Part shown: positions 1-64,000 of the stretch, piece by piece
How the letters are laid out: each line of letters begins with the position of its first letter
How positions within the stretch are numbered: position 1 is the stretch's first letter
Source: Fervidicoccus fontis Kam940
Lineage (GTDB): Archaea > Thermoproteota > Thermoprotei_A > Sulfolobales > Fervidicoccaceae
Reading direction: 5' to 3'
DNA length: 64,000 nt
Assembly: GCF_000258425.1 (NCBI RefSeq)
Contig: NC_017461.1
Location: 1,208,949-1,272,948, forward strand
Notes under the pieces: model-generated
Databases searched by the model: none
The model's input: only the letters and a program-made list of their open reading frames with translations
What the model was told of the DNA's origin: nothing
Translations under genes and position numbers: made by a program

Positions 1-1
1 A

Positions 2-94
2 GCATGGAGGTCTATTTCATTAAAAAAAGACTTCATCATGGATGCATGGATGGTTGCAGATAGAATAATATGCCATCTAGAGAAATATATTTGA
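2..94 (+). CDS. C-terminal tail of an unidentified protein (cut by window edge)
   Basis: An open frame enters from the left edge and stops at TGA 92-94, giving about 30 residues ending in HLEKYI. It lies on the same strand as the archaease gene, 57 bp upstream of it. Too little is present to name a family. The tail reads like ordinary protein, with alternating charged and aliphatic residues, but it could also be chance open reading. Another frame through the same bases stops sooner. Confidence 0.3.
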   Translation, partial: AWRSISLKKDFIMDAWMVADRIICHLEKYI

Positions 95-151
95 TAATAA
101 TGAAAAATTTTTGCATTTTATATTAAAATAAAAATTTAATGCGTGATAAAG

Positions 152-586
152 ATGGAAGGCGAAGGTTATTCCTTTGAGGAGCATACTTCTGATGTGATTA
201 TTGTCGCGAGAGGGAAAACTCTTGAAAGAGCTTTTGAATATATTGCTAAAGGTTTGATGGAAATAATGACAAATCCGTCGCAAATAGATATAAAAGAAAA
301 AAAAGAATTAAAAGTAAACGGTTTTGATTTAGAAAACTTACTTTACAGATGGGTCGAAGAATTTCTATATTTGTTTGATGCTGAAGGTTTTTTAGCAAGG
401 GAAATAAAGGTTGAAAAAATTGAAAAACTTAATGAAGAATATTTAGTAAATGGAGTTGCATATGGAGAACGCTATAATGAAAGGAAACATGAATCAAGAA
501 CACATGTTAAAGCTCCAACTTATTCGCAAATAAACGTAACAAGAGAATCAGATCTTTGGAAGTTAAAAATAACTGTTGATATATAA
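152..586 (+). CDS. Archaease, activator of RtcB-type tRNA ligase
   Basis: Small acidic protein of 144 residues. The N-terminal EHTSDV (residues 10-15) matches the archaease hallmark EHTADV, and the late segment KAPTYSQI corresponds to the conserved KA-x-TY region. Archaeases activate the 3'-phosphate RNA ligase RtcB, needed in tRNA splicing, and act in the cytoplasm; no rtcB is visible here. I prefer ATG 152 over an upstream in-frame GTG at 143 because GTGAT at 143-147 then serves as ribosome binding site and the protein begins as in relatives. The length is normal for the family. Window context is consistent: two tRNA genes here carry introns that need splicing. Confidence 0.9.
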   Translation: MEGEGYSFEEHTSDVIIVARGKTLERAFEYIAKGLMEIMTNPSQIDIKEKKELKVNGFDLENLLYRWVEEFLYLFDAEGFLAREIKVEKIEKLNEEYLVNGVAYGERYNERKHESRTHVKAPTYSQINVTRESDLWKLKITVDI

Positions 587-602
587 ATTATAATTGGCTG
601 TC

Positions 603-668
603 TAAAGCAATGATGAGAAGAGGGTCTCTCGACAATTATATGAAGAGAGCCGGAAATGCTGAGCTTTA
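603..668 (+). ncRNA. C/D box sRNA candidate
   Basis: The layout is a near-perfect archaeal C/D guide RNA. C box ATGATGA lies at 610-616, a degenerate D' box TCGA at 629-632, C' box ATGAAGA at 640-646 (one mismatch to RUGAUGA) and D box CTGA at 659-662. Both guide segments, 617-628 and 647-658, are 12 nt, and a 6-bp terminal stem pairs TAAAGC (603-608) with GCTTTA (663-668). Such RNAs direct 2'-O-methylation of rRNA or tRNA via L7Ae, Nop5 and fibrillarin. By the N+5 rule the D guide would modify a U opposite A654. The targets are not established. Confidence 0.7.
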
Positions 669-863
669 TGGCATTTTAAATTCGCATTTTTTCAATTTTC
701 ATGATCAATGAATAACAGTTCACTCTTCTTTTTCTGGTTAATTGCCTTTCTTTTTGGTTTCGCAAATGGTCTGAAAGAGATAAACTTTTTATTCACGCCG
801 TACTTGACAAGATCTTTGTTTGTAAGATTTAAAAAGGGGATCAAAGAAAAAAAGAAAAGTAGA

Positions 864-939
864 GCGGCGGTCGTCTAGCCTGGACTAGGACGTCGGCCTC
901 CCAAGCCGGTGATCCCGGGTTCAAATCCCGGCCGCCGCA
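864..939 (+). tRNA. tRNA-Gly(CCC)
   Basis: Cloverleaf of 76 nt. Acceptor GCGGCGG pairs with CCGCCGC, the anticodon stem carries loop CTCCCAA (anticodon CCC), the T arm is CCGGG-TTCAAAT-CCCGG, and the discriminator is A939. CCA is not encoded and no intron is present. A TATA-like TTTAAAAA at 828-835 lies about 30 bp upstream, the right spacing for a TFB/TBP promoter. Confidence 0.97.
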
Positions 940-970
940 TTAACAATGAAACCAATGTAGTTGTAAAAAG

Positions 971-1297
971 GTGAACTGTTTGCTGTTTTTACAACCTCTT
1001 ATATTTCTCGTGTTTTTAGCTTTTATATTAGCTATAATATTTCAGCCTTCAGGGCAAAAATACGAGAAAATTTTTCTTACAATAATAACATTATTAGGAA
1101 TCCTCTTCATTCTTCTCAATTATATTTTTATTTTCTCATTTCCTGAAAATATTAAGATTTATCCTTTATTCATCATTGAAACTCACGGAGGATATTCTGT
1201 CATTTCTCTCGACTTCGGTCAAATAGTAGCCGTAGTTGTGATAATTTATTTGCTACTCTATTTTTTAATAAAAAAGAAAAATCGTGTGAAAATATAG
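971..1297 (+). CDS. Small integral membrane protein, unrecognised
   Basis: A 108-residue frame starts at GTG 971, 31 bp after tRNA-Gly. Three strongly hydrophobic stretches (about residues 5-25, 35-58 and 82-101) are followed by a basic tail (KKKNRVKI), so three membrane spans with the C terminus in the cytoplasm are likely. A short extracellular loop containing THGG separates spans two and three. I do not recognise the family. AAAAAG before the start is only a weak ribosome binding site, so it may lack a leader. A chance frame is possible, although long hydrophobic frames with a positive tail are usually real. Confidence 0.5.
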   Translation: MNCLLFLQPLIFLVFLAFILAIIFQPSGQKYEKIFLTIITLLGILFILLNYIFIFSFPENIKIYPLFIIETHGGYSVISLDFGQIVAVVVIIYLLLYFLIKKKNRVKI

Positions 1298-1425
1298 GAC
1301 AAAAAATTATCATAAAATGAAAGCTCTCTAAAATTAACTTTTATAAATTGGCACTAGCGAAAGAAATTTTAAGTTTAAAAAAGATGTTAGAGTTATAAAC
1401 CCTCAATTAAAAAAATTTAGAGTGA

Positions 1426-1500
1426 GCCGCGGTAGTATAGCCCGGTCAAGTATGCGGGCCTTTCGAGCCCGTGACCCGGGTTCAAATCCCGGCCGCGGCA
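1426..1500 (+). tRNA. tRNA-Glu(TTC)
   Basis: A 75-nt cloverleaf: acceptor GCCGCGG with CCGCGGC, anticodon stem CGGGC/GCCCG with loop CTTTCGA (anticodon TTC), T arm CCGGG-TTCAAAT-CCCGG, discriminator A1500. No intron and no encoded CCA. A TATA-like GTTATAAA lies at about 1392-1399, roughly 30 bp upstream. Confidence 0.97.
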
Positions 1501-1585
1501 CCTAATAAAAAATCTGTAAATAGGAAAAACGCGCGGGATCTCTGGTTATAGTTTTGTTTTTACTCTATTAGTTTGGTGTAAAAAG

Positions 1586-1786
1586 ATGAAAAGCGAAAGC
1601 AAAGAGGAAAGCAAAATTAAGGAAATGCTGTCAATGTGGCGAAAAATACTGAAACTGTCTAGAAGACCCGATAAAGAAGAATTTAATTTGCTGTTAAAGT
1701 TAAATATAATAGGGTTTACTCTAGTTGGAACCATCGCATACATAATTCACATTATGGTAACTGTTGTTCTTCCAGCGATAAGGTGA
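1586..1786 (+). CDS. secE: Preprotein translocase subunit SecE (Sec61 gamma)
   Basis: A 66-residue protein with a charged amphipathic N-terminal half (the SLSRRP-like segment KLSRRPDKEEF at about 24-34) and a single C-terminal membrane span (about 38-62). This is the archaeal SecE/Sec61-gamma layout, which clamps SecY in the membrane. It is first in the conserved archaeal string secE-spt5-rpl11-rpl1-rpl10. Its TGA lies inside the ribosome binding site of spt5, so the two are translationally coupled. Length is normal. Confidence 0.93.
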   Translation: MKSESKEESKIKEMLSMWRKILKLSRRPDKEEFNLLLKLNIIGFTLVGTIAYIIHIMVTVVLPAIR

Positions 1787-1791
1787 AAAAA

Positions 1792-2286
1792 ATGGAAAAT
1801 AACGAAAAAATAAATAATGGTGAGAAGCCAGCCGAGAAGAAAAGTTCATTTTATTTAATCAGAACAGTTTCTAGACAGGAGCTAAATGTAGCATTGCTTC
1901 TTGAGAGGAAAATTGCTCTTTCGCATTCTCCCATTTATTCAATAATTTTGCCTCCAAAGTTAAAGGGGTATTTGGTATTAGAAAGCCAAAAATCGAGTGC
2001 GGTTGAAGCTGTAATTAAGGATATGCAACATTTAAGAAAGAGAGTTTATGGAACACTTACAGTTGAAGATGTAGAAAGAATGACCAAGCCAAAAGCGACA
2101 ATCGAAACTTTAAATCCCGGAGATACCGTAGAAGTTATAGCAGGTCCATTCCAGGGCATAAAAGCGCAGGTAATTGAAATAGATAAAGTCAAGCAAGAAG
2201 TGGTTCTAAATATTTTAGAATCCGCATATCCGCTCAAAGTAACTATTCCGGGTGAGTTTGTAAAACCGGTAAAGAAGGTGGAATAA
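1792..2286 (+). CDS. spt5: Transcription elongation factor Spt5 (archaeal NusG)
   Basis: A 164-residue Spt5/NusG. The NGN domain (about residues 18-95) starts with FYLIRTVSRQE and binds the RNA polymerase clamp coiled coil together with Spt4. A KOW domain follows (about 105-160) with the signature PGDTVEVIAGPFQGIKA. I choose ATG 1792, placed 5 nt after AGGTGA at 1781-1786, rather than the overlapping GTG 1783. It sits between secE and rpl11 as in most archaea and stops one base before the rpl11 start. It keeps elongating polymerase processive. Nothing unusual is seen. Confidence 0.95.
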   Translation: MENNEKINNGEKPAEKKSSFYLIRTVSRQELNVALLLERKIALSHSPIYSIILPPKLKGYLVLESQKSSAVEAVIKDMQHLRKRVYGTLTVEDVERMTKPKATIETLNPGDTVEVIAGPFQGIKAQVIEIDKVKQEVVLNILESAYPLKVTIPGEFVKPVKKVE

Positions 2287-2287
2287 A

Positions 2288-2791
2288 ATGAGTGAAGTTA
2301 AAATTATAAATTTAAGCGTAAAAACAGGAAACGTTTCTCAGAAAGATTTAGAAGAAGCTAAAAAATATGGTTTTAATGTAGATGAAATAGCTGAAAAAAT
2401 AAATAAGAGGATAGGTGCTTTAAAAGAGAAGGAAGTAAAGATAACGATATATTTGTATCCTTCTGTTAAAGATTATATTATAGAAGTGAAGCCGCCTACA
2501 GTAACCGAACTACTTCTGTGGAAAGCTAAAGCAAAAGAGCCCAGCGGCGATCCTGCTCATAAAAAAGTTGGCGATATCAAGGTAGCAGATTTAGCTGAGG
2601 TAGCAATAATAATGAAAAACGAGTTACTTACAAGAGATCTAAAGAAAGCTGTGAAGATGCTTTTAGGGAGTGCAAGAAGCATAGGTCTCACAGTCGAGGG
2701 TAAAGACCCTAAAGATGTTCAGAAAGAGCTTGAAAGCGGCACATATGATAAAATAATAGAAGATTATATAAAGGATTGGGAAGAACATTAA
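2288..2791 (+). CDS. rpl11: Ribosomal protein L11, lacking the proline-rich N-terminal loop
   Basis: A 167-residue L11 of the large-subunit GTPase-associated centre. The C-terminal rRNA-binding domain is conserved, including EPSGDPAHKKVG and LLGSARSIGLTVEGKDPKDV. The N-terminal domain is aberrant: where other L11 proteins carry the KPGPPLGP-x-LGPLG loop after VEGG, this one reads VKTGNVSQKDLEEAKKYGFN, with no proline and about two residues fewer. That loop normally contacts elongation factors and is the thiostrepton site. ATG 2288 follows AAGGTG with good spacing, and genome order is normal, so this is the only L11 expected here. The frame is intact and the upstream sequence offers no alternative N terminus. 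Confidence 0.93.
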   Translation: MSEVKIINLSVKTGNVSQKDLEEAKKYGFNVDEIAEKINKRIGALKEKEVKITIYLYPSVKDYIIEVKPPTVTELLLWKAKAKEPSGDPAHKKVGDIKVADLAEVAIIMKNELLTRDLKKAVKMLLGSARSIGLTVEGKDPKDVQKELESGTYDKIIEDYIKDWEEH

Positions 2792-2864
2792 AAGGAGACA
2801 TCGTTTTTAACTTAAAAATGAAAAATAAAAAATAGTTTATGAAAAATAAGGGTGTCACGTTACT

Positions 2865-3524
2865 ATGGCTCAAGCGACAACATTAACGGAGAAGATAGAA
2901 AATGCTTTAAGAGAGGTATTGGAAAAAAGTCCAAAGAGAAACTTTAAGCAAAGCATTGAAATGATAATAACATTTAAAGAAATAGATCCAAAAAAGCCGG
3001 AATTTAAGATTAGAGAGAACGTATTTCTGCCTAATGCACCGAAAAAAGAACCAGAGATTTGTATAGTAGCTGACGGAGATTTGGCACTTCAGGCAAAGAA
3101 TCTAAATGTCAAACAGGTTATAGATAAAGCAATTTTGGATGAAATAAGTAAGGATAAGAAAAAAGCTAAAAAGATTGCAAAAAACTGCGATGTAATTCTT
3201 GTACAAACGGATTTGATGTCTCAAGTCGGTCGAACTTTGGGTCCAGCACTAGGACCTAGAGGAAAAGCTCCGATACCTTTGCCTCCAAGAAGCGATCTTC
3301 AATCAATATTGGAAAGATATAAAAAGATAGCAATTGTAAGAATAAAAGATCAGCCACAAATTCAAGTAAAAATAGGTACTGAAGATAATACGTTAAAAGA
3401 ACTGACTGAAAACGCAATTGCAATACTGAATGTAATAGAAAATAAGCTTAAGACTCTTTCAAATGTCGATGCTATATATTTCAAAAAAGCTATGGGACCT
3501 CCAGTAAAAATTAGAATGAGGTGA
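2865..3524 (+). CDS. rpl1: Ribosomal protein L1
   Basis: A 219-residue L1 forming the mobile L1 stalk that binds 23S rRNA. Family features include the N-terminal KIENALREVLE helix, ADGDLALQAK, the signature QVGRTLGPALGPRGKAP (about residues 121-137) and the C-terminal KKAMGPPVKIRMR. Length is normal for archaea. A 73-bp gap separates it from rpl11 with no strong ribosome binding site next to ATG 2865, although GGGTG occurs about 14 nt upstream. L1 represses its own messenger in some archaea; I see no clear mimic of the rRNA site in the gap. Its TGA overlaps the rpl10 ribosome binding site. Confidence 0.96.
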   Translation: MAQATTLTEKIENALREVLEKSPKRNFKQSIEMIITFKEIDPKKPEFKIRENVFLPNAPKKEPEICIVADGDLALQAKNLNVKQVIDKAILDEISKDKKKAKKIAKNCDVILVQTDLMSQVGRTLGPALGPRGKAPIPLPPRSDLQSILERYKKIAIVRIKDQPQIQVKIGTEDNTLKELTENAIAILNVIENKLKTLSNVDAIYFKKAMGPPVKIRMR

Positions 3525-3529
3525 GCATA

Positions 3530-4564
3530 ATGAGGCTTATAGTAAAACAGAAAGTTGTCCCTAGTTGGAAGGAAGAGGAAGTAAACGAATTAGTTAAATT
3601 AATGAAAGAATACCCTGTACTAGGAATAATTGATGCTAAAGATGTACCTGCAAGTTTGATCCAAAAAATCAAGGTGATGCTCCGAGATAAAGTCGATGAC
3701 GCTATTGTCATTAAAAGCGTAAAAAACAACTTATTTCTCATAGCTTTGGAAAAGGCAGACGTTAAAGGAAAAGAAAAACTGAAAGAAGTGATAAAGGACC
3801 AGAAAATATTCGTATTTTCAAAACTGAACCCATTTATGTTAGCGGCAATGATTAACAGAATGAGATTGCCTGCTCCTGCTAAAGCTGGAATGAAGGTTGA
3901 TAGAGAAATTGCAGTCGAGCCCATGGATACACACCTTCAGCCAGGGCCTCTGTTAAGTGCATTCGGAAAGCTAAAAATTCCCACAAAAGTTCAAAACGGA
4001 ACCATTTGGATTGCAAAAAGGACAGTACTCGCAAAGCCTGGTGATGTAATAAGCGCAGATCTCGCATCTATGCTTCAACGACTGGGCATTTCTCCTGGGG
4101 AAGTCGGTTTAAGCTTGCAGTATGCACTAGACGATGGTGTCCTATTACCTGCAGAATCTTTGAGCTTAAACATTGAAGAGTACAGAAATAGCTTAATCCA
4201 GTCATACATTCAGGCTATAAGCTTAGCATCAGAGATCGCATATCCTGAGCCTGAAGCGCTTAAGCTATCCTTAATAAAAAGCTATAAAAGGGCTTTGCAC
4301 TTATCTGCAGAAATTGGATACATTACAAGTGATAATGCAGAATATGTTTTGAGAGTTGCTGCATCTAAGGCATATAGCATTGTAGCTGCTATGGGCGACA
4401 AGGCAAAAGAATTGGGAATAGAAGGAGTTCAATTACAGAGACCTCCTGAAGGAGAAAAGAAGGAGGAGAAGAAGGAGGAAAAGAAGGAAGAGAAGGCTGA
4501 GGAAGAGAAAAAGGAGCTAAGCGAAGAGGAGCTATCTAGTGGATTAGGAGCATTATTTGGATAA
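3530..4564 (+). CDS. rpl10: Ribosomal protein L10 (P0), stalk base
   Basis: An archaeal P0 of 344 residues that binds 23S rRNA and L11 and carries P1 dimers on C-terminal helices. The N-terminal L10 domain (about 1-110), the archaeal insertion (about 110-185, including PGPLLSAFGKLKIPTK), the P1-binding helices (about 200-300) and a charged hinge ending [12 protein letters not shown] are all present. ATG 3530 follows GAGGTG (3519-3524) at proper spacing; an in-frame GTG at 3521 lies inside that site. The last 34 codons plus 11 bp after the stop are identical in DNA to the P1 gene. Confidence 0.96.
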   Translation: MRLIVKQKVVPSWKEEEVNELVKLMKEYPVLGIIDAKDVPASLIQKIKVMLRDKVDDAIVIKSVKNNLFLIALEKADVKGKEKLKEVIKDQKIFVFSKLNPFMLAAMINRMRLPAPAKAGMKVDREIAVEPMDTHLQPGPLLSAFGKLKIPTKVQNGTIWIAKRTVLAKPGDVISADLASMLQRLGISPGEVGLSLQYALDDGVLLPAESLSLNIEEYRNSLIQSYIQAISLASEIAYPEPEALKLSLIKSYKRALHLSAEIGYITSDNAEYVLRVAASKAYSIVAAMGDKAKELGIEGVQLQRPPEGEKKEEKKEEKKEEKAEEEKKELSEEELSSGLGALFG

Positions 4565-4575
4565 CAGAAAATTTT
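4463..4575 (+). repeat. 113-bp perfect direct repeat, copy 1 (3' end of rpl10)
   Basis: Bases 4463-4575 are identical to 4956-5068. The repeat encodes the shared acidic/basic hinge and the factor-binding tail of L10 and P1 and runs 11 bp past the L10 stop codon. Outside these borders the sequences differ at once. Confidence 0.97.
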
Positions 4576-4678
4576 TAAATTGTTTTTCATATCTTTATAT
4601 GCGATGTGATTTAATTCGTATAAATATCCTGATGAGGCTGAGCAAAGCTTAGCCGAACAAAAAAAGAAAAAAACTCAA

Positions 4679-4688
4679 TTTATATAAA
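4679..4688 (+). promoter_or_regulatory. TATA box of the P1 gene
   Basis: TTTATATAAA lies about 46-55 bp upstream of the inferred P1 start, giving a leader of roughly 25-30 nt. The preceding gap also holds an 8-bp hairpin, GGCTGAGC (4636-4643) with GCTTAGCC (4647-4654) around loop AAA, followed by an A-rich tract; it lies upstream of the transcript start and may belong to rpl10 termination. Confidence 0.6.
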
Positions 4689-4733
4689 GGCATAAAAATA
4701 ATGATATTTTAATAGCATAAGGGGTGATGAACT

Positions 4734-5057
4734 ATAGAGTACATATATGCATCTCTCATGTTACATAGTGCAAAGAAAGACATTAATGAAGAAAATATAA
4801 AGAAAGTTCTAGAATCTGCGGGAATACAAGTAGATGATGTGAGGGTTAAAGCGCTTGTTGCAGCTCTACAGCAAATAAACATCGATGAAGTGTTAAAATC
4901 TGCTTTAGTAACAGGCGCAGTAGCACCTGCGGCACCTGCAGCTGCACCAGCTAGCGAGGAGAAGAAGGAGGAAAAGAAGGAAGAGAAGGCTGAGGAAGAG
5001 AAAAAGGAGCTAAGCGAAGAGGAGCTATCTAGTGGATTAGGAGCATTATTTGGATAA
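4734..5057 (+). CDS. rpl12: Ribosomal protein P1 (L12 stalk), apparent AUA start codon
   Basis: Archaeal P1 of 107 residues counted from 4734. Dimers bind L10 and recruit elongation factors with the C-terminal SSGLGALFG tail. The conserved N terminus [16 protein letters not shown] is encoded in frame upstream of the first ATG (4758), and the codon at the invariant initiator position is ATA (4734-4736). An in-frame TGA at 4728-4730 leaves only ACT between it and ATA. GGGGTGAT (4721-4728) sits at ideal spacing for 4734 but about 30 nt from 4758, where initiation would delete nine dimerisation residues. The 3' end is identical to that of rpl10. A base-calling error (ATG read as ATA) is the main alternative. 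Confidence 0.9.
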
Positions 5058-5068
5058 CAGAAAATTTT
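4956..5068 (+). repeat. 113-bp perfect direct repeat, copy 2 (3' end of P1 gene)
   Basis: Identical to 4463-4575, including 11 bp after the P1 stop codon. See copy 1. Confidence 0.97.
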
Positions 5069-5159
5069 GAGTAATATATTAAAATTACATGGTTTTTAAA
5101 GAATAAACTTTTATTCAGATATATTTTTGAGTTAATTTTGATTGACAGTTTTTTCGATT

Positions 5160-5275
5160 TACGACTGAAAGCCTTATCCTTGAAGACAAATAAAGTTTAA
5201 AATATTTCCAGGCTTTTATTCTATAATCAAATCTCAGTGATCAGCCTTTAAAGGCGGAGTAGGCTTCCTAACCAA
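5160..5275 (+). repeat. Degenerate copy of the dispersed intergenic palindromic repeat
   Basis: This lies in the 450-bp gap between P1 and alaS. ACGACTGAAAG starts a short imperfect hairpin (CCTTAT with ATAAAG) followed by GTTTAAAATATTT, then TCTCAGTGATCAGCCTTTAAAGGC. The order and wording match copies near 26.97 and 44.78 kb, so it is a decayed member of that family. The rest of the gap (5276-5490) shows no gene; AT-rich blocks before 5490 may hold the alaS promoter. Confidence 0.5.
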
Positions 5276-5511
5276 GACAAATAGAAGGAGTATTATATCT
5301 TAGATCAAAACAATAAGTTCTTTTCAATTATCAATGGTTGGTTTCTGATAATTCTAATTCCCTTGCAAATGAAAAGTATATTTACAAATAAATACGGAAG
5401 GCCTTTCGCTATTTTGAGGATTGATGAGCACAGATATTGGATAGTACAAAAGTTTAAAGATAGTAAAAAACAATTTATGTTTAGTTTATATGAAAAAAGG
5501 TGCTGTTAAAT

Positions 5512-8250
5512 ATGGTGCAAGTAAATCCAGAAGAGTATTTGCTTAACTTTTTTAAGGAAAACGGCTTTGTTAGAAAAAGATGCAAAAAATGTGGAGAATA
5601 TTTTTGGACTCTTAACACCGAATTCGATACATGCCAGGACGCACCATGTGTAGAATATTTTTTTGATAGTATCCCAGTTAAAAGACCATTAAGCGTTAGA
5701 GAGGCCAGACAAACATTCTTGACTTTCTTTGAAAAAAGAGGGCACAAAATTTTAGATCCTAGACCTGTGGTCGCTAGATGGAGAGAAGATCTCTACCTCA
5801 CAATTGCAAGCATTGTCCTTTTTCAACCACATGTAACAAGCGGTCTAGTGCCACCTCCAGCGAATCCATTAGTTGTAAGTCAGCCGTGTATTAGGCTAGA
5901 AGATATAGATAACGTCGGACTCACTATGGGAAGGCACTTGACTTTATTTGAAATGGGAGGGCACCACGCGTTTAATGAAAGGAATGGCAAATTTATTTAC
6001 TGGAAAGATGAAACGGTCAGATATTCATTTGAATTCTTCACTAAAGAAATAGGAATACCTCCTGAACTTTTAGTATTTAAAGAGTCCTGGTGGGAAGGAG
6101 GAGGGAATGCGGGGCCGAGCTTCGAAGTTACAGTAGGTGGATTAGAGCCTGCTACTTTGGTGTTTATGCAGTATAAGAAGAACGGCAACAACCTTGAACC
6201 GATCCCTCTTCAGATAGTTGATACAGGATATGGAATTGAAAGGATTGCTTGGTTTACCCAGAAAACGCCAACCGCGTTTCATGCAATATACGGAGACCTT
6301 GTTAACGAATTTAGGAAAAAATTAGGCTTAGAGGAACCACCGAAAGAATATTATAAGGCTGCTTTTAGATATGTTGGGCTACTCGATCCTTCTTCTGAAC
6401 AAAGTGTCTCCATGTTTATAAAGAACATATCAAAACATAGCGGTTTTGATGAGGAAAGTGTTAAGGCCTTCTTGCAAAACGACATGAAGCTTTTCACGAT
6501 ATTAGACCACAGCAAAACATTAGCTTATATGTTAGGCGATGGGATCGTTCCAAGCAATCAAGGAGAAGGGTATCTGGCAAGATTAGTTTTGAGGAGAGCT
6601 CTTAGAACTCTTTATTTGATAAATCCTGAAATTGACTTTACAGATTTTATTGAAAAACAAATCGAATATTGGAAGCAAGACAACTACAAACTTAAAGAAT
6701 TCCACAATTATATAATAAACGTAGTTCAATATGAGCAGAAAAAATTCTATGAACTTGTAAAGGAAAAAATTCCAAAATTATTGCAAACGGTCGTTTCTAA
6801 TCCAAACTTTGAGACATTTGAGAAAATCTATAAAGAGCAGGGGATACCTCCTGAACTAATAGTTAATGAGGCAAAAAAGAAGAACATAAGCATAGAGGTT
6901 CCTTTTGACTTTTATTCAAAGATTGCCAGAGAAAGCTCTAGACCCAAATTAGGAAAAAAACAAGAAGTCACAACTAGGTTAGAATGGCTAAATAACATAC
7001 CTCCGACGGAGCTTTTATTTCACGTAGATCCATATTTAAGAGAAAGCGATGCAAAGATTTTGGCAGCGAAAGAAAACATGCTTGTGCTCGATAAAACAAT
7101 TTTCTATCCATTAGGGGGTGGACAGTCTAGCGATAAGGGAAGCATAGAAGTAGATGGAAAAATCTATAATGTAGTAAACGTGGAAAAGTACGATGAGCAT
7201 GTCATTCATTATCTTGATAAAAACATTGAAAAAGACGCCGAAAAGCTGATTGGATCGAGTTGTAAGCTAAAAATAGACTGGAGTGTAAGATACCTAAACA
7301 TGAGACATCATACGAGTACTCATATATTGCTTGGAGTATTAAGAAAAGTGCTGGGTCAACATGTATGGCAGGCTGGCGCAGAAAAGACACCAGAAAAGGC
7401 TAGACTTGATGTCACTCACTATGAAGTGCCGGATCCGGCTACAATAAGAAGGATCGAGGACGAAGCAAATAAGGTAGTATTAGAGAGGTTGCCTGTTATC
7501 ACTAAGTTCATGGATAAAAACGAAGCCGAAGAGAGATACGGCTTTGTCTTATATCAAGGCGGCGTTCCAATGTCTAAGAGGATAAGAATAGTAGAAATAC
7601 CTGGGCATGATGTTGAAGCGTGCTTTGGAACACATGTTTCAAATACTGGTGAGGTTGGAGGGATAAAGATTATAAATGTTGCGAAGCTTCAAGACGGAAT
7701 TATAAGGTTTGAGTTTGTAAGCGGTACCCAAGTAACTAACTATGCTAGCAAGCTTGAATCAATACTCAATGAAGTCTCAAAGGAAGTAGAAACAGAATCG
7801 CCATTATTGTTAAACAGGGTGAAGAAATTAAACCAGGAATTTGAGCAAATGAAGAACAGACTTAACTTATACAGGGACATATATTCTGAAGTGTTTAGAG
7901 AAAACTTAAAGAGTAAAGCAGAAGTAATAAATGGCATAAGATTATTCGTTTACAAAGATGAAATAGACGATGAAGAGTTTACTACTGAGCTACTTAAAGA
8001 GATAACTCGAGAAATGCGAGAAATCATAGTTATAAGGATATTCAAAAATGCAAAGGGAACAAGTATAGAGGTAAGCGAAGGAAGAGAATCTTCTGAAAAA
8101 TTAAATGCAACTGAAATAATTAAAGCTCTGTCATCCTATGGATGCAAGGGTGGCGGCAAAAAAGATCATGCCCAGTGTACAAGTGAGCAAGAAATAAATG
8201 TTGATGATGTATGGAAGATGGTGAAAGAGCTCCTGGAGAAAAAAGGCTAA
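5512..8250 (+). CDS. alaS: Alanyl-tRNA synthetase
   Basis: An archaeal-type AlaRS of 912 residues that charges tRNA-Ala. The N-terminal catalytic domain has a zinc-binding start (RCKKCGEYFW) and the motif RHLTLFEMGGHHAF. The editing domain keeps metal ligands HHTSTH (near 7306) and CFGTH (7621-7635). The C-terminal domain has the glycine-rich GCKGGGKKDHAQ. I choose ATG 5512, which follows GGTG (5499-5502), over the in-frame GTG at 5500. Length is normal. It lies after the ribosomal stalk genes as in other crenarchaea, and its 3' end overlaps the next gene by 40 bp. Confidence 0.97.
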   Translation: MVQVNPEEYLLNFFKENGFVRKRCKKCGEYFWTLNTEFDTCQDAPCVEYFFDSIPVKRPLSVREARQTFLTFFEKRGHKILDPRPVVARWREDLYLTIASIVLFQPHVTSGLVPPPANPLVVSQPCIRLEDIDNVGLTMGRHLTLFEMGGHHAFNERNGKFIYWKDETVRYSFEFFTKEIGIPPELLVFKESWWEGGGNAGPSFEVTVGGLEPATLVFMQYKKNGNNLEPIPLQIVDTGYGIERIAWFTQKTPTAFHAIYGDLVNEFRKKLGLEEPPKEYYKAAFRYVGLLDPSSEQSVSMFIKNISKHSGFDEESVKAFLQNDMKLFTILDHSKTLAYMLGDGIVPSNQGEGYLARLVLRRALRTLYLINPEIDFTDFIEKQIEYWKQDNYKLKEFHNYIINVVQYEQKKFYELVKEKIPKLLQTVVSNPNFETFEKIYKEQGIPPELIVNEAKKKNISIEVPFDFYSKIARESSRPKLGKKQEVTTRLEWLNNIPPTELLFHVDPYLRESDAKILAAKENMLVLDKTIFYPLGGGQSSDKGSIEVDGKIYNVVNVEKYDEHVIHYLDKNIEKDAEKLIGSSCKLKIDWSVRYLNMRHHTSTHILLGVLRKVLGQHVWQAGAEKTPEKARLDVTHYEVPDPATIRRIEDEANKVVLERLPVITKFMDKNEAEERYGFVLYQGGVPMSKRIRIVEIPGHDVEACFGTHVSNTGEVGGIKIINVAKLQDGIIRFEFVSGTQVTNYASKLESILNEVSKEVETESPLLLNRVKKLNQEFEQMKNRLNLYRDIYSEVFRENLKSKAEVINGIRLFVYKDEIDDEEFTTELLKEITREMREIIVIRIFKNAKGTSIEVSEGRESSEKLNATEIIKALSSYGCKGGGKKDHAQCTSEQEINVDDVWKMVKELLEKKG

Positions 8251-8927
8251 AAGAAGCAATAAAAACTTATCTTTTTCTTTTGAATAATAATTTTAAATCA
8301 GAGACTGCTATAAACATAGCATCTTCAAAATACTTCTTAAGCATTAAAGAGAGAGAACTCCTTAAGAGGTGCTTTCATTCTTTTGAATTCAATAAAATGG
8401 TTAAACAAAAGACCTTCAATGAATCACAAGTTGAGGGTAAAAAAATTGCAATAGATTACTATAATGTTGTCACGACAATTTCCGAAGCTATTGAAGGATA
8501 TTTTGTGTTTAGATGCACAGACGGAATAATTAGGGATCTCGCAAAAACAGAAGGAAGATCAAAAAGAGAATGGCAAATTCATGAAACAGTAATGGAATAT
8601 GTCAAAGAATCGTTATATGAGATTTCTCCCGAAGAGGTTGTGTTGGTGGCGGACAAACAAGTTCCATTTAGTGGAGAGTATTTGAGCAAGGCTTCTTCCC
8701 TATTTTCTGAAAGATTGAAAAACACTAAATTTTATCTCGATAACATGGCTGATTCGCTTTTAATAAAACTATCTTTAGAAGGCAAATATATCATTGCATC
8801 GAGCGATTCTCTGATAGCTGAAAAAGCATTGAACATCTTTGATCTTTCTTCATTTGTTTTAAAGAAATTAAAAATATTGGATAAAAGAGTTATAGAAGCC
8901 ATTCAATTTATAAGCGATGAAATTTGA
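8211..8927 (+). CDS. DUF434-like conserved archaeal protein
   Basis: A 238-residue soluble protein resembling the DUF434/DUF5616 families. It has an N-terminal helical RLKEAIKTYLFLLNN segment and a central IDYYNVVTTI ... RDLAKTEGRSKR block. In homologues this block reads like a nuclease or PIN-type core with conserved acidic residues; here D84, D104 and later ADK and SSDS acidic patches are seen. Function is unknown. It overlaps alaS by 40 bp, implying cotranscription. ATG 8211 is the only good start upstream of the conserved helix. The assignment to DUF434 is from motif memory, not a search. Confidence 0.75.
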   Translation: MEDGERAPGEKRLKEAIKTYLFLLNNNFKSETAINIASSKYFLSIKERELLKRCFHSFEFNKMVKQKTFNESQVEGKKIAIDYYNVVTTISEAIEGYFVFRCTDGIIRDLAKTEGRSKREWQIHETVMEYVKESLYEISPEEVVLVADKQVPFSGEYLSKASSLFSERLKNTKFYLDNMADSLLIKLSLEGKYIIASSDSLIAEKALNIFDLSSFVLKKLKILDKRVIEAIQFISDEI

Positions 8928-9051
8928 AAACTCTTCAAGCAAGCCTTCAGTTGTAAAAATCTTATCTTTAGCTGTTTTTACTAGCACGTAATGCAAGAAA
9001 ATTTTAAAAAGGGAATACTTTTAATATTTAGTAGTGATATTAGAATAATAA

Positions 9052-9159
9052 GGGCCCGTAGCCTAGCCAGGATAGGGCGCCGGCCTTCTAAGCGCTATCG
9101 TTTCGCCTGTGCGGGGCGAAGTAAGCCGGTGGTCCGGGGTTCAAATCCCCGCGGGCCCG
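9052..9159 (+). tRNA. tRNA-Arg(TCT) with 33-nt intron
   Basis: Acceptor GGGCCCG pairs with CGGGCCC, discriminator G9159. The anticodon stem is CCGGC/GCCGG; after splicing the loop reads CTTCTAA (anticodon TCT). An intron at 9091-9123 interrupts the canonical position 37/38 and can fold into the bulge-helix-bulge recognised by archaeal splicing endonuclease. T arm CGGGG-TTCAAAT-CCCCG. CCA is not encoded. A TATA-like TTTAATATTT lies about 25 bp upstream. A fragment of the dispersed repeat (minus strand, about 8945-8955) precedes it. Confidence 0.95.
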
Positions 9160-9188
9160 TTTTTTAATTTTTAATTTTTTGTATATTT

Positions 9189-9229
9189 TACAACTGAAAC
9201 CCTCGCCCTTTAGGGCGGGGGGAGGTCAG
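9189..9229 (+). repeat. Orphan palindromic end, IS200/IS605 right-end-like
   Basis: TACAACTGAAAC leads into a strong hairpin (CTCGCCC, loop TTTA, GGGCGGGG) and ends GGAGGTCAG. Near-identical units occur at 36073, 46699 and 58930, with a fragment at 38772. It lies just 3' of tRNA-Arg, outside any gene. The rest of the 9160-9368 gap is AT-rich without a visible gene. Confidence 0.75.
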
Positions 9230-9368
9230 AAAAATAATCATATATCGGAGTTTTTCTATTTGAAATAAAAAAAAGCTTTAGTTTTCAGATTAAATTTTTA
9301 TTTGAATTTTGCTAGAATGAAAAATCTTTTGATTTTTTAGAAGTACAAATTAAATATATCAAATAAAA

Positions 9369-10196
9369 TTAAGGTTTACATCCTTCATCGCATATATGTA
9401 AGTGTTTATCACCGACTTCAATTGCTGTGCCTCCATATATATTTCTCAAAACATCTATTTTATAGACATTTTCAGGCTTTCCAAAAGTATAATAATTCCT
9501 ACTAAGTAGTAACATGTAGTTGGTGTTTTTCATTAACAAATTAGGATCGTGGCTCGTTATAATGACAAGTTTCTCTCTGGACAGCTTGACTATTATTTCA
9601 GCGAGATCTATTCTTGTTGCTGGGTCTATAGAAGAGAAAGGCTCATCGAGGAGCATTACGGGTTTATCTTTTAATAATGCTTTAGCAATAAAGACTTTTT
9701 GTTTCTGACCACCACTGAGCTCTCTCATATCTTTTTCAAAAGCGGTCTCTTCCAGTCTAACGAACTTTAGTGTGTTTTTGATTCTGTTTGTAATGTTATT
9801 GTTAATTTTAAATCTAGGCCATCTCTCTTCAAATGCGAGTTCCCACTCTAAAAACTCCCTTGCACTTATTGGAAAGTTCAAAGACTTAGAAGAAATTATG
9901 AGTTGTGGAACATAACTAAAGTACTTAGATGCGAGTCTAGGGTTACCAGTAATATCTTCGCCATTAACAATGATCTTTCCCTCTTTAGGATTATATAGAC
10001 CGAGTAGCAATTTAAATAGTGTAGTTTTTCCAGCTCCATTAGGACCTACGACTTGCATTAGTCCTTTTTTTGGCAAACTGAAAGATAAGTTTTCAAAAAT
10101 ATTTTCGCTGTTGTATGAAAACCTAATTTTCTCTACTAGCAAATATTTTTCAAATGTTTGTTCTTTCTTCAAAATAATGTTTTCAGCTTTTTCCAA
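9369..10196 (-). CDS. Metal ABC transporter ATP-binding protein (ZnuC/MntB type)
   Basis: An ABC ATPase of about 275 residues: Walker A GPNGAGKTT, Q-loop YVPQ, signature LSGGQKQK, Walker B VMLLDEPFSSID and switch His in TSHD. It belongs to the zinc/manganese uptake branch by length and by its divergent partners at 10266 and 11334. The C terminus (GDKHLHICDEGCKP) is rich in His and Cys and may bind metal. Start: AGGGTG (10204-10209) is well placed for TTG 10196; an upstream GTG at 10235 would put the start inside the operator region. It faces the binding-protein gene across a short shared promoter with two GTGCAC palindromes. Confidence 0.88.
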   Translation of the reverse strand: MEKAENIILKKEQTFEKYLLVEKIRFSYNSENIFENLSFSLPKKGLMQVVGPNGAGKTTLFKLLLGLYNPKEGKIIVNGEDITGNPRLASKYFSYVPQLIISSKSLNFPISAREFLEWELAFEERWPRFKINNNITNRIKNTLKFVRLEETAFEKDMRELSGGQKQKVFIAKALLKDKPVMLLDEPFSSIDPATRIDLAEIIVKLSREKLVIITSHDPNLLMKNTNYMLLLSRNYYTFGKPENVYKIDVLRNIYGGTAIEVGDKHLHICDEGCKP

Positions 10197-10236
10197 TGTG
10201 CACACCCTATGATAAAATTTATTAACTTTGTGCACG
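10197..10236. promoter_or_regulatory. Two GTGCAC palindromes in the divergent metal-transporter promoter
   Basis: TGTGCACA (10197-10204) and GTGCAC (10230-10235) lie 32 bp apart, about three helical turns, on either side of AT-rich TATA sequence (GATAAAATTTATTAA). They are well placed to be operators controlling both transporter transcripts. The likely ligand is the NikR-like protein encoded at 12223, but that is inference. Confidence 0.5.
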
Positions 10237-10265
10237 TTAAAAAATTTTTTGCTCAGGTGAGAAAA

Positions 10266-11321
10266 ATGAAGAGAATATTATTTTTCATAACTTTAGTTTT
10301 TCTGTTTGTTGGTTTTAGCCTATCGATTCCAAATACCGCTTTAGCTGAAACTCAAAACCAAACACAAGGTTTCATCGTTACTACTTTCCCTTCATTAGTT
10401 GACGACGTAAAATTGATAACAGGAAACTATTTTACCGTAGTTTCGATAGTTCCGCCTGGTGTGGATCCTCATGACTATTCGCTCACTCCGCAGGATGTAG
10501 ATATTCTGAAAAACGCAACACTTATTATCAGCACTTTGCATACACCCATGGAAGTGCAAATAGATAACTATTTCAAAAGCGGACTACTTCATTCCTATTA
10601 TATTGCTATACCTAACATCACTGGCATAGTATTTGTCGATAATCCCAACAACGGTTTGCCAGATCCTCATATGCCAATTTACGATCCTAATAATTACTTA
10701 AAGTTCCTGTACAACTTAACTCTGACGGTTTCAGAAATTGATCCTTCTCACAAACAATACTACATGCAGAATTATGAAAACATTTCCAATCAAGTTGAAA
10801 GTCTAATAGAAAAATACGAGGGAAAATATAGGGGAACAGCTGTCGCATCTACTCCTGAAGCAGTATATGCTATCAATTGGCTAGGATTTAATGTCACAAG
10901 GCTTTTGCTAACAGAAGAAGAAGCGAGTGTTTCTCCGCAGGATGTGAATACGATAACTTCAATGATAGAGAATGGAACTGCAAATGCCGTAGCTATACTT
11001 GTTTCATTTCCACCACAAAATGGAAGCGTTTCACCTTATTCACAATACGACTCATCATTATACAACATATATACTACATATAAAAAAGGATTTCTACTGG
11101 AAGTGCCATCTCCTGTTACAGGTGGAAGTATATTAAGTAAGCTTCAATTTATAGTAGCTCAATTAAGTAGCTATAACAATACCTCAAATTATACGAGTAA
11201 TTCAAGTATAAGCGAGTCTACCGCTAGTTCATATGTATATATAGTAATAGCAATAATTTTGATAGTTTTAATTACTGTCTTGCTTTATTACTGGAGAAGC
11301 AGAAGGCAAAACAAAAAATAA
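10266..11321 (+). CDS. Metal ABC transporter substrate-binding protein (ZnuA/TroA type)
   Basis: A 351-residue exported binding protein. A signal peptide (residues 1-24, MKRILFFITLVFLFVGFSL) is followed by a TroA fold starting IVTTFPSLVDDVKLITG, with GVDPHDYSLTPQD supplying the first metal-ligand His and DPHMPIYDPNNY a second. A Ser/Thr/Asn-rich stretch and a C-terminal membrane anchor (about 320-342) hold it to the cell surface, common in archaea. Translation begins at ATG 10266 after GGTGA; the open frame extends upstream to 10158 but that part lies in the promoter. The metal (Zn, Mn or Ni) cannot be told from sequence alone. Confidence 0.88.
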   Translation: MKRILFFITLVFLFVGFSLSIPNTALAETQNQTQGFIVTTFPSLVDDVKLITGNYFTVVSIVPPGVDPHDYSLTPQDVDILKNATLIISTLHTPMEVQIDNYFKSGLLHSYYIAIPNITGIVFVDNPNNGLPDPHMPIYDPNNYLKFLYNLTLTVSEIDPSHKQYYMQNYENISNQVESLIEKYEGKYRGTAVASTPEAVYAINWLGFNVTRLLLTEEEASVSPQDVNTITSMIENGTANAVAILVSFPPQNGSVSPYSQYDSSLYNIYTTYKKGFLLEVPSPVTGGSILSKLQFIVAQLSSYNNTSNYTSNSSISESTASSYVYIVIAIILIVLITVLLYYWRSRRQNKK

Positions 11322-11333
11322 GGATGAATTAAA

Positions 11334-12218
11334 ATGAAGATAGAAGACATTTATTTGTCTATGCTAGGATTATCGATACCATTAGCGATAATATTATCAA
11401 TTTCTTATCCGAGCTATTTTAATCCTATTTGGATGACAGTACTTCTTGGCTCTGCTCTGATATATGGAATAATAGGCCCAATCCTTTCAGCTAAAAATCT
11501 GCTCTTTTTAGCAGGTTCTATACCTCATTCAGCACTTCTCTCGGCAAGTATGGGAATTTTGCTGAGCATGATGATTAGCGGAAGCAACCTCGTTTGGTCT
11601 ATAATTTTCAATGTTATTTTAATTTTTACGATAGGTTTGGTGATACATAGAGGCGGTGATCCTAACAAATACACATCAATCTTTATCGGAACTACTGCTT
11701 CATTAACCGTGATCGTCCTTTATTATATAACGAATCACTTCTATTTATTGACAAGCGTAGAATCAATACTTTTAGGCGATCCTCTTCTCAGCACAAGAAG
11801 CGATGCTATCTTGATTTTTGTATTGACAGCGATAACTCTTCTCTTTTTCGGATTAACCTATAAGGAGCACATTTATATAGGAATAACTGGTGAGGAAGCA
11901 AAGCTTGCAGGACTAAGAACAGAAATCTACGAGTTCTTTTTTTATCTGTTTTTAGGCATTACAAGCGCTACACTAATGAAAATAGTTGGTTTCATCCTCA
12001 CACATGTATTTATATTGATACCAGGGGCCGCGGGGAGCTTAGTTGCCAGGAAAAGCAAGGAGGCTATTGCTCTGAGTATGAATATAGCAGCATACTCAGC
12101 GATCATAGGGCTGTTTTTAGGTGTGTTTTTCAATCTTTCACCATCAGGAACGACGGGGATATGCATGATAGCTATATATATAGTCATAAATGTTGCAAAA
12201 AAAGTGTATGGAAGGTGA
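11334..12218 (+). CDS. Metal ABC transporter permease (ZnuB type)
   Basis: A 294-residue polytopic protein of the ABC-3 family with about eight or nine hydrophobic spans. The family region LAGSIPHSALLSASMGILL and the later GEEAKLAGLRTEIYEFFFY with LTHVFILIPGAAG are recognisable. It starts 12 bp after the binding-protein gene and its TGA is followed 4 bp later by the NikR-like gene, so the three form one operon. The partner ATPase is the divergent 9369 gene. Confidence 0.9.
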   Translation: MKIEDIYLSMLGLSIPLAIILSISYPSYFNPIWMTVLLGSALIYGIIGPILSAKNLLFLAGSIPHSALLSASMGILLSMMISGSNLVWSIIFNVILIFTIGLVIHRGGDPNKYTSIFIGTTASLTVIVLYYITNHFYLLTSVESILLGDPLLSTRSDAILIFVLTAITLLFFGLTYKEHIYIGITGEEAKLAGLRTEIYEFFFYLFLGITSATLMKIVGFILTHVFILIPGAAGSLVARKSKEAIALSMNIAAYSAIIGLFLGVFFNLSPSGTTGICMIAIYIVINVAKKVYGR

Positions 12219-12222
12219 AATT

Positions 12223-12618
12223 ATGGGGAAGAAAAGGTTTGGGATTAGCATAGACGAAGGTCTCGCAGATAAGCTGGACAAGCTCAGCAAAGCGCTTTCT
12301 ACCGATAGGTCTGCAATTGTCGAAGATGCAATTAGAGGAGTAATCGCTGAACATTCTCATTACTTATATGAACATGAGTGCAAAGGAATAATGATTTTGG
12401 TTTATAGCGAAGGAAAGGGATGTAGCGTTTTTGTTAGGCAGCTTATTGAAGACTTTAAGGATATTATTCAATTCTCTTCACATTATCATACAGGTAACAA
12501 CTGTACAGAGGTTTTTTTCATTGCGGGCAACTCTCTTCGAATTAGAGACCTCCATTCGGAGGCAAAGAAAAGGAAGGATATTTCAGTAAGGTATCTACCT
12601 ATTTCAGAAATAAGGTAA
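12223..12618 (+). CDS. nikR: NikR-like nickel-responsive regulator
   Basis: A 131-residue protein. The N-terminal ribbon-helix-helix (KKRFGISIDEGLADKLDKL, then DRSAIVEDAIRG) is followed by a C-terminal ACT-like metal domain. The segment HYHTGNNCTEV matches the NikR nickel-site motif H-x-H-x5-C, and HSHYLYEHE is near the position of the remaining His ligand. NikR represses transport genes when nickel is replete. ATG 12223 follows GGAAGGTGAAA. Last gene of the transporter operon, hence likely autoregulated. This suggests the transporter serves nickel, which the group 4 hydrogenase next door requires. A response to another divalent ion is possible. Confidence 0.85.
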   Translation: MGKKRFGISIDEGLADKLDKLSKALSTDRSAIVEDAIRGVIAEHSHYLYEHECKGIMILVYSEGKGCSVFVRQLIEDFKDIIQFSSHYHTGNNCTEVFFIAGNSLRIRDLHSEAKKRKDISVRYLPISEIR

Positions 12619-12635
12619 TTGACTAAAAATATTTG

Positions 12636-12932
12636 TTAAAAAATTTTCAGTATTAGAAAATCACGTTTCTTCTCTTCTTTTAAGATTGAGCTAATTTTTT
12701 CAATTTTTTCTCTATCACTTATGGTGCATTCTTTCAAAAATTTTAAATTTCTTAATTCGCCCTCATTTAGTATACCTTCTAAATCTTCTATTTTTACTTT
12801 TCCTATCAGCTTTAAAATGCTGTATACCGCTTCTATGTGCATACTTCTAAGCAGGAAATCATCAACTACATCAAAAGTTTTTTTATCAATGAGAGAGCTT
12901 TTCCCCTCATATGCGTAAATTTTTACTTCCAT
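12636..12932 (-). CDS. Small unrecognised protein at the end of the hydrogenase operon
   Basis: A 98-residue charged, soluble protein starting MEVKIYAYEGKSSLIDK, with no Cys pairs, membrane spans or motif that I recognise apart from a helical centre. ATG 12932 follows the ribosome binding site GGTGA that overlaps the stop of the antiporter-like gene (12937), so it is the last cistron of the hydrogenase operon. It could be an assembly or accessory factor; no function is claimed. Confidence 0.6.
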   Translation of the reverse strand: MEVKIYAYEGKSSLIDKKTFDVVDDFLLRSMHIEAVYSILKLIGKVKIEDLEGILNEGELRNLKFLKECTISDREKIEKISSILKEEKKRDFLILKIF

Positions 12933-12936
12933 TTTT

Positions 12937-14367
12937 TCACCAGAGCAGAACTGGTAAAGCAATATATGCAGAAACTGTACTTAATGTTACAAGCAGATAT
13001 AGTGCAGTTTTTGTAGGAAGTCCTAGCGGCGATGAATTTGCAATTTTCTCCGATGGTTCTCCCCAAACGCAACTCGTAAGCCATCTCAGCATCCATATAA
13101 AGGCGACAAATGACTCTGCTATCATAATAACTGCGAGAGTATATGATAAGATGCTACCTAATTGAACTGCTGAAAGAATAAGAAGGAGCTTTCCCCAGAA
13201 GCAACCGAATGGAGGGACACCGGTTATTGTTGCAGTAGCTACTGTAAAGCCGATACCTGAAGCTTTCTGCTTTTTAATTAAACCCTTTATCTCTCTCAAA
13301 TCTCTAGTTCCTGAACTCAAAGAAATTGCTCCTGCTGTTAAAAAGAATAGCCCTTTTCCAAACCCGTGAGCGAATATGTATAGAACTGAGGCAATGATAG
13401 CAAGCTTTGAGCCCATAGCTATCAAAGATACGCCGGTGAATATGTAGGATAGTTGAGAAATAGTAGAATATGCCAGCAGTTTCTTTATATCTGTTTGAGG
13501 GAAATAAAGTGTTAGGCTATAGAGCATTGTTATTACAGCAAAAATCGCGCAGATGTATGCGACACTGTTAGGAATGCTTCCCGCCCACATCATGGTTCTT
13601 ATAGCAAGAAATGCACCTAGCTTTACTAATGCTGCTGCATGCAAATAAGCACTTACGGGAGTCGGTGCACTCATTGCCCTTGGCAGCCAAACGTGAAATG
13701 GAAACTGCGCCCCTTTTCCCCATGATGCGATTAATAAACCAATAAGTGAGATTAGCTTTAATCCGCTCGGAAGAGATGAAAGGTTTCTTAAATCCACGCT
13801 ACCCGTTTCATAATATATTATGCCTGTAGCAGCATATAAGCCGAAGGCGGCAATATGTGTGATAGTAAATGCTATTAAGCCAGCAGATTTAGCTTCTTCA
13901 GTTTCATAAAAGCTGATTAATCCCCATGAACAGAGGCTTGTGAGCTCGAAGAATATAATCATAAACGTTAAAGAAGAGGAAAAAACAAACCCTAGTGCTG
14001 AGGACATAAACAATAGCATGAGGGAATAGTATCTGTTGAATTTGCTTGTTATCGGGTGCTCTTTATTGTTCGGCGAAATATAATTCAACGATTCCATAAT
14101 ACTGCAGAAACCTACAATTGCGATCAGCATACCTACTAATGCACTTGCTGCATCCATGTACCACCCTATCTCAATAGGTCCGTAAGAATAGTAAACTTTT
14201 TCATAATCAACTTTTTGCAAAAATGTCAATGCGGCGATTAAAATGCTCAAGAGGGAAGCAATAAGCGAGGACCAAGTTGCTACTTTTTCAGGTCTTTTCG
14301 TAAAAAGGGAGAGGATAGAGCCTATTGCAGGAATCAGAACTAAAAGAGAAACCTGGATATCGATCAT
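12937..14367 (-). CDS. Antiporter-like membrane subunit of hydrogenase complex (third of three)
   Basis: A 476-residue polytopic protein of the proton-translocating NuoL/M/N and MrpD family with about 14 spans. The conserved core is WGKGAQFPFHVWLPRAM followed by PTPVSAYLHAAALVKLG, with the expected Lys and His residues. Related subunits at 17360 and 20407 give the complex three antiporter-like modules, as in Hyf-type formate hydrogenlyase (HyfB, HyfD, HyfF). It sits between the small subunit gene (14374) and a small unknown. It probably couples hydrogen evolution to ion pumping. Confidence 0.9.
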   Translation of the reverse strand: MIDIQVSLLVLIPAIGSILSLFTKRPEKVATWSSLIASLLSILIAALTFLQKVDYEKVYYSYGPIEIGWYMDAASALVGMLIAIVGFCSIMESLNYISPNNKEHPITSKFNRYYSLMLLFMSSALGFVFSSSLTFMIIFFELTSLCSWGLISFYETEEAKSAGLIAFTITHIAAFGLYAATGIIYYETGSVDLRNLSSLPSGLKLISLIGLLIASWGKGAQFPFHVWLPRAMSAPTPVSAYLHAAALVKLGAFLAIRTMMWAGSIPNSVAYICAIFAVITMLYSLTLYFPQTDIKKLLAYSTISQLSYIFTGVSLIAMGSKLAIIASVLYIFAHGFGKGLFFLTAGAISLSSGTRDLREIKGLIKKQKASGIGFTVATATITGVPPFGCFWGKLLLILSAVQLGSILSYTLAVIMIAESFVAFIWMLRWLTSCVWGEPSEKIANSSPLGLPTKTALYLLVTLSTVSAYIALPVLLW

Positions 14368-14373
14368 CTTACA

Positions 14374-15129
14374 TCACCCCTTTAGATAATCTTCAACTCT
14401 TTTGTTGAGCAGTTCAATAATCTCCTTTATTCTGGAATCGTTATTCCATCTAGATAAGAGCCCAGTAGTTTTTTTCTTGAGCTCTTCCAAACTGTTGCAG
14501 TTTCTCATAATTTCTGCGTAGTCCATAAGAAATTTATTTCCTAGCTTATATCCCAAATATCTCCTGCAGTCGAGCTTAAGACTTCTAAAAACGGAATAGC
14601 TTTTTAGCAGTCCTCCAAACTTGAGTTCGCTTTCAGTCGTTTTCCATTCCTTTTCTTCGGAATACTCTAGCTTTTTTATTTTTTGTTCAAGAACATCTAA
14701 TGCTACAAGCATCCCGTGAATTATTGCTGCAGGTCTCGGAGGGCATCCCGGTATGTAAACGTCAACCGGAACAACTTTATCCGCACCACCAAGCGTATCA
14801 TATGTATTATACCATATTCCTCCGCTTGATGCACAGGAACCACATGCAACAACAACGCATGGTTTTGGTGTAGATTCGTAGATGATCTTCATTGCTGGAT
14901 AGAACTGCCTTGTTATAGGACCAGTAATTAAGATAACATCAGCCTGCCTTGGGCTGTATACAACTTTTACGCCAAACCTTTCCACATCGTAGAGAGGAGT
15001 CAACGATGCTAATACTGAGATATCGCACCCATTGCATGAACCGCTATCAACTCGCAAGACAAAGACGCTTCTTGACAATAAATCGTATGCTCTCTTCTTA
15101 AGCTTCTTCCCCTCTTCTTCTAAAATCAT
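14374..15129 (-). CDS. Group 4 [NiFe] hydrogenase small subunit (HycG/HyfI, NuoB-like)
   Basis: A 251-residue NuoB-like protein holding the proximal 4Fe-4S cluster. Ligands are visible in SGSCNGCDISV, VVACGSCASSGG and YIPGCPPRP. The first 150 residues match the family; the remaining 100, charged and helical (KKLEYSEEKEWKTTE onward), form an extension longer than in E. coli HycG. It overlaps the ferredoxin gene by 4 bp and precedes the third antiporter-like subunit. It passes electrons from the ferredoxin subunit to the Ni-Fe site in the large subunit. Confidence 0.93.
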   Translation of the reverse strand: MILEEEGKKLKKRAYDLLSRSVFVLRVDSGSCNGCDISVLASLTPLYDVERFGVKVVYSPRQADVILITGPITRQFYPAMKIIYESTPKPCVVVACGSCASSGGIWYNTYDTLGGADKVVPVDVYIPGCPPRPAAIIHGMLVALDVLEQKIKKLEYSEEKEWKTTESELKFGGLLKSYSVFRSLKLDCRRYLGYKLGNKFLMDYAEIMRNCNSLEELKKKTTGLLSRWNNDSRIKEIIELLNKRVEDYLKG

Positions 15130-15665
15130 CTTCCTCCACCCTTTCCATAGGTTTTGATAATTTTCTCAATGAACCTTTTTCTTTTGCATTCGGAACATAA
15201 GCTCGCAAGCTCGCTTATAACTTCCGCCTTTGATTGTGGGAGAGATGAACGTAAAACATCGATGACGTATTTCACTTCTCTCTCAGTAACATTCATTGAT
15301 TTACCGCATGATGCACATTTTGCAACTTTTAGGTTTGCTACAACCTCAAGATCATCTTTTTTCTTCGATGCTAGCTCAAATTCTTCGTTCTGAATTATTG
15401 CTCCAACTGGGCAGACTTCTTCGCATCTACCACAAAAGATACATCTCCCGTAGAAAATCTTCCATTCCGCATGATTCTCTTTTCTAGTAAAAGTTATCGC
15501 ATCAGGCGGGCAAGCCAACGAACATGAGCCGCATCCTATACATAAATCGAAATTTAAGACCGGCTTTCCTCTATAATCTTCTTCAACCTTTTCAGGGACG
15601 AATGGATATTTTACTGTAGCAATTCCGTATTTAATGCCCTTTGTAATAGTTTTTAAATTGCTCAT
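15126..15665 (-). CDS. Hydrogenase ferredoxin-like subunit (HycF/HyfH, NuoI-like)
   Basis: A 179-residue protein with two 4Fe-4S motifs, CIGCGSCSLACPP and CIFCGRCEEVCPV (about residues 42-84), then two CxxC pairs (CASCGK and CSECKR) at the C terminus. E. coli HycF/HyfH also have the later pairs. It relays electrons within the peripheral arm. It overlaps the small subunit gene by 4 bp and follows the large subunit by 6 bp, a tight operon. Confidence 0.93.
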   Translation of the reverse strand: MSNLKTITKGIKYGIATVKYPFVPEKVEEDYRGKPVLNFDLCIGCGSCSLACPPDAITFTRKENHAEWKIFYGRCIFCGRCEEVCPVGAIIQNEEFELASKKKDDLEVVANLKVAKCASCGKSMNVTEREVKYVIDVLRSSLPQSKAEVISELASLCSECKRKRFIEKIIKTYGKGGGR

Positions 15666-15671
15666 GTATTG

Positions 15672-17363
15672 TCAGACCCCCTTTTTGCTTCTTTTGATTA
15701 TTTCCTCATATTCAACAACTTCAACCCTCTTCGTTCTAACATCAACAACTTCAACCCTTTCAGTACAACTGTAACAGGGATCTATGCTTGCAACGATAAG
15801 CGGAACATCAGCCAAAGTATAACCCCTTGACATATAAGGCACTGAAGGCCAGTTGCTGTATGTCGGCGCTCTAACTCTCCACCTGTAAATTTTGCTGTCT
15901 TCCCCTATAATTGCGAAGTGAACTACCTCCCCCCGAGGGGCTTCTACTGCTCCTATAGCAGGTCTGTAGGCTTCTACTTCTTTAACTTCTTCAAATATCG
16001 GTCCATTAGGCAATCTATCCAGAGCTTGTTCTATTATGCTTAAAGATTCAAATGTCTCTTCGTACCTCACTAAGAATCTTGCGAGTATATCTCCTTCAGT
16101 ATAAAGAGGTATCTTAAAGCTCAGCTCTCTGTAAGCAGCATACGGGTGATCTTTTCTAACATCTCTGTATAATCCAGATCCTCTTGCAACTGGACCAACA
16201 ACATTTAAGGTTCTTGCAACGTCCTTTGGTAGCACTCCGATGCCTTCCATCCTTTTTAAGAGGGTAGAAGTTTTAAGCACAGTCTCTCCGATATCTTTGA
16301 GCTCCACTTCTGTCTTCTTTAAAATCTCGAGAGATTTCTTCCTCCTCTCTTCAATAATGTCCCTTCTGACTCCTCCGACAACATTTATTCCATAAGTCTT
16401 TCTGGCCCCCGTAAGAACTTCTGCTAAGTTCATCAATCTTTCTCTAACTTTCCACAGTTGCATAAATCCCCAATCGAAAGCTGCCAGATGGCTTGCAAGT
16501 CCCAGCCACAGCAAATGGCTTGTTGCCCTCTCAATTTCTAGCATTATTGTCCTGATGTATTTGGCTCTTTCTGGTACATCTATTTTCATAGCTTCCTCTA
16601 TAGCCTGAACATAGGAAGTTGAATGGACGAAGCCGCAAATCCCACATATCCTCTCAGCTAAAAAAGGAACCTGATTATAAGTTAGCCTCGCCTCTCCAAG
16701 TTTTTCAACTCCTCTATGTGCATATGAAAACCTGTAATCAAGGTCAACAACGATCTCTCCATCAAGATATATTCTGAACTGACCTGGTTCATCTGCCATT
16801 ATGTGTATAGGTCCAGCTATATAAGTGGTTATTCCCTCCTCTTTTGGCCATTTATACTCTGCAGGTTTGACTTCACCAGGTCTTATGGTGTAGTCCATAT
16901 CCTTTCTCAGCGGGTATATGCCATCGGGCCAATCATCGGGCAATATCAGCTTTCTAGGATCGGGATGACCTTCAGGTATAACACCAAAGAGGTCTTTAGC
17001 TTCCCTTTCATACCAATTAGCTGCAGGCAATTCAGGTGTCACTGATTGGAAGCGAGGATTATTTCCTGGTATCATTGTATATACAATAATCCATGGCTTG
17101 GGGGAGGAGCTTTCTTCCTTCTCTTCAATAGAGAAAACATAATCAAGCCTGAAAGATCCATTTATTTTTCTCATATCGCTTACCGACATTGTGCTAAGAA
17201 ATCCCCCAAGCTCCCAGAAAATATAGCTACAGATCTTCAATAGCGCGTCTTTTCTTATTCCAACGAATACTTTGTCCGGATAGGTTCTTTCAATGCTTAT
17301 AATGTCACTCTTGAAATTGCTATCTAATTGTTTAATATAGTAAGAAATTCTTTCTTCTGTCAT
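15672..17363 (-). CDS. Group 4 [NiFe] hydrogenase large subunit fused to NuoC domain (HycE/HyfG)
   Basis: 563 residues. A NuoC-like 30-kDa domain (about 1-150, ANWYEREAKDLFGVIPEGH) is fused to a NuoD-like catalytic domain. Both nickel-binding pairs are intact: RICGICGFVHS and DPCYSCTERVEV, which marks a true hydrogenase and not complex I. A 27-residue tail after the last CxxC pair resembles the HycE peptide removed by HycI, and a HycI-like protease is encoded at 25481. ATG 17363 overlaps the preceding stop as ATGA and follows GAGGTG; an upstream in-frame start at 17486 would run into the previous gene. Confidence 0.95.
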   Translation of the reverse strand: MTEERISYYIKQLDSNFKSDIISIERTYPDKVFVGIRKDALLKICSYIFWELGGFLSTMSVSDMRKINGSFRLDYVFSIEEKEESSSPKPWIIVYTMIPGNNPRFQSVTPELPAANWYEREAKDLFGVIPEGHPDPRKLILPDDWPDGIYPLRKDMDYTIRPGEVKPAEYKWPKEEGITTYIAGPIHIMADEPGQFRIYLDGEIVVDLDYRFSYAHRGVEKLGEARLTYNQVPFLAERICGICGFVHSTSYVQAIEEAMKIDVPERAKYIRTIMLEIERATSHLLWLGLASHLAAFDWGFMQLWKVRERLMNLAEVLTGARKTYGINVVGGVRRDIIEERRKKSLEILKKTEVELKDIGETVLKTSTLLKRMEGIGVLPKDVARTLNVVGPVARGSGLYRDVRKDHPYAAYRELSFKIPLYTEGDILARFLVRYEETFESLSIIEQALDRLPNGPIFEEVKEVEAYRPAIGAVEAPRGEVVHFAIIGEDSKIYRWRVRAPTYSNWPSVPYMSRGYTLADVPLIVASIDPCYSCTERVEVVDVRTKRVEVVEYEEIIKRSKKGV

Positions 17364-18820
17364 AACAACACCTCTTTTGCTGCGTTTTCTAAGTACGACC
17401 AGATCAATCCTGGATAAATTCCTATGATTAGAGAAAGCGAAATTAGAAGCAAGATTGGAAGCCAAACCCAAACTCGGATCTTCCAATTACTTTCTGTAGA
17501 TGGCTTTCCAAATAACATGTTCGAGAACTTCCATACAAGTGCAGCAAATGCTATTACTAAAAGTGCAATCATCGTAATAATTCCTGCTAAATTGTTCTCC
17601 TCAGCTCCAGACATTACTACAAAGAGACCAGAATAAAATGTGCTGAATGGAGGACAAAGCACTATGCCCAGCATCCCCAGAAGTACTAATGTTCCAAGCA
17701 CTGGAGATGCTTTAATTATTCCTCTTATTCTGTTAATGTTTCTAGTATTGTAAATGTTCATTATAGCGCCTGAACTAAGAAATAGCGAGCCCTTTATCAA
17801 AGTGTGGCTTATAAGCTGAAACACTGCACCAATTATTCCTATATAGCTTCCAAAGCCTAGTCCGCATGCTATAATTCCCATTTGTTCTATACTTGAAAAA
17901 GCGAGAAGCCTCTTAACATCTCTTGCTGTAATCATGAGCATTGATGCAATAAACATCGATAGAAGTCCAATTATTAGGAATATATATCTAACAAAGCTAC
18001 CTAAACCAACAGCTACCATTATTCCATAATATCTCATCAATACGTACATGGAGCATTCTATTAATATTCCTGAAAACAGCGCAGAAACCGGAGCTGGAGC
18101 CTCAGAGTGTGCGTCTGGCAACCATGCATGAAGTGGAACTAGTCCAGCCTTTGTTCCAAATCCTACTAAAAGAAATATAAAGATCAGTTTTATCATTGAG
18201 ATGTAATTCGAGAATAGATTTGAACTATTGAGGATGCTGGAATACAGCCAAGGCTTCGTAAGTCCTGCCTGATATGATATTGAATAGAATAGAACCGTGC
18301 CATATAACGAGAATGAAAGTCCCACGGAACAAAGGATCAAATACTTCCAGGAGGCCTCTAAGCTTTCAGGCTTGTTATATATGCCTACTAAAAAAGTCGA
18401 GGCGATTGTAGTAGCTTCTATCGCTATCCACATAACAACTATATTGTTAGTTGTTACCACAAGCAGCATTGTAAATATAAATACGTTTAAAAGGGAATAG
18501 AAAAGCCTTTTTCTTTCTTTTGAAATTTCGCCAATCGTTATTTCATGTTCAATATAACCAATAGAGAATATGCTTGCAGCAAAATACAGAAGCGATAAAG
18601 CAAAAATCATTATAGCGCTGAGATAATCTACTGCGAATTCATCATCTGCAAATACTAGCGCACTACTTTTAACATTTTGTAGAATTAAAATTGATAACAT
18701 AGTTTCTATAATCGAGGAGGATAGTGTTGAAATTTCCTGCATCCTAAATTTTTCAATCAATGAAAGTATTGATGATGCTATAGGAACTATAAGGATCAAT
18801 AAAATGAGGGATATTTCCAT
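17360..18820 (-). CDS. Antiporter-like membrane subunit (HyfF/HyfD, NuoN/M-like)
   Basis: 486 residues with about 14 membrane spans. It contains the NuoM/N core FGTKAGLVPLHAWLPDAH followed by SEAPAPVSALFSG, and TARDVKRLLAFSSIEQMGI, whose Lys and Ser/His contexts are typical of proton-pumping subunits. Last residues overlap the large-subunit start by 4 bp. HyfF of E. coli, at the same place before HyfG, is the closest analogue by gene order; this is inference from synteny and length. Confidence 0.92.
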   Translation of the reverse strand: MEISLILLILIVPIASSILSLIEKFRMQEISTLSSSIIETMLSILILQNVKSSALVFADDEFAVDYLSAIMIFALSLLYFAASIFSIGYIEHEITIGEISKERKRLFYSLLNVFIFTMLLVVTTNNIVVMWIAIEATTIASTFLVGIYNKPESLEASWKYLILCSVGLSFSLYGTVLFYSISYQAGLTKPWLYSSILNSSNLFSNYISMIKLIFIFLLVGFGTKAGLVPLHAWLPDAHSEAPAPVSALFSGILIECSMYVLMRYYGIMVAVGLGSFVRYIFLIIGLLSMFIASMLMITARDVKRLLAFSSIEQMGIIACGLGFGSYIGIIGAVFQLISHTLIKGSLFLSSGAIMNIYNTRNINRIRGIIKASPVLGTLVLLGMLGIVLCPPFSTFYSGLFVVMSGAEENNLAGIITMIALLVIAFAALVWKFSNMLFGKPSTESNWKIRVWVWLPILLLISLSLIIGIYPGLIWSYLENAAKEVLL

Positions 18821-18824
18821 ACTT

Positions 18825-19472
18825 CTACCACCTCAAGTTCTTCAACTGAGTGACGTCGACTGTATTATTTACCTTCTTTATATGTACAGCTAGAATGCAA
18901 CAAACTGCAATCAGGAAGACTGCATCAGTAGTGCAACCAATTTCAATTGTCTCAGGGATTCCAGGTGCAAGCAGTGCAAGGGTTAAGTGAGATCCGTTCT
19001 CAAAATGACAGAGTCCCAAAATTTGCTTGAAGATACTTTTTTTGGTGACCATCTGCTTCAGACCTATTAGGAACAGTGAAATAGATACAGAAAGAGGAAT
19101 GTAGTCTTCTCCTATCATTCCCTTAAATTGCCCGCCTGTCCAAAAGCTGAAAACCAGCAAAATTGCATAGATTACCATAGTCAGCCACGATGGAATAGAA
19201 GTTTTTATATCCTTTCTTTCACCGCTCTTTTCAAGCGATTTGATAACAAGCCATGGTACAATTAAGGTTTTTGTTACGAAAGCCACTAATGCCCAAATGA
19301 GAAAGTATGAATCTCTTATAGACATCATAGCAAATATAAGTGTCAGTAAGAATGACTGAAGCCTATATATATTAGCAGCTCTTCTCAAATCTATAGTTTC
19401 AGAGATCCATATTGCAGTGAAAATCATTAAGGCGCTTAAACCATTTATGATTATCGCTATATTGCTTGTCAT
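18825..19472 (-). CDS. Hydrogenase-4 component E-like membrane subunit (HyfE)
   Basis: About 215 residues, six or seven hydrophobic spans, beginning MTSNIAIIINGLSALMIF. It matches HyfE (a NuoK-related subunit) in size, in the IDLRRAANIYRLQS turn after the second span and in position between the NuoH-like and HyfF-like genes. ATG 19472 lies a few bases after the previous stop and after GGAGGTTGTG; an in-frame ATG at 19487 precedes that site. It forms part of the membrane arm. Confidence 0.87.
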   Translation of the reverse strand: MTSNIAIIINGLSALMIFTAIWISETIDLRRAANIYRLQSFLLTLIFAMMSIRDSYFLIWALVAFVTKTLIVPWLVIKSLEKSGERKDIKTSIPSWLTMVIYAILLVFSFWTGGQFKGMIGEDYIPLSVSISLFLIGLKQMVTKKSIFKQILGLCHFENGSHLTLALLAPGIPETIEIGCTTDAVFLIAVCCILAVHIKKVNNTVDVTQLKNLRW

Positions 19473-19474
19473 TT

Positions 19475-20410
19475 TCACAACCTCCATATTGCTAACACTA
19501 GGGCAATAATGCTTAGGAAAATAGAAACTTCAAAATACTGGGGCATTTCAACGAATCTTATCCTGGCGTTGCTTACTGAAAGAGTCAGAAATATCATGTG
19601 TATGATGAAGATTTTTGCCATAAAAGAAAGAGTTCCAACTAGCAAACCTGCAAGAGAAAAAGTTGAAGATATGCCCCAAGGCACAAATAAAGATAGAAAC
19701 AGAGAAGGAATTACAACTCTCTTAAGCATTTGGTCCAATTTAAATAAAGCAAGAGTTTTTCCGCTGTATTCAACTGAAATACCTTCCTGTAATTCTTGTT
19801 CTGCTTCGGCCACATCGAACGGCTGAACTCCTGTCTCTAAGAGCAATGCTATAAATCCAGCTATAGCTGCTAAGTAAAAAGACGGATAACTGAGCAGCTG
19901 GAGGTTTGATTCAACATAATAGCTAATTTTTCCCAAATCAGTAGTACCTGTTGTGACAACCAGGCATAGAACCGGCAGTATTAATGCAACTTCTCCAAGG
20001 ATTCCTAAATATGTCTCTCTCCATGCACTTGGAATGCCGTAAGGAGAGCTAGCATCAAAGGCTGCAAGACTAAGAATGAACCTGAATATTATTAGAGAAT
20101 AAATAATCAGAATTATATCTCTTAGACTGAAACCTATGCTAGATATAATTGGGATCATTATTGAGAGCGTCAATAATACAGCTAGTGCTATTATTGGGGC
20201 CTTTTCAAATATCCATGAACTGCATTCTGGTTTTATCTCTTCCCTCTTTCTCCATAGTTTTACCAGATCTCTAAATGGTTGGCTTATTGGCGGTCCGATC
20301 CTTGAATGTAGCCTTGCTATCAGCTTTCTCCTAACACCTTCCAAGAACAATGACATGAAAAGTACGATAGTTATTTGCAATAAAGATACTATAATTATTT
20401 CCCACATCAA
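19475..20410 (-). CDS. NuoH-like membrane subunit (HycD/HyfC)
   Basis: 311 residues, about eight spans. The cytoplasmic loop ARLHSRIGPPISQPFRDLVK corresponds to the conserved loop of NuoH/HycD (RLHxRxGP). A second acidic loop, DVAEAEQELQEG, matches the NuoH region near the quinone-like site. It anchors the peripheral hydrogenase arm to the membrane. It overlaps the HyfB-like gene by 4 bp. Confidence 0.93.
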   Translation of the reverse strand: MMWEIIIVSLLQITIVLFMSLFLEGVRRKLIARLHSRIGPPISQPFRDLVKLWRKREEIKPECSSWIFEKAPIIALAVLLTLSIMIPIISSIGFSLRDIILIIYSLIIFRFILSLAAFDASSPYGIPSAWRETYLGILGEVALILPVLCLVVTTGTTDLGKISYYVESNLQLLSYPSFYLAAIAGFIALLLETGVQPFDVAEAEQELQEGISVEYSGKTLALFKLDQMLKRVVIPSLFLSLFVPWGISSTFSLAGLLVGTLSFMAKIFIIHMIFLTLSVSNARIRFVEMPQYFEVSIFLSIIALVLAIWRL

Positions 20411-22503
20411 GGTATCGACACCACTGCTATTGTTATTAAAACTATGAAGGTCAGAAGAATGTAAAGAATATATGTTATTACAGAACCAGATTGAATGTTT
20501 TTAGCTATATTTGCAAGCTTCTTAAAAGCAGAAGGGACTATTGTAACGAGCTTATCGATCGGATCATTATAAGCAGGAATCTTTAGGGTTACTTGAGCAT
20601 ATTTTTCTATTGGTGGGTTTATCAAAATCCTTACTGCAATTTTATAAGCTCCAAAAAATCCCCCCTCCCTTTCAACCTCTTCTCTTATTCCAAATATATT
20701 TGAGAGGTTCCTTCTTAAAGGTTGAACAAATGAGCTTGAGTGGACAGGAGGGATCGCTTCAGTACCGCTAACCCACGTCTTCCCTAGTCTCCAAATTCTT
20801 TTTCCTACTTTTGTGATCACAACTGTTGGTATAGAGACCATTATGAGAAGTGCTAGGGTATACATAGGAAAAGAGATAGACGTAGCTTCGTTCCACAAAG
20901 GAAATGACAATATTAGCGCTGAAGTATGAATAGCATTAGCATAGGAAAATGGAAGAGCTTGAATTGTAGGGATCTTGAGTAAATCTACTACTTGAGGCAC
21001 GAAGATGCCCATGGTTATACAGAATGCCGAAAGAGGTATTAAAGAGAGCTTAATAGCATAAGATTCCTTCGGTTTTTCTTTTAGTTCAAATTTTGAATAC
21101 CCCAGAAAACCAATACCAAAAGTTTTTATATATGCCATGACCGCAACTGCTCCCACTATAGCTATGACCAGAACAGACAATATCGAAATGATAGAAACAA
21201 CAAAACTTTGAGCGCTCCATGCAGAAAACATTAGGCTTTGGTAAAGTAACCATTCGCTTGCAAAGCACCCAAAAGGAGGAATAGCTGCAATGCACCATGA
21301 AGCGATGAAAAATGTCCATGTTGTCACTGGGAGATATTTACTAAGTCCTCCAAGTTGGTCTATGTTTCGAGTGTTAAATATGTTTGTAACCGTTCCAGTA
21401 CCTAAAAATAGTAAGGATTTAGCTAATGAGTGGTTAAGGGTCTGATAAAGAGTAGCAACCAAAGCTATTGTCGCGGCCGATGCAAGCCCGTAGGAACTAA
21501 AGAGTATAGTGAGCCCTATTCCAAGGATAATAATTCCCATATTTTCTATAGTAGAATAAGCGAGAAATCTTTTCAAATCGCTTTGAACGCTTGCAAGAAA
21601 AATTCCAGTAATCGCGGTTATCAGTCCCATAGCTACTGCAAAAGCTCCTATAGCGCTCATTCTTCCTATAGGAAGGAAGAACAGTGCAAATCTTATAATT
21701 CCATATATGGCCATTTTTTCCATAGCTCCGCTTAAAATTGCAACGGTATTGCTTGATGCTACCGTATATGCCTCTGGAAGCCACGCATGTAGAGGCACCA
21801 TTCCAGCTTTTATTCCGAAACCAAAAAACGCTAAAATAAAAGCCAACGAAGCTTCTATTTGGGGAAGATATGAAGAAAACCTCTGAAAGTAATCGAATGA
21901 GAGCGATCGAGAATTTATAAACAAAACAGCAAAGGATAACAACACTAGTAGTCCTCCTAAATGCGCAAAGATAAAGTACAGCATGCCTGCCCTTCTTGTG
22001 CTCCCATCTGTATGATTATAAACTATTAGAAAGTATGAAATGAGAGTCATCAGCTCCCAATAAAACATAAATGAGAGAACATCATTAGACAAAAGTAGCA
22101 TAATCATTGTTAAATCAAGCAAATTGATAAATGAGGAGAAGACTCTAATGTCATATTTTTTTGAAAAAATGCGATTGTAATCGATCGAGTATATTGATAC
22201 AAATATGTATACAAGCGATATGCATACTAGGAAAAACGATGAAAGAGGATCGATCTTTACAGAAAAGAACTTTTCCCCTTGAATAAAAATGCCTCCGGTT
22301 TCTATGCTAATGCCATTTATAAGTGAGTATATTGAGAAAGAAAGGAGAAGTATAGAAGACAAGATCGCTGGTACATAAGCTAAAAAAAGAACACATCTAT
22401 CTCTTTTTGAAGCAAATGGTAACAATGAGCCTAGAAATAGTAATAGCAGTGAAGAATAGAGTAAGTAAAAAACATCTGAACCTCCAAGGACAGATAGGCT
22501 CAT
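20407..22503 (-). CDS. Antiporter-like membrane subunit (HyfB/HycC, NuoL-like)
   Basis: 698 residues with roughly 16-18 spans. The core GFGIKAGMVPLHAWLPEAY and SDLKRFLAYSTIENMGII match the NuoL/HycC family. The extended C terminus (FGAYKIAVRILINPPIEKYAQ) is typical of HyfB/HycC, where a long lateral helix and final span follow. It starts after AGGAGGG and lies just downstream of the ferredoxin gene, as HyfB follows HyfA. Confidence 0.93.
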   Translation of the reverse strand: MSLSVLGGSDVFYLLYSSLLLLFLGSLLPFASKRDRCVLFLAYVPAILSSILLLSFSIYSLINGISIETGGIFIQGEKFFSVKIDPLSSFFLVCISLVYIFVSIYSIDYNRIFSKKYDIRVFSSFINLLDLTMIMLLLSNDVLSFMFYWELMTLISYFLIVYNHTDGSTRRAGMLYFIFAHLGGLLVLLSFAVLFINSRSLSFDYFQRFSSYLPQIEASLAFILAFFGFGIKAGMVPLHAWLPEAYTVASSNTVAILSGAMEKMAIYGIIRFALFFLPIGRMSAIGAFAVAMGLITAITGIFLASVQSDLKRFLAYSTIENMGIIILGIGLTILFSSYGLASAATIALVATLYQTLNHSLAKSLLFLGTGTVTNIFNTRNIDQLGGLSKYLPVTTWTFFIASWCIAAIPPFGCFASEWLLYQSLMFSAWSAQSFVVSIISILSVLVIAIVGAVAVMAYIKTFGIGFLGYSKFELKEKPKESYAIKLSLIPLSAFCITMGIFVPQVVDLLKIPTIQALPFSYANAIHTSALILSFPLWNEATSISFPMYTLALLIMVSIPTVVITKVGKRIWRLGKTWVSGTEAIPPVHSSSFVQPLRRNLSNIFGIREEVEREGGFFGAYKIAVRILINPPIEKYAQVTLKIPAYNDPIDKLVTIVPSAFKKLANIAKNIQSGSVITYILYILLTFIVLITIAVVSIP

Positions 22504-22517
22504 GTTTTTCCCTCCTT

Positions 22518-22994
22518 TTATTTTTTGGCTAAAGGCGCTGCTCTTTTTGTAACTGTGGCTTCACGCTTCTGCGCAGCTACATCTTCTATTTTTCTATACG
22601 TTATTGCATCTGCTGGGCATACGGTTGCACATGCGGGCTTGAGTCCAGCCTTTCTCCTGTCCATACATAAGTCACACTTAACAGCTACTTTTAATTCTGA
22701 GTAGAGCATCGGTATTCCGAATGGGCATGCAATTGTACACATGCCGCAACCTATACATTGCAATGAATCAACATAGACAGCACCATCTTCATCTCTTTTC
22801 ATTGCACCAACTGGACATATGTTTATACATTGTGCATCTTTGCAGTGCATGCAGGTTAATGGAACATTAACGAGGGAATCCTCGACCGTATATACAGTTA
22901 TGTTTGAAATTCCGTTATGGAGCGTCTCACATGCAACTTCACATGCTCTGCATCCAATGCATTTTTTAGGATCCATTATCAATAGAACTGTCAT
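22518..22994 (-). CDS. Polyferredoxin electron-transfer subunit (HyfA/HydN/CooF type)
   Basis: 158 residues with four 4Fe-4S motifs: CIGCRACEVAC, CMHCKDAQCINICPVGA, CIGCGMCTIACPFG and CDLCMDRRKAGLKPACATVCP. This is the HydN/HyfA/CooF class that joins a molybdopterin dehydrogenase to a hydrogenase. ATG 22994 overlaps the stop of the molybdopterin subunit gene by 4 bp and follows AGGTGA. A basic tail follows the last cluster. Confidence 0.95.
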   Translation of the reverse strand: MTVLLIMDPKKCIGCRACEVACETLHNGISNITVYTVEDSLVNVPLTCMHCKDAQCINICPVGAMKRDEDGAVYVDSLQCIGCGMCTIACPFGIPMLYSELKVAVKCDLCMDRRKAGLKPACATVCPADAITYRKIEDVAAQKREATVTKRAAPLAKK

Positions 22995-25036
22995 TGTTTT
23001 TCACCTTGAATGATAATACTGCATGGAAAAACTTTTAGCTCGGGTTTTCTGTACTTTTTAGCTATCTCACAACTAAAAATTGAATTTGCTCCAAAATGCC
23101 AAGGTACAGCTATAACATCTTTAACGATATTTTGAGTAAGGTGAACTTTACACGAAAACTCTCCATATTCCGTTTTAATTTTTACCTTATCCCCTTCATT
23201 AATTCCCAGAGATTTTGCAGTTTCAACATTGAGCTCTCCTATCGCTTCTCCCCACCTCTTCATCAATGGGCTGAAGTTCCTCGTTAGAGTTGCAGCTCCA
23301 TGCTGCCCTGCATATTCAAATGTAATGAGTAAAAATGGTAAGTTTGCGCTTTGCTTTTCAATTTCAAAAGTCTCGTTCAATTGTAGCTCAAATTTTCCAC
23401 TTGGGGTATAGAAGCCCTTCAAGAAAAGAAATTTCTCCTCATTTTTATCATTTGTATTAATGTTCCAAAAGATACCACTCGTGTTTTCTTTAAGTTTTTC
23501 TGGTGTGATATTGCTATATAGCGGGTTTACGCTTGATATTTCTCTCGTCACTTCTTCAGTGCTATTAAAGCTAAAGAAGCTTTCAAACCCAAGCTCTTTA
23601 GCGATTTCCCTAACGATCATCCAATCCGGCTTCGCTTCTCCTACAGGCTCTACAGCTTTATTGTTCCACCTCACCCTCCTCTCAAAATTTGTAACAGTTC
23701 CATCTTTTTCCGGAAGCGTTGCAGCTGGAAGGATTATATCGGCAAATTCAGCCGTTTCAGTAAAAAATGAATCTTGAACGACTAAAAAGTCCAAATTTTC
23801 CAATATCTTTTTGGTTAAGTTCATGTTGGGAAGCAAAACTAATGGGTTCATCCCCATAATGTAAAGTCCTTTTATTTTTGTTGAATTAGATGAATATAAC
23901 ATTTCAAAGGCATTCATCCCTTCTTTATCTGGTACATAAAAGCCCCATATTTTAGAAAACTTTTCTATTTCATTTTTATTAGAAACATCTATATAGCCAG
24001 GAAGGAAGTTGGGAAGCACTCCCATATCGCTTGCTCCCTGAAGATTAACTTCATTTTTGATTCCGCCCACCACGCAACCTTCTTTTCCCAGGTATCCGCA
24101 CAATGCTGAAATAGTAAGCAATGCTTCAATTATATCATCTCCATTTATCTGTTGCAATATTCCTAATCCCCACAGAATTGAAGCTTTTCCTGAAGTAGCA
24201 ATCAGCTTAGCTACCTGCCTTATTGTATTTGCTTGTATTCCGCAGATCTTCTCGACTACTTCAGGACTGTAGCTATTGATTACTTCTATAGATTTCTGCG
24301 ATAAGTTAATCCTTTCAGAATAATTCTTATCGTATAACTTCTCGTTGAAAATCACATTTAGTAAGGAAAGCGCAAGAGCATAATCAGTTTTTGGATTCAG
24401 CATTAAGTGAATATCCGAAAACCAAGCAGTTTTTGTTTTCCTGGGATCAACTACAACAACTTTTGCACCCTTTTCTTTTGCTTTTAGAATATATTGGCCC
24501 ATTAAGACAGGATTAGTTTCTGCAGGGTTGAAACCCCAAATAAGAACAACAGAAGATTTTAAAAGCTCTTCATATGTGGAAGAAAGAGAGGGTATTCCTA
24601 AAGATTTGTACATAGCATTGATTTCAGATAGAGCAAAAAAAGAGGCGTGATGATCAATGTTATTAGTTCCGATAGCCCTAGCGAATTTTTGAAAAACGTA
24701 GTTGTCTTCGTTAGTACAATTTGCTGAGCCCAAAAAACCCAAAGATGATGGGTCATCGCTTTTTGTTATCTCTTTTATTCTCTCGGAAATCTCCTTTATC
24801 GCATCGCCCCAGCTTATTTCGACAAAACCATTTTCTTTTCTTTTCATCGGATGAGCTAATCTGTTAGAGGAATTCAAAAATGAAGGAATAGAGAAAGGTT
24901 TAGGACAAGCTTTTCCCTTGCTTACATGGTCGCCTTCAAACGCATCAACTGCATAGGGCCTTCCAAACTCATCAATTTTTAATGTGACAGCGCATCCTAA
25001 TCCGCAGAAAGGGCATATTAACTGTTTATTCGTCAT
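22991..25036 (-). CDS. Formate-dehydrogenase-like molybdopterin oxidoreductase lacking the catalytic Sec/Cys
   Basis: About 681 residues, the size of E. coli FdhF. The N-terminal 4Fe-4S motif CPFCGLGC ... KACPK is intact, the bis-pterin folds are present and the C-terminal MopB_CT domain ends TEYGEFSCKVHL ... VIAVPWHFG. The formate site is altered: where FdhF has ARVUHGPS (Sec140-His141) this protein has ASFFALSE, and the catalytic Arg of RGQNNVQG is replaced (IKNEVNLQGASDMG). It may therefore act on another substrate or be structural. ATG 25036 follows GTGAT; first gene of the hydrogenase operon, hence probably its electron-input module. Confidence 0.88.
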   Translation of the reverse strand: MTNKQLICPFCGLGCAVTLKIDEFGRPYAVDAFEGDHVSKGKACPKPFSIPSFLNSSNRLAHPMKRKENGFVEISWGDAIKEISERIKEITKSDDPSSLGFLGSANCTNEDNYVFQKFARAIGTNNIDHHASFFALSEINAMYKSLGIPSLSSTYEELLKSSVVLIWGFNPAETNPVLMGQYILKAKEKGAKVVVVDPRKTKTAWFSDIHLMLNPKTDYALALSLLNVIFNEKLYDKNYSERINLSQKSIEVINSYSPEVVEKICGIQANTIRQVAKLIATSGKASILWGLGILQQINGDDIIEALLTISALCGYLGKEGCVVGGIKNEVNLQGASDMGVLPNFLPGYIDVSNKNEIEKFSKIWGFYVPDKEGMNAFEMLYSSNSTKIKGLYIMGMNPLVLLPNMNLTKKILENLDFLVVQDSFFTETAEFADIILPAATLPEKDGTVTNFERRVRWNNKAVEPVGEAKPDWMIVREIAKELGFESFFSFNSTEEVTREISSVNPLYSNITPEKLKENTSGIFWNINTNDKNEEKFLFLKGFYTPSGKFELQLNETFEIEKQSANLPFLLITFEYAGQHGAATLTRNFSPLMKRWGEAIGELNVETAKSLGINEGDKVKIKTEYGEFSCKVHLTQNIVKDVIAVPWHFGANSIFSCEIAKKYRKPELKVFPCSIIIQGEKQ

Positions 25037-25204
25037 TGTTATCACAACTCTTTTTACCTAAAATATTTGATAAATATATATAAATATAATTGTTATTTAT
25101 TTTTACTTTTAATTTTATATTTGATTTTTTATTATTAATTTATCAAAAAATGTAAATAAAGATTTTGTTTGATAGCATGCTAAAAATTAAGGATTATTAT
25201 ACGT

Positions 25205-25430
25205 AGCTAGTCTCTCTTCTCCTGGAAAGCGAAGGTTCCGCATCTATTCATAAATATATTTTTCATCTTCACTGAAGATAGAAAGATTAGAGTTCCTAAT
25301 TAAGCTCGGAAGAGCTCTACTACTTTGTACTTGTTTTGTTCTTCATATGGACAATAAGGTTTAGTACCCTAATTACCTTGCAAAGCTGATCGCTAAGCTT
25401 AAATAAAGATTGAAATCTTAAAAATATTTA
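25205..25430 (-). repeat. Degenerate copy of the dispersed element (minus strand)
   Basis: Read on the minus strand it begins TTTAAATATTTTTAAG, continues ATCTTTATTTAAGCTTAG and CGATCAGCTTTGCAA, includes TAGAGCTCTT and TCTATCTTCAGTGAAGATG, and ends GAATAGATGCGGAACC. The same modules in the same order occur on the plus strand at 44820-45000. It fills most of the 440-bp gap between the hydrogenase operon and the protease gene. The remaining AT-rich block (25060-25160) probably carries the operon promoter. Confidence 0.6.
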
Positions 25431-25480
25431 AATCTCATTGCTACCATAAAAAGCAAGTTTTTCGATTATAAATTGTGGTA

Positions 25481-25936
25481 ATGATGATTCAGGAAAAATT
25501 AAAAAATTTATTAAATGAAAAAAAAGCCCTGATAATTTGTCTTGGAAATGAGCTAAGAGAAGATGATGGTGTAGGACCGTATATTTGCGATAAACTAAAC
25601 TGCAAAAATACAGTTTCAGTGGACGTTCCAGAAAATTTGAATAACAAAGCTTTTAGCTTTCAGCCTGATGTAATCGTTATAATTGACTCTGTTGACTTCG
25701 GTGCTTCTCCGGGGTCTATTTTAATAACTGAAGGGATTAGCGATAAAACTTCTATTAGCATACACAAGTTACCAATTCGCCTGATATTTGATGCTGTTGG
25801 GTTAAAAGCGGAAAAAATTTTCTTGATAGGAATACAGCCGAAGAGTTTAAACTTCGGAGAGCAATTGAGCGAAGAAGTTAAAAATTCTGCTGACTTTTTA
25901 ATAGAACAGATAAAGGAGCAATTTTCATGTCTCTAA
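25481..25936 (+). CDS. Hydrogenase maturation protease (HycI/HyaD family)
   Basis: About 151 residues. The N-terminal GNELREDDGVGPYI contains the family's nickel-sensing Asp motif (G-N-x-L-x-x-D-D-G-x-G-P). IDSVDFGASPG and the later SIHKLP provide the second Asp and the His. The enzyme clips the C-terminal peptide of the hydrogenase large subunit after nickel insertion; the substrate is most likely the 15672 gene. It is transcribed divergently from the hydrogenase operon. Start is ATG 25481 or 25484; an in-frame GTG at 25475 is less likely. Confidence 0.9.
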   Translation: MMIQEKLKNLLNEKKALIICLGNELREDDGVGPYICDKLNCKNTVSVDVPENLNNKAFSFQPDVIVIIDSVDFGASPGSILITEGISDKTSISIHKLPIRLIFDAVGLKAEKIFLIGIQPKSLNFGEQLSEEVKNSADFLIEQIKEQFSCL

Positions 25937-26054
25937 TCTAAACAACGAATGTATTATAGTTGGCATGTTTGTGCTATAAAATAAAAACGATAGCTTTAAA
26001 AATTATCGTAAGAATATAGTATTTGCAACAGAAGGAGATAGGGCGATAAGAACG

Positions 26055-26288
26055 ATGCAGAAAAATATAAAACAGGCAAATTTTCTTGATATCGAATCAA
26101 TGGCTTTGGGAAATAAATTAGCTTCTGTTAAGATAGAAAACTGCGGAGAGGAAACCTCAAAAATCGTAGCTGAGGATAATTTAGGAAACATCTATGAAAC
26201 GCCATGTGAACAGAAGAAAATTGTCTCTAAAAGCTACATGATTATAAACAATTATATTAAATGGTCCAAGCTAGTATTAGAAAGCTAG
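26055..26288 (+). CDS. Small unrecognised protein
   Basis: 77 residues beginning MQKNIKQANFLDIES. AAGGAGATAG lies 14-20 nt before ATG 26055, a rather long spacing. It is mixed in charge, with two Cys (NCGEE and TPCEQ) that are not in a recognised motif. Its position after the hydrogenase protease might hint at an accessory role, but nothing in the sequence supports one. It could be a spurious frame. Confidence 0.4.
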   Translation: MQKNIKQANFLDIESMALGNKLASVKIENCGEETSKIVAEDNLGNIYETPCEQKKIVSKSYMIINNYIKWSKLVLES

Positions 26289-26381
26289 TTATTGCAGACA
26301 ACTTTCTTTAGTTATTTTATGTTCAGCTAAAAATAAATAGAGATATATCATAAAAAAAGAATAATGTGAAATTAAAAAATT

Positions 26382-26438
26382 GACAATGATGATGGTTGGT
26401 ATTACTGAAAGGTGAAGAATGACACCAATTCTGAGTCT
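26382..26438 (+). ncRNA. C/D box sRNA candidate
   Basis: All four boxes are clear: C ATGATGA (26386-26392), D' CTGA (26405-26408), C' GTGAAGA (26412-26418, one mismatch) and D CTGA (26431-26434). Both guides (26393-26404 and 26419-26430) are exactly 12 nt and the D'-C' spacer is 3 nt, the archaeal standard. GAC/GTC can pair at the ends. It lies in a 270-bp gap between two small genes. The methylation targets are unknown. Confidence 0.75.
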
Positions 26439-26559
26439 TATTTTTCGCCGCGTATTCGTTAAGCAAATTCTTAATAATTTTTAAACTTGAGAAAGAAGAT
26501 TAAATGTGTTAAAAAAATAAAAAACTGTTGAGTATAGCAGTTTAAAGGGCGTATGAAAA

Positions 26560-26925
26560 ATGAGTGAAGGTATAAGCAAGAAAAAAATGATTGAAATAGA
26601 ATTAAAAAGCATATCAGATCTTGCTCGTTTATGTGCAACAACTTCTCCAATTGGACAGACAATGCATATTATTAGATATGAATCTAACAATGAAACAAGG
26701 CTTGGAATAATAGCGATACTAAGGGACTTTTACGAATTACGTGGGATTCCCATATTTTATTATGTTAAATGTGCTGAAAATGATAACTGCAAAAAGTCTC
26801 ACTACATTTCATTCCGAATAACGGAAAATGGAGAAAATGTGGCATTTGCTGATAAGAACATACCTGGAACCATAATGATCCCTATAATAGATATAAAAGA
26901 ATTACCAGGATTTCTAATGGATTGA
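26560..26925 (+). CDS. Unrecognised conserved-looking protein
   Basis: 121 residues. An N-terminal basic helix (SKKKMIEIELKSISDLARL) is followed by a mixed alpha/beta region with CAENDNCKKSHYISF and ends DIKELPGFLMD. There are three Cys, two of them in C-x5-C, and no membrane span. I cannot assign a family. It is a single gene with AT-rich flanks; GGGCG upstream of ATG 26560 is a poor ribosome binding site. Confidence 0.55.
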   Translation: MSEGISKKKMIEIELKSISDLARLCATTSPIGQTMHIIRYESNNETRLGIIAILRDFYELRGIPIFYYVKCAENDNCKKSHYISFRITENGENVAFADKNIPGTIMIPIIDIKELPGFLMD

Positions 26926-26969
26926 ATTTTTGTTAACAAAAATTGCAAAATCTTTTTTAGAAATAGATA

Positions 26970-27080
26970 TTACAACTGAAAGCTCTACTAATTATAGCAA
27001 GGATAGAGGTTTAGGTATTTTTAGGGAATTGCTTTTTTATTTAAGCTTAGTGATCATCTTTGCAGAACGATAGAAATTTT
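26970..27080 (+). repeat. Degenerate copy of the dispersed element
   Basis: ACAACTGAAAGCTCTA ... TAGAGGTTTAGGTATTTTTAG is followed by TTTATTTAAGCTTAGTGATCATCTTTGCA. The order (ACAACTGAAA, short hairpin, TTTAx-ATTTTT, TTTAAGCTTAGTGATC) matches 5160 and 44779. The rest of the 400-bp gap (27081-27332) shows no gene; it ends with promoter-like AT-rich DNA before the TrmB-family gene. Confidence 0.55.
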
Positions 27081-27332
27081 TATTATGGAAAAATTTTGCG
27101 TTAATGTTCTCCTGAGCGATAAAAGAGCTTTTTATGTTGCTAATCCAGCATCTTTTTCTTAGGGACAAATCTTTAACAACACATAAAGCTTTTCTAATCA
27201 CCTATTATCAAAGCGGAATACAGAATATAAAGCTTCTATAAGCCTTTCATTCATGCATTAAAGAGGCGAGATTTTTAAAAGTAAAAATTTTTCTTTCTTA
27301 AAATCATAATTAATTATATAGGTAAAAGCAAA

Positions 27333-28088
27333 ATGATCGAAAATAGCAATTTGCCTCAGTTTATAATAAGCGAAGTAGAGCCTTTACTAAAATTGCTGAA
27401 AGTATATGGAATGAAAAAAAGAGATATTGAGATATATCTTCGTCTCCTTAATTCTGGAGGTCTGACCGCAAAAGAGCTTTCTGTTATGACAGGACTGCCG
27501 CAGTCTAAAGTTTACGAGTCCCTTTCAAAGCTCATAGAAAAAGGCTGGGTGATGAAAAGCTCTGACAGACCCTCTATATTTTATCCAGTAAATATAGCAG
27601 AGGTTTGGAATGAAACAAAGCATGAAATAAGTAAAAAAATGGAGGAGGTTGAAACCAAAGTTATACCTTTGCTGGAGAGAGCATCTGTAGGGAGCCCGCC
27701 TCTTTTCAGGATATTTCTTTTAAACGAAGGTAAAATTCAATATTATATTGAAAAAGTTTTTTCTAAAGCATCGAAGGAAGTTCTAATTGCGATATCTCAT
27801 AAGGAAATAATTAATGATGAATTTTTTGAAAAAATTAGTAGCTTAAAGGATAAAGGTGCTAAAATTTGGATGATAATAACTAAGGGTGTCTATGAGTTTT
27901 TAAAAGATAAAAACATTATGGTAAGAGAAAATTACAAGATTGCGGATGAGATGTTTGGAAGCGGAATTATCAGCGATGAGATAATACTTATATTTAAAAA
28001 TGGTAATCAGCTTAACGCTCTCTGGTCAGATCATAATTACTTCGTAGAACTTGGTAAAATATATTTCGAACATCTTTGGTCTCATTAA
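27333..28088 (+). CDS. TrmB-family transcriptional regulator
   Basis: 251 residues. A winged-helix domain (about 20-85) includes LRLLNSGGLTAKELSVMTGL and QSKVYESLSKLIEKGWV, the TrmB recognition helix. A short coiled linker (ISKKMEEVETKVIPLLERA) follows, then a C-terminal effector domain (about 115-251) with IKDKGAKIW-type phospholipase-D-like folds typical of TrmB proteins lacking the sugar-binding half. It probably senses a small metabolite. No obvious target operon adjoins it; the ribbon-helix-helix gene downstream is convergent. Confidence 0.85.
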   Translation: MIENSNLPQFIISEVEPLLKLLKVYGMKKRDIEIYLRLLNSGGLTAKELSVMTGLPQSKVYESLSKLIEKGWVMKSSDRPSIFYPVNIAEVWNETKHEISKKMEEVETKVIPLLERASVGSPPLFRIFLLNEGKIQYYIEKVFSKASKEVLIAISHKEIINDEFFEKISSLKDKGAKIWMIITKGVYEFLKDKNIMVRENYKIADEMFGSGIISDEIILIFKNGNQLNALWSDHNYFVELGKIYFEHLWSH

Positions 28089-28089
28089 T

Positions 28090-28284
28090 TTAATCAGTAG
28101 CTACTGAATTCTCATTATTTCTCTTTACGTTGAGGTAGTCTATGCTAAATATTTCCTTTGCTAAAAATTCATCCAAAGCCTTGTTTATTATCTGATTTCT
28201 GTTCTTATATTTTCCTGATCGAATCAGTTCCTTTATGAGCTCCAGCACGTCATCGGAAACCTTTACAGTAATGTTCTTCTTCAT
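28090..28284 (-). CDS. Ribbon-helix-helix (CopG/Arc-like) regulator
   Basis: 64 residues. KKNITVKVSDDVLELIKELI and KYKNRNQIINKALDEFL form a classical ribbon-helix-helix DNA-binding dimer. ATG 28284 lies 8 nt after GGTGGT; the open frame upstream of it is ignored. It is convergent with the TrmB-family gene, nearly touching it. Small archaeal proteins of this type are antitoxins or local repressors; no toxin gene lies next to it. Confidence 0.85.
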   Translation of the reverse strand: MKKNITVKVSDDVLELIKELIRSGKYKNRNQIINKALDEFLAKEIFSIDYLNVKRNNENSVATD

Positions 28285-28467
28285 TTCAAGAACCACCATT
28301 AAAATTATTTTTGACAATTTAAGTATAAAACGAAAATGATCTGCGCATATGAAGTAAGGGAAACAAAGATGAGAAAACTTAAAAAGCTCAATTGTAATTA
28401 ACTTAATAAGATGGATTTAAGGTCTTAAAAAAGAGGCTTGAAATTGTAGTAATGCAGGTGTGGTTTT

Positions 28468-28638
28468 ATGCCCATAAAAGATCCTGAACTTGTCGAAATA
28501 GTAACGAAGAGAGTATTAGACAAGATGATTTGTAGGAATTGCGGAGCTATCAACCCTCCTAATGCTACTAAATGCAGGAGATGTGGCAGTAAAAATTTAA
28601 GACCAAAGAAGAAGAAATTAGGAATGAAGAAAGGATGA
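28468..28638 (+). CDS. rpl40e: Ribosomal protein L40e
   Basis: 56 residues starting [19 protein letters not shown], with the zinc finger [19 protein letters not shown] and a lysine-rich tail ([12 protein letters not shown]). This is the archaeal L40e, a large-subunit zinc ribbon protein. ATG 28468 follows GGTG with suitable spacing. It lies 29 bp upstream of tRNA-Cys, on the same strand. Confidence 0.97.
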
Positions 28639-28667
28639 AACCGCTTTCTAATTTTTAAATTGATTGC

Positions 28668-28781
28668 GCCGGGGTGGCCGAGCGGTCTAAGGCGGCGGGC
28701 TGCAGATAAATTTTGAATTAAACCGCCTATCGATTTAAGTGGAAACCCGTTTTATCGCGGGTTCAAATCCCGCCCCCGGCT
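28668..28781 (+). tRNA. tRNA-Cys(GCA) with 39-nt intron
   Basis: Acceptor GCCGGGG pairs with CCCCGGC and the discriminator is T28781, as expected for tRNA-Cys. The anticodon stem GCGGG/CCCGT closes, after splicing, a loop CTGCAGA with anticodon GCA at 28702-28704. The intron is 28706-28744, at canonical position 37/38. T arm GCGGG-TTCAAAT-CCCGC. No encoded CCA. The D arm (GGCCGAGCGGTCTAAGGC) looks like that of Ser/Leu tRNAs, but there is no long variable arm. Confidence 0.92.
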
Positions 28782-28873
28782 CTATTTCGACTTTTTTAAT
28801 TCAAATCAGAGAGTGCATAGTTCTTGAAATTAACTAAAAACAAGAATGTCTATTAAGTCGATCTAATAAATAC

Positions 28874-29773
28874 TTACTCTGAGTGCTTTGTAGCTTCCTC
28901 TTCCTGACCTTCCATCTTTTTCTTCAAATCTTTATATACAGTAGTGAAGAGCTCCATCAAATATTTCTGTTCTTGAAGTTGTGGCTTTTGAGTGTAATTT
29001 TGAAGTTCTAAAAGAACTACCTTGTCCTCATCACTTACTTTCATCGTTTTTTCCTCTTTTTTAGACTCTAAAGTGATTTCTTCCAAAAGCCCTTCATAAG
29101 GATCATAAATTAAAGATGGAAATTCTGCCAAAAACTGATCTTGAGATTTTATAATTCCTCCAATAGACATTATTGGAACATTGTTTTCAATGCTTCTCGT
29201 TTCAAGAATTTTTTTCAGTTTTTTATCAAAAACAGGTTCAATTCTTGGGAAATTTATTAAAACTGTTGAGCCTAAAATTGTAAGCCCCCTAGCGATTTCA
29301 GGATGATAAGAGTCCCACTCCGCCATGATTCCATATTTTTCTTTCATATCAACTACTTCAAGGCTCTTTCCAGAAGATAAACCGATAGAAATATCCGAGT
29401 GGCTTAAAACTATTTTTCTATATTTTCCTACAATATTTCCAGTAGGAGATATCGCTAGGGAGGTCAAAAAAACCTTAGGTCCAGCCCTTTCTAGTATTGG
29501 CCCAGAGATTATGAAGATGCTGTTCTGTACAGCCAAAGTTGAAAGGAAATATGCTGTTCCTCCGCTAGGTATTCTCTCTGCATGATTCTTAAGGATAGAT
29601 TTCAGTTGAGCAGGGCTTGTAAATGAAATAGCAGGACCTAAATTTATCATTGATGGAAGAATGACAACTTTAGCACCTTTCTGCTTTGCTTCATGAACAA
29701 CTTTTTTAGCTCTTTCGAAATTGAGCTTCTTTGAGAGTAATTTTAGTGTCATGTGAGCAATAGCTATTTTCAT
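28874..29773 (-). CDS. Nitrilase-superfamily homologue lacking catalytic Glu and Cys
   Basis: 299 residues with the carbon-nitrogen hydrolase fold, for example GKYRKIVLSHSD (the lysine motif) and PEIARGLTILGSTVLINFP. In active members the nucleophile is Cys in a C-x-D-x-x-x-PE motif and the base is Glu in a PE motif; here these read AEWDSYHPE and LPSMI, so both are replaced while Lys stays. It is probably a non-catalytic binding protein. A charged C-terminal tail (about 230-299, ending EEEATKHSE) is an addition. ATG 29773 follows GAGGT; an upstream ATG at 29794 precedes that site. Confidence 0.8.
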   Translation of the reverse strand: MKIAIAHMTLKLLSKKLNFERAKKVVHEAKQKGAKVVILPSMINLGPAISFTSPAQLKSILKNHAERIPSGGTAYFLSTLAVQNSIFIISGPILERAGPKVFLTSLAISPTGNIVGKYRKIVLSHSDISIGLSSGKSLEVVDMKEKYGIMAEWDSYHPEIARGLTILGSTVLINFPRIEPVFDKKLKKILETRSIENNVPIMSIGGIIKSQDQFLAEFPSLIYDPYEGLLEEITLESKKEEKTMKVSDEDKVVLLELQNYTQKPQLQEQKYLMELFTTVYKDLKKKMEGQEEEATKHSE

Positions 29774-29933
29774 CAAGTTATACCTCTTTTCCACTAATAA
29801 TTGTTCTTAAGAATATATAAATAACTTAAATGATTCTAATTATAAAGTTTTATATTGACTTATATTTTTTAAGTTGCTTTTGTCTGGCTTTTGACTTTTT
29901 TATAAGGCAGTGCAATTAAAAATCCGTTGAAAA

Positions 29934-32900
29934 TTATTTAGAGATTTCGCTTATCTCTCTATATAATTCTTCTATTACATTTCTATAGTCTTCTTCTCCA
30001 TTTGCGACCCTACTCATTTTTTCTTCCAGCGATCTCGTCCTTTCTTCGCTTACTAGTTTGCTGAAATTAGCTGAAAGGTAATTATAGACATTTATTCCGA
30101 GCTTCGTTGGAACTATTTTCCTGTACTTTCCGCTTTCCAGAGCATATCTTCTAGTAAGAATTTTTGAGATAATCGTTGCATATGTGCTTGGTCTCCCTAA
30201 TCCCCTCTCTTTCATCTTCGAAACAAGATCCGCCTGGGTATATAATTGAATGACCCTTTTCTTTATAGCATTTACATTAACGATGCTATAAGAACCTTCT
30301 TTCATTCTTTGCCTGAGTTCTAAATAGCTATATACGGTCAGAAACCCTTTATCTTTGATGTTATTTGTTAAAATCTCTTCAGATATTTTTATACCAGTTC
30401 CCTCTATTTCATATACAATAAATTGCTTACTTACAACGCATGGCTTCATTTGGGATGCTACGAATCTTCTAAATATTAGATCATATAAAGAGAAATGCGT
30501 TCTCGTCAAAGGCTTCGGAACGATTATTTCTCCTTCATCGATAAGCTTGATCAGGTCATCTTTACTGAGAGGTCTTGTCGGTCTAATGGCTTCATGTGCT
30601 CCCTCAGATCCCCATATTCTTGGAGTGAATAATTTTTCCCAACTATCTACAAAATTTCTTTGAATATAATCTTTAGCAACTTCTATGCCTGTTGTGGAAA
30701 CTCTTATGCTGTCAGTTCTGTGATATGTTATCAAACCTGCTTCAAAAAGATCTTGTGCAAGCTGCATCGTTCTTGAAGCGCTTAGTCCAAGAACCTTATT
30801 TGATTCAATGAGTAGAGTATCTGTGGTGAAGGGCGGCCTTGGGAATACTTCTGCATCCTCCTCCTTTACCACCTTTACGATTACTTTCTTTTCTTTCAGC
30901 GCATCCAAATCTAATTCTCTATTATAATCCTCTTTTGCAAATGAAAGCTCAATTAAACCTCCATTTTTTGCTTGTATAGAAATTATTGTCTTTTCGCTTT
31001 TTAAGTGATCATGATATCTTTCAATTATCCATCCTAAAACTGGTGTTTGAACCCTTCCTGCGCTTAAATTTTTATTTTCCGAGCATCTGCTCTCATTCTT
31101 AACATACTTCATGCAATATTCTTTCCAAAAGTCCTTTTGAAGCTTTTGCGATAGCGAAAAGCCGATCCACCTGTCTTCAACCCTTCTTGTAATCTGCGCA
31201 TCCACTAGCTTTTCATCTATTAATTTTTCTTCTGATAGTGCCTTTAATATTGCTCTTCGAGTAACTTCGTGAAAGAGTACTCTCTTGATGTTTTGAGTAA
31301 AGGGTCTAAGTAGAACAGAAATATCCCATCCGATTTTTTCTCCTTCGGTATCTGGATCGGTGGCAATGAGAACTTTATCCACTTCAGTTGCCAAGTCTCT
31401 TAGAGCATTTATTACATTTCTGCTGTCCTTTATCTCTCTGCTACCGCACCTAGGGCACCTATCGATTTCATCTGAAAATTGATTGCCGCAGTTCAAGCAC
31501 TTCTTTATTGTCGAATATACAGGTACGAAAGTTTTTCTCTTCTCATCGTACAGTATTCCGTAAAGCTCTTTTTTTAAACCGGAATACGCTTTAAGCTCAT
31601 TATCATTTGCATTTGTTACCACATCAACTATATGTCCTCCGCTAGAAGTAATAAGAAGCATCAAATTTCCAATAGAAACTTCATATGCCTTTAGGTTTTC
31701 TCCAAGTATCCTGACACTCGGCCTTCCGAAAAAGTTTGAGATAGTCTTCGCCTTATTCGGGGACTCTACTATCATAAGAGCGCTCTTCACTAAATCTAAT
31801 TTTTCTCCCTCAAACTTTCCTTCAATTATCTTTAGAACTTTTTTCCTATCTTCATCAATTTCTTTCAAAACCTGATTAAGGTCTATGATTTCAAGTGGCT
31901 TAATATCCGCACTTTCTATATATATCCTTGCAGTTCTTTGGAAGATTTCAAATAACCGATTTTCACTCTTGGGAACAAGAGTTATTGCTAGCCCTTTGGT
32001 CAAACCTCCCGCATATAATCTGCTGCATCTTCCGCTCGCCTGAATATAGCTTTTTATATCAGGCACATAAATGAAGAATTTCTCTCCCTCCTTTTTTACG
32101 AAGACCTCATTTGTGCTCAGTAGATAATTTTTAACGTCTTCTCTCTTCAATGAGTTCTTCAAGAATTGAATGCTTTCCATAAATGCTCTATCTATATCAT
32201 TTTCGATCTTTCCCTCAATAAGTTTATTAGCTATGATTTGAATTGCAGCTGGAGACAAGCTTCTCAAAATTCTTCTAATGTTTTTCAAATATACCTTTGC
32301 TTGTTCAGATACATCTTTAATGTTTGCCTTTGAAAGAAGTGAGAGAATAGTCAGTACATTCAGAGGATGTATATTTTCCAGCTGGAGTGTGAATTTGAAC
32401 CTCGGCAGTCCTGCAAATATAACATATCTAACCCTGTGAGGAAGATCCAGTCCTCTTACAAGGATGCCATAGTAGATTGAAACGCCCACTAAAACATCTA
32501 TTTCACCTGTTTCGAAACTTTTTATGGATCTGATATTCTTTGAAGAAATCGCTTCACTTTTTATTCCTATATAATTTAGCAAATCAGCAATCTTTTTTGC
32601 ATATTCGGTTCCCATATCGCTTGGAACAAATACCAAACCCCCCGAACCCAGTTTTTTTACTAAGCTTACAAGTTCTTTCTCTAGATCCTCGTCGGAAACT
32701 ACCTTATAGGTATCAACTACATTTCTAAGTTGCTCAGTCTTTGTTCCAACTTGGAATCCCAAGAGCTCTTTAAAAAGCGAAATTTTCCTCCCCTTTGGGC
32801 TACCTGTAGCGCTACTTACAACTAAAACTGCACCGATTTTTTCTTTCTCTTTTTTAAGCTTTTCCAGCTTTTCATTGAGTTCTTTTCTCAACTTTTCACT

Positions 32901-33671
32901 CTTATTGTCCTCCTGTGCTCTCATTGCTAGTGAACGTAAACGTGAAATCTCTAGAACAAGATTGATAGCTTCGCTGCTAAAGCCCATCGCGTTAAAAAGG
33001 GATTCTATACTTTTACCGCTTTTTAGAACGGAGTCAACGTCATCTACAAAAAAGAAGCGGAAACCAGCTCTTTTCAATATCGAAGAATTCCTTATCATGA
33101 ATTTAGAAGTGCAAACAAAAATGTCAAAATCTCCTTTAGACAACATTTCTAAAACTTCGGACTTAATACCCGCTCTGAGCATTGAAGAGCATAAGATTTT
33201 TGCATCAATTTCAAGTGTTTCTTTGAATCGTTCAAGCTTTTCACATACCTGAGAAACCAAGGCTCTAGTTGGGAGAACTATCATACTTTTCTCTTTGTGC
33301 TTAGAGAAAAATAAAGCAGTAATCATTCCAAATACAGTTTTTCCAACCCCTGTAGGAGCAACAATGGAAAAGCTTTTATTGAGAAAAACTCTTTTGGCCC
33401 ATGTGATTTGGGCGCTCCAAGGAGGGTTCCTTAAAGCTTTTTCGAACATATCGACAAATTCTTTTAGCATTTCCTCCATATTATAGTACTTTTTTAGCTC
33501 CTTTAAAGAGCCCTCTTCTTTTAACTTAAGCAATAGGCGCTCGAAATCCAATTCTTCATTTATATCTGGTAAGCATCTTTCACATGCTAGCCCTTTTGAG
33601 AGCCTGAGATCTGATACAGGACCACCGCAGTTAGGACAGCTTCTGATATATATACCTTTTACCTGTTGCAT
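29934..33671 (-). CDS. rgy: Reverse gyrase
   Basis: 1245 residues fusing an SF2 helicase to a type IA topoisomerase; it introduces positive supercoils and is a marker of hyperthermophiles. N-terminal zinc finger CPNCGGPVSD ... CERC, Walker A APTGVGKT, a DEAD-box equivalent FFVDDVDS, and a latch region. The topoisomerase half has TOPRIM IVESPNKAKTISNFFG, a second zinc finger CLNCGNQFSD ... CPRCGS, an acidic triad context TDPDTEGEKI and the active Tyr in GLITYHRTDSIR. Length is normal. It stands alone, with AT-rich promoter DNA upstream (33707-33737). Confidence 0.98.
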   Translation of the reverse strand: MQQVKGIYIRSCPNCGGPVSDLRLSKGLACERCLPDINEELDFERLLLKLKEEGSLKELKKYYNMEEMLKEFVDMFEKALRNPPWSAQITWAKRVFLNKSFSIVAPTGVGKTVFGMITALFFSKHKEKSMIVLPTRALVSQVCEKLERFKETLEIDAKILCSSMLRAGIKSEVLEMLSKGDFDIFVCTSKFMIRNSSILKRAGFRFFFVDDVDSVLKSGKSIESLFNAMGFSSEAINLVLEISRLRSLAMRAQEDNKSEKLRKELNEKLEKLKKEKEKIGAVLVVSSATGSPKGRKISLFKELLGFQVGTKTEQLRNVVDTYKVVSDEDLEKELVSLVKKLGSGGLVFVPSDMGTEYAKKIADLLNYIGIKSEAISSKNIRSIKSFETGEIDVLVGVSIYYGILVRGLDLPHRVRYVIFAGLPRFKFTLQLENIHPLNVLTILSLLSKANIKDVSEQAKVYLKNIRRILRSLSPAAIQIIANKLIEGKIENDIDRAFMESIQFLKNSLKREDVKNYLLSTNEVFVKKEGEKFFIYVPDIKSYIQASGRCSRLYAGGLTKGLAITLVPKSENRLFEIFQRTARIYIESADIKPLEIIDLNQVLKEIDEDRKKVLKIIEGKFEGEKLDLVKSALMIVESPNKAKTISNFFGRPSVRILGENLKAYEVSIGNLMLLITSSGGHIVDVVTNANDNELKAYSGLKKELYGILYDEKRKTFVPVYSTIKKCLNCGNQFSDEIDRCPRCGSREIKDSRNVINALRDLATEVDKVLIATDPDTEGEKIGWDISVLLRPFTQNIKRVLFHEVTRRAILKALSEEKLIDEKLVDAQITRRVEDRWIGFSLSQKLQKDFWKEYCMKYVKNESRCSENKNLSAGRVQTPVLGWIIERYHDHLKSEKTIISIQAKNGGLIELSFAKEDYNRELDLDALKEKKVIVKVVKEEDAEVFPRPPFTTDTLLIESNKVLGLSASRTMQLAQDLFEAGLITYHRTDSIRVSTTGIEVAKDYIQRNFVDSWEKLFTPRIWGSEGAHEAIRPTRPLSKDDLIKLIDEGEIIVPKPLTRTHFSLYDLIFRRFVASQMKPCVVSKQFIVYEIEGTGIKISEEILTNNIKDKGFLTVYSYLELRQRMKEGSYSIVNVNAIKKRVIQLYTQADLVSKMKERGLGRPSTYATIISKILTRRYALESGKYRKIVPTKLGINVYNYLSANFSKLVSEERTRSLEEKMSRVANGEEDYRNVIEELYREISEISK

Positions 33672-33755
33672 GACAGTTCAACATTTTTCTTTATCCTTTT
33701 ACTTCCTTTTAAAAACAATTTTTTATTTATATATTTAATTTTCTTAAAGTCGTAA

Positions 33756-33899
33756 ATGTATGTTGAGGATAAGATGTTTTACTTAGACATGGATGAAGCT
33801 TATAGCATTTCTCTCATTTCAAGTTGTGTGAGAGAAAAGTATGTTATCTGTCAACATAATACCTTTGGTTTTTCAAAACTTTGTATAACTTTTTGTTAG
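33756..33899 (+). CDS. Possible leaderless small ORF
   Basis: 47 codons starting MYVEDKMFYLDMDEAYSI and ending FCITFC-like. A TATA box (TTATATATTTA, about 33727-33737) lies about 25 bp upstream of ATG 33756, which would give a leaderless transcript. It has four Cys but no recognised motif. The coding look is weak. The rest of the 490-bp gap between reverse gyrase and the flavodiiron gene shows no other gene. Confidence 0.25.
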   Translation: MYVEDKMFYLDMDEAYSISLISSCVREKYVICQHNTFGFSKLCITFC

Positions 33900-34159
33900 A
33901 ATTGAAAGTCTAGGTATTTGCAAATGCGCAGAAATCCTCATTGAATTATTGGTAGAAAATCCTGAAAAATTATTGTAATGCTTATTCTTGAATTATTCGC
34001 TCTGATAAATTTAAACCGCTTCAGAAAAAAGCATAAAACTTCATTCTTATATCCGTTCCCGGATTCCTCATCATCAGACGGATTTCAAATTACAAATATT
34101 TTTCTTTTCCTTTTATTCTTTTCTTATTTCAATGTGAAATATTGTTTGTTTGCGAGCAC

Positions 34160-35368
34160 TTAAGTTCTCAGTTTTGCCTCAATTTTTTCGACCAAACTAA
34201 GAATTTGCTTTTTATTATCCTCAGAAAGATTCACGTTAACTTTGATTGTGTCAAGTATTTCGATTTTGCTATCTTTTAAGAGCTCTTCAATTTGTTTATC
34301 AGCGCTTGTCCCCCATCCAAACGTTATTATTACTCCTGCATATTTTATCGGAGGCTTCAAAAGCTTTAAAAGATAAAGATAATTAAAAGGTATTGGATGA
34401 ATGCTACCAATTATTGTCGGAACAGCTAGGACTATCGCGCTGGAATCAGCCATGTTCTTTGAAACTTCGCTTAAGTTAGCTTGAACTAAGTCATACAGTT
34501 TAACATTAATCCCCCTGTTAAAAAATTCACTTTCTAGCAATCTCGCAATGCTTTCCGTATGTTTGTACATGCTAACATAGAGAATCAAAACTTTCTTATC
34601 TGTTTTCCCTTCTGTCCATTCATTATATTTTTCCAAAATTTTTTCTGGGTGCCGAATAATCGGTCCATGAGACGGGGCTATCATTTTTATTTTTAGGTTT
34701 GAAATCTTTTTGAGCGCGGAGATAGCGTTCGTTCTAAAAGGCATCATTATTGTAGCCCAATATTCCTTTGAGAATTCAATGATATCGCTGACATCATCAT
34801 CCCAGATTCCTTCTGCTAAATGAGCGCTGAAGAAGTCGCATGAAAAAAGTACGCCGTCCTCAACAAGGTAAGTAAACATAGTTTCAGGCCAGTGAAGCAT
34901 AGGCGCTTCAATAAATTTCAGCGTTCTTCCTCCTAAATCTATTATATCACCATCTCTTACTATCTTGATTCTTTCATCTGGAACATGATAAAAGACTTTT
35001 GCTAGCTTTGCGCCAAATGCCGTCGTCACAAGCTTAGCATCAGAAGCCTTTTCCATTACGACAGGTATAGAACCTGAATGATCCGGTTCAGCATGATTCA
35101 TAATGACGTATTTTATGTCCTTAATATTAACAACACTCTCAAGCTTTTCAAAGAATTCGCTTTGAAAATCTGATTCAACGGTGTCAATAAGAGCAACAGA
35201 TGTGCTTCCTTTTACTAAATAGGAGTTGTAGCTGGTGCCCCTCTCTAGTGGAGCAAATGCGTCAAATATTTTTCTGCTCCAATCTTTAACCCCGACCCAG
35301 TATATCCCTTCGGTAAGCTTAATTGGCTTAAAATTCAACAAATTTACCACCAAAATTTTTTCATTCAT
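34160..35368 (-). CDS. Flavodiiron protein (A-type, FprA-like)
   Basis: 402 residues. A metallo-beta-lactamase domain has the diiron ligands NHAEPDHSGS, LHWPETMF, DFFSAH and SHGPIIR. A flavodoxin domain follows from about residue 255 (VLILYVSMYKHTESIARLL) and binds FMN. The enzyme reduces O2 to water or NO to N2O, protecting anaerobes; electrons come from rubredoxin or F420-type donors, none of which is encoded nearby. Length is normal for two-domain members. It is a single gene. Confidence 0.95.
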   Translation of the reverse strand: MNEKILVVNLLNFKPIKLTEGIYWVGVKDWSRKIFDAFAPLERGTSYNSYLVKGSTSVALIDTVESDFQSEFFEKLESVVNIKDIKYVIMNHAEPDHSGSIPVVMEKASDAKLVTTAFGAKLAKVFYHVPDERIKIVRDGDIIDLGGRTLKFIEAPMLHWPETMFTYLVEDGVLFSCDFFSAHLAEGIWDDDVSDIIEFSKEYWATIMMPFRTNAISALKKISNLKIKMIAPSHGPIIRHPEKILEKYNEWTEGKTDKKVLILYVSMYKHTESIARLLESEFFNRGINVKLYDLVQANLSEVSKNMADSSAIVLAVPTIIGSIHPIPFNYLYLLKLLKPPIKYAGVIITFGWGTSADKQIEELLKDSKIEILDTIKVNVNLSEDNKKQILSLVEKIEAKLRT

Positions 35369-35476
35369 TATTTTTTTCTCGTTGATTATATATTTATTCT
35401 ATATATTAGAAAAGAGAGCTTTCTATCAGTAAAATTTATTCGCGTTCATTGCGATTTAATTAAAAAAAGAAAGTGG

Positions 35477-36067
35477 ATGAAATTGTCTTTAAAGAAGCTT
35501 ATGGCATTAATGATTTTCCTGTTTTTAATTGGCGGTATATTAGGATATTTAATTGTACTGAGCGGTCAGAGCGATCTGATATCGCAGTTAATAGGAGGAG
35601 TTGGAGAAAAGGCGAAAACAATAAACTTTAAGCCATTTTCACCTTCATCTGTTCTTGCAATTTTTGTTAACAACTTAACCGTTTCTCTAATTTCAATCTT
35701 AAGCGGTTTGACAGTTGTAATTCCCTCTTTCATAGTACTGGCTAATGGTATAATTACCGGACTGGTTGTCGGGCTTTTAACTCAGGAAGGGTTGAGTGTT
35801 TTTTCTGGCATATTATCATTAATGCCGCACGGTATTTTTGAGCTTACGGCAATTTTTCTTTCAGCAGCTTACGGCACTTCTCTTGGAGTAAACTTTTGGA
35901 AGTTTATGTTTAGAAGAGAAAACAACTTTTTCGATGTATTAAAAAAGATGCCGAAGTACGTGCTGAATATTGTTATACTGCTACTTATAGCAGCAGTTAT
36001 AGAGGTTTTCATATCTCCTTTAGTTCTGCAGTTCCTCTTGAACAGCAAGACGCCTGTTCCTATATGA
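35477..36067 (+). CDS. SpoIIM-like (DUF95) membrane protein
   Basis: 196 residues with about five spans. The family signature LMPHGIFELTAIFLSAAYG is clear, and NNLTVSLISILSGLTVVIPS is the typical second region. Archaeal DUF95 proteins are related to stage II sporulation protein M; their role here is not known. ATG 35477 follows GTGG. A minus-strand palindromic repeat begins 6 bp after its stop codon. Confidence 0.85.
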   Translation: MKLSLKKLMALMIFLFLIGGILGYLIVLSGQSDLISQLIGGVGEKAKTINFKPFSPSSVLAIFVNNLTVSLISILSGLTVVIPSFIVLANGIITGLVVGLLTQEGLSVFSGILSLMPHGIFELTAIFLSAAYGTSLGVNFWKFMFRRENNFFDVLKKMPKYVLNIVILLLIAAVIEVFISPLVLQFLLNSKTPVPI

Positions 36068-36072
36068 ATTAT

Positions 36073-36114
36073 CTGACCTCCTCCCCGCCCTAAAAAACGA
36101 GGCTTTCAGTTGTT
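36073..36114 (-). repeat. Orphan palindromic end, IS200/IS605 right-end-like (minus strand)
   Basis: Read on the minus strand: AACAACTGAAAGCCTCG, loop with T-run, GGGCGGGG and terminal AGGAGGTCAG. It is the same unit as at 9189, 46699 and 58930. It lies immediately after the stop of the SpoIIM-like gene. Confidence 0.75.
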
Positions 36115-36194
36115 AAACAGCTAATTTCTTTTAATATTTAAAAATCACAGTGTTTAATTATATATAGAACTAACATTTTAAGGAGATGTTTGGC

Positions 36195-36818
36195 TTGAGC
36201 AGCTTTTATGATATTCTTTTTTCTGTAGTGATTGCAGTAATTATCATACTAGTAGGTTACCTCATTGGAAGATTAATGAAATATCTCATTGAAGCATCTT
36301 TAAAGAGGACCGGATTTGATAATTGGCTGAAGAAATTCACAATCGGTAGGGCTTTAGACAAGGCTGGATATTCAGCAAGTGAGTTTTTCGCACTAGTTAC
36401 ATCATGGTTTTTATACGCATTCTTTATTTTGCTCGGGTTTGAATATATCTTCATTAACCTCAATTTAGGCTACTTTTCTAGCCTAATCCTGACAATCATG
36501 AAAGTATATCTTTGGGGGCTTGCTAAAGTAATTATAATCGTAATTCCAGGATTCATATTGGTTGATTCGTTTGTAGGGTATATATACAGTACTTCAGAGA
36601 TAAGAGAAGAAGAAATCATTCTATCTCCCATTGCCGAATATTTGCGAATATTGCTGTATATTGTAATTGTAATATTTGCTCTGGACAGAAGCGGGATGGA
36701 AGTCCAGGTTCTAGAGAGTGCGATGTCCCCTATAATTTGGGGACTAACTGCCGTTATGATAATAGTATCTGTGAGCATAATAATTTCAAGAATGTTTAAA
36801 AGCAACAAATCATCTTAA
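36195..36818 (+). CDS. Membrane protein with MscS-like transmembrane repeats
   Basis: About 207 residues and five spans. The segment VIIILVGYLIGRLMKYLIEA, repeated later in degenerate form, resembles the TM-helix repeats found in small mechanosensitive-channel homologues, but the MscS beta domain is absent. TTG 36195 lies 8-9 nt after AAGGAG; an in-frame ATG at 36186 overlaps that site. It ends with a Lys/Ser tail. It is 22 bp from the metallo-hydrolase gene and may be cotranscribed. Confidence 0.7.
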   Translation: MSSFYDILFSVVIAVIIILVGYLIGRLMKYLIEASLKRTGFDNWLKKFTIGRALDKAGYSASEFFALVTSWFLYAFFILLGFEYIFINLNLGYFSSLILTIMKVYLWGLAKVIIIVIPGFILVDSFVGYIYSTSEIREEEIILSPIAEYLRILLYIVIVIFALDRSGMEVQVLESAMSPIIWGLTAVMIIVSVSIIISRMFKSNKSS

Positions 36819-36840
36819 ATTAATATTTTGGTGAGATTGA

Positions 36841-37524
36841 ATGACCGAAATAAATTATTACGGTCACAGCGCGTTTGAGATTCAATTAGTGGGGCTTGAC
36901 AATAGAGTTAAGACGGTTCTAATTGACCCTTGGATAACAAATCCGCTATCAAAAGCTAAAGTTGAAGATTTTTCTAATAAAAAGATCGACTATATCATTG
37001 TCACTCACGATCACTCAGATCATTTGGGGAATGCTTATGATATATGCAAAATAACGGGCGCTAAGATGGTAGGAGTTTATGAATTAGCTGAAGAGGCTGA
37101 AAAAAATGGGATTTCTGCGATCGGTGGAAATGTAGGAGGGCGATTGAGCATAGACGATTTAGATATAGTGCTCGTTCCTGCAGTGCATTCAAGTGAAAAA
37201 GCTGTTCCTGTGGGAGTTGTCGTATCAGGAAGGGACTTCACTTTTTACCATGCAGGGGACACAGGTGTTTTCACTGATATGAGCATAATAAGCGAGCTGT
37301 ATTCACCAGACCTCGCATTTCTTCCAATTGGGGGACACTTCACTATGGGAATAAAGGAAGCAGTAAAGGCAGTTCAGCTGATTAAGCCTAAAATGGTCGT
37401 GCCAATGCACTACAATACTTTCGAGGAGATTAAGGCTGATCCATTAGCCTTTAAGTCATTAGTCGAATCACTAACCAAGACAAAAGTTATAGTGGTAAAT
37501 CCTGGCGAGAAAATAATTTTATAA
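36841..37524 (+). CDS. UPF0173-type metal-dependent hydrolase
   Basis: 227 residues with a metallo-beta-lactamase fold: YYGHSAFEI, DPWITNP, the metal motif THDHSDHLG, HAGDTGVFTDM and the late VVPMHYNTF. It is a cytoplasmic hydrolase of unknown substrate. GGTGAG precedes ATG 36841. Bases 36901-36967 (codons 21 to about 43) recur perfectly at 38792-38858 next to a palindromic repeat fragment. Confidence 0.93.
   Translation: MTEINYYGHSAFEIQLVGLDNRVKTVLIDPWITNPLSKAKVEDFSNKKIDYIIVTHDHSDHLGNAYDICKITGAKMVGVYELAEEAEKNGISAIGGNVGGRLSIDDLDIVLVPAVHSSEKAVPVGVVVSGRDFTFYHAGDTGVFTDMSIISELYSPDLAFLPIGGHFTMGIKEAVKAVQLIKPKMVVPMHYNTFEEIKADPLAFKSLVESLTKTKVIVVNPGEKIIL
36901..36967 (+). repeat. Source segment of 67-bp duplication (inside hydrolase gene)
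   Basis: Identical to 38792-38858. It directly follows TTGAC (36896-36900), a pentanucleotide like those after which IS200/IS605 elements insert. Confidence 0.95.
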
Positions 37525-37588
37525 ATTTTTATTTTTTTGAAAAGTCTTATAAAGTCTATAGAAAAATATATTTTTTAAGGTGTGAGAA

Positions 37589-38575
37589 TTGTACAGGAGA
37601 AGAGTGCAAATTGTTGGAGGATCTACTTACATTCTCAGCCTTCCTAAAAGCTGGGCCGAAAAGGTCGATTTGAAGGAAGGTGAAGAGCTATTTGTTGAAG
37701 AACTCAGTAATCAGGCGCTTCTTATATACGCGCCAGAAAGAAGAGAGCATTTTTCAAAAGCAGAAATTTCTTTCACATGTAAGGAAAGCAGGAATTTTAT
37801 AGAGAGGACAATTATTGCTCAATACTTAGCCGGAAAGAAAGAAATAGTCCTACATGCGAGCGATGTTGAATGCAAAAAAACGCTTTCAAGCATTGCCGAT
37901 TCTCTGAAGAAAAAGGTACTTGGGCTAGAAATATTAGAAGAAACTTCAAACGACATCGTTTTGGGAGCTATACTTGACACAACATTTTCAGATATTACAC
38001 ATGTAATAAACAGCATGATGAAAACTATAATATACATGCTTGAAGATCTAGCTATTGGACTGCGCAAAAACGACTTAAAAATTATTAAGGATATATATCA
38101 AAGGGATGATTATATAGACAGGCTGTATCTATATTCTATAAGATACTTAGTTAACATTTACAATATGCCGACCCAAGAACGGATCAACCCAAGCTCTTCT
38201 GTTCATTACGCACTTGCCACAAAATCATTAGAAAGAATAGGAGACCATGTATCAGCAATATCAAAAAACTTGGAAGTAGAGCTTGTCCAGTCTAATATAA
38301 ACGACAAAGAAAAGGAAGGAATACTGAATTTGATTAATTCTATAAAGGATTTAGAATCTCAAATTCTAAAGCTGGTTTTGAAGTTTGATGGTGAGCTACT
38401 AAATGAAATAACTGAAAAAGCAATAAACTTGATGAATGTAGAATCAGAGCTTAGAGTATCTCTTCTTAAATATTCAGTTAACCTCAGCTACGTTGCAGAA
38501 AGTCTGAGGAGAATAATTGCATATTCAATCGATTTATTAGAGAGTGTGTTGGACATTAATGTTCTGCAAACTTAA
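37589..38575 (+). CDS. AbrB-PhoU fusion, archaeal phosphate-uptake-type regulator
   Basis: 328 residues. A SpoVT/AbrB DNA-binding domain (residues 1-45, RRRVQIVGGSTYILSLPKSW) is fused to two PhoU helical domains (about 110-328, with DITHVINSMMKTI and ERIGDHVSAISKNLE). Such fusions are common in archaea and are thought to regulate phosphate transport; no pst genes are near. TTG 37589 follows AAGGTG at the right spacing, and the protein then starts as in homologues. Confidence 0.88.
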   Translation: MYRRRVQIVGGSTYILSLPKSWAEKVDLKEGEELFVEELSNQALLIYAPERREHFSKAEISFTCKESRNFIERTIIAQYLAGKKEIVLHASDVECKKTLSSIADSLKKKVLGLEILEETSNDIVLGAILDTTFSDITHVINSMMKTIIYMLEDLAIGLRKNDLKIIKDIYQRDDYIDRLYLYSIRYLVNIYNMPTQERINPSSSVHYALATKSLERIGDHVSAISKNLEVELVQSNINDKEKEGILNLINSIKDLESQILKLVLKFDGELLNEITEKAINLMNVESELRVSLLKYSVNLSYVAESLRRIIAYSIDLLESVLDINVLQT

Positions 38576-38596
38576 AGCTTTCCCTTTTTGCTATGA

Positions 38597-38680
38597 GAAT
38601 CATTTGAATTAATCAGCACTTCAAAGCTAATCACTGGGCTTTAATAAAGATTAAAGTCTTAAAAATTTCCTAACTTCTTT
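38597..38680 (-). repeat. Degenerate fragment of the dispersed element (minus strand)
   Basis: On the minus strand it reads AAATTTTTAAGACTTTAATC, then TTTATTAAAGCCCAGTGATTAGCTTTG, matching the central module of copies at 25205 and 44779. It lies in the 380-bp gap after the PhoU-like gene, which also holds the items at 38772-38858 and 38913. Confidence 0.5.
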
Positions 38681-38771
38681 AATGCATATATAATTCATAC
38701 ACTTTGTTGATTTGTGCTACACGACACTTTTTTTCACTTTGACAAAACAAGCGACAAGTCTCACTATTTAT

Positions 38772-38791
38772 GGCGGGGGGAAGGAGGTCAG
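38772..38791 (+). repeat. 3' fragment of the palindromic right-end-like repeat
   Basis: GGCGGGGGGAAGGAGGTCAG matches the 3' half of the units at 9189 and 46699, ending in the same GGAGGTCAG. The 5' half of the hairpin is missing. It abuts the 67-bp copied segment. Confidence 0.7.
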
Positions 38792-38858
38792 AATAGAGTT
38801 AAGACGGTTCTAATTGACCCTTGGATAACAAATCCGCTATCAAAAGCTAAAGTTGAAG
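38792..38858 (+). repeat. 67-bp perfect copy of an internal piece of the UPF0173 hydrolase gene
   Basis: Identical base for base to 36901-36967, same orientation, 1.9 kb downstream and outside any gene. It starts exactly after the terminal GGAGGTCAG of the palindromic fragment. The flanks differ from the source on both sides. Confidence 0.95.
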
Positions 38859-38912
38859 GTCTTTATACAGATCTAAAAGTAAATAAATTATGAAATTAGT
38901 AATAATTAAATA

Positions 38913-38967
38913 ATGATGAATGGTATTACCCCTGAAGCAATATGCAATGATGATAAAAGATGACTGA
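38913..38967 (+). ncRNA. Possible C/D box sRNA overlapping the cas4 start
   Basis: C ATGATGA (38913-38919), a 12-nt guide (38920-38931), D' CTGA (38932-38935), a perfect C' ATGATGA (38947-38953), a 10-nt guide and D CTGA (38964-38967). The D'-C' spacer (11 nt) is long, no terminal stem is evident, and the D box lies inside the cas4-like gene's second codon. Chance is possible. Confidence 0.4.
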
Positions 38968-39592
38968 AAATGTTCCATTTGACCAGTTAAACTTTTCCAA
39001 TATTGTAATCAAGAAAGTCTATGAGGAGAAACTGAAAGAGTTCAATGATAGACTATCAGAAATAAAAAATCCAAACATTATATATGTCTCAGATCTGGTT
39101 TACTGTCCATTGAAAAGGCTTTTCAGAATGCAATATCCTGAAATTTCTTTTATTTTTGAACCGCAGGCTATTCAGGGAGAGCTGATCCATAAGGGGTTAC
39201 AACTCTATTTAAAGGACTTGGGTTATGAGATAGAAAAGGAAATTTCAGAGAAGATATATATAAACTCCGAAGAGTTTGTTCTAAAGGGAAGAATGGATGC
39301 TTATAAAGAAGGGGAGGAAGTGATTGAAATAAAAACAGCAAAAAGTAGCTTAGGGATACCTCATGATCATCATATTCTTCAACTAAAAATTTACCTCTCT
39401 ATGACCAATATCAGCAAGGGCACTCTTATTTATGTCTCTCCCGATAGAATAGCAGAGTTTCCAATAAAAAAGGACAATTTGGATCTGAGTAAGCTGGTAT
39501 TTGACTACTTATCTAAAAAATATGCCCCTAGATGGGATTGGGAGTGCAAGAACTGTATATTCAGCAAGCTCTGTCCGTACAGATTGGAATAA
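38960..39592 (+). CDS. Cas4-like PD-(D/E)XK exonuclease with Fe-S cysteines (solo)
   Basis: 210 residues. The RecB-like core has ELIHKGLQ (His), LKGRMDAY (Asp) and VIEIKTAK (Glu-x-Lys). One Cys early (YCPLKR) and three late (CKNCIFSKLCPY) form the Fe-S cluster set of Cas4/AddB nucleases. There is no CRISPR array or other cas gene in the window, so this is a stand-alone Cas4-family protein that may work in DNA repair. It lies 23 bp upstream of trmI. ATG 38960 has only a weak ribosome binding site. Confidence 0.85.
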   Translation: MTENVPFDQLNFSNIVIKKVYEEKLKEFNDRLSEIKNPNIIYVSDLVYCPLKRLFRMQYPEISFIFEPQAIQGELIHKGLQLYLKDLGYEIEKEISEKIYINSEEFVLKGRMDAYKEGEEVIEIKTAKSSLGIPHDHHILQLKIYLSMTNISKGTLIYVSPDRIAEFPIKKDNLDLSKLVFDYLSKKYAPRWDWECKNCIFSKLCPYRLE

Positions 39593-39615
39593 AAAAATCT
39601 TTGAGGTCGGGAATA

Positions 39616-40389
39616 TTGCTAGATGAAGGAATGCCCGTAGTGCTCTTTTTTCCAGACAATACGAAGAAGCTTGTAGTCCTGAAAAGAGGAAAATATACTG
39701 AAAGCAAGTATGGAAGAATTAAGCATGACGATATAATAGGCAAAAACCTGTTAGGGAAATTTGTAAAAACTAATAGCGGTGCGAGAATTCTTGTTCAGAA
39801 GCCTACAATTGACGAAATAATATATTCTCTTTTCAAAAGGAAAAGTCAAGTCATCTATCCTAAAGACGCATATGCGATTATTTCTGAAGCAGGGTTAAAA
39901 AGAGGAGATAAAGTAGGCGAGGCTGGAGTAGGATCCGGGTTTCTTGCAGCCCATATACTAAGCATTATTGGAAATGAGGGAGAATATTACGGCTATGATT
40001 TGAGAGATGATATGATAGAAACAGCTATAAATAACCTCTCTCTTCTTGGGTACGATGTTAGTGGAAAGATCAGAAAGAAAGATGTAAAGGAAGGCATTGA
40101 TGAGAGCGATCTTAACGCCTTCTTTTTAGACCTCCCCGATCCTTGGAATGCAGTTAATGCAATATATCCATCCTTAGCCCCAGACGCAAGAATTGTCATA
40201 TTCGTACCAACCTTAAATCAAGTGATTAAATTCCTTGCCTCAATAGATGATTCCAGCAAATTTAAAATAAACAGAATATTCGAGACGTTTAGCAGAGAAT
40301 ATGCGGTTTCAAAAGATGCGCTCAGACCTAGCCCTATCCAATCATCATTCACGGGTTATATTATTTCATTGGTTAAAATATCGGAGTAA
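39616..40389 (+). CDS. trmI: tRNA (adenine-N1) methyltransferase TrmI
   Basis: 257 residues. From TTG 39616 the protein begins LDEGMPVVLFFPD-like, aligning with the IREGDKVVL start of Pyrococcus TrmI, and GAGGT (39603-39607) is correctly spaced; the open frame extends further upstream into cas4 but that is ignored. YPKDAYAIISEAGLKRGDKV and EAGVGSGFLAAHIL form the SAM site, and FFLDLPDPWNAV is the catalytic DLPxPW motif. It makes m1A at positions 57/58 of tRNA, a heat-stabilising modification. Confidence 0.92.
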   Translation: MLDEGMPVVLFFPDNTKKLVVLKRGKYTESKYGRIKHDDIIGKNLLGKFVKTNSGARILVQKPTIDEIIYSLFKRKSQVIYPKDAYAIISEAGLKRGDKVGEAGVGSGFLAAHILSIIGNEGEYYGYDLRDDMIETAINNLSLLGYDVSGKIRKKDVKEGIDESDLNAFFLDLPDPWNAVNAIYPSLAPDARIVIFVPTLNQVIKFLASIDDSSKFKINRIFETFSREYAVSKDALRPSPIQSSFTGYIISLVKISE

Positions 40390-40447
40390 ACTTATTAAAT
40401 AAAAATTAGAAATTTTAAAACAATGTTTTGATTTTTGGCGGTATGAT

Positions 40448-40783
40448 ATGAAAAGAATTAGCGAATCAATCAAGATAATCACCGATTTTGAAAAAGACGT
40501 TGAGGAATTAAAAAGCACTTATGAAAAGAAGTTCTCGAATTTAATTGAAGTTGCAGAGAGAAATGCGAAAATGCTGAACGAAGTAGCAAATGCGATTGTA
40601 ATCTCAGCCAAAAAGGAAATAGACGAAAAGCTCAAAAACGAATCTAAGGAAGTTGAGGAAGAATACAACAAAAAGCTCAAAGAAGAATTGGCCAAAATTG
40701 AAGAAGCAAAGGAGAGAAAATTCAAATTAGCTGTTGAAGAGGCTTTAAAGTCCTTTCTGGGGAAATTCGATGAGAGAGCTTGA
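40448..40783 (+). CDS. A-type ATP synthase peripheral stalk subunit H (AhaH-like)
   Basis: 111 residues, almost all charged coiled coil (KKEIDEKLKNESKEVEEEYN), the form of the H/G peripheral-stalk subunit of archaeal A1Ao ATP synthase. The overlap of 14 bp with a clear subunit C gene supports this. On sequence alone a generic coiled coil could not be ruled out. The other ATPase genes are not in the window. Confidence 0.7.
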   Translation: MKRISESIKIITDFEKDVEELKSTYEKKFSNLIEVAERNAKMLNEVANAIVISAKKEIDEKLKNESKEVEEEYNKKLKEELAKIEEAKERKFKLAVEEALKSFLGKFDERA

Positions 40784-41807
40784 TTATTCATATTTGACGC
40801 CTAAGCTCTACTATTGGAAGTCCAAATTGTTAAATTTTAACAGCTACAAATCGATAATTGAGACAAACGAACTTGAGAAGATCATAAGCATTTTGGAGCA
40901 GTCTGGAATTAAAATAAGCGGAGAAAAATCGGAAATCAATGTCGATATGATTGCAACCCAGATCGAAAAATTTACTCTAAGTATGATAGAAGAAATTATA
41001 AAGATTGCTCCAGAAGAAACATCTTCATTAGTAGGAAGCTTTTATAATTGGCTTAACATGAGTGCATTGCTTTCTGTAGTGAAAATATACCAAAATAAAA
41101 AAAATATATCCTATGCGGGCTTCATACTTTCTGATGAAACATTTTCTAAGCTGAAAAAGGGAATAGATTCGGGTTCTGTAACATTAAATGAAGATCCAAA
41201 CAGCATAGCTTTGCTTATGAAGTATTTTTTTGGGTATGAAATTGTCGCCGAGCTGGGTAAGTACAAACAGCTTGCCGAACAAAGCTCGTGTTTTTCTCTA
41301 TATCAGATCCTAGGAACGATGTTTTATGCGAAAAAGATAAAGTCCGCTTTTAGCGAAATTGATACGTTCAACTATATGATGGTCAGGGAACTTTTAGGCG
41401 CATATATGGACATGAAAGCAGTTGAGGAATTTATCAACGCTCATAAAATGTGCAATGATAAAAAATCCATCGAGCATATCGCATTGGAATACAATGGCTT
41501 CTTTATAAATGGTAAAGATATATCAAATTCTCTAATTTCTGGGAGTTATGAAAGTTCATTTGAATTGCTAGCTTCAAAGCTGAATATAAAATCTGAAAAA
41601 GATGAGAAGAAAGACGTAAGTTTTAATATAAAGAGAAAAATCAGGAACTTGGCTGAACACCAGTTCGGAAAGTATCCGTTTTCACCGGCTCTCAGTCTTG
41701 GATACGTATTGCTCCTCTTAATTCAGAGGGACAATTTGATGTCCATACTTATTGGAAAAAGCAGCAACATAAGTGAAGAGATTATATTAGAAAATCTCGT
41801 TCTTTAA
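40770..41807 (+). CDS. A/V-type ATP synthase subunit C (AC39/d)
   Basis: 345 residues of mainly helices, the V-ATPase d/C subunit that links the central rotor to the membrane ring. Recognisable are the N-terminal YSYLTPKLYYWKSKLL, central helices and the C-terminal PALSLGYVLLLLIQRDN followed by LMSILIGK (family: A-Y-L-x-x-K-E-x-E-x-x-N-L-R-x-I). ATG 40770 overlaps the stalk-subunit gene. Conservation is low but the pattern is convincing. Confidence 0.85.
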   Translation: MRELDYSYLTPKLYYWKSKLLNFNSYKSIIETNELEKIISILEQSGIKISGEKSEINVDMIATQIEKFTLSMIEEIIKIAPEETSSLVGSFYNWLNMSALLSVVKIYQNKKNISYAGFILSDETFSKLKKGIDSGSVTLNEDPNSIALLMKYFFGYEIVAELGKYKQLAEQSSCFSLYQILGTMFYAKKIKSAFSEIDTFNYMMVRELLGAYMDMKAVEEFINAHKMCNDKKSIEHIALEYNGFFINGKDISNSLISGSYESSFELLASKLNIKSEKDEKKDVSFNIKRKIRNLAEHQFGKYPFSPALSLGYVLLLLIQRDNLMSILIGKSSNISEEIILENLVL

Positions 41808-41833
41808 GATGCCTCGAAAAATAATTGCTTCGC

Positions 41834-42610
41834 TTATGGTCTTTTTCTCTCGTAGTTCCATTCATAAGTAGAGTATTTGTTTTTATATAATTCAAGTGAT
41901 AAATCAAACTCTTTTTCCGATAGAAAATCTAAGTAGAATCCTTTCAAATCCTTTACTCTCATAAATCCATAAATTAGAGCATTGACTACGTCTCTCTCTC
42001 TTATATCATTCCTGATTTGAGAAATTGTAGTCACCCTATATTTTACGGAGCTAACTTTCTTTTCTGCGAGCTTTTTTAGGGGAACTTTAAGGACGCTTGA
42101 AAGCACGCTTAGATTTGTATTGTATAACATAGCTCCGTGAATAAATGCGCAGTTTCTTCTTATGCTTCCTGCAATTCCAATAATTTTTTTCCCATCTATG
42201 ATGATATCATTATAATTTTCTTTTTTAGGAGAGAAGCCCAGCTTTTCCAATGCATATATTGCACCGTTTATTAGATAATTAAAAAGGTAGTCAACTCCCC
42301 CCTTTTCTCCCTCCGGCACCTTTGTTGAAAAAGCGAAGTTAATATTACCTAAATCGTGGTACACCGCTCCTCCCCCTGTGAATCTTCTTGTTATCGCTAT
42401 TCCGTTATTTTTCGCATATTCAAGATCTACTTCTTCTTCTGGAACCTGAAAAACTCCTATTACAACAGCATTTTTATTTCTCCATATTCTTAAGATGTCA
42501 TCTCCATCATCTCTGCACCTGCTTATAAAAAGTGCTTCCTCAATTGATAAATTCATATAAGGATCCTCAGGTCTTTCCTCTAGTAATACCCTCAATTCGC
42601 CCAATTTCAT
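41834..42610 (-). CDS. lplA: Lipoate-protein ligase A, catalytic part (LplA)
   Basis: 258 residues of the LplA N-terminal domain: MNLSIEEALFIS, RIWRNKNAVVIG, TRRFTGGGAVYHDLGNINFAF and DGKKIIGIAGSI, which bind ATP and lipoate. The enzyme loads lipoate on the E2/H proteins of 2-oxoacid dehydrogenases or the glycine cleavage system. The C-terminal domain is a separate gene upstream (42607), as in Thermoplasma. Its ATG overlaps that gene's stop (ATGA). No lipoyl-domain protein is encoded nearby. Confidence 0.92.
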   Translation of the reverse strand: MKLGELRVLLEERPEDPYMNLSIEEALFISRCRDDGDDILRIWRNKNAVVIGVFQVPEEEVDLEYAKNNGIAITRRFTGGGAVYHDLGNINFAFSTKVPEGEKGGVDYLFNYLINGAIYALEKLGFSPKKENYNDIIIDGKKIIGIAGSIRRNCAFIHGAMLYNTNLSVLSSVLKVPLKKLAEKKVSSVKYRVTTISQIRNDIRERDVVNALIYGFMRVKDLKGFYLDFLSEKEFDLSLELYKNKYSTYEWNYERKRP

Positions 42611-42885
42611 TCACCACCAATTATAGCTCTTACGAGATCATCTGGAGTCATTCCAACAAATTCAGCACTGAGCTCATCAATCAGCTTAGTTACTACTTCT
42701 TTTACCGCATTTTCATCAAATTTTGTTCCTTTAAGCCTTTCCTCCAATATCCATAAAAATTCCTCGGGATAAATGAAGAAGTCCCCAGTTATCTCGATTT
42801 TTTCAATCTTATCATCGTCACTGAGTAATACCCGGCTCTTCAAAAGTCCTTTCTTCGCTTTGTATTCACTATATGTTTCTCTCAT
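42607..42885 (-). CDS. lplB: Lipoate-protein ligase accessory domain (LplB, split C-terminal domain)
   Basis: 92 residues with KAKKGLLKSRVLLSDDDKIE, ITGDFFIYPEEFLWILEERL and a C-terminal helix (MTPDDLVRAIIGGE). It matches the C-terminal domain of bacterial LplA that in Thermoplasma is the separate partner LplB, needed for lipoate activation. First gene of the two-gene operon. Confidence 0.88.
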   Translation of the reverse strand: MRETYSEYKAKKGLLKSRVLLSDDDKIEKIEITGDFFIYPEEFLWILEERLKGTKFDENAVKEVVTKLIDELSAEFVGMTPDDLVRAIIGGE

Positions 42886-43005
42886 TACTTTCGACCACTG
42901 ATATTTATTTACAAATAACTTTATAGATCGTTAAATTTTAAAAATTAATATAAAATAGTCTGCTTAAATACTTTCGGTTATCTCTTTAATAGAGGCTGTT
43001 GCTAA

Positions 43006-44376
43006 TTGAGTGAAGAATTAAGCAATAAAAGCATCATTTGCAAGAGCATCGGCTATCTAAATATATGTGAAAATGATGTCATCGAGTATAAGAAGGAGGA
43101 GCTCGTTCTATCTGATGTTTTGAGGAAAATAGAAGAGTGCATTGATAGGAACAGATGTTCTAAAGGAGTGTTGCTTGCAGAAGACTTTATGCCAATAAGG
43201 AAAGTTGATAAGTGGAAATACTTAGAAAAGGCAGAAGAGTCACTTGAAAATGTCATTTCTTCAGGCAAGGAAAAGCTAGTTATGAAAGGTAAGATAAATC
43301 TATCTGAAATTCTGAAAAGTTCTAAATATAGCAAAATTAAGAATTTTGAACCAGTGTCTATTCCTTTTGGTATTATCTTAGGAGTTAGGTATAAAAATTC
43401 AGTGCTAATACCATCAGAGTCATTTAGCGACTTCCGCCAGTCCGATCAAAGAGCGGTTCAGTCATTCTTTGAAATTCGTAATTATTTTCCTCTTCTATCA
43501 TATGCTGCTTTTTCCCTTCTAAAAGTTTATAGAAAGCTATTATATGTAATAGACCTCCCCGTAACAATAAAAGGAAATAGATGCCCAGAAAAGGGCTTTA
43601 AACTTCAATGTTATTCATATTCGGGAAGCGCTAGATGCATTTTTGATCCGAATATCATTTGTCCGTTGCGGGTCCTGTACAGAAGACCTAACAGAGAATT
43701 ATATGGAGGAGTCTTTTATTGGCTCAATACGCTGAGAATGATTATTGAGGATAAAGAAGTGAGAAGTTCTACAAAACCGATTGATACTATTGTTACAAGC
43801 TTTCTCACCTATTATTTGTACGGAATAGCTTTATCTTTAAGCGAGTCCTTGTTCAGCCTCATCGGAAAAAAAGAATATATAGATCGCGGTAGCTATAGCT
43901 TTAGTGAGATTGAAAGCGGAATTACTCAATTGAAAGGGATGACAAATAATTATAAATTAAAAGAATTTATGGACTTATCGATGAAAGAGCTGAGGGAAAT
44001 AAAGAATTCGTCAAATCCATATGAAATGAGGACAAGGTCTATCATATCCTTAGATAACCTTATGCTAAAAACCAAAATCTTGAGGAAAACTATTGTCAAC
44101 GATTCGATATATAGCTCATGCCATCCTGCAGAATTGCATGCTGGAATTATAGAAGGATATATTAATACTTATTTTCCACTGCTTAGGGGTTCAATTTCAA
44201 AAATTGTTTCTGAAAAAATAAGCATGCTTTTGAGGATAAACGGATGCATCGAGCCTTCAGACCTTTCATCTATATTAGAAAGCAACCTTTCAAGTGTATT
44301 ATTAAACATGCTTACTGAAAAAAATCTTCTTTCAAAAAAGAAGGGCATAGAAGGTTACGTTTATTTTGTCAAATGA
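43006..44376 (+). CDS. Unrecognised 456-residue protein with a four-cysteine segment
   Basis: Long, well-formed frame starting at TTG 43006, with AGAGG 12 nt upstream. Near residues 190-225 four Cys occur (NRCPEKGFKLQCYSYSGSARC then IICPLRVLYRRP), spaced like an Fe-S or zinc site. The rest is mixed helix with no membrane span and no nucleotide-binding loop. I recognise no family. A remote resemblance to primase-large-subunit-type Fe-S domains came to mind, but the spacing and context do not support it. It is a single gene in an ordinary region. Confidence 0.75.
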   Translation: MSEELSNKSIICKSIGYLNICENDVIEYKKEELVLSDVLRKIEECIDRNRCSKGVLLAEDFMPIRKVDKWKYLEKAEESLENVISSGKEKLVMKGKINLSEILKSSKYSKIKNFEPVSIPFGIILGVRYKNSVLIPSESFSDFRQSDQRAVQSFFEIRNYFPLLSYAAFSLLKVYRKLLYVIDLPVTIKGNRCPEKGFKLQCYSYSGSARCIFDPNIICPLRVLYRRPNRELYGGVFYWLNTLRMIIEDKEVRSSTKPIDTIVTSFLTYYLYGIALSLSESLFSLIGKKEYIDRGSYSFSEIESGITQLKGMTNNYKLKEFMDLSMKELREIKNSSNPYEMRTRSIISLDNLMLKTKILRKTIVNDSIYSSCHPAELHAGIIEGYINTYFPLLRGSISKIVSEKISMLLRINGCIEPSDLSSILESNLSSVLLNMLTEKNLLSKKKGIEGYVYFVK

Positions 44377-44453
44377 GAAAAATTTTACAAAAATAATTTT
44401 AAATCATTAAGTTAACTTGTAAGTGTCTGTTTTTTATAAAGGGTGCATGTAAT

Positions 44454-44819
44454 TTGAGCGATAGCAAAGAAGGCAAAAAAACTGTACTGAAAACAGCGAG
44501 TTTAGGCATACTTTCAGGAGTTATTTTAATCATTATAGACTTATATTTTAAAAATACCCTCCTTTCTTTAAAGTCATATGAATTATTGATAGGCAGTATT
44601 ATAATTTGGATGTTGACTTTCTTTCTTAAGGTGTTTTTTTATCCGACAAGATTCGTGTTAAGTTTTGTAATTTCAGGTTTCTTCCTTCTTTTTGTATATG
44701 AAGTTTTAATTGGTAGAACCGAAGTAGTTTATGCATTTCTTTTAGGATCTCTTTTAGGATATTTGCATTCTATCTTAAAGCTTACAACTGAAACTCCCTC
44801 ACTAAAAGACGAGAATTAG
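44454..44819 (+). CDS. Small membrane protein ending within a repeat element
   Basis: 121 residues starting at TTG 44454, with four hydrophobic spans (about 15-32, 40-58, 62-80 and 88-105). The family is unknown. The last ten residues (TTETPSLKDEN) are encoded by the dispersed element that begins at 44779, so the original C terminus has probably been replaced by the insertion. Confidence 0.6.
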   Translation: MSDSKEGKKTVLKTASLGILSGVILIIIDLYFKNTLLSLKSYELLIGSIIIWMLTFFLKVFFYPTRFVLSFVISGFFLLFVYEVLIGRTEVVYAFLLGSLLGYLHSILKLTTETPSLKDEN

Positions 44820-45000
44820 GTTTAAATATTTACAATGTTTTAATCTTTATTTAAGCTCAGTTATCAGCTTTGCAAGCTAATGAGAGTTAGAACTGAGCAC
44901 AAAGCGATAGAGCTCTTTCAGCGCTCAAGAAAGGTCTCTGAACTTCTATCTTTTCTGCAGATGAAGGATGTCAACACGAATAGATGCGGTGAGGAGGTAA
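44779..45000 (+). repeat. Longest copy of the dispersed element, decayed TnpB-end-like
   Basis: It starts TTACAACTGAAACTCC with a short hairpin, then TTTAAATATTT, ATCTTTATTTAAGCTCAG, TTATCAGCTTTGCAAGC, a 68-bp block also found at 46861, TCTATCTTTT, and ends GAATAGATGCGG followed by TGAGGAGGTAAG. The last bases resemble the GCGGGGAGGAGGTCAG terminus of the intact palindromic units. The minus-strand copy at 25205 shares the same order. Position: between the membrane-protein gene and arsA. Confidence 0.6.
44878..44945 (+). repeat. 68-bp perfect repeat, copy 1
   Basis: Identical to 46861-46928. It contains an in-frame ATG (ATGAGAGTTAGAACTGAGCA) coding MRVRTEHKAIELFQRSRKVS, possibly a scrap of a transposon-encoded protein. 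Confidence 0.95.
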
Positions 45001-45025
45001 GCTAAAAATTTAAAGGTGGTAAAAG

Positions 45026-45961
45026 ATGAGCCCAACTGTTTTAAGCTTTTGGGGAAAAGGGGGAGTTGGCAAGACTACATTAACTTTTTCCCTCTCTCTT
45101 GAGCTAGCTTTAAGAGGAAAAAAGACGATATATCTCACAACTGACCCTACTCCCCCGCTTCCTTACTGGGGTTCAAAAGATTGCGATTGGAGAGAGTATA
45201 AAGCAAAATGCGGGGACAATCTAGAGCTATATCTAATGAGCGAAAAAATTGTGAGAGAGCTTTGGATAAAGAAGTTTGGCGAAGAAGTTTATGAAGTTGC
45301 ATCTTCTATCTTTCCTGTAGAAAGAGAAGTAATTGATTATGTTGCTGGTGCTCCAGGAATAGCTGATGAATTCTTGATGTACTTCGTTCAGAACTTATGC
45401 AGGAACGAGTCAGCAGATTACATAGTTTGGGATACTACAGCAGCTGGCGGGAGCATTAGGCTTATAAGGCTGGAGAAGGAATTTTACGAACATCTCGGTC
45501 AGGCCTCAAAGATGTACCTAAAAATTAAGGGTACATTGGAGAAAATTAGAAGAGGAAAGAAGGATCCTGCCGAGCTTATTGATAGCTGGAGAAAAATAGC
45601 TGAAGAAGTTTTGAGCTTTCTCTCTTCTTCAAGCCATAAAGCATATATAGTTTCTATTCCCGATTACTACGGCCTTCAGGTAACGAGTAGCATTTATGAG
45701 GAGCTCACTATGAACAAAATAAACGTTGAGAAAGTCATTTTAAATATGGTGTTCGGAGAAGAAGTTCAGAAGGAGTGCAAGGAAATTGGAAATATGGCAA
45801 GAGAGCAGAAAAAATATATTCAGGAGTTTTTTAAAAAATTTGAGGGAAAGGCTGACATATGCATGGTCAATTACTATTTTGAGGAGCTTCAAAAAGAAAG
45901 TCATATACTAGAAGAAATTGGAAAGAGAATTATTGAAAGTTGCATAGGTGGATTGCAATGA
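45026..45961 (+). CDS. ArsA/Get3-family ATPase
   Basis: 311 residues. P-loop FWGKGGVGKTT (residues 9-19), Switch I-like TTDPTPPL, and WDTTAAGGSIRLIRL in place of the usual DTAPTGHTLRLL switch II. Archaeal members are single-domain and resemble Get3, the chaperone for tail-anchored proteins, as much as the arsenite pump ATPase. No paired cysteines for arsenite are evident. It overlaps the thioredoxin-like gene by 4 bp. ATG 45026 follows AAAGGTGG. Confidence 0.85.
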   Translation: MSPTVLSFWGKGGVGKTTLTFSLSLELALRGKKTIYLTTDPTPPLPYWGSKDCDWREYKAKCGDNLELYLMSEKIVRELWIKKFGEEVYEVASSIFPVEREVIDYVAGAPGIADEFLMYFVQNLCRNESADYIVWDTTAAGGSIRLIRLEKEFYEHLGQASKMYLKIKGTLEKIRRGKKDPAELIDSWRKIAEEVLSFLSSSSHKAYIVSIPDYYGLQVTSSIYEELTMNKINVEKVILNMVFGEEVQKECKEIGNMAREQKKYIQEFFKKFEGKADICMVNYYFEELQKESHILEEIGKRIIESCIGGLQ

Positions 45962-46461
45962 GCTCAAATGAGAATGATATTAGGGATTTGATAGACAGGC
46001 TTTTAACTGAAATAGCTTCAAAAAGTAGCATTGATAGAAAAAAGTTTCCGGTAGGTCCCTTCAGCCCCAACGGAATTTACTATTTTGACAATGGAGAATG
46101 GAAGCTTCTGAGAAGAGATGGACTGCCATTCCAGCCAGGGGAAAATGGCGATGGAATTTATGTAGTTTATTTTGACAATACTCAATGCTCAGCCTGCAGG
46201 AGGTTTGATCCTGAGTGGTATTCATTTGTTGAAGAATACAAAGATAGAGGAAAGTTTTATATAATATTGTGCGATTGGTTTGCTAGGGAGTGTGATTCAA
46301 AAGCGGCATCTAGGACATTCTTTATAAACGAGGTTAGAGCCTCTCCGACGACAATGATATTTCTAGTAAAGGAGGGAGCAATTGTAAAAAACGAAAGGAT
46401 TGAAGGAAGCGTGAAGAAAGAAGAGCTTGCCTCAAAGTTCAAGAGCTTTATTTCTAGTTAA
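45958..46461 (+). CDS. Thioredoxin-like protein coupled to arsA
   Basis: 167 residues. The thioredoxin fold has the active-site motif CSACRRF (CxxC) after YVVYFDNTQ, and the cis-proline region RASPTTMIFLV. An N-terminal extension (about 60 residues) has a helix and FPVGPFSPNGIYYFDNGEW. ATG 45958 overlaps the arsA stop as ATGA. Coupling suggests a redox partner or client of the ATPase; that is inference. Confidence 0.85.
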   Translation: MSSNENDIRDLIDRLLTEIASKSSIDRKKFPVGPFSPNGIYYFDNGEWKLLRRDGLPFQPGENGDGIYVVYFDNTQCSACRRFDPEWYSFVEEYKDRGKFYIILCDWFARECDSKAASRTFFINEVRASPTTMIFLVKEGAIVKNERIEGSVKKEELASKFKSFISS

Positions 46462-46566
46462 TAAGAAATATCCTAAGAACACGTATGAAAGTTGAATTTT
46501 AACAAATATGCTATATCAAAAAATTAATAAGAATATATAAAAAGAATTAACAATTGCAGTCCTAAT

Positions 46567-46651
46567 GCGGGGGTGCCCGAGCATGGTCAAAGGGGTCGGA
46601 CTTAGGCTCCGATGGAGAAGTCCTGCGTGGGTTCAAATCCCACCCCCCGCA
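46567..46651 (+). tRNA. tRNA-Leu(TAG)
   Basis: 85 nt, class II with a long variable arm (TGGAGAAGTCCTGC). Acceptor GCGGGGG pairs with CCCCCGC, discriminator A46651. Anticodon stem TCGGA/TCCGA with loop CTTAGGC (anticodon TAG). T arm GTGGG-TTCAAAT-CCCAC. No intron, no CCA. Confidence 0.96.
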
Positions 46652-46698
46652 TCTTAAGCTGATTCTCATCATTAATAAAGTGCTATAAATAAAACTTT

Positions 46699-46740
46699 TA
46701 CAGCTGAAAGTCTCGCCTTTTAAGGCGGGGAGGAGGTCAG
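46699..46740 (+). repeat. Orphan palindromic end, IS200/IS605 right-end-like
   Basis: TACAGCTGAAAGTCTCGCC, loop TTTTAA, GGCGGGGAGGAGGTCAG. Same unit as at 9189, and again just 3' of a tRNA gene. The remaining gap up to fixX (46741-47028) contains copy 2 of the 68-bp repeat and no gene. Confidence 0.75.
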
Positions 46741-46860
46741 TTCTTCTGTGCTCATTTTTCTTCTATCTCAACCCTATTGCATAAAGAGAAAATGTGCAAG
46801 TTGTAAAGATTTTTGCCTTTTTATTGCATTGTTAAAAATTTTTTATGCAAAGGATGCAGA

Positions 46861-46928
46861 TAATGAGAGTTAGAACTGAGCACAAAGCGATAGAGCTCTT
46901 TCAGCGCTCAAGAAAGGTCTCTGAACTT
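46861..46928 (+). repeat. 68-bp perfect repeat, copy 2
   Basis: Identical to 44878-44945, with different flanks. It lies 120 bp after the palindromic unit at 46699. Confidence 0.95.
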
Positions 46929-47028
46929 TTAATCTTCTCAGTAGATAAAATACCTATTTTCAAATAAACGCAGGGAATTCATGAACACTCGCACTTTAGG
47001 GAGAGAATGTGAAAAAAAGAATAAAAAA

Positions 47029-47331
47029 TTATCCATATCTATAATGGATTCCTTTTCCCGGCTCAGGATACTCCCACTTTATTGCTTTGAGAGGGCATAT
47101 TACTCTGCACGTACCACACTCTAGGCATCCTTCGTGATTAAACATTATTTTCCCGCTTTCCGATAACGTGTAGCATCCTGCAGGGCAGAGATACAGGCAT
47201 GGCTTGCTCTGGCACTTTTCGCATTGTTCATAGTCTACAACTATGTGCGGCTTTTCGTCTACCTCCCACTTATCTTCTTTCATTATCTCATCAAGCGTTT
47301 TTTTCTCCTTTTTTATCTGACTTGTGCTCAT
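47029..47331 (-). CDS. fixX: EtfX/FixX-like ferredoxin
   Basis: 100 residues. HIVVDYEQCEKCQSKPCLYLC and the 4Fe-4S motif CLECGTCRVICPLKAI with the final EYPEPGKGIHYRYG match FixX. The protein forms, with FixA, FixB and FixC, a membrane-associated electron-transfer complex; in several anaerobes it bifurcates electrons from NADH to ferredoxin and quinone. ATG 47331 overlaps the fixC stop (ATGA). Confidence 0.93.
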   Translation of the reverse strand: MSTSQIKKEKKTLDEIMKEDKWEVDEKPHIVVDYEQCEKCQSKPCLYLCPAGCYTLSESGKIMFNHEGCLECGTCRVICPLKAIKWEYPEPGKGIHYRYG

Positions 47332-48602
47332 AGCGAACTCACCATATTAAGTAGATCTCTTAGCAGTGATACCACTCCAACGTTATCTTTTTTGAGCGTT
47401 TCAAAAAATGCATCTTTAAACGTTGCGGTCTTCTCTTCTATATGGAATTTCGATGCCATAAGATCGCTCAGCAACTTAGGATATGATGTGAGTAGCTTTG
47501 GATTCTTTACAACTTCATGCACTTTTCTATATCTCATTATTTCTTCAAACATCGAAGAGCTCCTCACCATCGAATCGAACGCATTCCAACTTTCTTTATT
47601 ATTTCTTATCTTTTCATAAGCCTCTGCCGCTAGGTACCCAGAATACATGGCAAAGTCTACACCCCTAAATGTATAGCCCATATTAGCCAAAAGTCCGCCA
47701 GCATCACCGATTATCATGTAGCCATTTCCTGAAAGTTTTTCGGGGATGAAGCTCTCCACATCAACTACTGTTAAATGAGCGGCGTATTCAACTATTTCTC
47801 CGTCTTTGAGGAGATTTCTCATAACTGGATGAATTCTCAATTTTTCAGCAAAGTTGTATATGTGCTCATTTATACTATCAATTGCTGTACCTAACGTTAC
47901 GACAGCCCCAACGCTTACAGCATCCTTAAAGGTGTAAAGGAAGGCTCCATCAGGGAGACCGTTAGTCACATCTCCCAAAAACAGCCAAGAAAGACCCTCA
48001 TTATCTCCTATATTGAATCTCTCGTTTATCGCTTTTTGATCGAGCTTTATTGTTTCTTTTATCCCCACTGCAACCTGCATAGGGTCAGGTGGTCTCACTA
48101 ACCCTGCTTTTTCCAAAAGTATTCTGTTTGCACCTTCGGCAATTATTGTGACATCAGCCTTCACTTTTTCCTCTCCTGCCTCTATACCTACGATTTTGTC
48201 CCCCTCTCTGATGAGACCAGTAGCTTTGCTTTCAGATATAACAGTCGCTCCCTGCTGCTCTGCCTTCTTACATAGCCAATTGGTGAAGTCGCTCAGATAC
48301 GCTGTAAAGCTAGGAGCTTGAGGAGAGAAATACTCGAACGTTACGGCGGAATCGTTGTAAGTAATAGAGTACCTTTCTCTGTTTACCCATCTCTGGATAG
48401 GCGCTTCTTTTTCAAATTCAGGAAACAGCTTTTTTACGTAGTATGAGTAGATCTTTCCTCCATACACGTTTTTGGAGCCATACCTCTTGCCTCTTTCCAA
48501 AAGCAGCGTGTTGTAGCCTTTTTTTGCGAGGAAATATGCAGCTGTGGCTCCTGCTGGACCGCCTCCAACAACAATTGCATCAAAATCTAGACTGTTACTC
48601 AT
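47328..48602 (-). CDS. fixC: EtfC/FixC-type electron-transfer flavoprotein dehydrogenase
   Basis: 424 residues of the geranylgeranyl-reductase/ETF-QO family. FAD-binding IVVGGGPAGATAAYFLAKKG near the N terminus, DVTIIAEGANRILLEKAG and MIIGDAGGLLANMGYTFRGV later. The quinone-reactive membrane segment is in the middle. ATG 48602 lies 6 nt after AAGGTG; an in-frame GTG at 48611 lies inside that site. Divergent from the acyl-CoA dehydrogenase gene across a strong palindrome. Confidence 0.92.
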   Translation of the reverse strand: MSNSLDFDAIVVGGGPAGATAAYFLAKKGYNTLLLERGKRYGSKNVYGGKIYSYYVKKLFPEFEKEAPIQRWVNRERYSITYNDSAVTFEYFSPQAPSFTAYLSDFTNWLCKKAEQQGATVISESKATGLIREGDKIVGIEAGEEKVKADVTIIAEGANRILLEKAGLVRPPDPMQVAVGIKETIKLDQKAINERFNIGDNEGLSWLFLGDVTNGLPDGAFLYTFKDAVSVGAVVTLGTAIDSINEHIYNFAEKLRIHPVMRNLLKDGEIVEYAAHLTVVDVESFIPEKLSGNGYMIIGDAGGLLANMGYTFRGVDFAMYSGYLAAEAYEKIRNNKESWNAFDSMVRSSSMFEEIMRYRKVHEVVKNPKLLTSYPKLLSDLMASKFHIEEKTATFKDAFFETLKKDNVGVVSLLRDLLNMVSSL

Positions 48603-48618
48603 GATATGCACCTTTTTT

Positions 48619-48661
48619 AAACAATATTTATAAGCGATACAAAATATTATAAATATTGTTT
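48619..48661. promoter_or_regulatory. 15-bp perfect inverted repeat between fixC and acyl-CoA dehydrogenase
   Basis: AAACAATATTTATAA (48619-48633) and its exact complement TTATAAATATTGTTT (48647-48661) flank a 13-bp spacer. Each arm contains a TTTATAA box, so the site may carry both divergent TATA boxes and an operator for one dimeric regulator. Confidence 0.7.
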
Positions 48662-48726
48662 ATGTACTTTAACTCTTTCTCGTTTAGAAGCAATTTAAAA
48701 TTATTAATAAGATGGAGGTATTGGCT

Positions 48727-49872
48727 TTGGAAAGTAGTATATATGCTGAAGAAACTTACAAAAATCTTATAGATTCTGTAAAGAGTAAGCTGAGCGAGTT
48801 CCGAAGATATTCCATGGAGGTTGATGAGAAGGAAGACTATAATCTAGTGAAGAGGAATCTGCTAAAACTAGGGGAAGATAAGCTTTTGGGGATTTTCGTC
48901 CCAGAAAGCTATGGCGGAAGAGGACTGGATTTTAGGGCTTTCTCATTTTTTACAGAAGAGCTTTCCAGGCACTGCACGTCTACTGCTTTTTCCTATATTG
49001 CTCATATCCTTTCCATATCAAGCATACTCTTTGGAGGCAGTGAGGAGCAGAAGAGAGAGCTCCTTCCTGTAATGTCAAGAGAGAAGATAGGAGCTTTTGC
49101 CCTCGCTGAGCCACAAGCTGGTTCAGACGTGAGTAGCATAAGGACCAATGCTGTAAAGAAAGGAGGAAAATATATTATAAACGGAGAAAAAAGGTTCATT
49201 ACAAATGCGTATATTTCAGATTACCTCATTCTTTTCGCGAAGACAGATCCCGAAAGGGGAAACAAGGGACTCAGCGCCTTTATTATAGACTCGAAGAGGC
49301 AGGGTGTAAAGATCTCTGAGCCGCAGCCAAAAATGGGAATGAGAGGTGCACCGGTTTCACAGATATCTTTTAAAGACGTGGAAGCTTCAGAAGAAGAATT
49401 AATAGGAAAGGAAAATGAAGGATTTAAGATTGCTATGAAATCTTTAGATATAGGAAGAATAGGCGCCTCTTCAATCTCTCTAGGCATTTCAAAGAGGGCA
49501 TTAGAGGTCTCTCTCAGCTTTGCAAAAAGCAGAGTGCAATTTAATCAGCCAATAGCGGATTTCGAGGGAATTCAATTTAAGCTCGCAGATATGTATGCTA
49601 AAATGAAAGCAGCTGAAGCCTTAACTTATCATGTCTCATACATGCTGGATAGGGGTCGCGCTGAACCGTCAGATATAGCAACAGCAAAGCTGTTCTCAAG
49701 CGAAGCTGTAAACTATATTGTGAGCGAAGCGCTTCAGATTTTTGGAGGTTTCGGTTATATAAGAGGGGCAGAGGTTGAAAGGCTTTATAGAGATGCAAGA
49801 ATATTGAGCATTGGTGAGGGGACGAGTGAGATCCAGAAGATCATAATAGCGAGAAAGCTTCTTAGAGAATAA
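48727..49872 (+). CDS. Acyl-CoA dehydrogenase
   Basis: 381 residues. FAD and substrate motifs FALAEPQAGSDVSSI and NGEKRFITNAYISDYLILF, then RVQFNQPIADFEGIQFKLAD and FGGFGYIRGAEVERLYRDAR, with a Glu in GEGTSEIQKIII. It oxidises acyl-CoA to enoyl-CoA and passes electrons to EtfAB. GGAGGT (48714-48719) is well placed for TTG 48727; an in-frame ATG at 48712 overlaps that site and is the alternative start. Length is normal. Confidence 0.92.
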   Translation: MESSIYAEETYKNLIDSVKSKLSEFRRYSMEVDEKEDYNLVKRNLLKLGEDKLLGIFVPESYGGRGLDFRAFSFFTEELSRHCTSTAFSYIAHILSISSILFGGSEEQKRELLPVMSREKIGAFALAEPQAGSDVSSIRTNAVKKGGKYIINGEKRFITNAYISDYLILFAKTDPERGNKGLSAFIIDSKRQGVKISEPQPKMGMRGAPVSQISFKDVEASEEELIGKENEGFKIAMKSLDIGRIGASSISLGISKRALEVSLSFAKSRVQFNQPIADFEGIQFKLADMYAKMKAAEALTYHVSYMLDRGRAEPSDIATAKLFSSEAVNYIVSEALQIFGGFGYIRGAEVERLYRDARILSIGEGTSEIQKIIIARKLLRE

Positions 49873-49988
49873 AAAACATTTTTTTCAAAAAATATAAAAG
49901 ATTTTAAAAAATTTTTAAAAGTTTTATATAGGTTTTTGACAATAATTGAAACTTAATTATTAAAAATTATTATATGGATGATGCAATT

Positions 49989-50786
49989 ATGGAAGGTAGT
50001 TTTAAAATTGTAGTACTGATGAAACCAGTGCCAGACATGGAAAAAGTGAAGTTTAATGTTGAGAAGGGAACAATAGAAAGAGAATCTTCCGAACTGGTCA
50101 TAAATCCATTTGATCTCCATGCATTAGAGGTCGCCGCACAAATAAAGGAAAAAGTTAACGGTACTGTAACAACAATAAGCATGGCTCCGCCACATGCCGC
50201 TGATGCATTAAAAGAAAGCATAGCTAGAGGCTCAGATAGAGCAATACTTCTTTCAGATAGAAAGTTTGGAGGAGCTGACACTCTTGCTACAGCTTATGCC
50301 TTGGCCTCTGCTATAAGAAAGCTCGGGATCCCAGACTTGATAGTAGCTGGAGAAAAAAGTGTCGACGGCGATACTGCACAAGTACCACCTTTAGTTGCTG
50401 AAATGCTCGGCATACCCCATGCGTCTTACGTTTCAAAAGTCATTGATATAAAGGAGAAAGCTATCGAAGTTATAACTGAGCAGGAAGCTCCATATAGAGT
50501 TGAGCTCAGGCTTCCAGCACTTATTCAAGTAACTAAAGAGGTTGCTAAGCCAAGGGTTCCAACGCTTAAAGACAAGCTTAAAGCTAAAAAGTATGAAATT
50601 GAGGTATGGAGTGCAGATAAGCTTTCCGACGTAGCCAATCCCGACTTTTTTGGTCTTAAAGGATCACCGACCTGGGTTTCCAAGATAATCGTGCCTAAGC
50701 CAAAGCCTAGGTCGAAGCAAGTTTTCAATGCAGAAGAAGGAATTAAGAAGATTATTGAAATACTTTCCAAGGAGGGAGTGATCTGA
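49989..50786 (+). CDS. fixA: Electron transfer flavoprotein beta subunit (FixA)
   Basis: 265 residues. KIVVLMKPVPDMEKVKF opens the family, INPFDLHALEVAAQIKE follows, and AGEKSVDGDTAQVPPLVAEM is the D-G-D-T-A-Q-V-P/G-P stretch found in bifurcating-type Etf beta subunits. EEGIKKIIEIL closes it. I prefer ATG 49989, preceded by GGATGAT, over ATG 49974. It binds nucleotide (AMP or FAD) and pairs with FixB, encoded 2 bp downstream. Confidence 0.92.
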   Translation: MEGSFKIVVLMKPVPDMEKVKFNVEKGTIERESSELVINPFDLHALEVAAQIKEKVNGTVTTISMAPPHAADALKESIARGSDRAILLSDRKFGGADTLATAYALASAIRKLGIPDLIVAGEKSVDGDTAQVPPLVAEMLGIPHASYVSKVIDIKEKAIEVITEQEAPYRVELRLPALIQVTKEVAKPRVPTLKDKLKAKKYEIEVWSADKLSDVANPDFFGLKGSPTWVSKIIVPKPKPRSKQVFNAEEGIKKIIEILSKEGVI

Positions 50787-50787
50787 G

Positions 50788-51789
50788 GTGGGCAGTGTGA
50801 GCCAAGAAGATTATTCGGGCTTTATGGTCTTTGCTGAGCAGCACGATGGAGTTATACATCCCGTGACTTTCGAGCTTTTGGGAAAGGCTAGAGAGCTCGC
50901 TGAAAAGAAGGGAAGCAAAGTATATGCAGCGCTTTTAGGCTATAACGTCGGAAGTCTCTCGAGCGAACTCATTTATTATGGAGCGGACAGGGTTTATGTT
51001 GTTGATAGCGAAAAGTTGAAAGTGTTTGATGTAATGCACTATAAAGATGCATTTCTAAAAGTTATTGAAAAGGCAAAGCCGGAGGCTATATTGATGGGGG
51101 CAACCAATACAGGGAGAACCTTAGCTCCAAGGATTTCTGCAGCGCTGAAAACTGGTTTGACCGCTGACTGCACAGATCTGTTTATAGATGAGAAAGGAAA
51201 CTTTATACAAGTTAGGCCGGCATTTTCAGGCAATATTTTTGCTCATATAGGGACGAAGACCAAGCCAGCAATGGCAACAGTTAGATACAGGACTTTTAAG
51301 GCGATAGAAAAAGATACGAGCAGAAAAGGGGAAGTGGAAAAAGTAGAGTACAGCGGACCTGATGACACTGGCTACAAGGTTTTAGAAAAAATTCCGAGAG
51401 AAAAAGTCAACATTTCAGATGCTGAAGTAATAGTTGCTGTAGGTAAAGGGCTCAAGAAAAAGGAAGATCTTAAGATAATAGAAGATCTAGCTAAGCTTTT
51501 AAATGCCACTGTTGGAGCATCGAGACCTCTTGTTGACGATGACTGGATATCTAGGGATCATCAGGTAGGATTCAGCGGCAATATAGTTAAGCCTAAGATC
51601 TATATTGCAATCGGAATATCTGGAAGTCCCCAGCACACTGTCGGGATGAAGGATTCAGGTATAGTGATCTCGATAAACAAGGATCCCAATGCGCCAATTG
51701 CCGAGTACAGCGACTACTTCATCGTGGGAGATCTGTATGAAGTTGTTCCCAAATTGATAGAAGAAATAAAGAAGAAAAAAGGCACTTAA
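50788..51789 (+). CDS. fixB: Electron transfer flavoprotein alpha subunit (FixB)
   Basis: 333 residues. The N-terminal half resembles the beta subunit (FMVFAEQHDGVIHPVTFELL), and the C-terminal FAD domain has VGASRPLVDDDWISRDHQVG, YIAIGISGSPQHTVGMKDSG and INKDPNAPIAEYSDYFIVGD, all hallmarks. Start is GTG 50788 or GTG 50797; GAGGTGGG precedes the latter. Together with fixA, fixC, fixX and the dehydrogenase it forms the Etf cluster. Confidence 0.94.
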   Translation: MGSVSQEDYSGFMVFAEQHDGVIHPVTFELLGKARELAEKKGSKVYAALLGYNVGSLSSELIYYGADRVYVVDSEKLKVFDVMHYKDAFLKVIEKAKPEAILMGATNTGRTLAPRISAALKTGLTADCTDLFIDEKGNFIQVRPAFSGNIFAHIGTKTKPAMATVRYRTFKAIEKDTSRKGEVEKVEYSGPDDTGYKVLEKIPREKVNISDAEVIVAVGKGLKKKEDLKIIEDLAKLLNATVGASRPLVDDDWISRDHQVGFSGNIVKPKIYIAIGISGSPQHTVGMKDSGIVISINKDPNAPIAEYSDYFIVGDLYEVVPKLIEEIKKKKGT

Positions 51790-51795
51790 TATTTT

Positions 51796-52065
51796 TTAAT
51801 CCCTCACAGTTTCAAGCAAGCTGACTATATTCCATATCGTTATTCTCGTATGCACGGGCATATTGGGATCTTGGCTTATCTCGTCAAGCACCTGGATAGC
51901 ATTAGCCGCCCTCACTCCAGGACTAAGTGAAGGGTCTTTCAGTTTGTTTATCGCATCTGTAGCAACCCTTCTAATGTTCCTAGGAACGCTTACATCATTG
52001 ACGACTTTGGTAAGCATAACTATTGCATTTTTAATTTTTTCTTCATTGAGGTTTGCAGTGCTCAT
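51796..52065 (-). CDS. UPF0147 family protein
   Basis: 89 residues, helical. [29 protein letters not shown] and [13 protein letters not shown] with [20 protein letters not shown] match the archaeal UPF0147 family. Function is unknown. ATG 52065 lies after GGTGAG; an upstream in-frame GTG at 52074 lies in that site. It is convergent with fixB, separated by only 6 bp. Confidence 0.93.
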
Positions 52066-52242
52066 TTTGCTCACCTTTTATAATCCCCTGTATTGCAAAC
52101 AATAACATTTAGAACTTCTTTCGTAGCATTTAATAAGAATATTGCATTTATTTATAAAACAGAAAAATAAACTTATTATCTTTTTCTACAAAAGCAAAGA
52201 CAGGAAAATTTTAATAATGAGAAATTAAAAAGTATCTAGCGA

Positions 52243-52317
52243 GGGCCCGTAGCTCAGCCTGGCTGGAGCGCCCGGCTGATAACCGGGAGGTCCGGGGTTC
52301 GAATCCCCGCGGGCCCA
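52243..52317 (+). tRNA. tRNA-Ile(GAT)
   Basis: 75 nt. Acceptor GGGCCCG with CGGGCCC, discriminator A52317; anticodon stem CCGGC-type with loop CTGATAA (anticodon GAT); T arm CGGGG-TTCGAAT-CCCCG. No intron or CCA. Confidence 0.96.
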
Positions 52318-52539
52318 TTCTTTTAAAAAATCATGCTTATTAAAGAAAGTATCTCCATTCCACGCGAACTTCTCACGCTTAGCTAATAAAAACCGGGAAA
52401 TATTATTAATTCCTTGTAGCGAAAGGATAGAAATTTTTTATAATTCGTTTTAATTTTAAAAGAAAAATTTTTAAATATATCTTTTTCATTAAAAATTACA
52501 AGTTCTTTTTTTGAATGTATTTATAGTAGGTGCAAGAAT

Positions 52540-53943
52540 TTGGTGAAAGAATACGCTAAAGTTGCATCATATATCATCACAGTCGCTTTTACCGCTTTTG
52601 CGACGTATATGCTTCACCTATCCCTCCAGCAAATTGTTAGCGTTACAGTATTAGCAATTTTTATAGCGGGTTCATTTATTTACTGGAACTTCAGAGTTGC
52701 TTTCGCTTTTTTGGGGATCACTCTTCTTTTCGTATTCAACGTCCTTGATATACAGCACTTTATAAACTACTCGAACATTGATGTATTGACACTTATAATA
52801 GCAATGATGATCGTTGTGGGGTTTTTGGAAGAGTACAAATTCTTTGACTGGCTTACCGCAAGGATAATAGTCAATTTCTTAGACAGACCAATGGTTGTAA
52901 TTTTCCTCCTTCTGTTGCTATCATTTATAATGTCATCTTTAGTCAATGAAGTAGCAAGCATTATATTCATGCTTGCAATTGCTGTAAGGGTTTGTAAGTA
53001 TTATGAGATGAACCCTATTCCACTGAGTATTTTTCTCGTTTTTACTACAAATTTGGGCAGTAGCGCGACTGTGATAGGAAATCCGATCGGTGTTCTAATA
53101 GCTTTTAAAGCAGGTCTTTCTTTTATGGACTTCATGAGGTGGGCTTTTCCGATCAGCCTCCTGGCTACGCTCGTTACAATAGCAATAAGCAGGTATTACC
53201 TTGAAGGCGAGCTGAAGAAGGCAAAGACGGTAAAGCATCCGGAAGAGGTTAAAAACGAGATCAAAAGAATGGCTAAATTTCACAAAAAACTTATAGTTCC
53301 TACAATAGTGTTCTTCGGAGTGATTTTAGGACTAGCGCTTCACCATTACATTGAAGAATATTTGAGGCTTGAGACGAACACAATGCTGCTTGGAATGAGC
53401 CTCCTCGGAGCGTCTGCATCTCTTTTTATAGCTCATGATAGAGCAATTGATATTGTGGAAAAGAAGGTTGACTGGTGGAGTATTTTGTACTTTCTCCTTC
53501 TGTTTGCAAGCGTCGGAACGCTTGAATATACGCATGTTTCGGACATAATTACAAGTGCAGTTATGTCTGTGACAAAAGGGAACATATTATACATAATGCT
53601 CATTTTGAGTGCAGTAGCCGGCGCGATAACGAGCGTTATGGATAATGTTTTGGCTATAGCAATAGTAATTCCTGTAATTGATTCCTTAAAAGGAGTCATA
53701 AATGTCTTTCCAATATGGTGGGCTATATTATTTGCCGGTACTTACTGGGGAAATGCAACTCTAATTGGATCAACTGCCAATATTGTCATGGCAGGATATA
53801 TGGACAAGCTGAAGAAGAGGGGAGAGCTGGAAAGAAGCGTTGGAATGTGGGAATGGATAAAAATAGGCGTTCCTGTATCAGCTATAACATTCTTCCTGGC
53901 ATTCTTACTATTATATTTGCAGTTAGGGATAATGCCTCACTGA
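52540..53943 (+). CDS. ArsB/NhaD-superfamily ion permease
   Basis: 467 residues with about 11-12 spans. FIMSSLVNEVASIIFMLAIA, LVFTTNLGSSATVIGNPIGV and AVAGAITSVMDNVLAIAIVI are the paired re-entrant-like regions of the ion-transporter superfamily that includes ArsB, NhaD and SLC13. The substrate cannot be told: arsenite, sodium/proton or dicarboxylate are possible. An ArsR-type regulator is encoded convergently just downstream, which mildly favours arsenite. TTG 52540 is the start, with GGTG 14-18 nt upstream. Confidence 0.85.
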   Translation: MVKEYAKVASYIITVAFTAFATYMLHLSLQQIVSVTVLAIFIAGSFIYWNFRVAFAFLGITLLFVFNVLDIQHFINYSNIDVLTLIIAMMIVVGFLEEYKFFDWLTARIIVNFLDRPMVVIFLLLLLSFIMSSLVNEVASIIFMLAIAVRVCKYYEMNPIPLSIFLVFTTNLGSSATVIGNPIGVLIAFKAGLSFMDFMRWAFPISLLATLVTIAISRYYLEGELKKAKTVKHPEEVKNEIKRMAKFHKKLIVPTIVFFGVILGLALHHYIEEYLRLETNTMLLGMSLLGASASLFIAHDRAIDIVEKKVDWWSILYFLLLFASVGTLEYTHVSDIITSAVMSVTKGNILYIMLILSAVAGAITSVMDNVLAIAIVIPVIDSLKGVINVFPIWWAILFAGTYWGNATLIGSTANIVMAGYMDKLKKRGELERSVGMWEWIKIGVPVSAITFFLAFLLLYLQLGIMPH

Positions 53944-53992
53944 ATTTTTAAAAAGTTAGTGGAAGAACTGTTATATTTTTCTATTTTAGAAT

Positions 53993-54277
53993 TTAATTTA
54001 GCAGATCGAGGACCTTTATTGAACTATCAGAAAGGCTATAAAGCTTGAAATTTCCTTTTCTAGAATACTCAATTAATCCCAAATCTCTTAAGGTCTTTAA
54101 GAGGTGCGAAATGAGAGTTTGATCCAGACCTAAAATATAGGAAATAACGCAGACAGGTAGAGGTCCATTCTTAAGAAGAAAGAGAATTTTAAGCTTATTT
54201 GGCTCACCTATATTCCTGAGTATTTTTGAAATTTCATTCAACTTTTCTGAAGGCACTTCTATTTTTCTATCTTCCAA
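53993..54277 (-). CDS. ArsR-family winged-helix regulator
   Basis: 94 residues. LRNIGEPNKLKILFLLKNG, VISYILGLDQTLISHLLKTL and GLIEYSRKGNFKLYSLSD form the ArsR winged helix-turn-helix. One Cys (PVCVIS) sits where ArsR repressors have their ELCVCD metal site, but the second Cys is absent, so arsenite sensing by that site is doubtful. Convergent with the permease gene. Confidence 0.88.
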   Translation of the reverse strand: MEDRKIEVPSEKLNEISKILRNIGEPNKLKILFLLKNGPLPVCVISYILGLDQTLISHLLKTLRDLGLIEYSRKGNFKLYSLSDSSIKVLDLLN

Positions 54278-54613
54278 TATATCTGCAATATTCAGAGAGC
54301 ACTTACCTGCATTTTTGCAATTCGTTAAGAACGTCGTAAAGCCTTAAAGTTCGCTCCAAAGGCATCACCAAAATATTTTATTTTTTAAAATATATTGAGT
54401 TATATTGTTTACCTATAGATTGAAATAACTTAATCCTGTTTTGTCCAAATAGCTTATTGCAGGATCTTGAGAAAAATGGGGACTACACATCTTCAAATTT
54501 TTTATTAAAATCGAAAAATTGCGAGATTTTTTAACTTTATCGGGTGAGTTCTCCATTGGGAAAGCTGAAAATGAAAACCGATAATTTTATATTTTCCCTC
54601 ATCGCAATTATTA

Positions 54614-54700
54614 TCGCTGCGTGGCTGAGAAAGAGCCAGGGGACATAGTCTGGTAGCTGAAGCAGGAAGCCGCCTGCGAAAGCTGGTGGCAGTTCACTAG
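54614..54700 (+). pseudogene. Remnant of a TnpB 3' end with its hairpin
   Basis: In one frame, after a TGA, the DNA reads ...RGHSLVAEAGSRLRKLVAVH and stops at TAG 54698. The EAGS motif near the end is typical of archaeal TnpB C termini. The same bases fold into a hairpin (54669-54690) with arms GCCGCC and GGTGGC around TGCGAAAGCT, including a GAAA tetraloop, then AGTTCAC, as in right ends of IS200/IS605 elements. No other part of the gene remains. Together with the next entry this accounts for part of the 600-bp gap; I see nothing else in it. Confidence 0.5.
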
Positions 54701-54721
54701 AAAAACTAATTTTTATTAAAG

Positions 54722-54775
54722 ATGATGAGCAAACGCTTTTTGACGATATAGGATGAAATGGGTCTTGAGTGCTGA
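54722..54775 (+). ncRNA. Weak C/D box sRNA candidate
   Basis: C ATGATGA (54722-54728), possible D' TTGA (54740-54743) after an 11-nt guide, C' GGATGA (54751-54756) and D CTGA (54772-54775). D' and C' are imperfect and there is no clear terminal stem. Confidence 0.35.
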
Positions 54776-54885
54776 TCATTAAATTTTTTAAGAATGTATA
54801 GAATGTATAGAAATCATTGTTATAGGCTTGATATGAAAATGAGTTTATATCGGAAGCATTTCATTTATGTATAAAAGATTGAAGG

Positions 54886-55641
54886 TCAGAGCGTCGTGAC
54901 TATTTTGTATTCTTTTAAAATTGCTATCGGGACCCCATATACTCTTGACAAGATATCTGCTCTTAATACTTTACTCGGTTCTCCGAACGCAACTACTTTA
55001 CCTTTATTCATTAATAGAACCTTATCTGAAATGCGATAAGCTTGTGTGAGATCGTGTAGAGACATGATAACTATTAATCCCTCATTGCTCAAAACCTTAA
55101 CTAAATTTAGAAGCTCAGTTTGATGTTTTAAATCCAAATTATTTGTGGGTTCATCTAAAATCAAAACTTCTGGCTCTCCAGCTAAAGCCCTAGCAATCAG
55201 CACTCTTTGCAACTCTCCTCCGCTGAGCTCTTCCAGCGTCCTTTCAGCAAAATTTTCCATGTTCACCAACTTCAGTGCTTTAAAAACGCGCTCATCGTCA
55301 GCTTTTGTCGGGACGAGACCAATGTGAGGTTTCCTTCCCGTCATAACGAAATCATATACACTTATCATTCCAAATGAATGTAACTTTTGAGGTACATATC
55401 CAAATATCTTTGCCGCACTTTTATGAGGGATCTCATAGATAGATCTTTTATCAACATAAACCGTTCCAATTTTTGGCTTCAATATCCCGTTTATTACTCT
55501 CAAAAGAGTAGATTTTCCAGCTCCATTTGGTCCAATTACACAAAGCACTTCTCCTTTCTTAATATGTAGCGAAACTCCATCAATAGCTTTTGTGCTTTTA
55601 TAGTATACTTTTACATCTTTGACTTCAATCTCTATAACCAT
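54886..55641 (-). CDS. FecCD-type ABC transporter ATP-binding protein (FecE/BtuD)
   Basis: 251 residues. Walker A GPNGAGKSTLL, Q-loop YVPQKLHSFG, signature LSGGELQRVLIARAL, Walker B VLILDEPTNNLD and switch His in SLHDL. It belongs to the iron-chelate/cobalamin branch, consistent with its permease neighbour. ATG 55641 follows GGTG at proper spacing; an in-frame GTG at 55650 lies within that site. Last gene of the four-gene operon. Confidence 0.92.
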   Translation of the reverse strand: MVIEIEVKDVKVYYKSTKAIDGVSLHIKKGEVLCVIGPNGAGKSTLLRVINGILKPKIGTVYVDKRSIYEIPHKSAAKIFGYVPQKLHSFGMISVYDFVMTGRKPHIGLVPTKADDERVFKALKLVNMENFAERTLEELSGGELQRVLIARALAGEPEVLILDEPTNNLDLKHQTELLNLVKVLSNEGLIVIMSLHDLTQAYRISDKVLLMNKGKVVAFGEPSKVLRADILSRVYGVPIAILKEYKIVTTL

Positions 55642-56680
55642 GCTTTTCACCTTTTATTAAAAGAAATATGAGCAACGGAACACCTAACAGAGAAGTCATT
55701 ATACCTACAGGTATCGTTACGGGAGAAATTATTATTCTTCCAAGGGTGTCAGACCACAAAAGTATTAGTGATCCCATAGCCATAGATGTTGGCATCAGAT
55801 ATCTGTGCCCTCCTCCAACAAGGAACCTTGAAATATGAGGTGCTAATAGGCAAACGAATCCCACAACACCGACAAATGATGTTGCGAGAGATGCGCCTAA
55901 TGCCGCTATAAAAATAGTCTCAAATCTCAATCTTCTCGGATTAATGCCTGAAGATTTAGCTATATCGTCCCCTCCTATAATTACATCGTAATCAATGCTT
56001 CTGTAAACAAAGTACGGTATAACTATCAATAGAGATACGATCGCAATGAGTTTTAATTCCTCCCAAGATATTCTCTCCAGGTCTCCGAATGTCCAAAATA
56101 CTACCGTTGAAACGTAAATTTCGTTAAGGAAAAAATACTGAATGAGGTATAAAAGTGCTTGGTACGCGAATGAGATCGCTATCGAAGAAAGCACTAGCGA
56201 TATGGAGCTCAACCCCGCTTTGTAAGCCAATAACAATATGATAAGTACTTGAATTAAAGAGAAAATGAACGCAAAAAAAGCTATTATGAAAGGATTCTGA
56301 ATATTAATTTGATATCTTAAAATACTTCCCTCGTTAAGAGCTAAGAGACCGACAGCTACTCCCACGGATGCCGCATAAGATAGCCCTAAAGTGAAGGGAG
56401 AGGCAAGCGGATTACGCATAGAGGCCTGGACAGCAGTTCCCGATCCTCCTAAAATAGCTCCTATTATGATTGCAGCTAGTATTCGTTTAATTCTAAGGTC
56501 CCAGACAACTATAGATAGCTGAGAATTATCAGGTCTAAAAATGACTCTAGTTATTTCAAATATTGAAGCTTTATAATATCCTAGATATATGCAGAGTGGT
56601 ACAGATAAAAAAACTAGTAATAATAGGGAAAAAAACACAAGTTGTTTTCTATGCTTGAAGATGGCCACTACGGACTTCAC
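55625..56680 (-). CDS. FecCD-type ABC transporter permease
   Basis: 351 residues, about nine or ten spans. LRIKRILAAIIIGAILGGSG, TAVQASMRNPLASPFTLG and GVVGFVCLLAPHISRFLVGG are strong FecCD/BtuC signatures. The start is GTG 56680, overlapping the previous stop, or GTG 56668. It overlaps the ATPase gene by 17 bp, implying coupled translation. Confidence 0.93.
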   Translation of the reverse strand: MKSVVAIFKHRKQLVFFSLLLLVFLSVPLCIYLGYYKASIFEITRVIFRPDNSQLSIVVWDLRIKRILAAIIIGAILGGSGTAVQASMRNPLASPFTLGLSYAASVGVAVGLLALNEGSILRYQINIQNPFIIAFFAFIFSLIQVLIILLLAYKAGLSSISLVLSSIAISFAYQALLYLIQYFFLNEIYVSTVVFWTFGDLERISWEELKLIAIVSLLIVIPYFVYRSIDYDVIIGGDDIAKSSGINPRRLRFETIFIAALGASLATSFVGVVGFVCLLAPHISRFLVGGGHRYLMPTSMAMGSLILLWSDTLGRIIISPVTIPVGIMTSLLGVPLLIFLLIKGEKHGYRD

Positions 56681-57807
56681 CCAAAAGCATTAGAGAGACA
56701 TTTGAAGCCTCCATAAGCAGCGCTATATTCTTGATAAAGCGGTTTTCCGAGGAACTCATTGAAAATTTCATTAGCTTTTTCTGCGGGATTAATGTCTTTA
56801 AATCTATCAGGATATAAGATTTTTCCCATATAGTATGCATCGGCTAAAGCTGTTGCAATATTAGTATCGTAGTAATTGAAGGGAAGAATTCCGTAGACTT
56901 CTCCATTTCTGAAGGCATTCAATTGAAGGTATGGAGACGGATTGCTTTCAAAGCTCTGTTTCACCAATTGCAGGTTTCCCTCATCTATAAACACAACATC
57001 CGGCTGTTCAGAAATCAAGTATTCGAAGTCTAAGGAGACAAACCCCGTTTTATTGCTATAGTTATCGGCTATTGATTTAGTGTTCAACAGCGATAAAGGG
57101 GGGAACGGAGACTGCGTTGACGTGAATGGCTGTGCTCCCTTGTATGACACTGCTCCAACATATACTTTTGGCCTCATAGTAATATTATTAGTTCGGTTGT
57201 TTAGATCATCAACTATGCTTTGAATGTAGTTTATTAGGGATTTTGCCCTATCTTCTCTATTTAGTGCTATTCCCAAAATAGTAAGAGAATTGTTGAGCTC
57301 TTTAAAATCAAGATATCCGGCCGGACCATAATCTAAGACAATAACTGTCGCATTAACTTCTCTCTGAAGCGTATCTGGGTCAATGAATTGGCAGTATATT
57401 TCGCTCATTATTATAAGGTCCGGTTTTACGCTTAGTAGTAATTCAGGATTAGGTGCCTTGCCTGGTCCGCCTGGACCTATTACCGTCAAATTCTTAAATT
57501 CATCATAATAGGCCATAGCATAGTCCCTTCCAGTAGGTCCCCACTGTAACTCGCTCTGTTCGATCCCAACCAGCATGTCCGTTGCATTAAGATAGCAAAT
57601 CAGTCTCAGCATTCCAGGACCGATTGCAACTATCCTACTGACGTTTGCAGGCAAGGTTACATTTCTTCCTGCATCGTCGATTACATATCTTTGGAGCGAA
57701 ACTTTCTCTTGAGCTGAAGAAGGATTATGGGTATAGAAATATTCGCAGCAAAAGGCAATTATTAAAATAAGGACAACTGCCGTAAGAACAACAGTCCTTA
57801 CATTCAT
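56677..57807 (-). CDS. FecB/BtuF-type periplasmic (surface) binding protein
   Basis: 376 residues. An N-terminal membrane anchor or signal (RTVVLTAVVLILIIAFCC) is followed by the class III binding-protein fold: VTLPANVSRIVAIGPGMLRL, PDLIIMSEIY and SEQPDVVFIDEGNL. The substrate could be an iron chelate, cobalamin, or molybdate/tungstate complexes; the FmdE-like partner upstream makes Mo/W or another metal plausible. No ligand residues can be assigned. Confidence 0.88.
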   Translation of the reverse strand: MNVRTVVLTAVVLILIIAFCCEYFYTHNPSSAQEKVSLQRYVIDDAGRNVTLPANVSRIVAIGPGMLRLICYLNATDMLVGIEQSELQWGPTGRDYAMAYYDEFKNLTVIGPGGPGKAPNPELLLSVKPDLIIMSEIYCQFIDPDTLQREVNATVIVLDYGPAGYLDFKELNNSLTILGIALNREDRAKSLINYIQSIVDDLNNRTNNITMRPKVYVGAVSYKGAQPFTSTQSPFPPLSLLNTKSIADNYSNKTGFVSLDFEYLISEQPDVVFIDEGNLQLVKQSFESNPSPYLQLNAFRNGEVYGILPFNYYDTNIATALADAYYMGKILYPDRFKDINPAEKANEIFNEFLGKPLYQEYSAAYGGFKCLSNAFG

Positions 57808-57821
57808 AGTTTACCACATCT

Positions 57822-58499
57822 TTATAATCTCTTTTCGAAAGGCGTTTTGAAGTCTAAAACAATTCCTCTTCCAACCACAGCATTACAACTTCCAGCACAG
57901 GTCTGGCATAAAGTTTTACCATTTACTACTTTTGCCCTAGTTTTCATAACTAGCTCTCCGCATAAATCGCATTTAACCGTTTCAAATATTGGCGCTCTCT
58001 CTACTGGCGAAATTTTTACTTCCTCAATTTTGAATATCTCTTCTGGTGCATCCCTTAACGCAAAACCTATTTCGTTCCAAAGCTTTCTCAGCCTTTCTTG
58101 GTCTTCACTAGTGCCTTCCCTTCTTGCTATGACTTTCTCAAAAAGCCTGCTTGCTTCTTCGCTAAAGTATCGCTTCTTCATTTTTTCACTGTCTACATAT
58201 ACTCTAATCCCTTTCCAGTCTCTCCTTCTTACTAATGTTACGGCATTTTTCCCCGTATCCATGTATATCAAACCATTATTTCCAAAAGTGCAACCTGTAG
58301 CGACCTGCACTCCGTCCGCAAAACAGTTGTTACATTCGACAATAGCAATAATGTCTTCATTAACGGTTTCAGCCTCACTTGCTTTCTTTATATTTAGTCT
58401 CTGCATGGCTATTTCAGATGCTCTCAGCCCTAGTACAACATAAGGGCATATATGCCCGTGAAATTCTCTAGCTTTTTCTATAAGGGTCTTACTAACCAT
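57822..58499 (-). CDS. FmdE-like protein with C-terminal zinc finger
   Basis: 225 residues. FmdE domain: FHGHICPYVVLGLRASEIA, ECNNCFADGVQVATGCTFGN and the later ARREGTSEDQERLR, as in subunit E of formylmethanofuran dehydrogenase. A C-terminal zinc ribbon has CDLCGEL and CQTCAGSC. In non-methanogens such proteins occur near metal or molybdenum genes, with undefined role. ATG 58499 is first in the operon; the promoter carries an 18-bp imperfect palindrome. Intact Cys and His residues suggest metal binding. Confidence 0.88.
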   Translation of the reverse strand: MVSKTLIEKAREFHGHICPYVVLGLRASEIAMQRLNIKKASEAETVNEDIIAIVECNNCFADGVQVATGCTFGNNGLIYMDTGKNAVTLVRRRDWKGIRVYVDSEKMKKRYFSEEASRLFEKVIARREGTSEDQERLRKLWNEIGFALRDAPEEIFKIEEVKISPVERAPIFETVKCDLCGELVMKTRAKVVNGKTLCQTCAGSCNAVVGRGIVLDFKTPFEKRL

Positions 58500-58509
58500 A
58501 TGAACCACG

Positions 58510-58546
58510 AAATGGTGTTACTTTTTTTAAAAAAGTTATACCATTT
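58510..58546. promoter_or_regulatory. Operator-like 18-bp inverted repeat before the FmdE/ABC operon
   Basis: Arms AAATGGTGTTACTTTTTT (58510-58527) and AAAAAAGTTATACCATTT (58529-58546) are complementary at 16 of 18 positions around one central base. On the minus strand a TATA-like AAATTTAAAAATG (about 58564-58577) precedes it, so the repeat covers the likely transcript start of the operon and would block it when bound. Confidence 0.65.
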
Positions 58547-58770
58547 ATGTATTTTGCAAAAGCATTTTTAAATTTTTAGTTTTTTTAGAAAAAATATTAA
58601 AAAAGAAATTTTAAAATAAAAACATAAATATAACACATAAAATGTTTTGTGAAAGTATATATTAAACTGCGCTGTCTATTTGAATTGCAAATTAAAAATA
58701 GAATGTTCCTTCTTTTTAACTTGGAAGAAATATTCCCTTCCGTGAGGGGTGAATAAATACCTTATAGAAA

Positions 58771-58890
58771 AATTTATAATGCTTCTCTAAGCATTTCGCT
58801 TTTGGTTCGGGAAGCTTTTAGAGCCTGCAGACAGGAAATATCCATAGCAAGATGGAGACGTCTGTATAGGGTAAGCTTATAATCATTTTG
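58771..58890 (+). other. Structured intergenic segment with upstream TATA box
   Basis: AATTTATAATG (from 58771) is followed by two hairpins: CTCTAAGC with GCTTTTAGAG (58785-58824) and GCAGAC with GTCTGT (58828-58875), the latter enclosing TCCAT/ATGGA. There is no open frame. It could be a small RNA or element debris. The 440-bp gap holds nothing else except the operator at 58510 and the repeat at 58930. Confidence 0.3.
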
Positions 58891-58929
58891 TCCTTGTTTT
58901 ACTTGTTTCAAAAGGCGGTCCTTTTGGTT

Positions 58930-58972
58930 CTGACCTCCTCCCCACCTTAAAAGGGGAGGGTTTCAGTTGTAA
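58930..58972 (-). repeat. Orphan palindromic end, IS200/IS605 right-end-like (minus strand)
   Basis: On the minus strand: TTTACAACTGAAACCCTCCCC, TTTTAA loop, GGTGGGGAGGAGGTCAG. Same unit as 9189. It overlaps the 3' end of the rdgB gene and supplies its last codons and stop. Confidence 0.75.
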
Positions 58973-59519
58973 ACCATTCGGCAAACTTCCTAGCTGCAAT
59001 TCCTCTATGACTGATTTTATTCTTTTCTTCAATACTCATTTCGGCAAGTGTCTTGCTATATCCGTTTGGAACGAAGACCGGGTCGTATCCAAAGCCGAAG
59101 TATCCCTTCTTCTCCATTCCAATTTCTCCGCAGAGCTCTCCCACAAATATTTTCTTTATATCGTAATAGCAAAAACATATTGCCGTTTTAAAGCAGGCCT
59201 TTCTATTTTCACTGTTTTTTAGCAGTTCAAGAAGACCATCAAGACCAACCGTCTTTAGAAAATACTCGGCATAAGGACCTGGGAAACCGTTCAGTGCCTC
59301 TATGTAAAGCCCGGTATCGTCAACAAGAATGGGCTTTTTTTCTTTCAAGAAGAGATTTTCTCCTGCAAATAGAGCGATTTCTTCAACGCTTTCTGCTTGG
59401 ATTTCCACTTTTTCTCTTTCTAAATGTTCAACATGTATGCCGTAGGCTTTTAAGATCTTACTGATTTCCATGAATTTATGTTTGTTTGTTGATGCGAAGT
59501 AAATTGTGAATGTGCTCAA
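58947..59519 (-). CDS. rdgB: RdgB/HAM1-type XTP/dITP pyrophosphatase
   Basis: 190 residues. YFASTNKHKFMEISKILKAY opens the family, ILVDDTGLYIEALNGFPGPY carries the catalytic Asp, FGFGYDPVFVPNGYSKTLAE and KISHRGIAARKF follow. It removes ITP and XTP from nucleotide pools. The C-terminal TTETLPF is encoded by the palindromic repeat at 58930, an addition to the normal end near EWF. It overlaps the Bud32 gene by 4 bp. Confidence 0.95.
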   Translation of the reverse strand: MSTFTIYFASTNKHKFMEISKILKAYGIHVEHLEREKVEIQAESVEEIALFAGENLFLKEKKPILVDDTGLYIEALNGFPGPYAEYFLKTVGLDGLLELLKNSENRKACFKTAICFCYYDIKKIFVGELCGEIGMEKKGYFGFGYDPVFVPNGYSKTLAEMSIEEKNKISHRGIAARKFAEWFTTETLPF

Positions 59520-60178
59520 ATCTCCCCCCTTCTTTCACGTACATATCTACCTCTGAGCCTTATATCTTCCAGGCTTTTTCTAATTTTTTCAGAGCCAGCA
59601 GCATTTTTAAAATAGGTGCTAAAAAACGGTTCTAAAATTTTTTCTTTATACTCAGGATGAGTGCTCTCTACAGCTCTTTCAAATATTCTCAGATCCATCG
59701 CTTTATCTTCTTCCCTTTTACTCCTGAAGCTTAAGCCAAAGTCAATAATGAACGCATTGCCATCCTTTATAATAATGTTTGAAGTTGTCAGATCGCCATG
59801 AATAATGTCCAGATTATGCATTTTTGAAATGCTGTTCGCGACTTCAAAGACGATGTTTTTTGCTAATTCGTCAAAGCCTTTCTCATTTAAATAATCTCTG
59901 AAGACTTCACCAGAAATATAGCTAATTATAAGCAGACCGTTTTCCGCATCAACTTTCAATGGGTATGGAACTCGAATTCCTGCTTTTATGCAGTCCATTA
60001 AAATTCTTGCTTCACTGGACGTCCTCTTCGATATTAGAGACTTGGCCAGCCTTGGGTCCATGTAAGGCTTAATTATTCTCTCTTTAAGCACTGCGATATC
60101 GTTCAAATACTCTATGAGATATAAATTGGATTCAGCCCCCCAAGAAAGAGGCTTTTTTTCTAACCTCACTCCTTCCAT
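59516..60178 (-). CDS. bud32: Bud32/PRPK kinase of the KEOPS complex
   Basis: 220 residues. A small RIO-like kinase: AVLKERIIKPYMDPRL with the ATP Lys, HGDLTTSNIII (catalytic loop) and FIIDFGLSF (metal motif). The C-terminal tail GRYVRERRGEI is typical. Together with Kae1 it makes t6A in tRNA. It overlaps the Kae1 gene by 13 bp; in other archaea the two are often fused. Confidence 0.96.
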   Translation of the reverse strand: MEGVRLEKKPLSWGAESNLYLIEYLNDIAVLKERIIKPYMDPRLAKSLISKRTSSEARILMDCIKAGIRVPYPLKVDAENGLLIISYISGEVFRDYLNEKGFDELAKNIVFEVANSISKMHNLDIIHGDLTTSNIIIKDGNAFIIDFGLSFRSKREEDKAMDLRIFERAVESTHPEYKEKILEPFFSTYFKNAAGSEKIRKSLEDIRLRGRYVRERRGEI

Positions 60179-61167
60179 ACAACTTCAACCTCTTCTACTC
60201 TCCACCTCTGTGATATATAAGCCATTGAAGGATCGATGATAATTCCATGAACATATTCTAGCAAGCCGGTCCAGGCGATCATCGCCCCATTGTCTCCCGC
60301 AAATGCCGGAGGAACGCTAAAGAATTTCGCGCCATGAAGAGCACTCATCTTCTCAAGCTTTTCTGTGAGAACTTTGCTAGCAGAAACTCCTCCAGTTAAA
60401 ATTACCTCCTTCTTCCTCGTGTGGGCTAAACCTCTCTCTGCAACTTCAGTAATCATAGAGTAGCTTATTTCTACGAGAGAGTAGCATACATCTCCGAGGT
60501 CCTCCTTTCCGATCATTTTCAAAGAGGAAGTCAAAAGCCCTCCATAAGATACATCTTGCCCCTTTACAATATATGGAAGGTCTAGTAGCTTCTTTTCCTT
60601 GCTTCTTTCAGCACATAGCTCAACCACATGCCTTCCATTCACAACATATGGAGGAGCAAGTCCTGCCTCTCTGGCAAAAGTATCTATTAAATTGCCTAAA
60701 GCTATATCCTGCGTCTCTCCAAAAACTCTGTACCTCTTCTGCTTATATGCAATAATGCTAGTATTTCCGCCGGAAATGTAAACAACTAATGGATCAGAAA
60801 AGCCTGAGAGAAGGTTCCCTATTTCTATGTGTGCTATTGCATGATTCACGGGGATTAGAGGTTTGCCAAAATAGCTGGAGATCGCTCTTGCAGCTGTAGC
60901 TCCTACCCTTAAGCAGGGGCCCATCCCCGGCCCTAAAGCTACTGCAACTGCATCAATATCATCTATTTTAAGATTCGCTTTTTTCAGTGCCCTTGAAATT
61001 ATACTGCCAATTTTTTCCGCATGATGCCTTGAGGCATCTCTCGGATGTATTCCCCCCTTTTCAGGCTCGTATTTATCCTTCTCATTCGCCAAGATGTGTG
61101 GTTCTCTATTCTGCGCTATGCCAACTCCAATTGTATGTGCAGTTGACTCAATGCCTAATACTCTAAT
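60166..61167 (-). CDS. kae1: Kae1/TsaD family tRNA t6A transferase subunit, start codon uncertain (AUU?)
   Basis: Kae1 of about 333 residues. RVLGIESTAHTIGVGIAQ, HHAEKIGSIISRALKKANL (metal His pair in RDASRHHAE), VVYISGGNTSIIAYK and VPPAFAGDNGAMIAWTGLL are all in place. The codon matching the family's initiator Met is ATT (61165-61167), overlapping the S27ae TGA. The only ATG upstream in frame (61203) adds 12 residues inside S27ae and has no ribosome binding site; GGAG lies 11 nt before ATT. ATG 61203 is the conventional alternative. Confidence 0.93.
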   Translation of the reverse strand: MRVLGIESTAHTIGVGIAQNREPHILANEKDKYEPEKGGIHPRDASRHHAEKIGSIISRALKKANLKIDDIDAVAVALGPGMGPCLRVGATAARAISSYFGKPLIPVNHAIAHIEIGNLLSGFSDPLVVYISGGNTSIIAYKQKRYRVFGETQDIALGNLIDTFAREAGLAPPYVVNGRHVVELCAERSKEKKLLDLPYIVKGQDVSYGGLLTSSLKMIGKEDLGDVCYSLVEISYSMITEVAERGLAHTRKKEVILTGGVSASKVLTEKLEKMSALHGAKFFSVPPAFAGDNGAMIAWTGLLEYVHGIIIDPSMAYISQRWRVEEVEVVWKE

Positions 61168-61337
61168 CAGCTTTTCTTCTCCAAGAACTCCGTGTATCCG
61201 CATGAGCCGCAATACCATCTCTCAGTAGGTTCCTTATAATGTCCCATTATGCTCCCGCATCTCGGGCATCTTTTGTTCTTAAGCTTTATAGTTTTTGTCT
61301 TGTAATCATATTCATAGTAATTGTGCACTTGAGACAT
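61167..61337 (-). CDS. rps27ae: Ribosomal protein S27ae
   Basis: 56 residues beginning [20 protein letters not shown]. Zinc ribbon [10 protein letters not shown] ... [11 protein letters not shown] is diagnostic for S27ae of the small subunit. It directly follows the S24e gene (2 bp after its stop) and its TGA overlaps the inferred Kae1 start, the usual archaeal order S24e-S27ae-Kae1. Confidence 0.97.
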
Positions 61338-61339
61338 TT

Positions 61340-61756
61340 TTACTGACCCTCCTTCTTTTCCTCACTCTTCTGCTCTTTTTCCTTCTGCTTCTTTTCCTTC
61401 TCTTCTGCTTCTTGCATTTCCTCTTGAAGAGTCTTGTTTCTCTCAATAATGTACTTTGGGACGAACCTTTCAGCAGCTTTTTTATTTGGATAGATGTGGA
61501 AAAGGACCTTTGACCTACCGATGCCATATTCGGTTACAAGCGATATGACATATATGCTTCCTAGATCAACCTTCATCTTTTCTGCAACTTTCGTCCTAAG
61601 TACTCCTAAGGAGGGAGTTCCCTTTCCCTGATGGTAGACGTATCCTGAGATCTCCCTTCTTCCTATTAAGGGGTTTTTCACATCATTTACGATTTCCAAA
61701 GACAGCTGGTCACCAAGGTCGATTATTTGGCTTGGTTGCTTTTCATTTAAAGACAA
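61340..61756 (-). CDS. rps24e: Ribosomal protein S24e
   Basis: 138 residues. [39 protein letters not shown] and [20 protein letters not shown] match S24e. A long Glu/Lys tail (ending SEEKKEGQ) extends beyond the core. TTG 61756 is preceded by GAGGTG; the overlapping GTG at 61765 lies within that site. First gene of the operon S24e-S27ae-Kae1-Bud32-rdgB. Confidence 0.95.
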
Positions 61757-61797
61757 GCAATTCACCTCATGGTTTTGATCTTATTTTACTCATTAAA

Positions 61798-61830
61798 CTT
61801 CAGATCGTAATTGAAAGGGAATCTGAAGTT
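61798..61830. promoter_or_regulatory. 9-bp perfect inverted repeat in the S24e upstream region
   Basis: ACTTCAGAT (61798-61806) and ATCTGAAGT (61822-61830) flank a 15-bp spacer, 41 bp before the S24e start. It could be an operator or, in RNA, a leader hairpin. Confidence 0.5.
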
Positions 61831-61919
61831 AATATTTTTAAAGTATTATCTTTTGGAACTTAGCTTAAAAAAGTTTATAAATCTTAATACAGCCTGAAAA
61901 AGTTTCCCCTTAAAGAAAA

Positions 61920-62030
61920 ATGAGTTTTGAAGTTCGTGAAATTATTGAACTGATAATGCTTGGAAAAGAGAAGCGTGCAAGATCGAAAGTCCGACAAAGA
62001 AAAATTTCTTTATCTTTGATAAATCAATAA
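61920..62030 (+). CDS. Possible leaderless small basic protein
   Basis: 36 codons: MSFEVREIIELIMLGKEKRA, then a basic stretch ending SLINQ. TATA GTTTATAAAT (about 61873-61882) lies about 40 bp upstream, giving a short leader at most. It is short and basic like some ribosomal proteins (a resemblance to L38e was considered), but no family match is claimed. The rest of the gap before SBDS is AT-rich and empty. Confidence 0.35.
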   Translation: MSFEVREIIELIMLGKEKRARSKVRQRKISLSLINQ

Positions 62031-62109
62031 TTACCTATAAAATATTAATCGAAATCAACAAATTTAAACATGAACTTTATATTTATAAAACATATCTGTA
62101 GTGATTAAA

Positions 62110-62808
62110 ATGTCGAGCAAAGAATATATTATTGCTAAGTATGAATCGAAGGGAAAGCACTTTGAGATACTTGTCGATCCTGAATTAGTATTTGAATATA
62201 AAGAAAGTGGGAAGCCAAATATAGAAGAAGTCGTAAAAAGCGAGTTTATTTATAAAGACGCGAAAAAGGGATTGAAAGCCTCTCCAGAAGACATTAAGTC
62301 TGTTTTCGGTACGGAGGACTTTTTGGCTGTAGCTGAAAAGATATTGAAAGGAGGGGAGCTCCAGCTCACAACTGAGCAGAGGAGGAAAATGCTTGAATCG
62401 AAGAGAAAAATGATCATCACCTATATTTCAAGGAATGCAATTGACCCCACTACAAAGCTTCCAATACCCCCGCAGAGGATAGAAAAAGCGATGGAAGAGG
62501 CTAGAGTGAGCGTGAATCTGAACGAATCAGTGGAAAAGCAGGCTATTAACATAGTTAAGGCTATAGCTAGGCAGATACCCATAAAAATGGCAAAAGCCCT
62601 TTTAGAAGTTAACATACCTTCTTCGTATGCGAGCAAAGCGTATAGCAACGCGAAAACCTTGGGAATAGTTCACAAGACTAATTGGAACCAGGATGGAAGC
62701 GTGACATTTGAACTGGAAATTCCAGCAGGTATGCAAGAGGAGGTAATAGACAAGTTAAATAAACTCACAAAAGGTGAAGTATCTGTAAAGGTGTTGAAAA
62801 TTGAGTGA
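62110..62808 (+). CDS. SBDS-family ribosome maturation protein (Sdo1)
   Basis: 232 residues with three domains. The N-terminal FYSH domain ([20 protein letters not shown]), a central helical domain ([40 protein letters not shown]) and a C-terminal ferredoxin-like domain. It helps release the anti-association factor IF6 from the 50S subunit. ATG 62110 follows GTGATT; an upstream GTG at 62101 is in frame but lies in that site. Followed directly by rrp4 and rrp41, the conserved archaeal exosome superoperon. Confidence 0.96.
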
Positions 62809-63538
62809 AATGGAAAAGCCTGTGTTTTACGTTCAGCAAAGAGATATAGTGCTCCCAGGAGATCTGGTAGGAGAAGGGAAAATCGAAACTAACTCACTTT
62901 ACATTTATAATATTGGAAATAAGTACTTCTCTAGCATAATAGGAATGGTTGAGATAAAAGACGACAAGCTTTTCTTCTATCCAAAAGAGCAGATATACAT
63001 TCCAAAGCCAAACGATCTTGTCATCGGACTTATAACTGATGTCGGTCCTACTTACTGGGATGTGGATCTCAACAGCCCATATGAAGGACAGCTACCGGTG
63101 AGCGAAACTCCTCTAAGGCAAACACATGCAACCGTTGACACGATGAGGAAGTTTCTCAGCATAGGCGACTTCGTAGCTCTTAAGGTTTTGAGCTTTGACA
63201 GGCTCAGGGATCCGCTCTTGACTATGAGGGGAAAGGGTTTGGGAAAAATATATGGAGGCAAAGTTATCGACATAGCCCAGCATGCAGTTAATTCTCTTAT
63301 TAATAGGAAAAGGGCTTTAGTAGAGGCTATAGTAAAGGAAACGAAGACCGAAATATTAATATCCAACAATGGGAGGGTTTGGATAAAGGGAACCGATTCC
63401 ATTTTAGAAGACCTTGCAGTTTTGGCCATCAAGAAGCTTGAAAGCGTTGATTTATATTCCATTACCTCCTCAGAGATTATTAATTTTATACAAATTGAAA
63501 AACAGAAAAGAGGGATAGGTGATGTCGCACAACAGTAA
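62801..63538 (+). CDS. rrp4: Exosome RNA-binding subunit Rrp4
   Basis: 245 residues. An N-terminal domain ([19 protein letters not shown]), an S1 domain (about 65-140, [20 protein letters not shown]) and a C-terminal KH domain (about 150-230, [11 protein letters not shown] ... NNGRVWIKG). It caps the exosome ring and feeds RNA to Rrp41/Rrp42. TTG 62801 overlaps the SBDS stop and follows AAAGGTG; ATG 62810 is the alternative start. It overlaps rrp41 by 17 bp. Confidence 0.96.
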
Positions 63539-64000
63539 TAGAAAGCTAATAGATGAAAACGGATTAAGGGTTGACGGTAGGAGACCTGACCAGTTAAGAC
63601 CTATATCCATGAAGGTTGGAATACTTAAGAATGCACAGGGTTCGGCCCTAGTTTCATATGGAAAAACGCAGGTCATGGCAGCCGTTTACGGCCCTAGGGA
63701 AGCGCTTCCCAGGCACATGACACTACCTGATAGAGCAATCTTGAGAATAAGGTATCATATGGCTCCATTCAGCACTTCAGAAAGGAAATCCCCAGCTCCG
63801 ACAAGAAGAGAGATAGAGCTCTCAAAAGTTATAAGAGAGGCTCTCGAGGCTACTGTTTTCAGCGAACTGTTTCCAAGAACTACGATTGATGTCTTTATTG
63901 AGGTCTTGCAGGCAGACGGAGGGACGAGGACAACAAGCCTGACAGCTGCTAGCTTGGCTCTCGCAGATGCTGGAATCCCAATGAAGGATCTAATAGCAGG
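63522..64000 (+). CDS. rrp41: Exosome catalytic subunit Rrp41 (cut by window edge)
   Basis: The first 159 residues of an RNase PH-family protein: [60 protein letters not shown] and [20 protein letters not shown]. It is the phosphorolytic subunit that degrades or tails RNA. ATG 63522 directly follows AGGTG. It continues beyond 64000. Confidence 0.97.

Follow-up and report, generated by a model that had tools for sequence, protein, structure and literature searches.

The window, a 64,000-nucleotide stretch of the genome of Fervidicoccus fontis Kam940, carries the conserved gene order secE-spt5-L11-L1-L10-P1 (Table 1). The initial annotation had reported that the ribosomal protein L11 (uL11) encoded in this operon lacks its proline-rich loop while retaining a normal C-terminal rRNA-binding half, and alignment, Pfam matches and gene context bear it out on each of these points.

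Table 1. Features of the uL11 locus in the F. fontis window
Feature	Position	Strand	Basis
Small membrane protein in the SecE position, opening the conserved gene order	1586..1786	+	Position and sequence character only
Spt5/NusG (PF03439 + KOW)	1783..2286	+	Pfam
uL11 gene (rpl11), 167 aa; N-terminal domain without the loop, normal C-terminal RNA-binding domain	2288..2791	+	ORF, Pfam, alignment
uL11 residues 13-28, TGNVSQKDLEEAKKYG, replacing a proline-rich loop of 18 residues together with the beginning of helix 1; two residues deleted; helix modelled at 18-26	2324..2371	+	Alignment, AlphaFold
uL11 C-terminal rRNA-binding domain (PF00298), conserved	2495..2788	+	Pfam
uL1	2865..3524	+	Pfam
uL10/aP0, EXT (RL10P_insert) domain intact	3530..4564	+	Pfam
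aP1 stalk protein, probably starting with AUA at 4734	4734..5057	+	Shine-Dalgarno-like GGGGTGAT at 4721-4728; in-frame TGA at 4728-4730

The uL11 gene and its neighbours

The uL11 open reading frame starts with ATG, and the N-terminal part of its product reads VKTGNVSQKDLEEAKKYGFN, the prolines of the PxPPLGP motif being all absent. The segment at residues 13 to 28 has 16 residues and no proline, compared to 18 residues with three to five prolines in the canonical loop of relatives (e.g., GGKANPGPPLGPTLSPLG). A Pfam profile search found no match to PF03946 (L11_N) in this protein or elsewhere in the complete genome, a single contig of 1,319,206 bases, whereas all 14 control genomes had one; the PF00298 match scored 62.2 bits against a cutoff of 21.4. 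Genome-wide searches with PF03946, uL11 and N-domain profiles detected neither a second uL11, which the initial annotation had named as grounds for abandoning its claim, nor a split N domain, leaving a single uL11 in the genome. PxPPLGP is commonly present in uL11 without defining it; identity rests here on the C-terminal domain, the full-length alignment with relatives and the locus. The product is the organism's only uL11 and is presumably functional.

The suggestion that the P1 and L10 genes next door are odd did not hold up: L10 is ordinary, and so is P1 except for its probable AUA start, which is common among relatives. This start is probable because the conserved EYIYASL follows directly after the ATA, with an in-frame stop one codon further upstream and a Shine-Dalgarno-like stretch ahead. 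ATA or ATC occupies the same aP1 position in many relatives with ordinary uL11, indicating that the AUA start is not tied to the loss of the loop. Probable AUA (in some cases AUC) starts at the conserved position, preceded by a strong Shine-Dalgarno-like stretch, were seen at loci L036, L037, L039, L050, L051, L082, L258, L265, L270 and L277, among others; in genomes G000, G004, G005, G025 and G192 the frame opens just one or two codons upstream, so that no ATG, GTG or TTG start is possible. Other genomes, e.g., in families f11, f7 and f8, have ATG at the same position. The AUU start codon of bacterial infC is autoregulatory, and by analogy the aP1 AUA start may perhaps have such a role.

Altered uL11 forms in Thermoproteota

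To the window's family (f1) belong eight of the genomes sampled, the window's included, and six of its seven relatives yielded a uL11 sequence. None of the eight passed the PF03946 cutoff, and the deletion is common to all seven recovered proteins (16 residues versus 18, zero or one proline versus three to five), with the segment length fixed and Asp-[LIV] at the same place in 7/7. The alignment across Thermoproteota proposed in the initial annotation thus found the loss to be family-wide. Named records with the same loopless form include Fervidicoccus sp. ARK-14 and metagenome-assembled genomes labelled Thermoprotei and Desulfurococcales.

Across 397 Thermoproteota genomes, 359 passed the L11_N cutoff and 38 fell below it. 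Among the matches listed, absent or weak L11_N falls in f1, genera g24 and g40 of family f6, genus g43 of family f8, f21 and f29, a grouping that covers 20 of the 27 genomes without any match. The names used below for these groups (Pyrodictiaceae-like, Thermoproteaceae/Thermocladiaceae-like, Aeropyrum-type) are presumptive assignments. The two Pyrodictiaceae-like genomes of g43, which read GGQVSEDALSTLKKSG, have a 16-residue replacement resembling that of f1, and Pyrodictiaceae-like records show graded decay of the loop (PPVGPAI, PPLSDSL, PGPQFDQI, SEKQLGPTI, TEDALSTL). The Thermoproteaceae/Thermocladiaceae-like genomes carry another loop, GGKVAVNPQFQDALKQAG in f21 and GGKVPPQAMQQLQGAG or PGKAGGPAVQQLSQYG in f29. 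That relatives carry PGPPLGP, as originally stated, therefore does not hold throughout, the motif being altered in these several groups too. A further, partly altered form was noted at L018/L059 in family f10, with THIPQLNSTL in place of PxPPLGPxL and the length unchanged.

The most extreme reduction was found in seven genomes of g24 and g40 (loci L119, L120, L121, L122, L123, L125 and L143), where uL11 has about 100 residues and consists of the C-terminal RNA-binding domain alone. Two g24 genomes, G032 (1,669,696 bases) and G263 (1,595,994 bases), are presumably Aeropyrum pernix and A. camini, so Aeropyrum is probably among the lineages that have lost the entire N-terminal half of uL11. In G032, G263 and G300, all g24, spt5 and L1 flank the short gene, which begins MVKGSQVKPSTTELLL, an arrangement resembling an excision of the N domain between its first strand and the linker. 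L1 also follows the short uL11 in G330 and G394 (both g40), with another gene upstream, and the upstream context also differs in G303 (g24). The short uL11 of G303 (L143) has in addition GKNERALEKVSSEPFSQRLG in place of the conserved EPSGDPxHQK stretch.

A tree built from the EF-2 of 29 genomes places the window's family in a single supported clade and g43 next to a genus retaining PAPPLSD; the Thermoproteaceae/Thermocladiaceae-like genomes fall separately, and one or two events are needed to explain the domain-less genomes. With the canonical loop taken as ancestral, this topology supports at least four independent alterations of loop or domain.

Predicted fold, evolutionary rate and partner molecules

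The AlphaFold model of the window's uL11 (pLDDT 90; block means of 76 to 88 over residues 11 to 30) keeps the N-domain order strand-helix-helix-strand-strand. Its helix begins at residue 18, compared to a loop extending to residue 21 in a canonical relative, and its best Foldseek match is the Methanocaldococcus jannaschii uL11 of 5d8h, a stalk base with thiostrepton bound. The N domain is thus predicted to retain the uL11 fold, although its helix starts earlier. The mean ratio of N- to C-domain identity, a descriptive figure from nonindependent pairs, stands at 0.65 for the window's family and 0.67 for Pyrodictiaceae-like sequences versus 0.84 to 1.13 for five canonical groups; on these sequence comparisons, the N domain appears to be evolving unusually fast in the two affected families.

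In the affected genomes, no compensating change was seen in the three partners compared, namely EF-2, the GTPase-associated center (GAC) RNA core and the uL10 EXT domain. The window's genome has canonical H43/H44 RNA, and by the Rfam LSU model the core in affected genomes of the same order equals that of canonical relatives, with the A1067/A1095 equivalents kept. (A short IUPAC pattern applied across genomes had returned mostly noise and was replaced by this model.) In the f21/f29 genomes the H44 stem is different, evolutionary distance and the uL11 change being inseparable as its cause in this comparison. In 23S rRNA of G002, G263 and G032 (L215, L218 and L219), an insert with canonical flanks, probably an rRNA intron, interrupts the GAC RNA right after CCTCTAA. 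EF-2 is single copy (split over two contigs in G300); only three otherwise conserved columns (246, 479 and 541) mark the window's family, and none lies in the C-terminal fifth or near the C-terminal domain V. The uL10 EXT domain is kept in all genomes examined, including the domain-less ones, one g40 uL10 (L246) having been recovered solely as a C-terminally short frame. The initial proposal that the GTPase center has changed hence applies to uL11 but not to the H43/H44 core, EF-2 or uL10 EXT, all of which look like those of canonical relatives.

Interpretation of the loop loss

With several archaeal clades departing from the canonical form and no compensation visible, the best reading is that constraint was repeatedly relaxed on the half of uL11 that faces the factors, and not that the whole GTPase center was rebuilt, an explanation that we consider probable. 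The window's uL11 would bind the 23S GAC via its normal C-terminal domain. In the family ancestor, the proline loop would have been deleted, giving way to a short helix start of acidic character (x-x-D-[LIV]-x-x-x). Losses of this kind occurred several times in Thermoproteota and, in Aeropyrum-type genomes, went as far as the complete N-terminal domain. We infer that contact of the loop with translational GTPases became dispensable in these lineages, where factors would be recruited and activated by the aP0/aP1 stalk, the GAC RNA and the remainder of the factor site, and that factor kinetics may be affected. The ribosome should also lack the protein half of the thiostrepton pocket and hence would be drug resistant.

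Known systems offer partial parallels. The canonical archaeal uL11 (M. jannaschii, PDB 5d8h/5col) has the same fold by AlphaFold/Foldseek and the same C-terminal RNA-binding domain, whereas the window's protein is without the proline-rich loop, has two residues fewer and is unmatched by PF03946. In eukaryotic uL11 (RPL12) the proline loop is also altered, with its length kept, and bacterial L11-null strains show that the whole protein can be dispensed with. The thiostrepton insensitivity of eukaryotic ribosomes has been ascribed to differences in uL11 sequence (PMC5960728). Eukaryotic uL11 keeps the helix 1 GPLG motif, described as conserved in eukaryotes and archaea (PMC9122527), whereas the window's uL11 keeps only the final Gly, with two residues deleted. 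Bacterial uL11 proline mutants (PMC5960728) likewise indicate that the loop is dispensable, but these are laboratory mutants and the change reported here is fixed family-wide. In complexes from eukaryotes, helix 1 makes contact with eEF2, and rigidifying GPLG lowers synthesis in yeast (PMC9122527), so that a loss would be expected to carry a cost. We found no description of a loopless or N-domain-less archaeal uL11 in the open-access literature searched, and a PDB sequence search with a Pyrobaculum-like uL11 query gave no close relative and no recognizable loopless form among the matches listed.

The fixed length of the segment, the Asp-[LIV] present in all seven family members and the similar 16-residue replacement in the Pyrodictiaceae-like g43 hint that a new form was selected and that the loop did not purely decay. 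The main alternative, which draws its weight from the constant length and the invariant Asp, is that the acidic helix start is a new, lineage-specific, selected contact to EF-2 or another translational GTPase, in keeping also with the fair to good confidence with which the helix is modelled. We regard it as rather unlikely, since neither the EF-2 C-terminal region nor the GAC RNA shows family-specific change, the whole N domain is fast evolving and other groups simply dropped it. That thiopeptide-like antibiotics in the habitat drove the loss, the drug pocket going with the prolines on which thiostrepton stacks, would fit the resistance conferred by mutating these N-domain prolines in bacteria and archaea (PMC5960728); it is quite improbable, as the other known route, rRNA change at A1067/A1095, was not taken. 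Supply of the missing N domain in trans by another protein would make full loss in Aeropyrum-type genomes less surprising at a near-universal site, but an N-domain profile search of the seven genomes concerned gave no convincing match, the lone weak one lying within EF-2, and we hold it to be very improbable. Sequencing, assembly or annotation error can be practically dismissed, given the same form in seven independent f1 assemblies and a domain loss common to seven genomes, of which two are complete and in a single contig.

Both the uL11 proline loop and the N domain count as conserved components of the factor-binding center and as a drug pocket. It seems somewhat better than an even chance that several hyperthermophilic lineages translate without the uL11 factor-contact element, or without the whole N-terminal domain, and without compensation in rRNA or EF-2, part of a near-universal GTPase-associated center thus being dispensable in nature. 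The loss qualifies the statement that helix 1 motifs are conserved across archaea, and its repeated natural occurrence, very probably including the cultured genus Aeropyrum, provides ready-made comparisons for the role of this element in EF-2 turnover.

Follow-up and report, generated by a model that had tools for sequence, protein, structure and literature searches.

A formate dehydrogenase-like subunit with an altered active site in the formate hydrogenlyase-type hydrogenase operon of Fervidicoccus fontis Kam940

The closest described counterparts of the locus considered here are the Escherichia coli formate hydrogenlyase (FHL; Hyd-3, PDB 7z0s/7z0t), whose relay of eight clusters has cluster A1 of the formate dehydrogenase (FDH) subunit FdhF at its outer end (PMC9474812), E. 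coli hydrogenase-4 (Hyf), and the fdhAB-mhyCDEFGH operon of Thermococcus litoralis, which is associated with formate-dependent H2 evolution (PMC2432063). The input module can be exchanged, as in Thermosphaera and relatives, which carry sudA in place of fdhA (PMC3035292). Complex I is proposed to have an FHL-type complex as its nearest hydrogenase ancestor, and FdhF and the complex I subunit NDUFS1 are homologous (PMC9474812). Lineages of the MopB fold that are free of Mo/W, namely Nqo3, ActB and FhcB, have been tied to aerobic metabolism (PMC10100899).

We analyzed a 64,000-nucleotide stretch of the F. fontis genome (hereafter the window), corresponding to positions 1208949-1272948 of a genome that consists of one contig of 1,319,206 bases, is 99.9% complete and encodes reverse gyrase; the relatives of this genome form one archaeal order. 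Within the window, an fdhA-like gene is the first of a ten-gene [NiFe] hydrogenase operon of the hydrogenase-4/FHL type, all on the reverse strand. This gene (22991..25036) encodes an FdhA/FdhF-like MopB subunit of 681 amino acids, identified by homology, alignment and structural modeling, with a probable ATG start at 25036 (a GTG at 25045 is a possible alternative) and a stop codon ending at 22991. It overlaps by 4 bases the gene for a HycB/HyfA-like polyferredoxin subunit of 158 amino acids with 16 Cys residues and four predicted [4Fe-4S] clusters (22518..22994). There follow, in order, a HyfB-like antiporter subunit (20407..22503), a HyfC/HycD (NuoH-like) membrane subunit (19475..20410), a HyfE-like membrane subunit (18825..19487; above the curated cut-off of PRK11492), a HyfF-like antiporter subunit (17360..18820), a HyfG/HycE-like [NiFe] large subunit that is a NuoC+NuoD fusion (15672..17363), a HyfH/HycF (NuoI-like) ferredoxin subunit (15126..15665), a HyfI/HycG (NuoB-like) small subunit (14374..15129) and a HyfD-like antiporter subunit (12937..14367; above the curated cut-off of PRK06525); the HyfB-, HyfC-, HyfF-, HyfH- and HyfI-like assignments come from profile matches. 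The listed 604-residue reading frame of the HycE-like gene probably begins too early, and with its start corrected to about 17363, the spacing between operon genes is -13 to +14 bases. A divergent gene for a HycI-type hydrogenase maturation protease (25475..25936, forward strand) adjoins the operon, with a 121-residue open reading frame lacking any Pfam match (26560-26925) between the protease gene and one for a TrmB-type regulator. Beside the operon, at 9369-12618, lie genes for a ZnuA-type metal ABC transporter followed by a NikR-like regulator (RHH + NikR_C), possibly serving nickel uptake for the hydrogenase.

The subunits expected of a Group 4a/Hyf-type hydrogenase are present, namely HycE (NuoCD-like), HycF, HycG, HycD, the antiporter subunits and HyfD/HyfE. 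Against solved structures, the HycE-like subunit scored 561 bits with E. coli HycE (7z0s) and 255 bits with the Pyrococcus furiosus membrane-bound hydrogenase (MBH), and both of its NiFe CxxC motifs are intact (L1, RICGICGFVH; L2, DPCYSCTER). The predicted relay cysteines of the operon are also intact and the antiporter-like subunits look so. The locus thus resembles the E. coli enzymes in its HycE-like subunit, its FdhF-HycB-HycF-HycG relay and its Hyf-type arm with HyfB, D, E and F, and it resembles the T. litoralis operon in its plan of fdhA, fdhB and membrane hydrogenase (PMC2432063), a plan also shared by four related genomes (G164, G085, G179 and G081).

It differs from the E. coli enzymes at the active site of the dehydrogenase subunit. 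The original prediction held that the Mo/W ligand, His141 and the substrate Arg333 of E. coli FdhF are all changed in this protein while its 4Fe-4S motif and fold regions are intact, and we find the same on both counts. In the whole-length phmmer alignment with solved FDHs, ASFFALSE (residues 131-138; 24623..24646) replaces the ARxC/UHxxx active-site loop, lying opposite ARVXHGPS of E. coli FdhF (X = Sec140), and IKNEVNLQG (residues 326-334; 24035..24061) replaces xRGQNNVQG, lying opposite VRGQNNVQG. The Sec/Cys metal-ligand position is accordingly Phe134 and that of His141 is Ala135, and the substrate Arg333 corresponds to Lys327, with positive charge preserved as RGQ becomes Lys327-Asn-Glu; all three residues are intact in E. 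coli. The Arg preceding the Cys (R132) has become Ser, Gly328 has likewise been lost, and Glu574 (23315..23317) occupies the position of a near-invariant Arg (R574) in a C-terminal, putatively MGD-binding loop. Retained are the [4Fe-4S] ligands C8, C11, C15 and C44 (24905..25015), the relay Lys46 just beyond C44, and many motifs of the dinucleotide fold, including NPAETNP, VVDPRKT and TETAEFADIILPAA. A Cys/Sec-His pair elsewhere in the loop was found neither in the alignment nor in other frames: translation of the other reading frames around both motifs yielded neither Cys-His nor RGQ, ruling out a compensated local frameshift that hides the pair.

The AlphaFold2 model of the protein has a mean pLDDT of 90.3 and a pTM of 0.92, with E. 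coli FDH-H (1fdi; TM 0.95) as its best PDB match and further matches to cofactor-bearing enzymes including arsenite oxidase. The model preserves the FDH fold, with lower confidence at the putative cofactor-binding loops than in an intact control, the G164 FdhA (pLDDT 93.5), at 83 versus 91 for the site loop and 57-73 versus 79-85 for the MGD-loop region at 571-600. The protein scored 590 bits with the FdhF-type FDH alpha model (TIGR01591), below the curated cut-off of 666, whereas the intact relatives tested (781, 876 and 921) were all above it; with the NuoG model it scored 143 bits versus 127-137 in intact relatives, missing the cut-off of 470. It begins at the MopB Fe4S4 domain, and the N-terminal Fe-S domains of NuoG are absent.

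The altered site is known from one genome of the genus, and we searched two partly overlapping sets of related genomes from the same order and class (98 and 229 genomes) for comparison. All eight of the closest homologues, 41-45% identical, keep ARLCH and RGQNNVQG, as do the intact FHL operons of the order (FdhA identity 40-45%), and the best-matching loci of the two genome sets include no close homologue with this altered site. The fdhA-HycB pair adjoins membrane-hydrogenase genes in G164, G085 and G179, and in G081 an operon with a 53%-identical HycE lies beside an intact, divergent fdhA (HycE identity is 51-53% in G164 and G081). Because FdhA is intact in these four equivalent operons, the complex probably descends from a genuine formate hydrogenlyase. 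A candidate operon regulator of 416 residues, apparently with a DNA-binding region at its C terminus, is encoded between fdhA and the FHL operon of G081 (L082:11331-12581). In G069 (L006, L076; G069:C46), the FdhA of an equivalent hydrogenase operon is altered in another way (GRYCQ / PGAHCGLC), keeping the Cys, losing the His and Arg and having the Cys-rich PGAHCGLCAACLG where RGQ would be; this protein is accelerated relative to its own HycB-like partner and possibly has a new substrate specificity. An 884-residue FDH/NuoG-like protein of a Bacillota metagenome-assembled genome (MAG; DUQX01000010.1, L032:5463-8117) reads SLYYS and QRECNAQG where the two motifs would be; its neighbors are a NuoE-like gene and a NuoF-like gene that carries a fused glutamate-synthase-like domain. 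Being a NuoG-like fusion beside a NuoF-like gene, it was set aside as a homologue with the same altered site, and it is perhaps another independently dead FDH module.

The extent of the loss at the active site exceeds chance. In the F. fontis protein, 16 of 71 near-invariant columns are lost, as against 0-9 of about 71 per protein in 23 intact homologues; it also differs at 79 of the 240 positions that are constant across the eight closest intact proteins. The four segments that line the site lost 19 of 33 invariant columns versus 60 of 207 elsewhere (Fisher p = 0.0015, a value that is indicative, as the segments were picked after the two motifs had been seen). In intact FDHs about as distant (L005, L011, L119, L007), 5-8 of the 33 site columns are lost, with no such concentration, while the G069 protein has the same site-biased loss. 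Residues 1-120, which include the Fe-S cluster, lost 5 of 37 invariant columns. The pace of change differs too: with one tree topology for both subunits, the branch leading to the F. fontis fdhA measures 1.10 versus 0.43 for G164 and 0.56 for G078 from the same node, and the corresponding branches of the HycB-like partner are 1.14, 1.24 and 1.12. FdhA is thus accelerated about 2-2.5-fold and its partner about 1-fold, so that only the dehydrogenase subunit has sped up.

Elsewhere in the genome, the genes for pterin synthesis (MoaA, MoaC and two MoeA) are present together with four AOR-family proteins. The altered site is therefore not explained by an outright loss of pterin synthesis, and the probable users of tungstopterin here are the AORs. 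These enzymes do not need the guanine dinucleotide form of the pterin. The FdhA-like subunit is the sole PF00384 (Mo/W-bisPGD-family) protein in this 99.9% complete genome, which rules out a second catalytic subunit of the class. Family searches of the genome found neither MobA nor FdhD; of its four NTP-transferase matches, two are sugar nucleotidyltransferases, one is an archaeal GlmU and one is a CobY-like gene that sits in a cobalamin cluster. A MobA gene lies near the FDH gene in five related genomes (G164, G025, G151, G153, G182). Four MAGs that are 79-86% complete (G078, G185, G190, G192; L003, L113, L116, L114) encode an intact FdhA without a clear MobA, meaning that they have either a very divergent MobA or an unusual pterin form in their enzymes. 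We therefore do not take the absence of MobA as proof of a lost cofactor, nor that of FdhD, which several genomes with an intact FDH also lack; together, the two absences are suggestive only.

Taken as a whole, the sequence evidence suggests that a functional formate dehydrogenase module is missing from this FHL-type complex and that its FdhA-like subunit probably carries no W/Mo-bisPGD and oxidizes no formate. We consider it probable that the operon encodes an FHL-2/Hyf-type hydrogenase whose FDH subunit has turned pseudoenzyme and is retained as a cap or wire, with another donor, likely ferredoxin, supplying the electrons. A bolder version remains tentative, the odds being somewhat against it: that FdhA has become a cofactor-free electron-entry or scaffold subunit, turning a former FHL into a ferredoxin-oxidizing, ion-pumping hydrogenase in an independent parallel to the step taken by NuoG/Nqo3. 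With a dead metal site, the complex would need a donor that docks at A1 or at the HycB-like subunit. The likeliest would be ferredoxin, as for MBH, which could be reduced by amino-acid and aldehyde oxidation. From the HycB-like subunit, electrons would travel on via HycF and HycG until they reach the [NiFe] site of HycE, with H2 evolution driving ion pumping by the three antiporter-like subunits. In effect, an FHL framework with a NuoG-like remnant would operate in the manner of the P. furiosus MBH. The FdhA-like subunit itself might be kept as a cap or stabilizer of the polyferredoxin, as an entry point through A1, or as both. Without a Mo centre, A1 would be the distal end of the relay, and the suggested role of electron wire would therefore apply only if the donor docks there; otherwise A1 would be an off-path relic, as is cluster N7 of complex I.

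The genome encodes sources of ferredoxin, an IOR-like enzyme in addition to the four AORs. Another [NiFe] hydrogenase, group-3-like, lies beside hyp genes, and the IOR-like gene and an acyl-CoA synthetase-like gene (both named by inspection) adjoin it, which fits ferredoxin derived from amino-acid fermentation. The HycB-like protein has structural matches to 8c0z, 6x1o and 6x6u, which had suggested an AOR paired directly with a HycB-like gene, but no such neighbor was present at any of the four AOR loci.

Of the two readings first proposed for this subunit, we thus favor the NuoG-like, noncatalytic one. In its favor are the losses of the ligand, His, Arg, Gly328 and R574, their concentration at the site, a conserved Fe-S domain, the FDH alpha score below the cut-off, the acceleration of FdhA but not of its HycB-like partner, the absence of another enzyme of the class and of MobA and FdhD, and intact orthologues in equivalent operons. 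The other reading, that the hydrogenase is fed by a different substrate, we regard as unlikely. The subunit would then bind a W/Mo bis-pterin without a protein ligand and oxidize something other than formate, much as arsenite oxidase functions although no residue of the protein coordinates its Mo. The predicted fold does match cofactor-bearing enzymes of that kind, pterin synthesis genes are at hand, Lys46 and several fold motifs are kept, the substrate Arg gave way to Lys and not to a neutral residue, and the differently altered site of G069 indicates that active-site change in this operon happened twice. However, the joint loss of R132, C134, H135, G328 and R574 exceeds what a switch of substrate usually needs, no MobA was found in the genome to make bis-MGD, and the MGD loop is modeled with lower confidence than in the intact control.

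Less likely again is gene decay, in which formate oxidation was lost recently, the gene is drifting towards a pseudogene and the hydrogenase uses another donor. In its support are the acceleration confined to this subunit and the loss of 79 of 240 clade-invariant residues. Yet the losses cluster at the site and spare the Fe-S domain, which is highly conserved, the fold is confidently predicted, and identity to homologues is still 41-44%. With 681 codons open, a 4-base overlap with the next gene and a well-modeled structure, the gene does not resemble one in decay. That a sequencing or assembly error or a misalignment hides an intact Cys-His pair is barely credible, as neither motif reappears in another frame, the changes affect both of these separate motifs and R574 besides, and the genome is a single 1.3 Mb contig.

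The noncatalytic reading that we prefer places the F. fontis subunit beside other MopB proteins. Like NuoG/Nqo3/NDUFS1, it would have kept the fold and lost the Mo/W-bisPGD within the same NDH/group-4 hydrogenase superfamily; unlike them, it falls far below the NuoG cut-off (143 vs 470), is without an N-terminal 2Fe-2S/4Fe-4S domain or NADH module, and couples through HycB as in FHL. Another MopB-fold subunit without a Mo/W cofactor, QrcB, belongs here as well, in line with its NCBIfam name. ActB (alternative complex III) and FhcB are likewise MopB-fold subunits without the cofactor (PMC10100899). These three differ in belonging to other complexes, ActB and FhcB being from aerobes, whereas the FdhA-like subunit arose separately within cytoplasmic FDHs. 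The dehydrogenase-linked MBX of Thermosphaera and Desulfurococcus is also an archaeal FHL-like complex whose formate input is lost (PMC3035292), but there fdhA has been replaced by sudA, and here it has been kept and appears dead.

In conclusion, cofactor-free MopB subunits are known already in Nqo3/NuoG, ActB and FhcB, and what would be new is the case in an archaeal FHL-type hydrogenase; a literature search, outside of which most subscription papers lay, found no report of one. If true, a Mo/W-free MopB protein would occur in a presumed anaerobe, unlike the lineages linked to aerobes (PMC10100899). Complex I carries a dead FDH-like domain (NuoG/NDUFS1), and an independent dead module in a hydrogenase would make the first step of that route testable, with the intact orthologues in related genomes as controls for asking what a dead module is for and where electrons enter afterwards. 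For F. fontis itself, the labels formate dehydrogenase or formate hydrogenlyase in an annotation would lead to a wrong prediction of its metabolism.

Follow-up and report, generated by a model that had tools for sequence, protein, structure and literature searches.

A 48-bp IS200/IS605-type element beside a copied gene segment in Fervidicoccus fontis: a candidate case of 3' transduction

Introduction

How does a fragment of an intact protein-coding gene come to lie directly behind a tiny palindromic repeat, in the same orientation as its source and 1,891 bp away from it? The question is raised by a locus of Fervidicoccus fontis Kam940 which is contained in the window analysed here, a stretch of 64,000 bp (C1:1208949-1272948; positions without a contig label are those of the window). 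A preliminary description of this DNA had noticed a palindromic end at position 38791 that is followed at once by a piece of a metallo-hydrolase gene, and had proposed that an IS200/IS605 element once sat in the gene, left it cleanly and took some of its 3' flank along; alternatively, the copy could act as a TnpB guide against the gene. To judge between these and other explanations, the duplicated segment, the repeat in front of it and the site in the gene must all be considered.

The duplicated segment

Pairwise alignment of positions 38792-38858 with 36901-36967 gives 67 identical bases out of 67, just as had been reported, and the identity is bounded by a mismatch at each edge (36900 C against 38791 G, and 36968 A against 38859 G). 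Both copies lie on the forward strand. In a search of the whole genome, a single contig of 1,319,206 bp, the segment is present at these two places and nowhere else, the second copy being found with an E value of 6.9e-30, so that a chance repeat is ruled out as the source of the identity. As the two copies have not diverged at all, the event that produced them appears to be recent.

The source segment comprises codons 21-43, the last one cut, of an intact gene on the forward strand (36841-37524) that encodes a 227-aa hydrolase of the metallo-beta-lactamase fold (Pfam PF12706, E 8.6e-27). The copy is situated between a gene for a PhoU-domain protein (37589-38575) and one for a PD-(D/E)XK nuclease-like protein (38960-39592), the latter recognised by a match to PF13366 that is barely over the cut-off (22.2 against 22 bits). 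It begins at the first base 3' of GGTCAG, which is also the 3' boundary of a repeat family.

The junction between repeat and copy is known from one assembly, which leaves room for an assembly artefact. A search for the exact junction in the species collection gave no match, and neither did a search with 28 bases of the source segment against viral contigs; both collections may omit the records that belong to this genome. Against an artefact stand the single contig of the genome and the length of the segment, 67 bp, which is below the usual span of a read. As the repeat is moreover the only exact match to its type of CAAG hairpin in this genome, it is unlikely that the assembly was misjoined at a member of the repeat family, and an artefact is altogether very improbable.

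A family of short hairpin elements

The palindrome GGAGGTCAG had been noted as a palindromic end. It is no isolated fragment: a pattern search recovers 28 matches in the genome and shows it to be the 3' terminus that the members of a repeat family have in common. Most of the 28 aligned matches share TTTAC-AACTGAAAGCCTCGCCCTTTAGGGCGGGGAGGAGGTCAG, their flanks are unrelated on both sides, and conservation ends right after TCAG. In the main family of this genome, the hairpin is preceded by a putative guide AAAG or AAAC and the 5' target is TTAC.

A covariance model was built from 16 of the pattern matches, with the element under study left out. At E <= 0.01 it finds 33 matches in this genome, 52, 60, 9 and 7 in four others of the same family (G004, G006, G003 and G007, respectively) and none in three further family genomes. 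Within the window, TTAC-type relatives are matched, flank included, at 9185-9229 (forward strand, 68.6 bits), 46695-46740 (forward, 69.4 bits), 58930-58975 (reverse, 69.3 bits) and 36073-36118 (reverse, 64.9 bits, AAAG-type). The last of these lies just past the end of a gene for a SpoIIM-domain protein (35477-36067), with its 3' end facing that gene.

Longer relatives show how the short form is built. They have a left end that continues into GGATGA and a separate right end that closes with GGAGGTCAG; in clear long pairs, a right end ending in GGGGAGGAGGTCAG follows 214-250 bp after the left end, measured from start to start. The short copies consist of the left half of the one and the right half of the other, united through the hairpin common to both ends. 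Two short copies (L085, G003:C2:236222-236269, and L089, C9:173547-173594) are identical down to an unusual spacer, AATCCC, at two unrelated sites, which suggests that the terminal-only form is itself able to spread.

Several members depart from this scheme. At C1:1107288-1107333 and C1:1204851-1204896 (L077 and L074), the hairpin sequence is unlike that of other members, yet guide region and AGGAGGTCAG have been retained; in G006 (L096, C66:2734-2797), about 18 extra bases lie within the hairpin region, with the bounds TTTAC and TCAG still there. At C1:867416-867698 (L071, L076), a left end and, about 280 bp from it, a right end represent a longer non-autonomous relative or a remnant. Two similar stretches of the genome (L104, C1:808300-809700, and L103, C1:1100800-1102200), with pieces that are 75% and 88% identical, are possibly a repeated regulatory or RNA element; a TTAC-type short element interrupts one of them.

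The 48-bp element and its ends

The feature in front of the copy is wider than first described. It spans positions 38744-38791 on the forward strand, follows TTTGAC (38738-38743) and reads AAAACAAGCGA-CAAG-TCTCACTATTTATGGCGGGGGGAAGGAGGTCAG, the tetranucleotide CAAG (38755-38758) directly 5' of the hairpin occupying the position of AAAG or AAAC in the main family and thus being the putative left guide G_L. The right cleavage motif TCAG (38788-38791) forms the 3' boundary; it is conserved in the family, and flanks diverge right after it. With 22.6 bits (E 0.0025 in the window), the element is a divergent family member.

The closest relative found, L162, belongs to another family of the order and reads TGACAAAACAAACGACAAGTCTTGCCCTTTAGGGCGAGGAGGAAGTCAG. 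The two align over their full length, each beginning after TGAC and ending with TCAG. A longer relative, L164, reads TTGAC followed by AAGAAACAAGCCTCGCCC and has the same kind of left end with CAAG, after which comes an open frame of 477 codons for a TnpB protein (PF01385, E 1.1e-33, plus PF07282); this ties the end to IS605-type elements. The left boundary of the 48-bp element is therefore set by comparison with L162 and L164, which goes beyond the argument originally made. As the TGAC/CAAG subfamily has the same left end in other families, random decay of a TTAC-type copy is ruled out.

Taken from its sequence, the element is a non-autonomous member of the IS200/IS605 type in which left and right end are joined via the hairpin, with no core between them. 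The assignment of the piece before the copy to this type was thus well founded, as it agrees with the family membership, the pairing of guide and target described below and the relatives linked to tnpB.

Like L164, a tnpB remnant in the genome itself, at C1:925026, connects the ends with tnpB, since a right end comes after it at C1:925336. It had also been suggested that the 67 bp might act as a guide against the hydrolase gene. The segment does follow a right end, where the guide of ISDra2 lies (PMC8612924), and a TGAC motif is present at the site in the gene. A working guide would be accompanied by an intact TnpB and a right-end scaffold and be about 16-20 nt long. None of this is found: the genome search gave no complete tnpB gene, only four partial matches, of which two have internal stops and the best one lies in a 193-aa frame; the element is without the longer right-end sequence (scaffold) of tnpB-type ends; and 67 bp are far more than the roughly 16 nt of the ISDra2 guide (PMC8612924). 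Such a guide would also cut the cell's own gene. The suggestion did not hold up and is hardly credible.

Pairing of guide and target

For IS608, the base pairs A+16:T-3 and A+17:T-4 link the AAAG guide to its TTAC target (PMC5934647). Applied to a CAAG guide, the rule predicts TGAC as target, and TGAC is what stands before the 48-bp element. The earlier analogy to ISDra2 and its TTGAT was a useful lead, but the actual target motif of the subfamily is TGAC.

An exact pattern, CAAGYCTYRCYNTTYA, was searched in 197 genomes of the order and found in 38 of them. The one exact match in F. fontis is the element itself, a count from which more diverged copies could be missing. The CAAG/TGAC subfamily occurs across the order, including other families. 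A table of guides and targets was compiled from copies with a G-rich 3' arm; of the pattern hits, it covers the listed loci and 20 further stretches. Among 37 element-like copies with a CAAG guide, TGAC was present within 22 bases upstream in 22, TTAC in two and neither in 13; among 51 with an A-type guide, TTAC was present in 42, both motifs in one, neither in eight and TGAC alone in none. Seven rows with a G-type guide are right ends of the tnpB type and have neither motif. For the 66 unambiguous copies (C/TGAC 22, C/TTAC 2, A/TGAC 0, A/TTAC 42), Fisher's test gives p 1.5e-15, a value that is indicative only because the rows are related, the element under study is among the 22 and only part of the pattern hits is included.

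A fixed short 5' target motif, TTAC or TGAC depending on the family, is accordingly combined with a putative guide 5' of the hairpin that would match it, CAAG with TGAC and AAAG or AAAC with TTAC. To judge from these copies, a one-base change in the guide (AAAG to CAAG) appears to go with a one-base change in the target (TTAC to TGAC), which would amount to a natural retargeting experiment.

The site in the hydrolase gene

TGAC stands immediately before the first base of the source segment. As previously noted, the full motif there is TTGAC, which can be read directly at 36896-36900 on the forward strand; its end falls in phase 0 between codons 20 and 21. TGAC directly precedes 0.19% of the positions in the window, about one per 530 bp of each strand. 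As the 3' boundary of the element coincides with the start of the copy, and the source starts after the very TGAC that the guide predicts, we infer that an element was once inserted after TTGAC; an element sitting there would place its TCAG beside AATAGAG. The proposal of TTGAC as an IS200/IS605 insertion site fits both the CAAG guide and the pairing seen across the order, and the former presence of an element between codons 20 and 21 is probable.

Such an insertion need not have killed the gene, since 48 bp at this spot are in phase, leave the reading frame open without a stop and fall into a turn of variable length; of 13 orthologues aligned, 11 have a turn that is shorter by five residues. 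By its sequence context, the gene could have tolerated the element. Outside this genome, the only DNA-level match to the 5' part of the gene covers 32 bases, in G019.

The order of events might also be reversed, with TTGAC plus the 67 bp duplicated first by an unrelated event and the element inserted at the copy later, so that the gene never held an element. TTGAC is common to the gene and the copy locus and could be a 5-bp microhomology, and no excision from the gene would be needed. The element must then have hit precisely the TGAC that borders the duplicated 72 bp and left unused the other TGAC within the copy, which ends at 38818. This sequence of events is improbable.

How the flank may have travelled

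According to the account that we consider somewhat better than an even bet as a whole, a copy of the element sat after TTGAC in the gene and was transferred to a different TGAC site some 1.9 kb away. Its left end would have been cut correctly, which the TTTGAC in front of the present element fits; its right end would have been bypassed, so that it took along 67 nt from its 3' flank in the gene, and precise excision or segregation would have left the hydrolase gene whole. Host DNA directly 3' of the true end, with a source elsewhere that is preceded by the target motif, is the pattern of 3' transduction. The core of the original proposal has thus fared unequally: that an element was once in the gene is well supported, but its clean departure and the carriage of the flank are steps that we infer.

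The transposase in this account would presumably be a Y1 enzyme acting in trans. A Y1 transposase is present in two of eight genomes of the family and was not found in this one, which speaks against the account. Given a recent event, it would have been lost recently, supplied in trans or not needed.

The state of the hairpin allows more than one reading. The family alignment gives a consensus of 12 pairs, and the element's own hairpin folds no better than shuffled sequences (z 0.29). It carries changes, whereas the adjoining 67 bp are free of mutations; hence the element diverged before it moved, or else the hairpin decayed selectively. A weak hairpin would fit a bypassed right end, yet it would equally handicap the left end, as there is a single hairpin for both. 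The right edge of the copy, with GTTGAAG inside and GTCTTT beyond, has no TCAG-like motif and is also unfit for the guide; a cryptic right end was rejected on this ground and because shuffled sequences fold just as well as the source stretch.

The lack of a second TCAG and the handicap of a single hairpin make break repair with template switching a serious rival. Here, an end broken at the element at 38744 would have invaded a second copy of the element in the gene; copying would have run through the right end into the 67 bp before switching back, and the copy in the gene would later have been excised. A cryptic right end is then unnecessary, and the route explains why a diverged and weakly folding element lies next to 67 unmutated bases; it also accounts for the short distance and the direct orientation. 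It does need two TGAC-type copies, where one exact subfamily match is seen in this genome and diverged ones could be missed. We regard this route as possible, though rather unlikely.

A genome-wide search for further copies of an end plus its flank had been suggested. For 27 further 3' flanks in this genome, no recent duplicate turned up (scored were 40 out of 99 initial candidates in one search and 40 out of 65 in the other), while the 67 bp itself, used as control, was recovered at both places. An older match of 75% at C1:1101356-1101439 is due to a pair of repeated regions, one of which holds an element; two further flank matches are weak and short (28 bases at 89% and 44 bases at 80%). In G052, six 3' flanks that belong to short copies with a C guide matched nothing except themselves. 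The carried flank is a single case in this genome.

Comparison with known systems

The nearest likeness is found in the terminal-only PATEs of Haloquadratum walsbyi, which are 52 bp long, perhaps mobile and explained by repeat-mediated deletion (PMC3119063). They too are IS605-type ends fused via a shared palindrome without a core, transposase-free, suspected of mobility and preceded by a 5' targeting oligonucleotide. In contrast to them, the present 48-bp element has an unrelated sequence and host group, is followed by host DNA seemingly carried from its 3' side and takes part in a switch of guide and target.

With IS608 and ISDra2 (PMC5934647), it shares a short motif 5' of the left end, a guide 5' of the hairpin, the pairing scheme of A+16:T-3 and A+17:T-4 and a right end resembling TCAA, TCAG in this case. 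Unlike those elements, it has no genes, a single hairpin where they have two, TGAC with CAAG where they have TTAC with AAAG, and a shorter spacing between cleavage site and guide. REP sequences and their TnpA_REP (PMC8266576) are similar in having a single short palindrome after a possible guide tetranucleotide and many copies per genome; REPs are GTAG-tagged and bacterial, whereas the ends seen here come from tnpB-bearing IS605-type elements and stand after TTAC or TGAC.

For the carried flank, the closest parallel comes from eukaryotes. With Helraiser, 3' transduction is related to an end hairpin that is missing or unrecognised; it was seen in about 12% of events when the element was intact and in at least 36% when the hairpin was lacking (PMC4778049). 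In both systems, a 3' hairpin would fail or be bypassed and downstream host DNA would be carried to a new site; the Helitron process in that source is eukaryotic, rolling-circle and reaches the kilobase scale, and the link to a transposase is conjectural here. Searches of the open-licence PMC literature listed no paper that describes such 3' carriage by IS200/IS605 elements. The element is of a known kind; the carried gene fragment and the guide-target switch, read from sequence, appear to make it a variant.

Implications

The evidence leaves an even chance that IS200/IS605-type elements, even one of 48 bp with nothing except a hairpin, can bypass their right end and carry gene fragments, with natural retargeting of guide and target in addition. 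Such gene capture may, by analogy, be a prokaryotic counterpart of capture by Helitrons, with new sites chosen by the guide. If this is true, very small transposons would move host sequence as Helitrons do, and the locus would be a fossil that displays source and landing site together. In the copies compared here, guide and target are seen to change together in nature, in line with the structure of IS608, so that the target of an element can be read from its sequence, which is testable.
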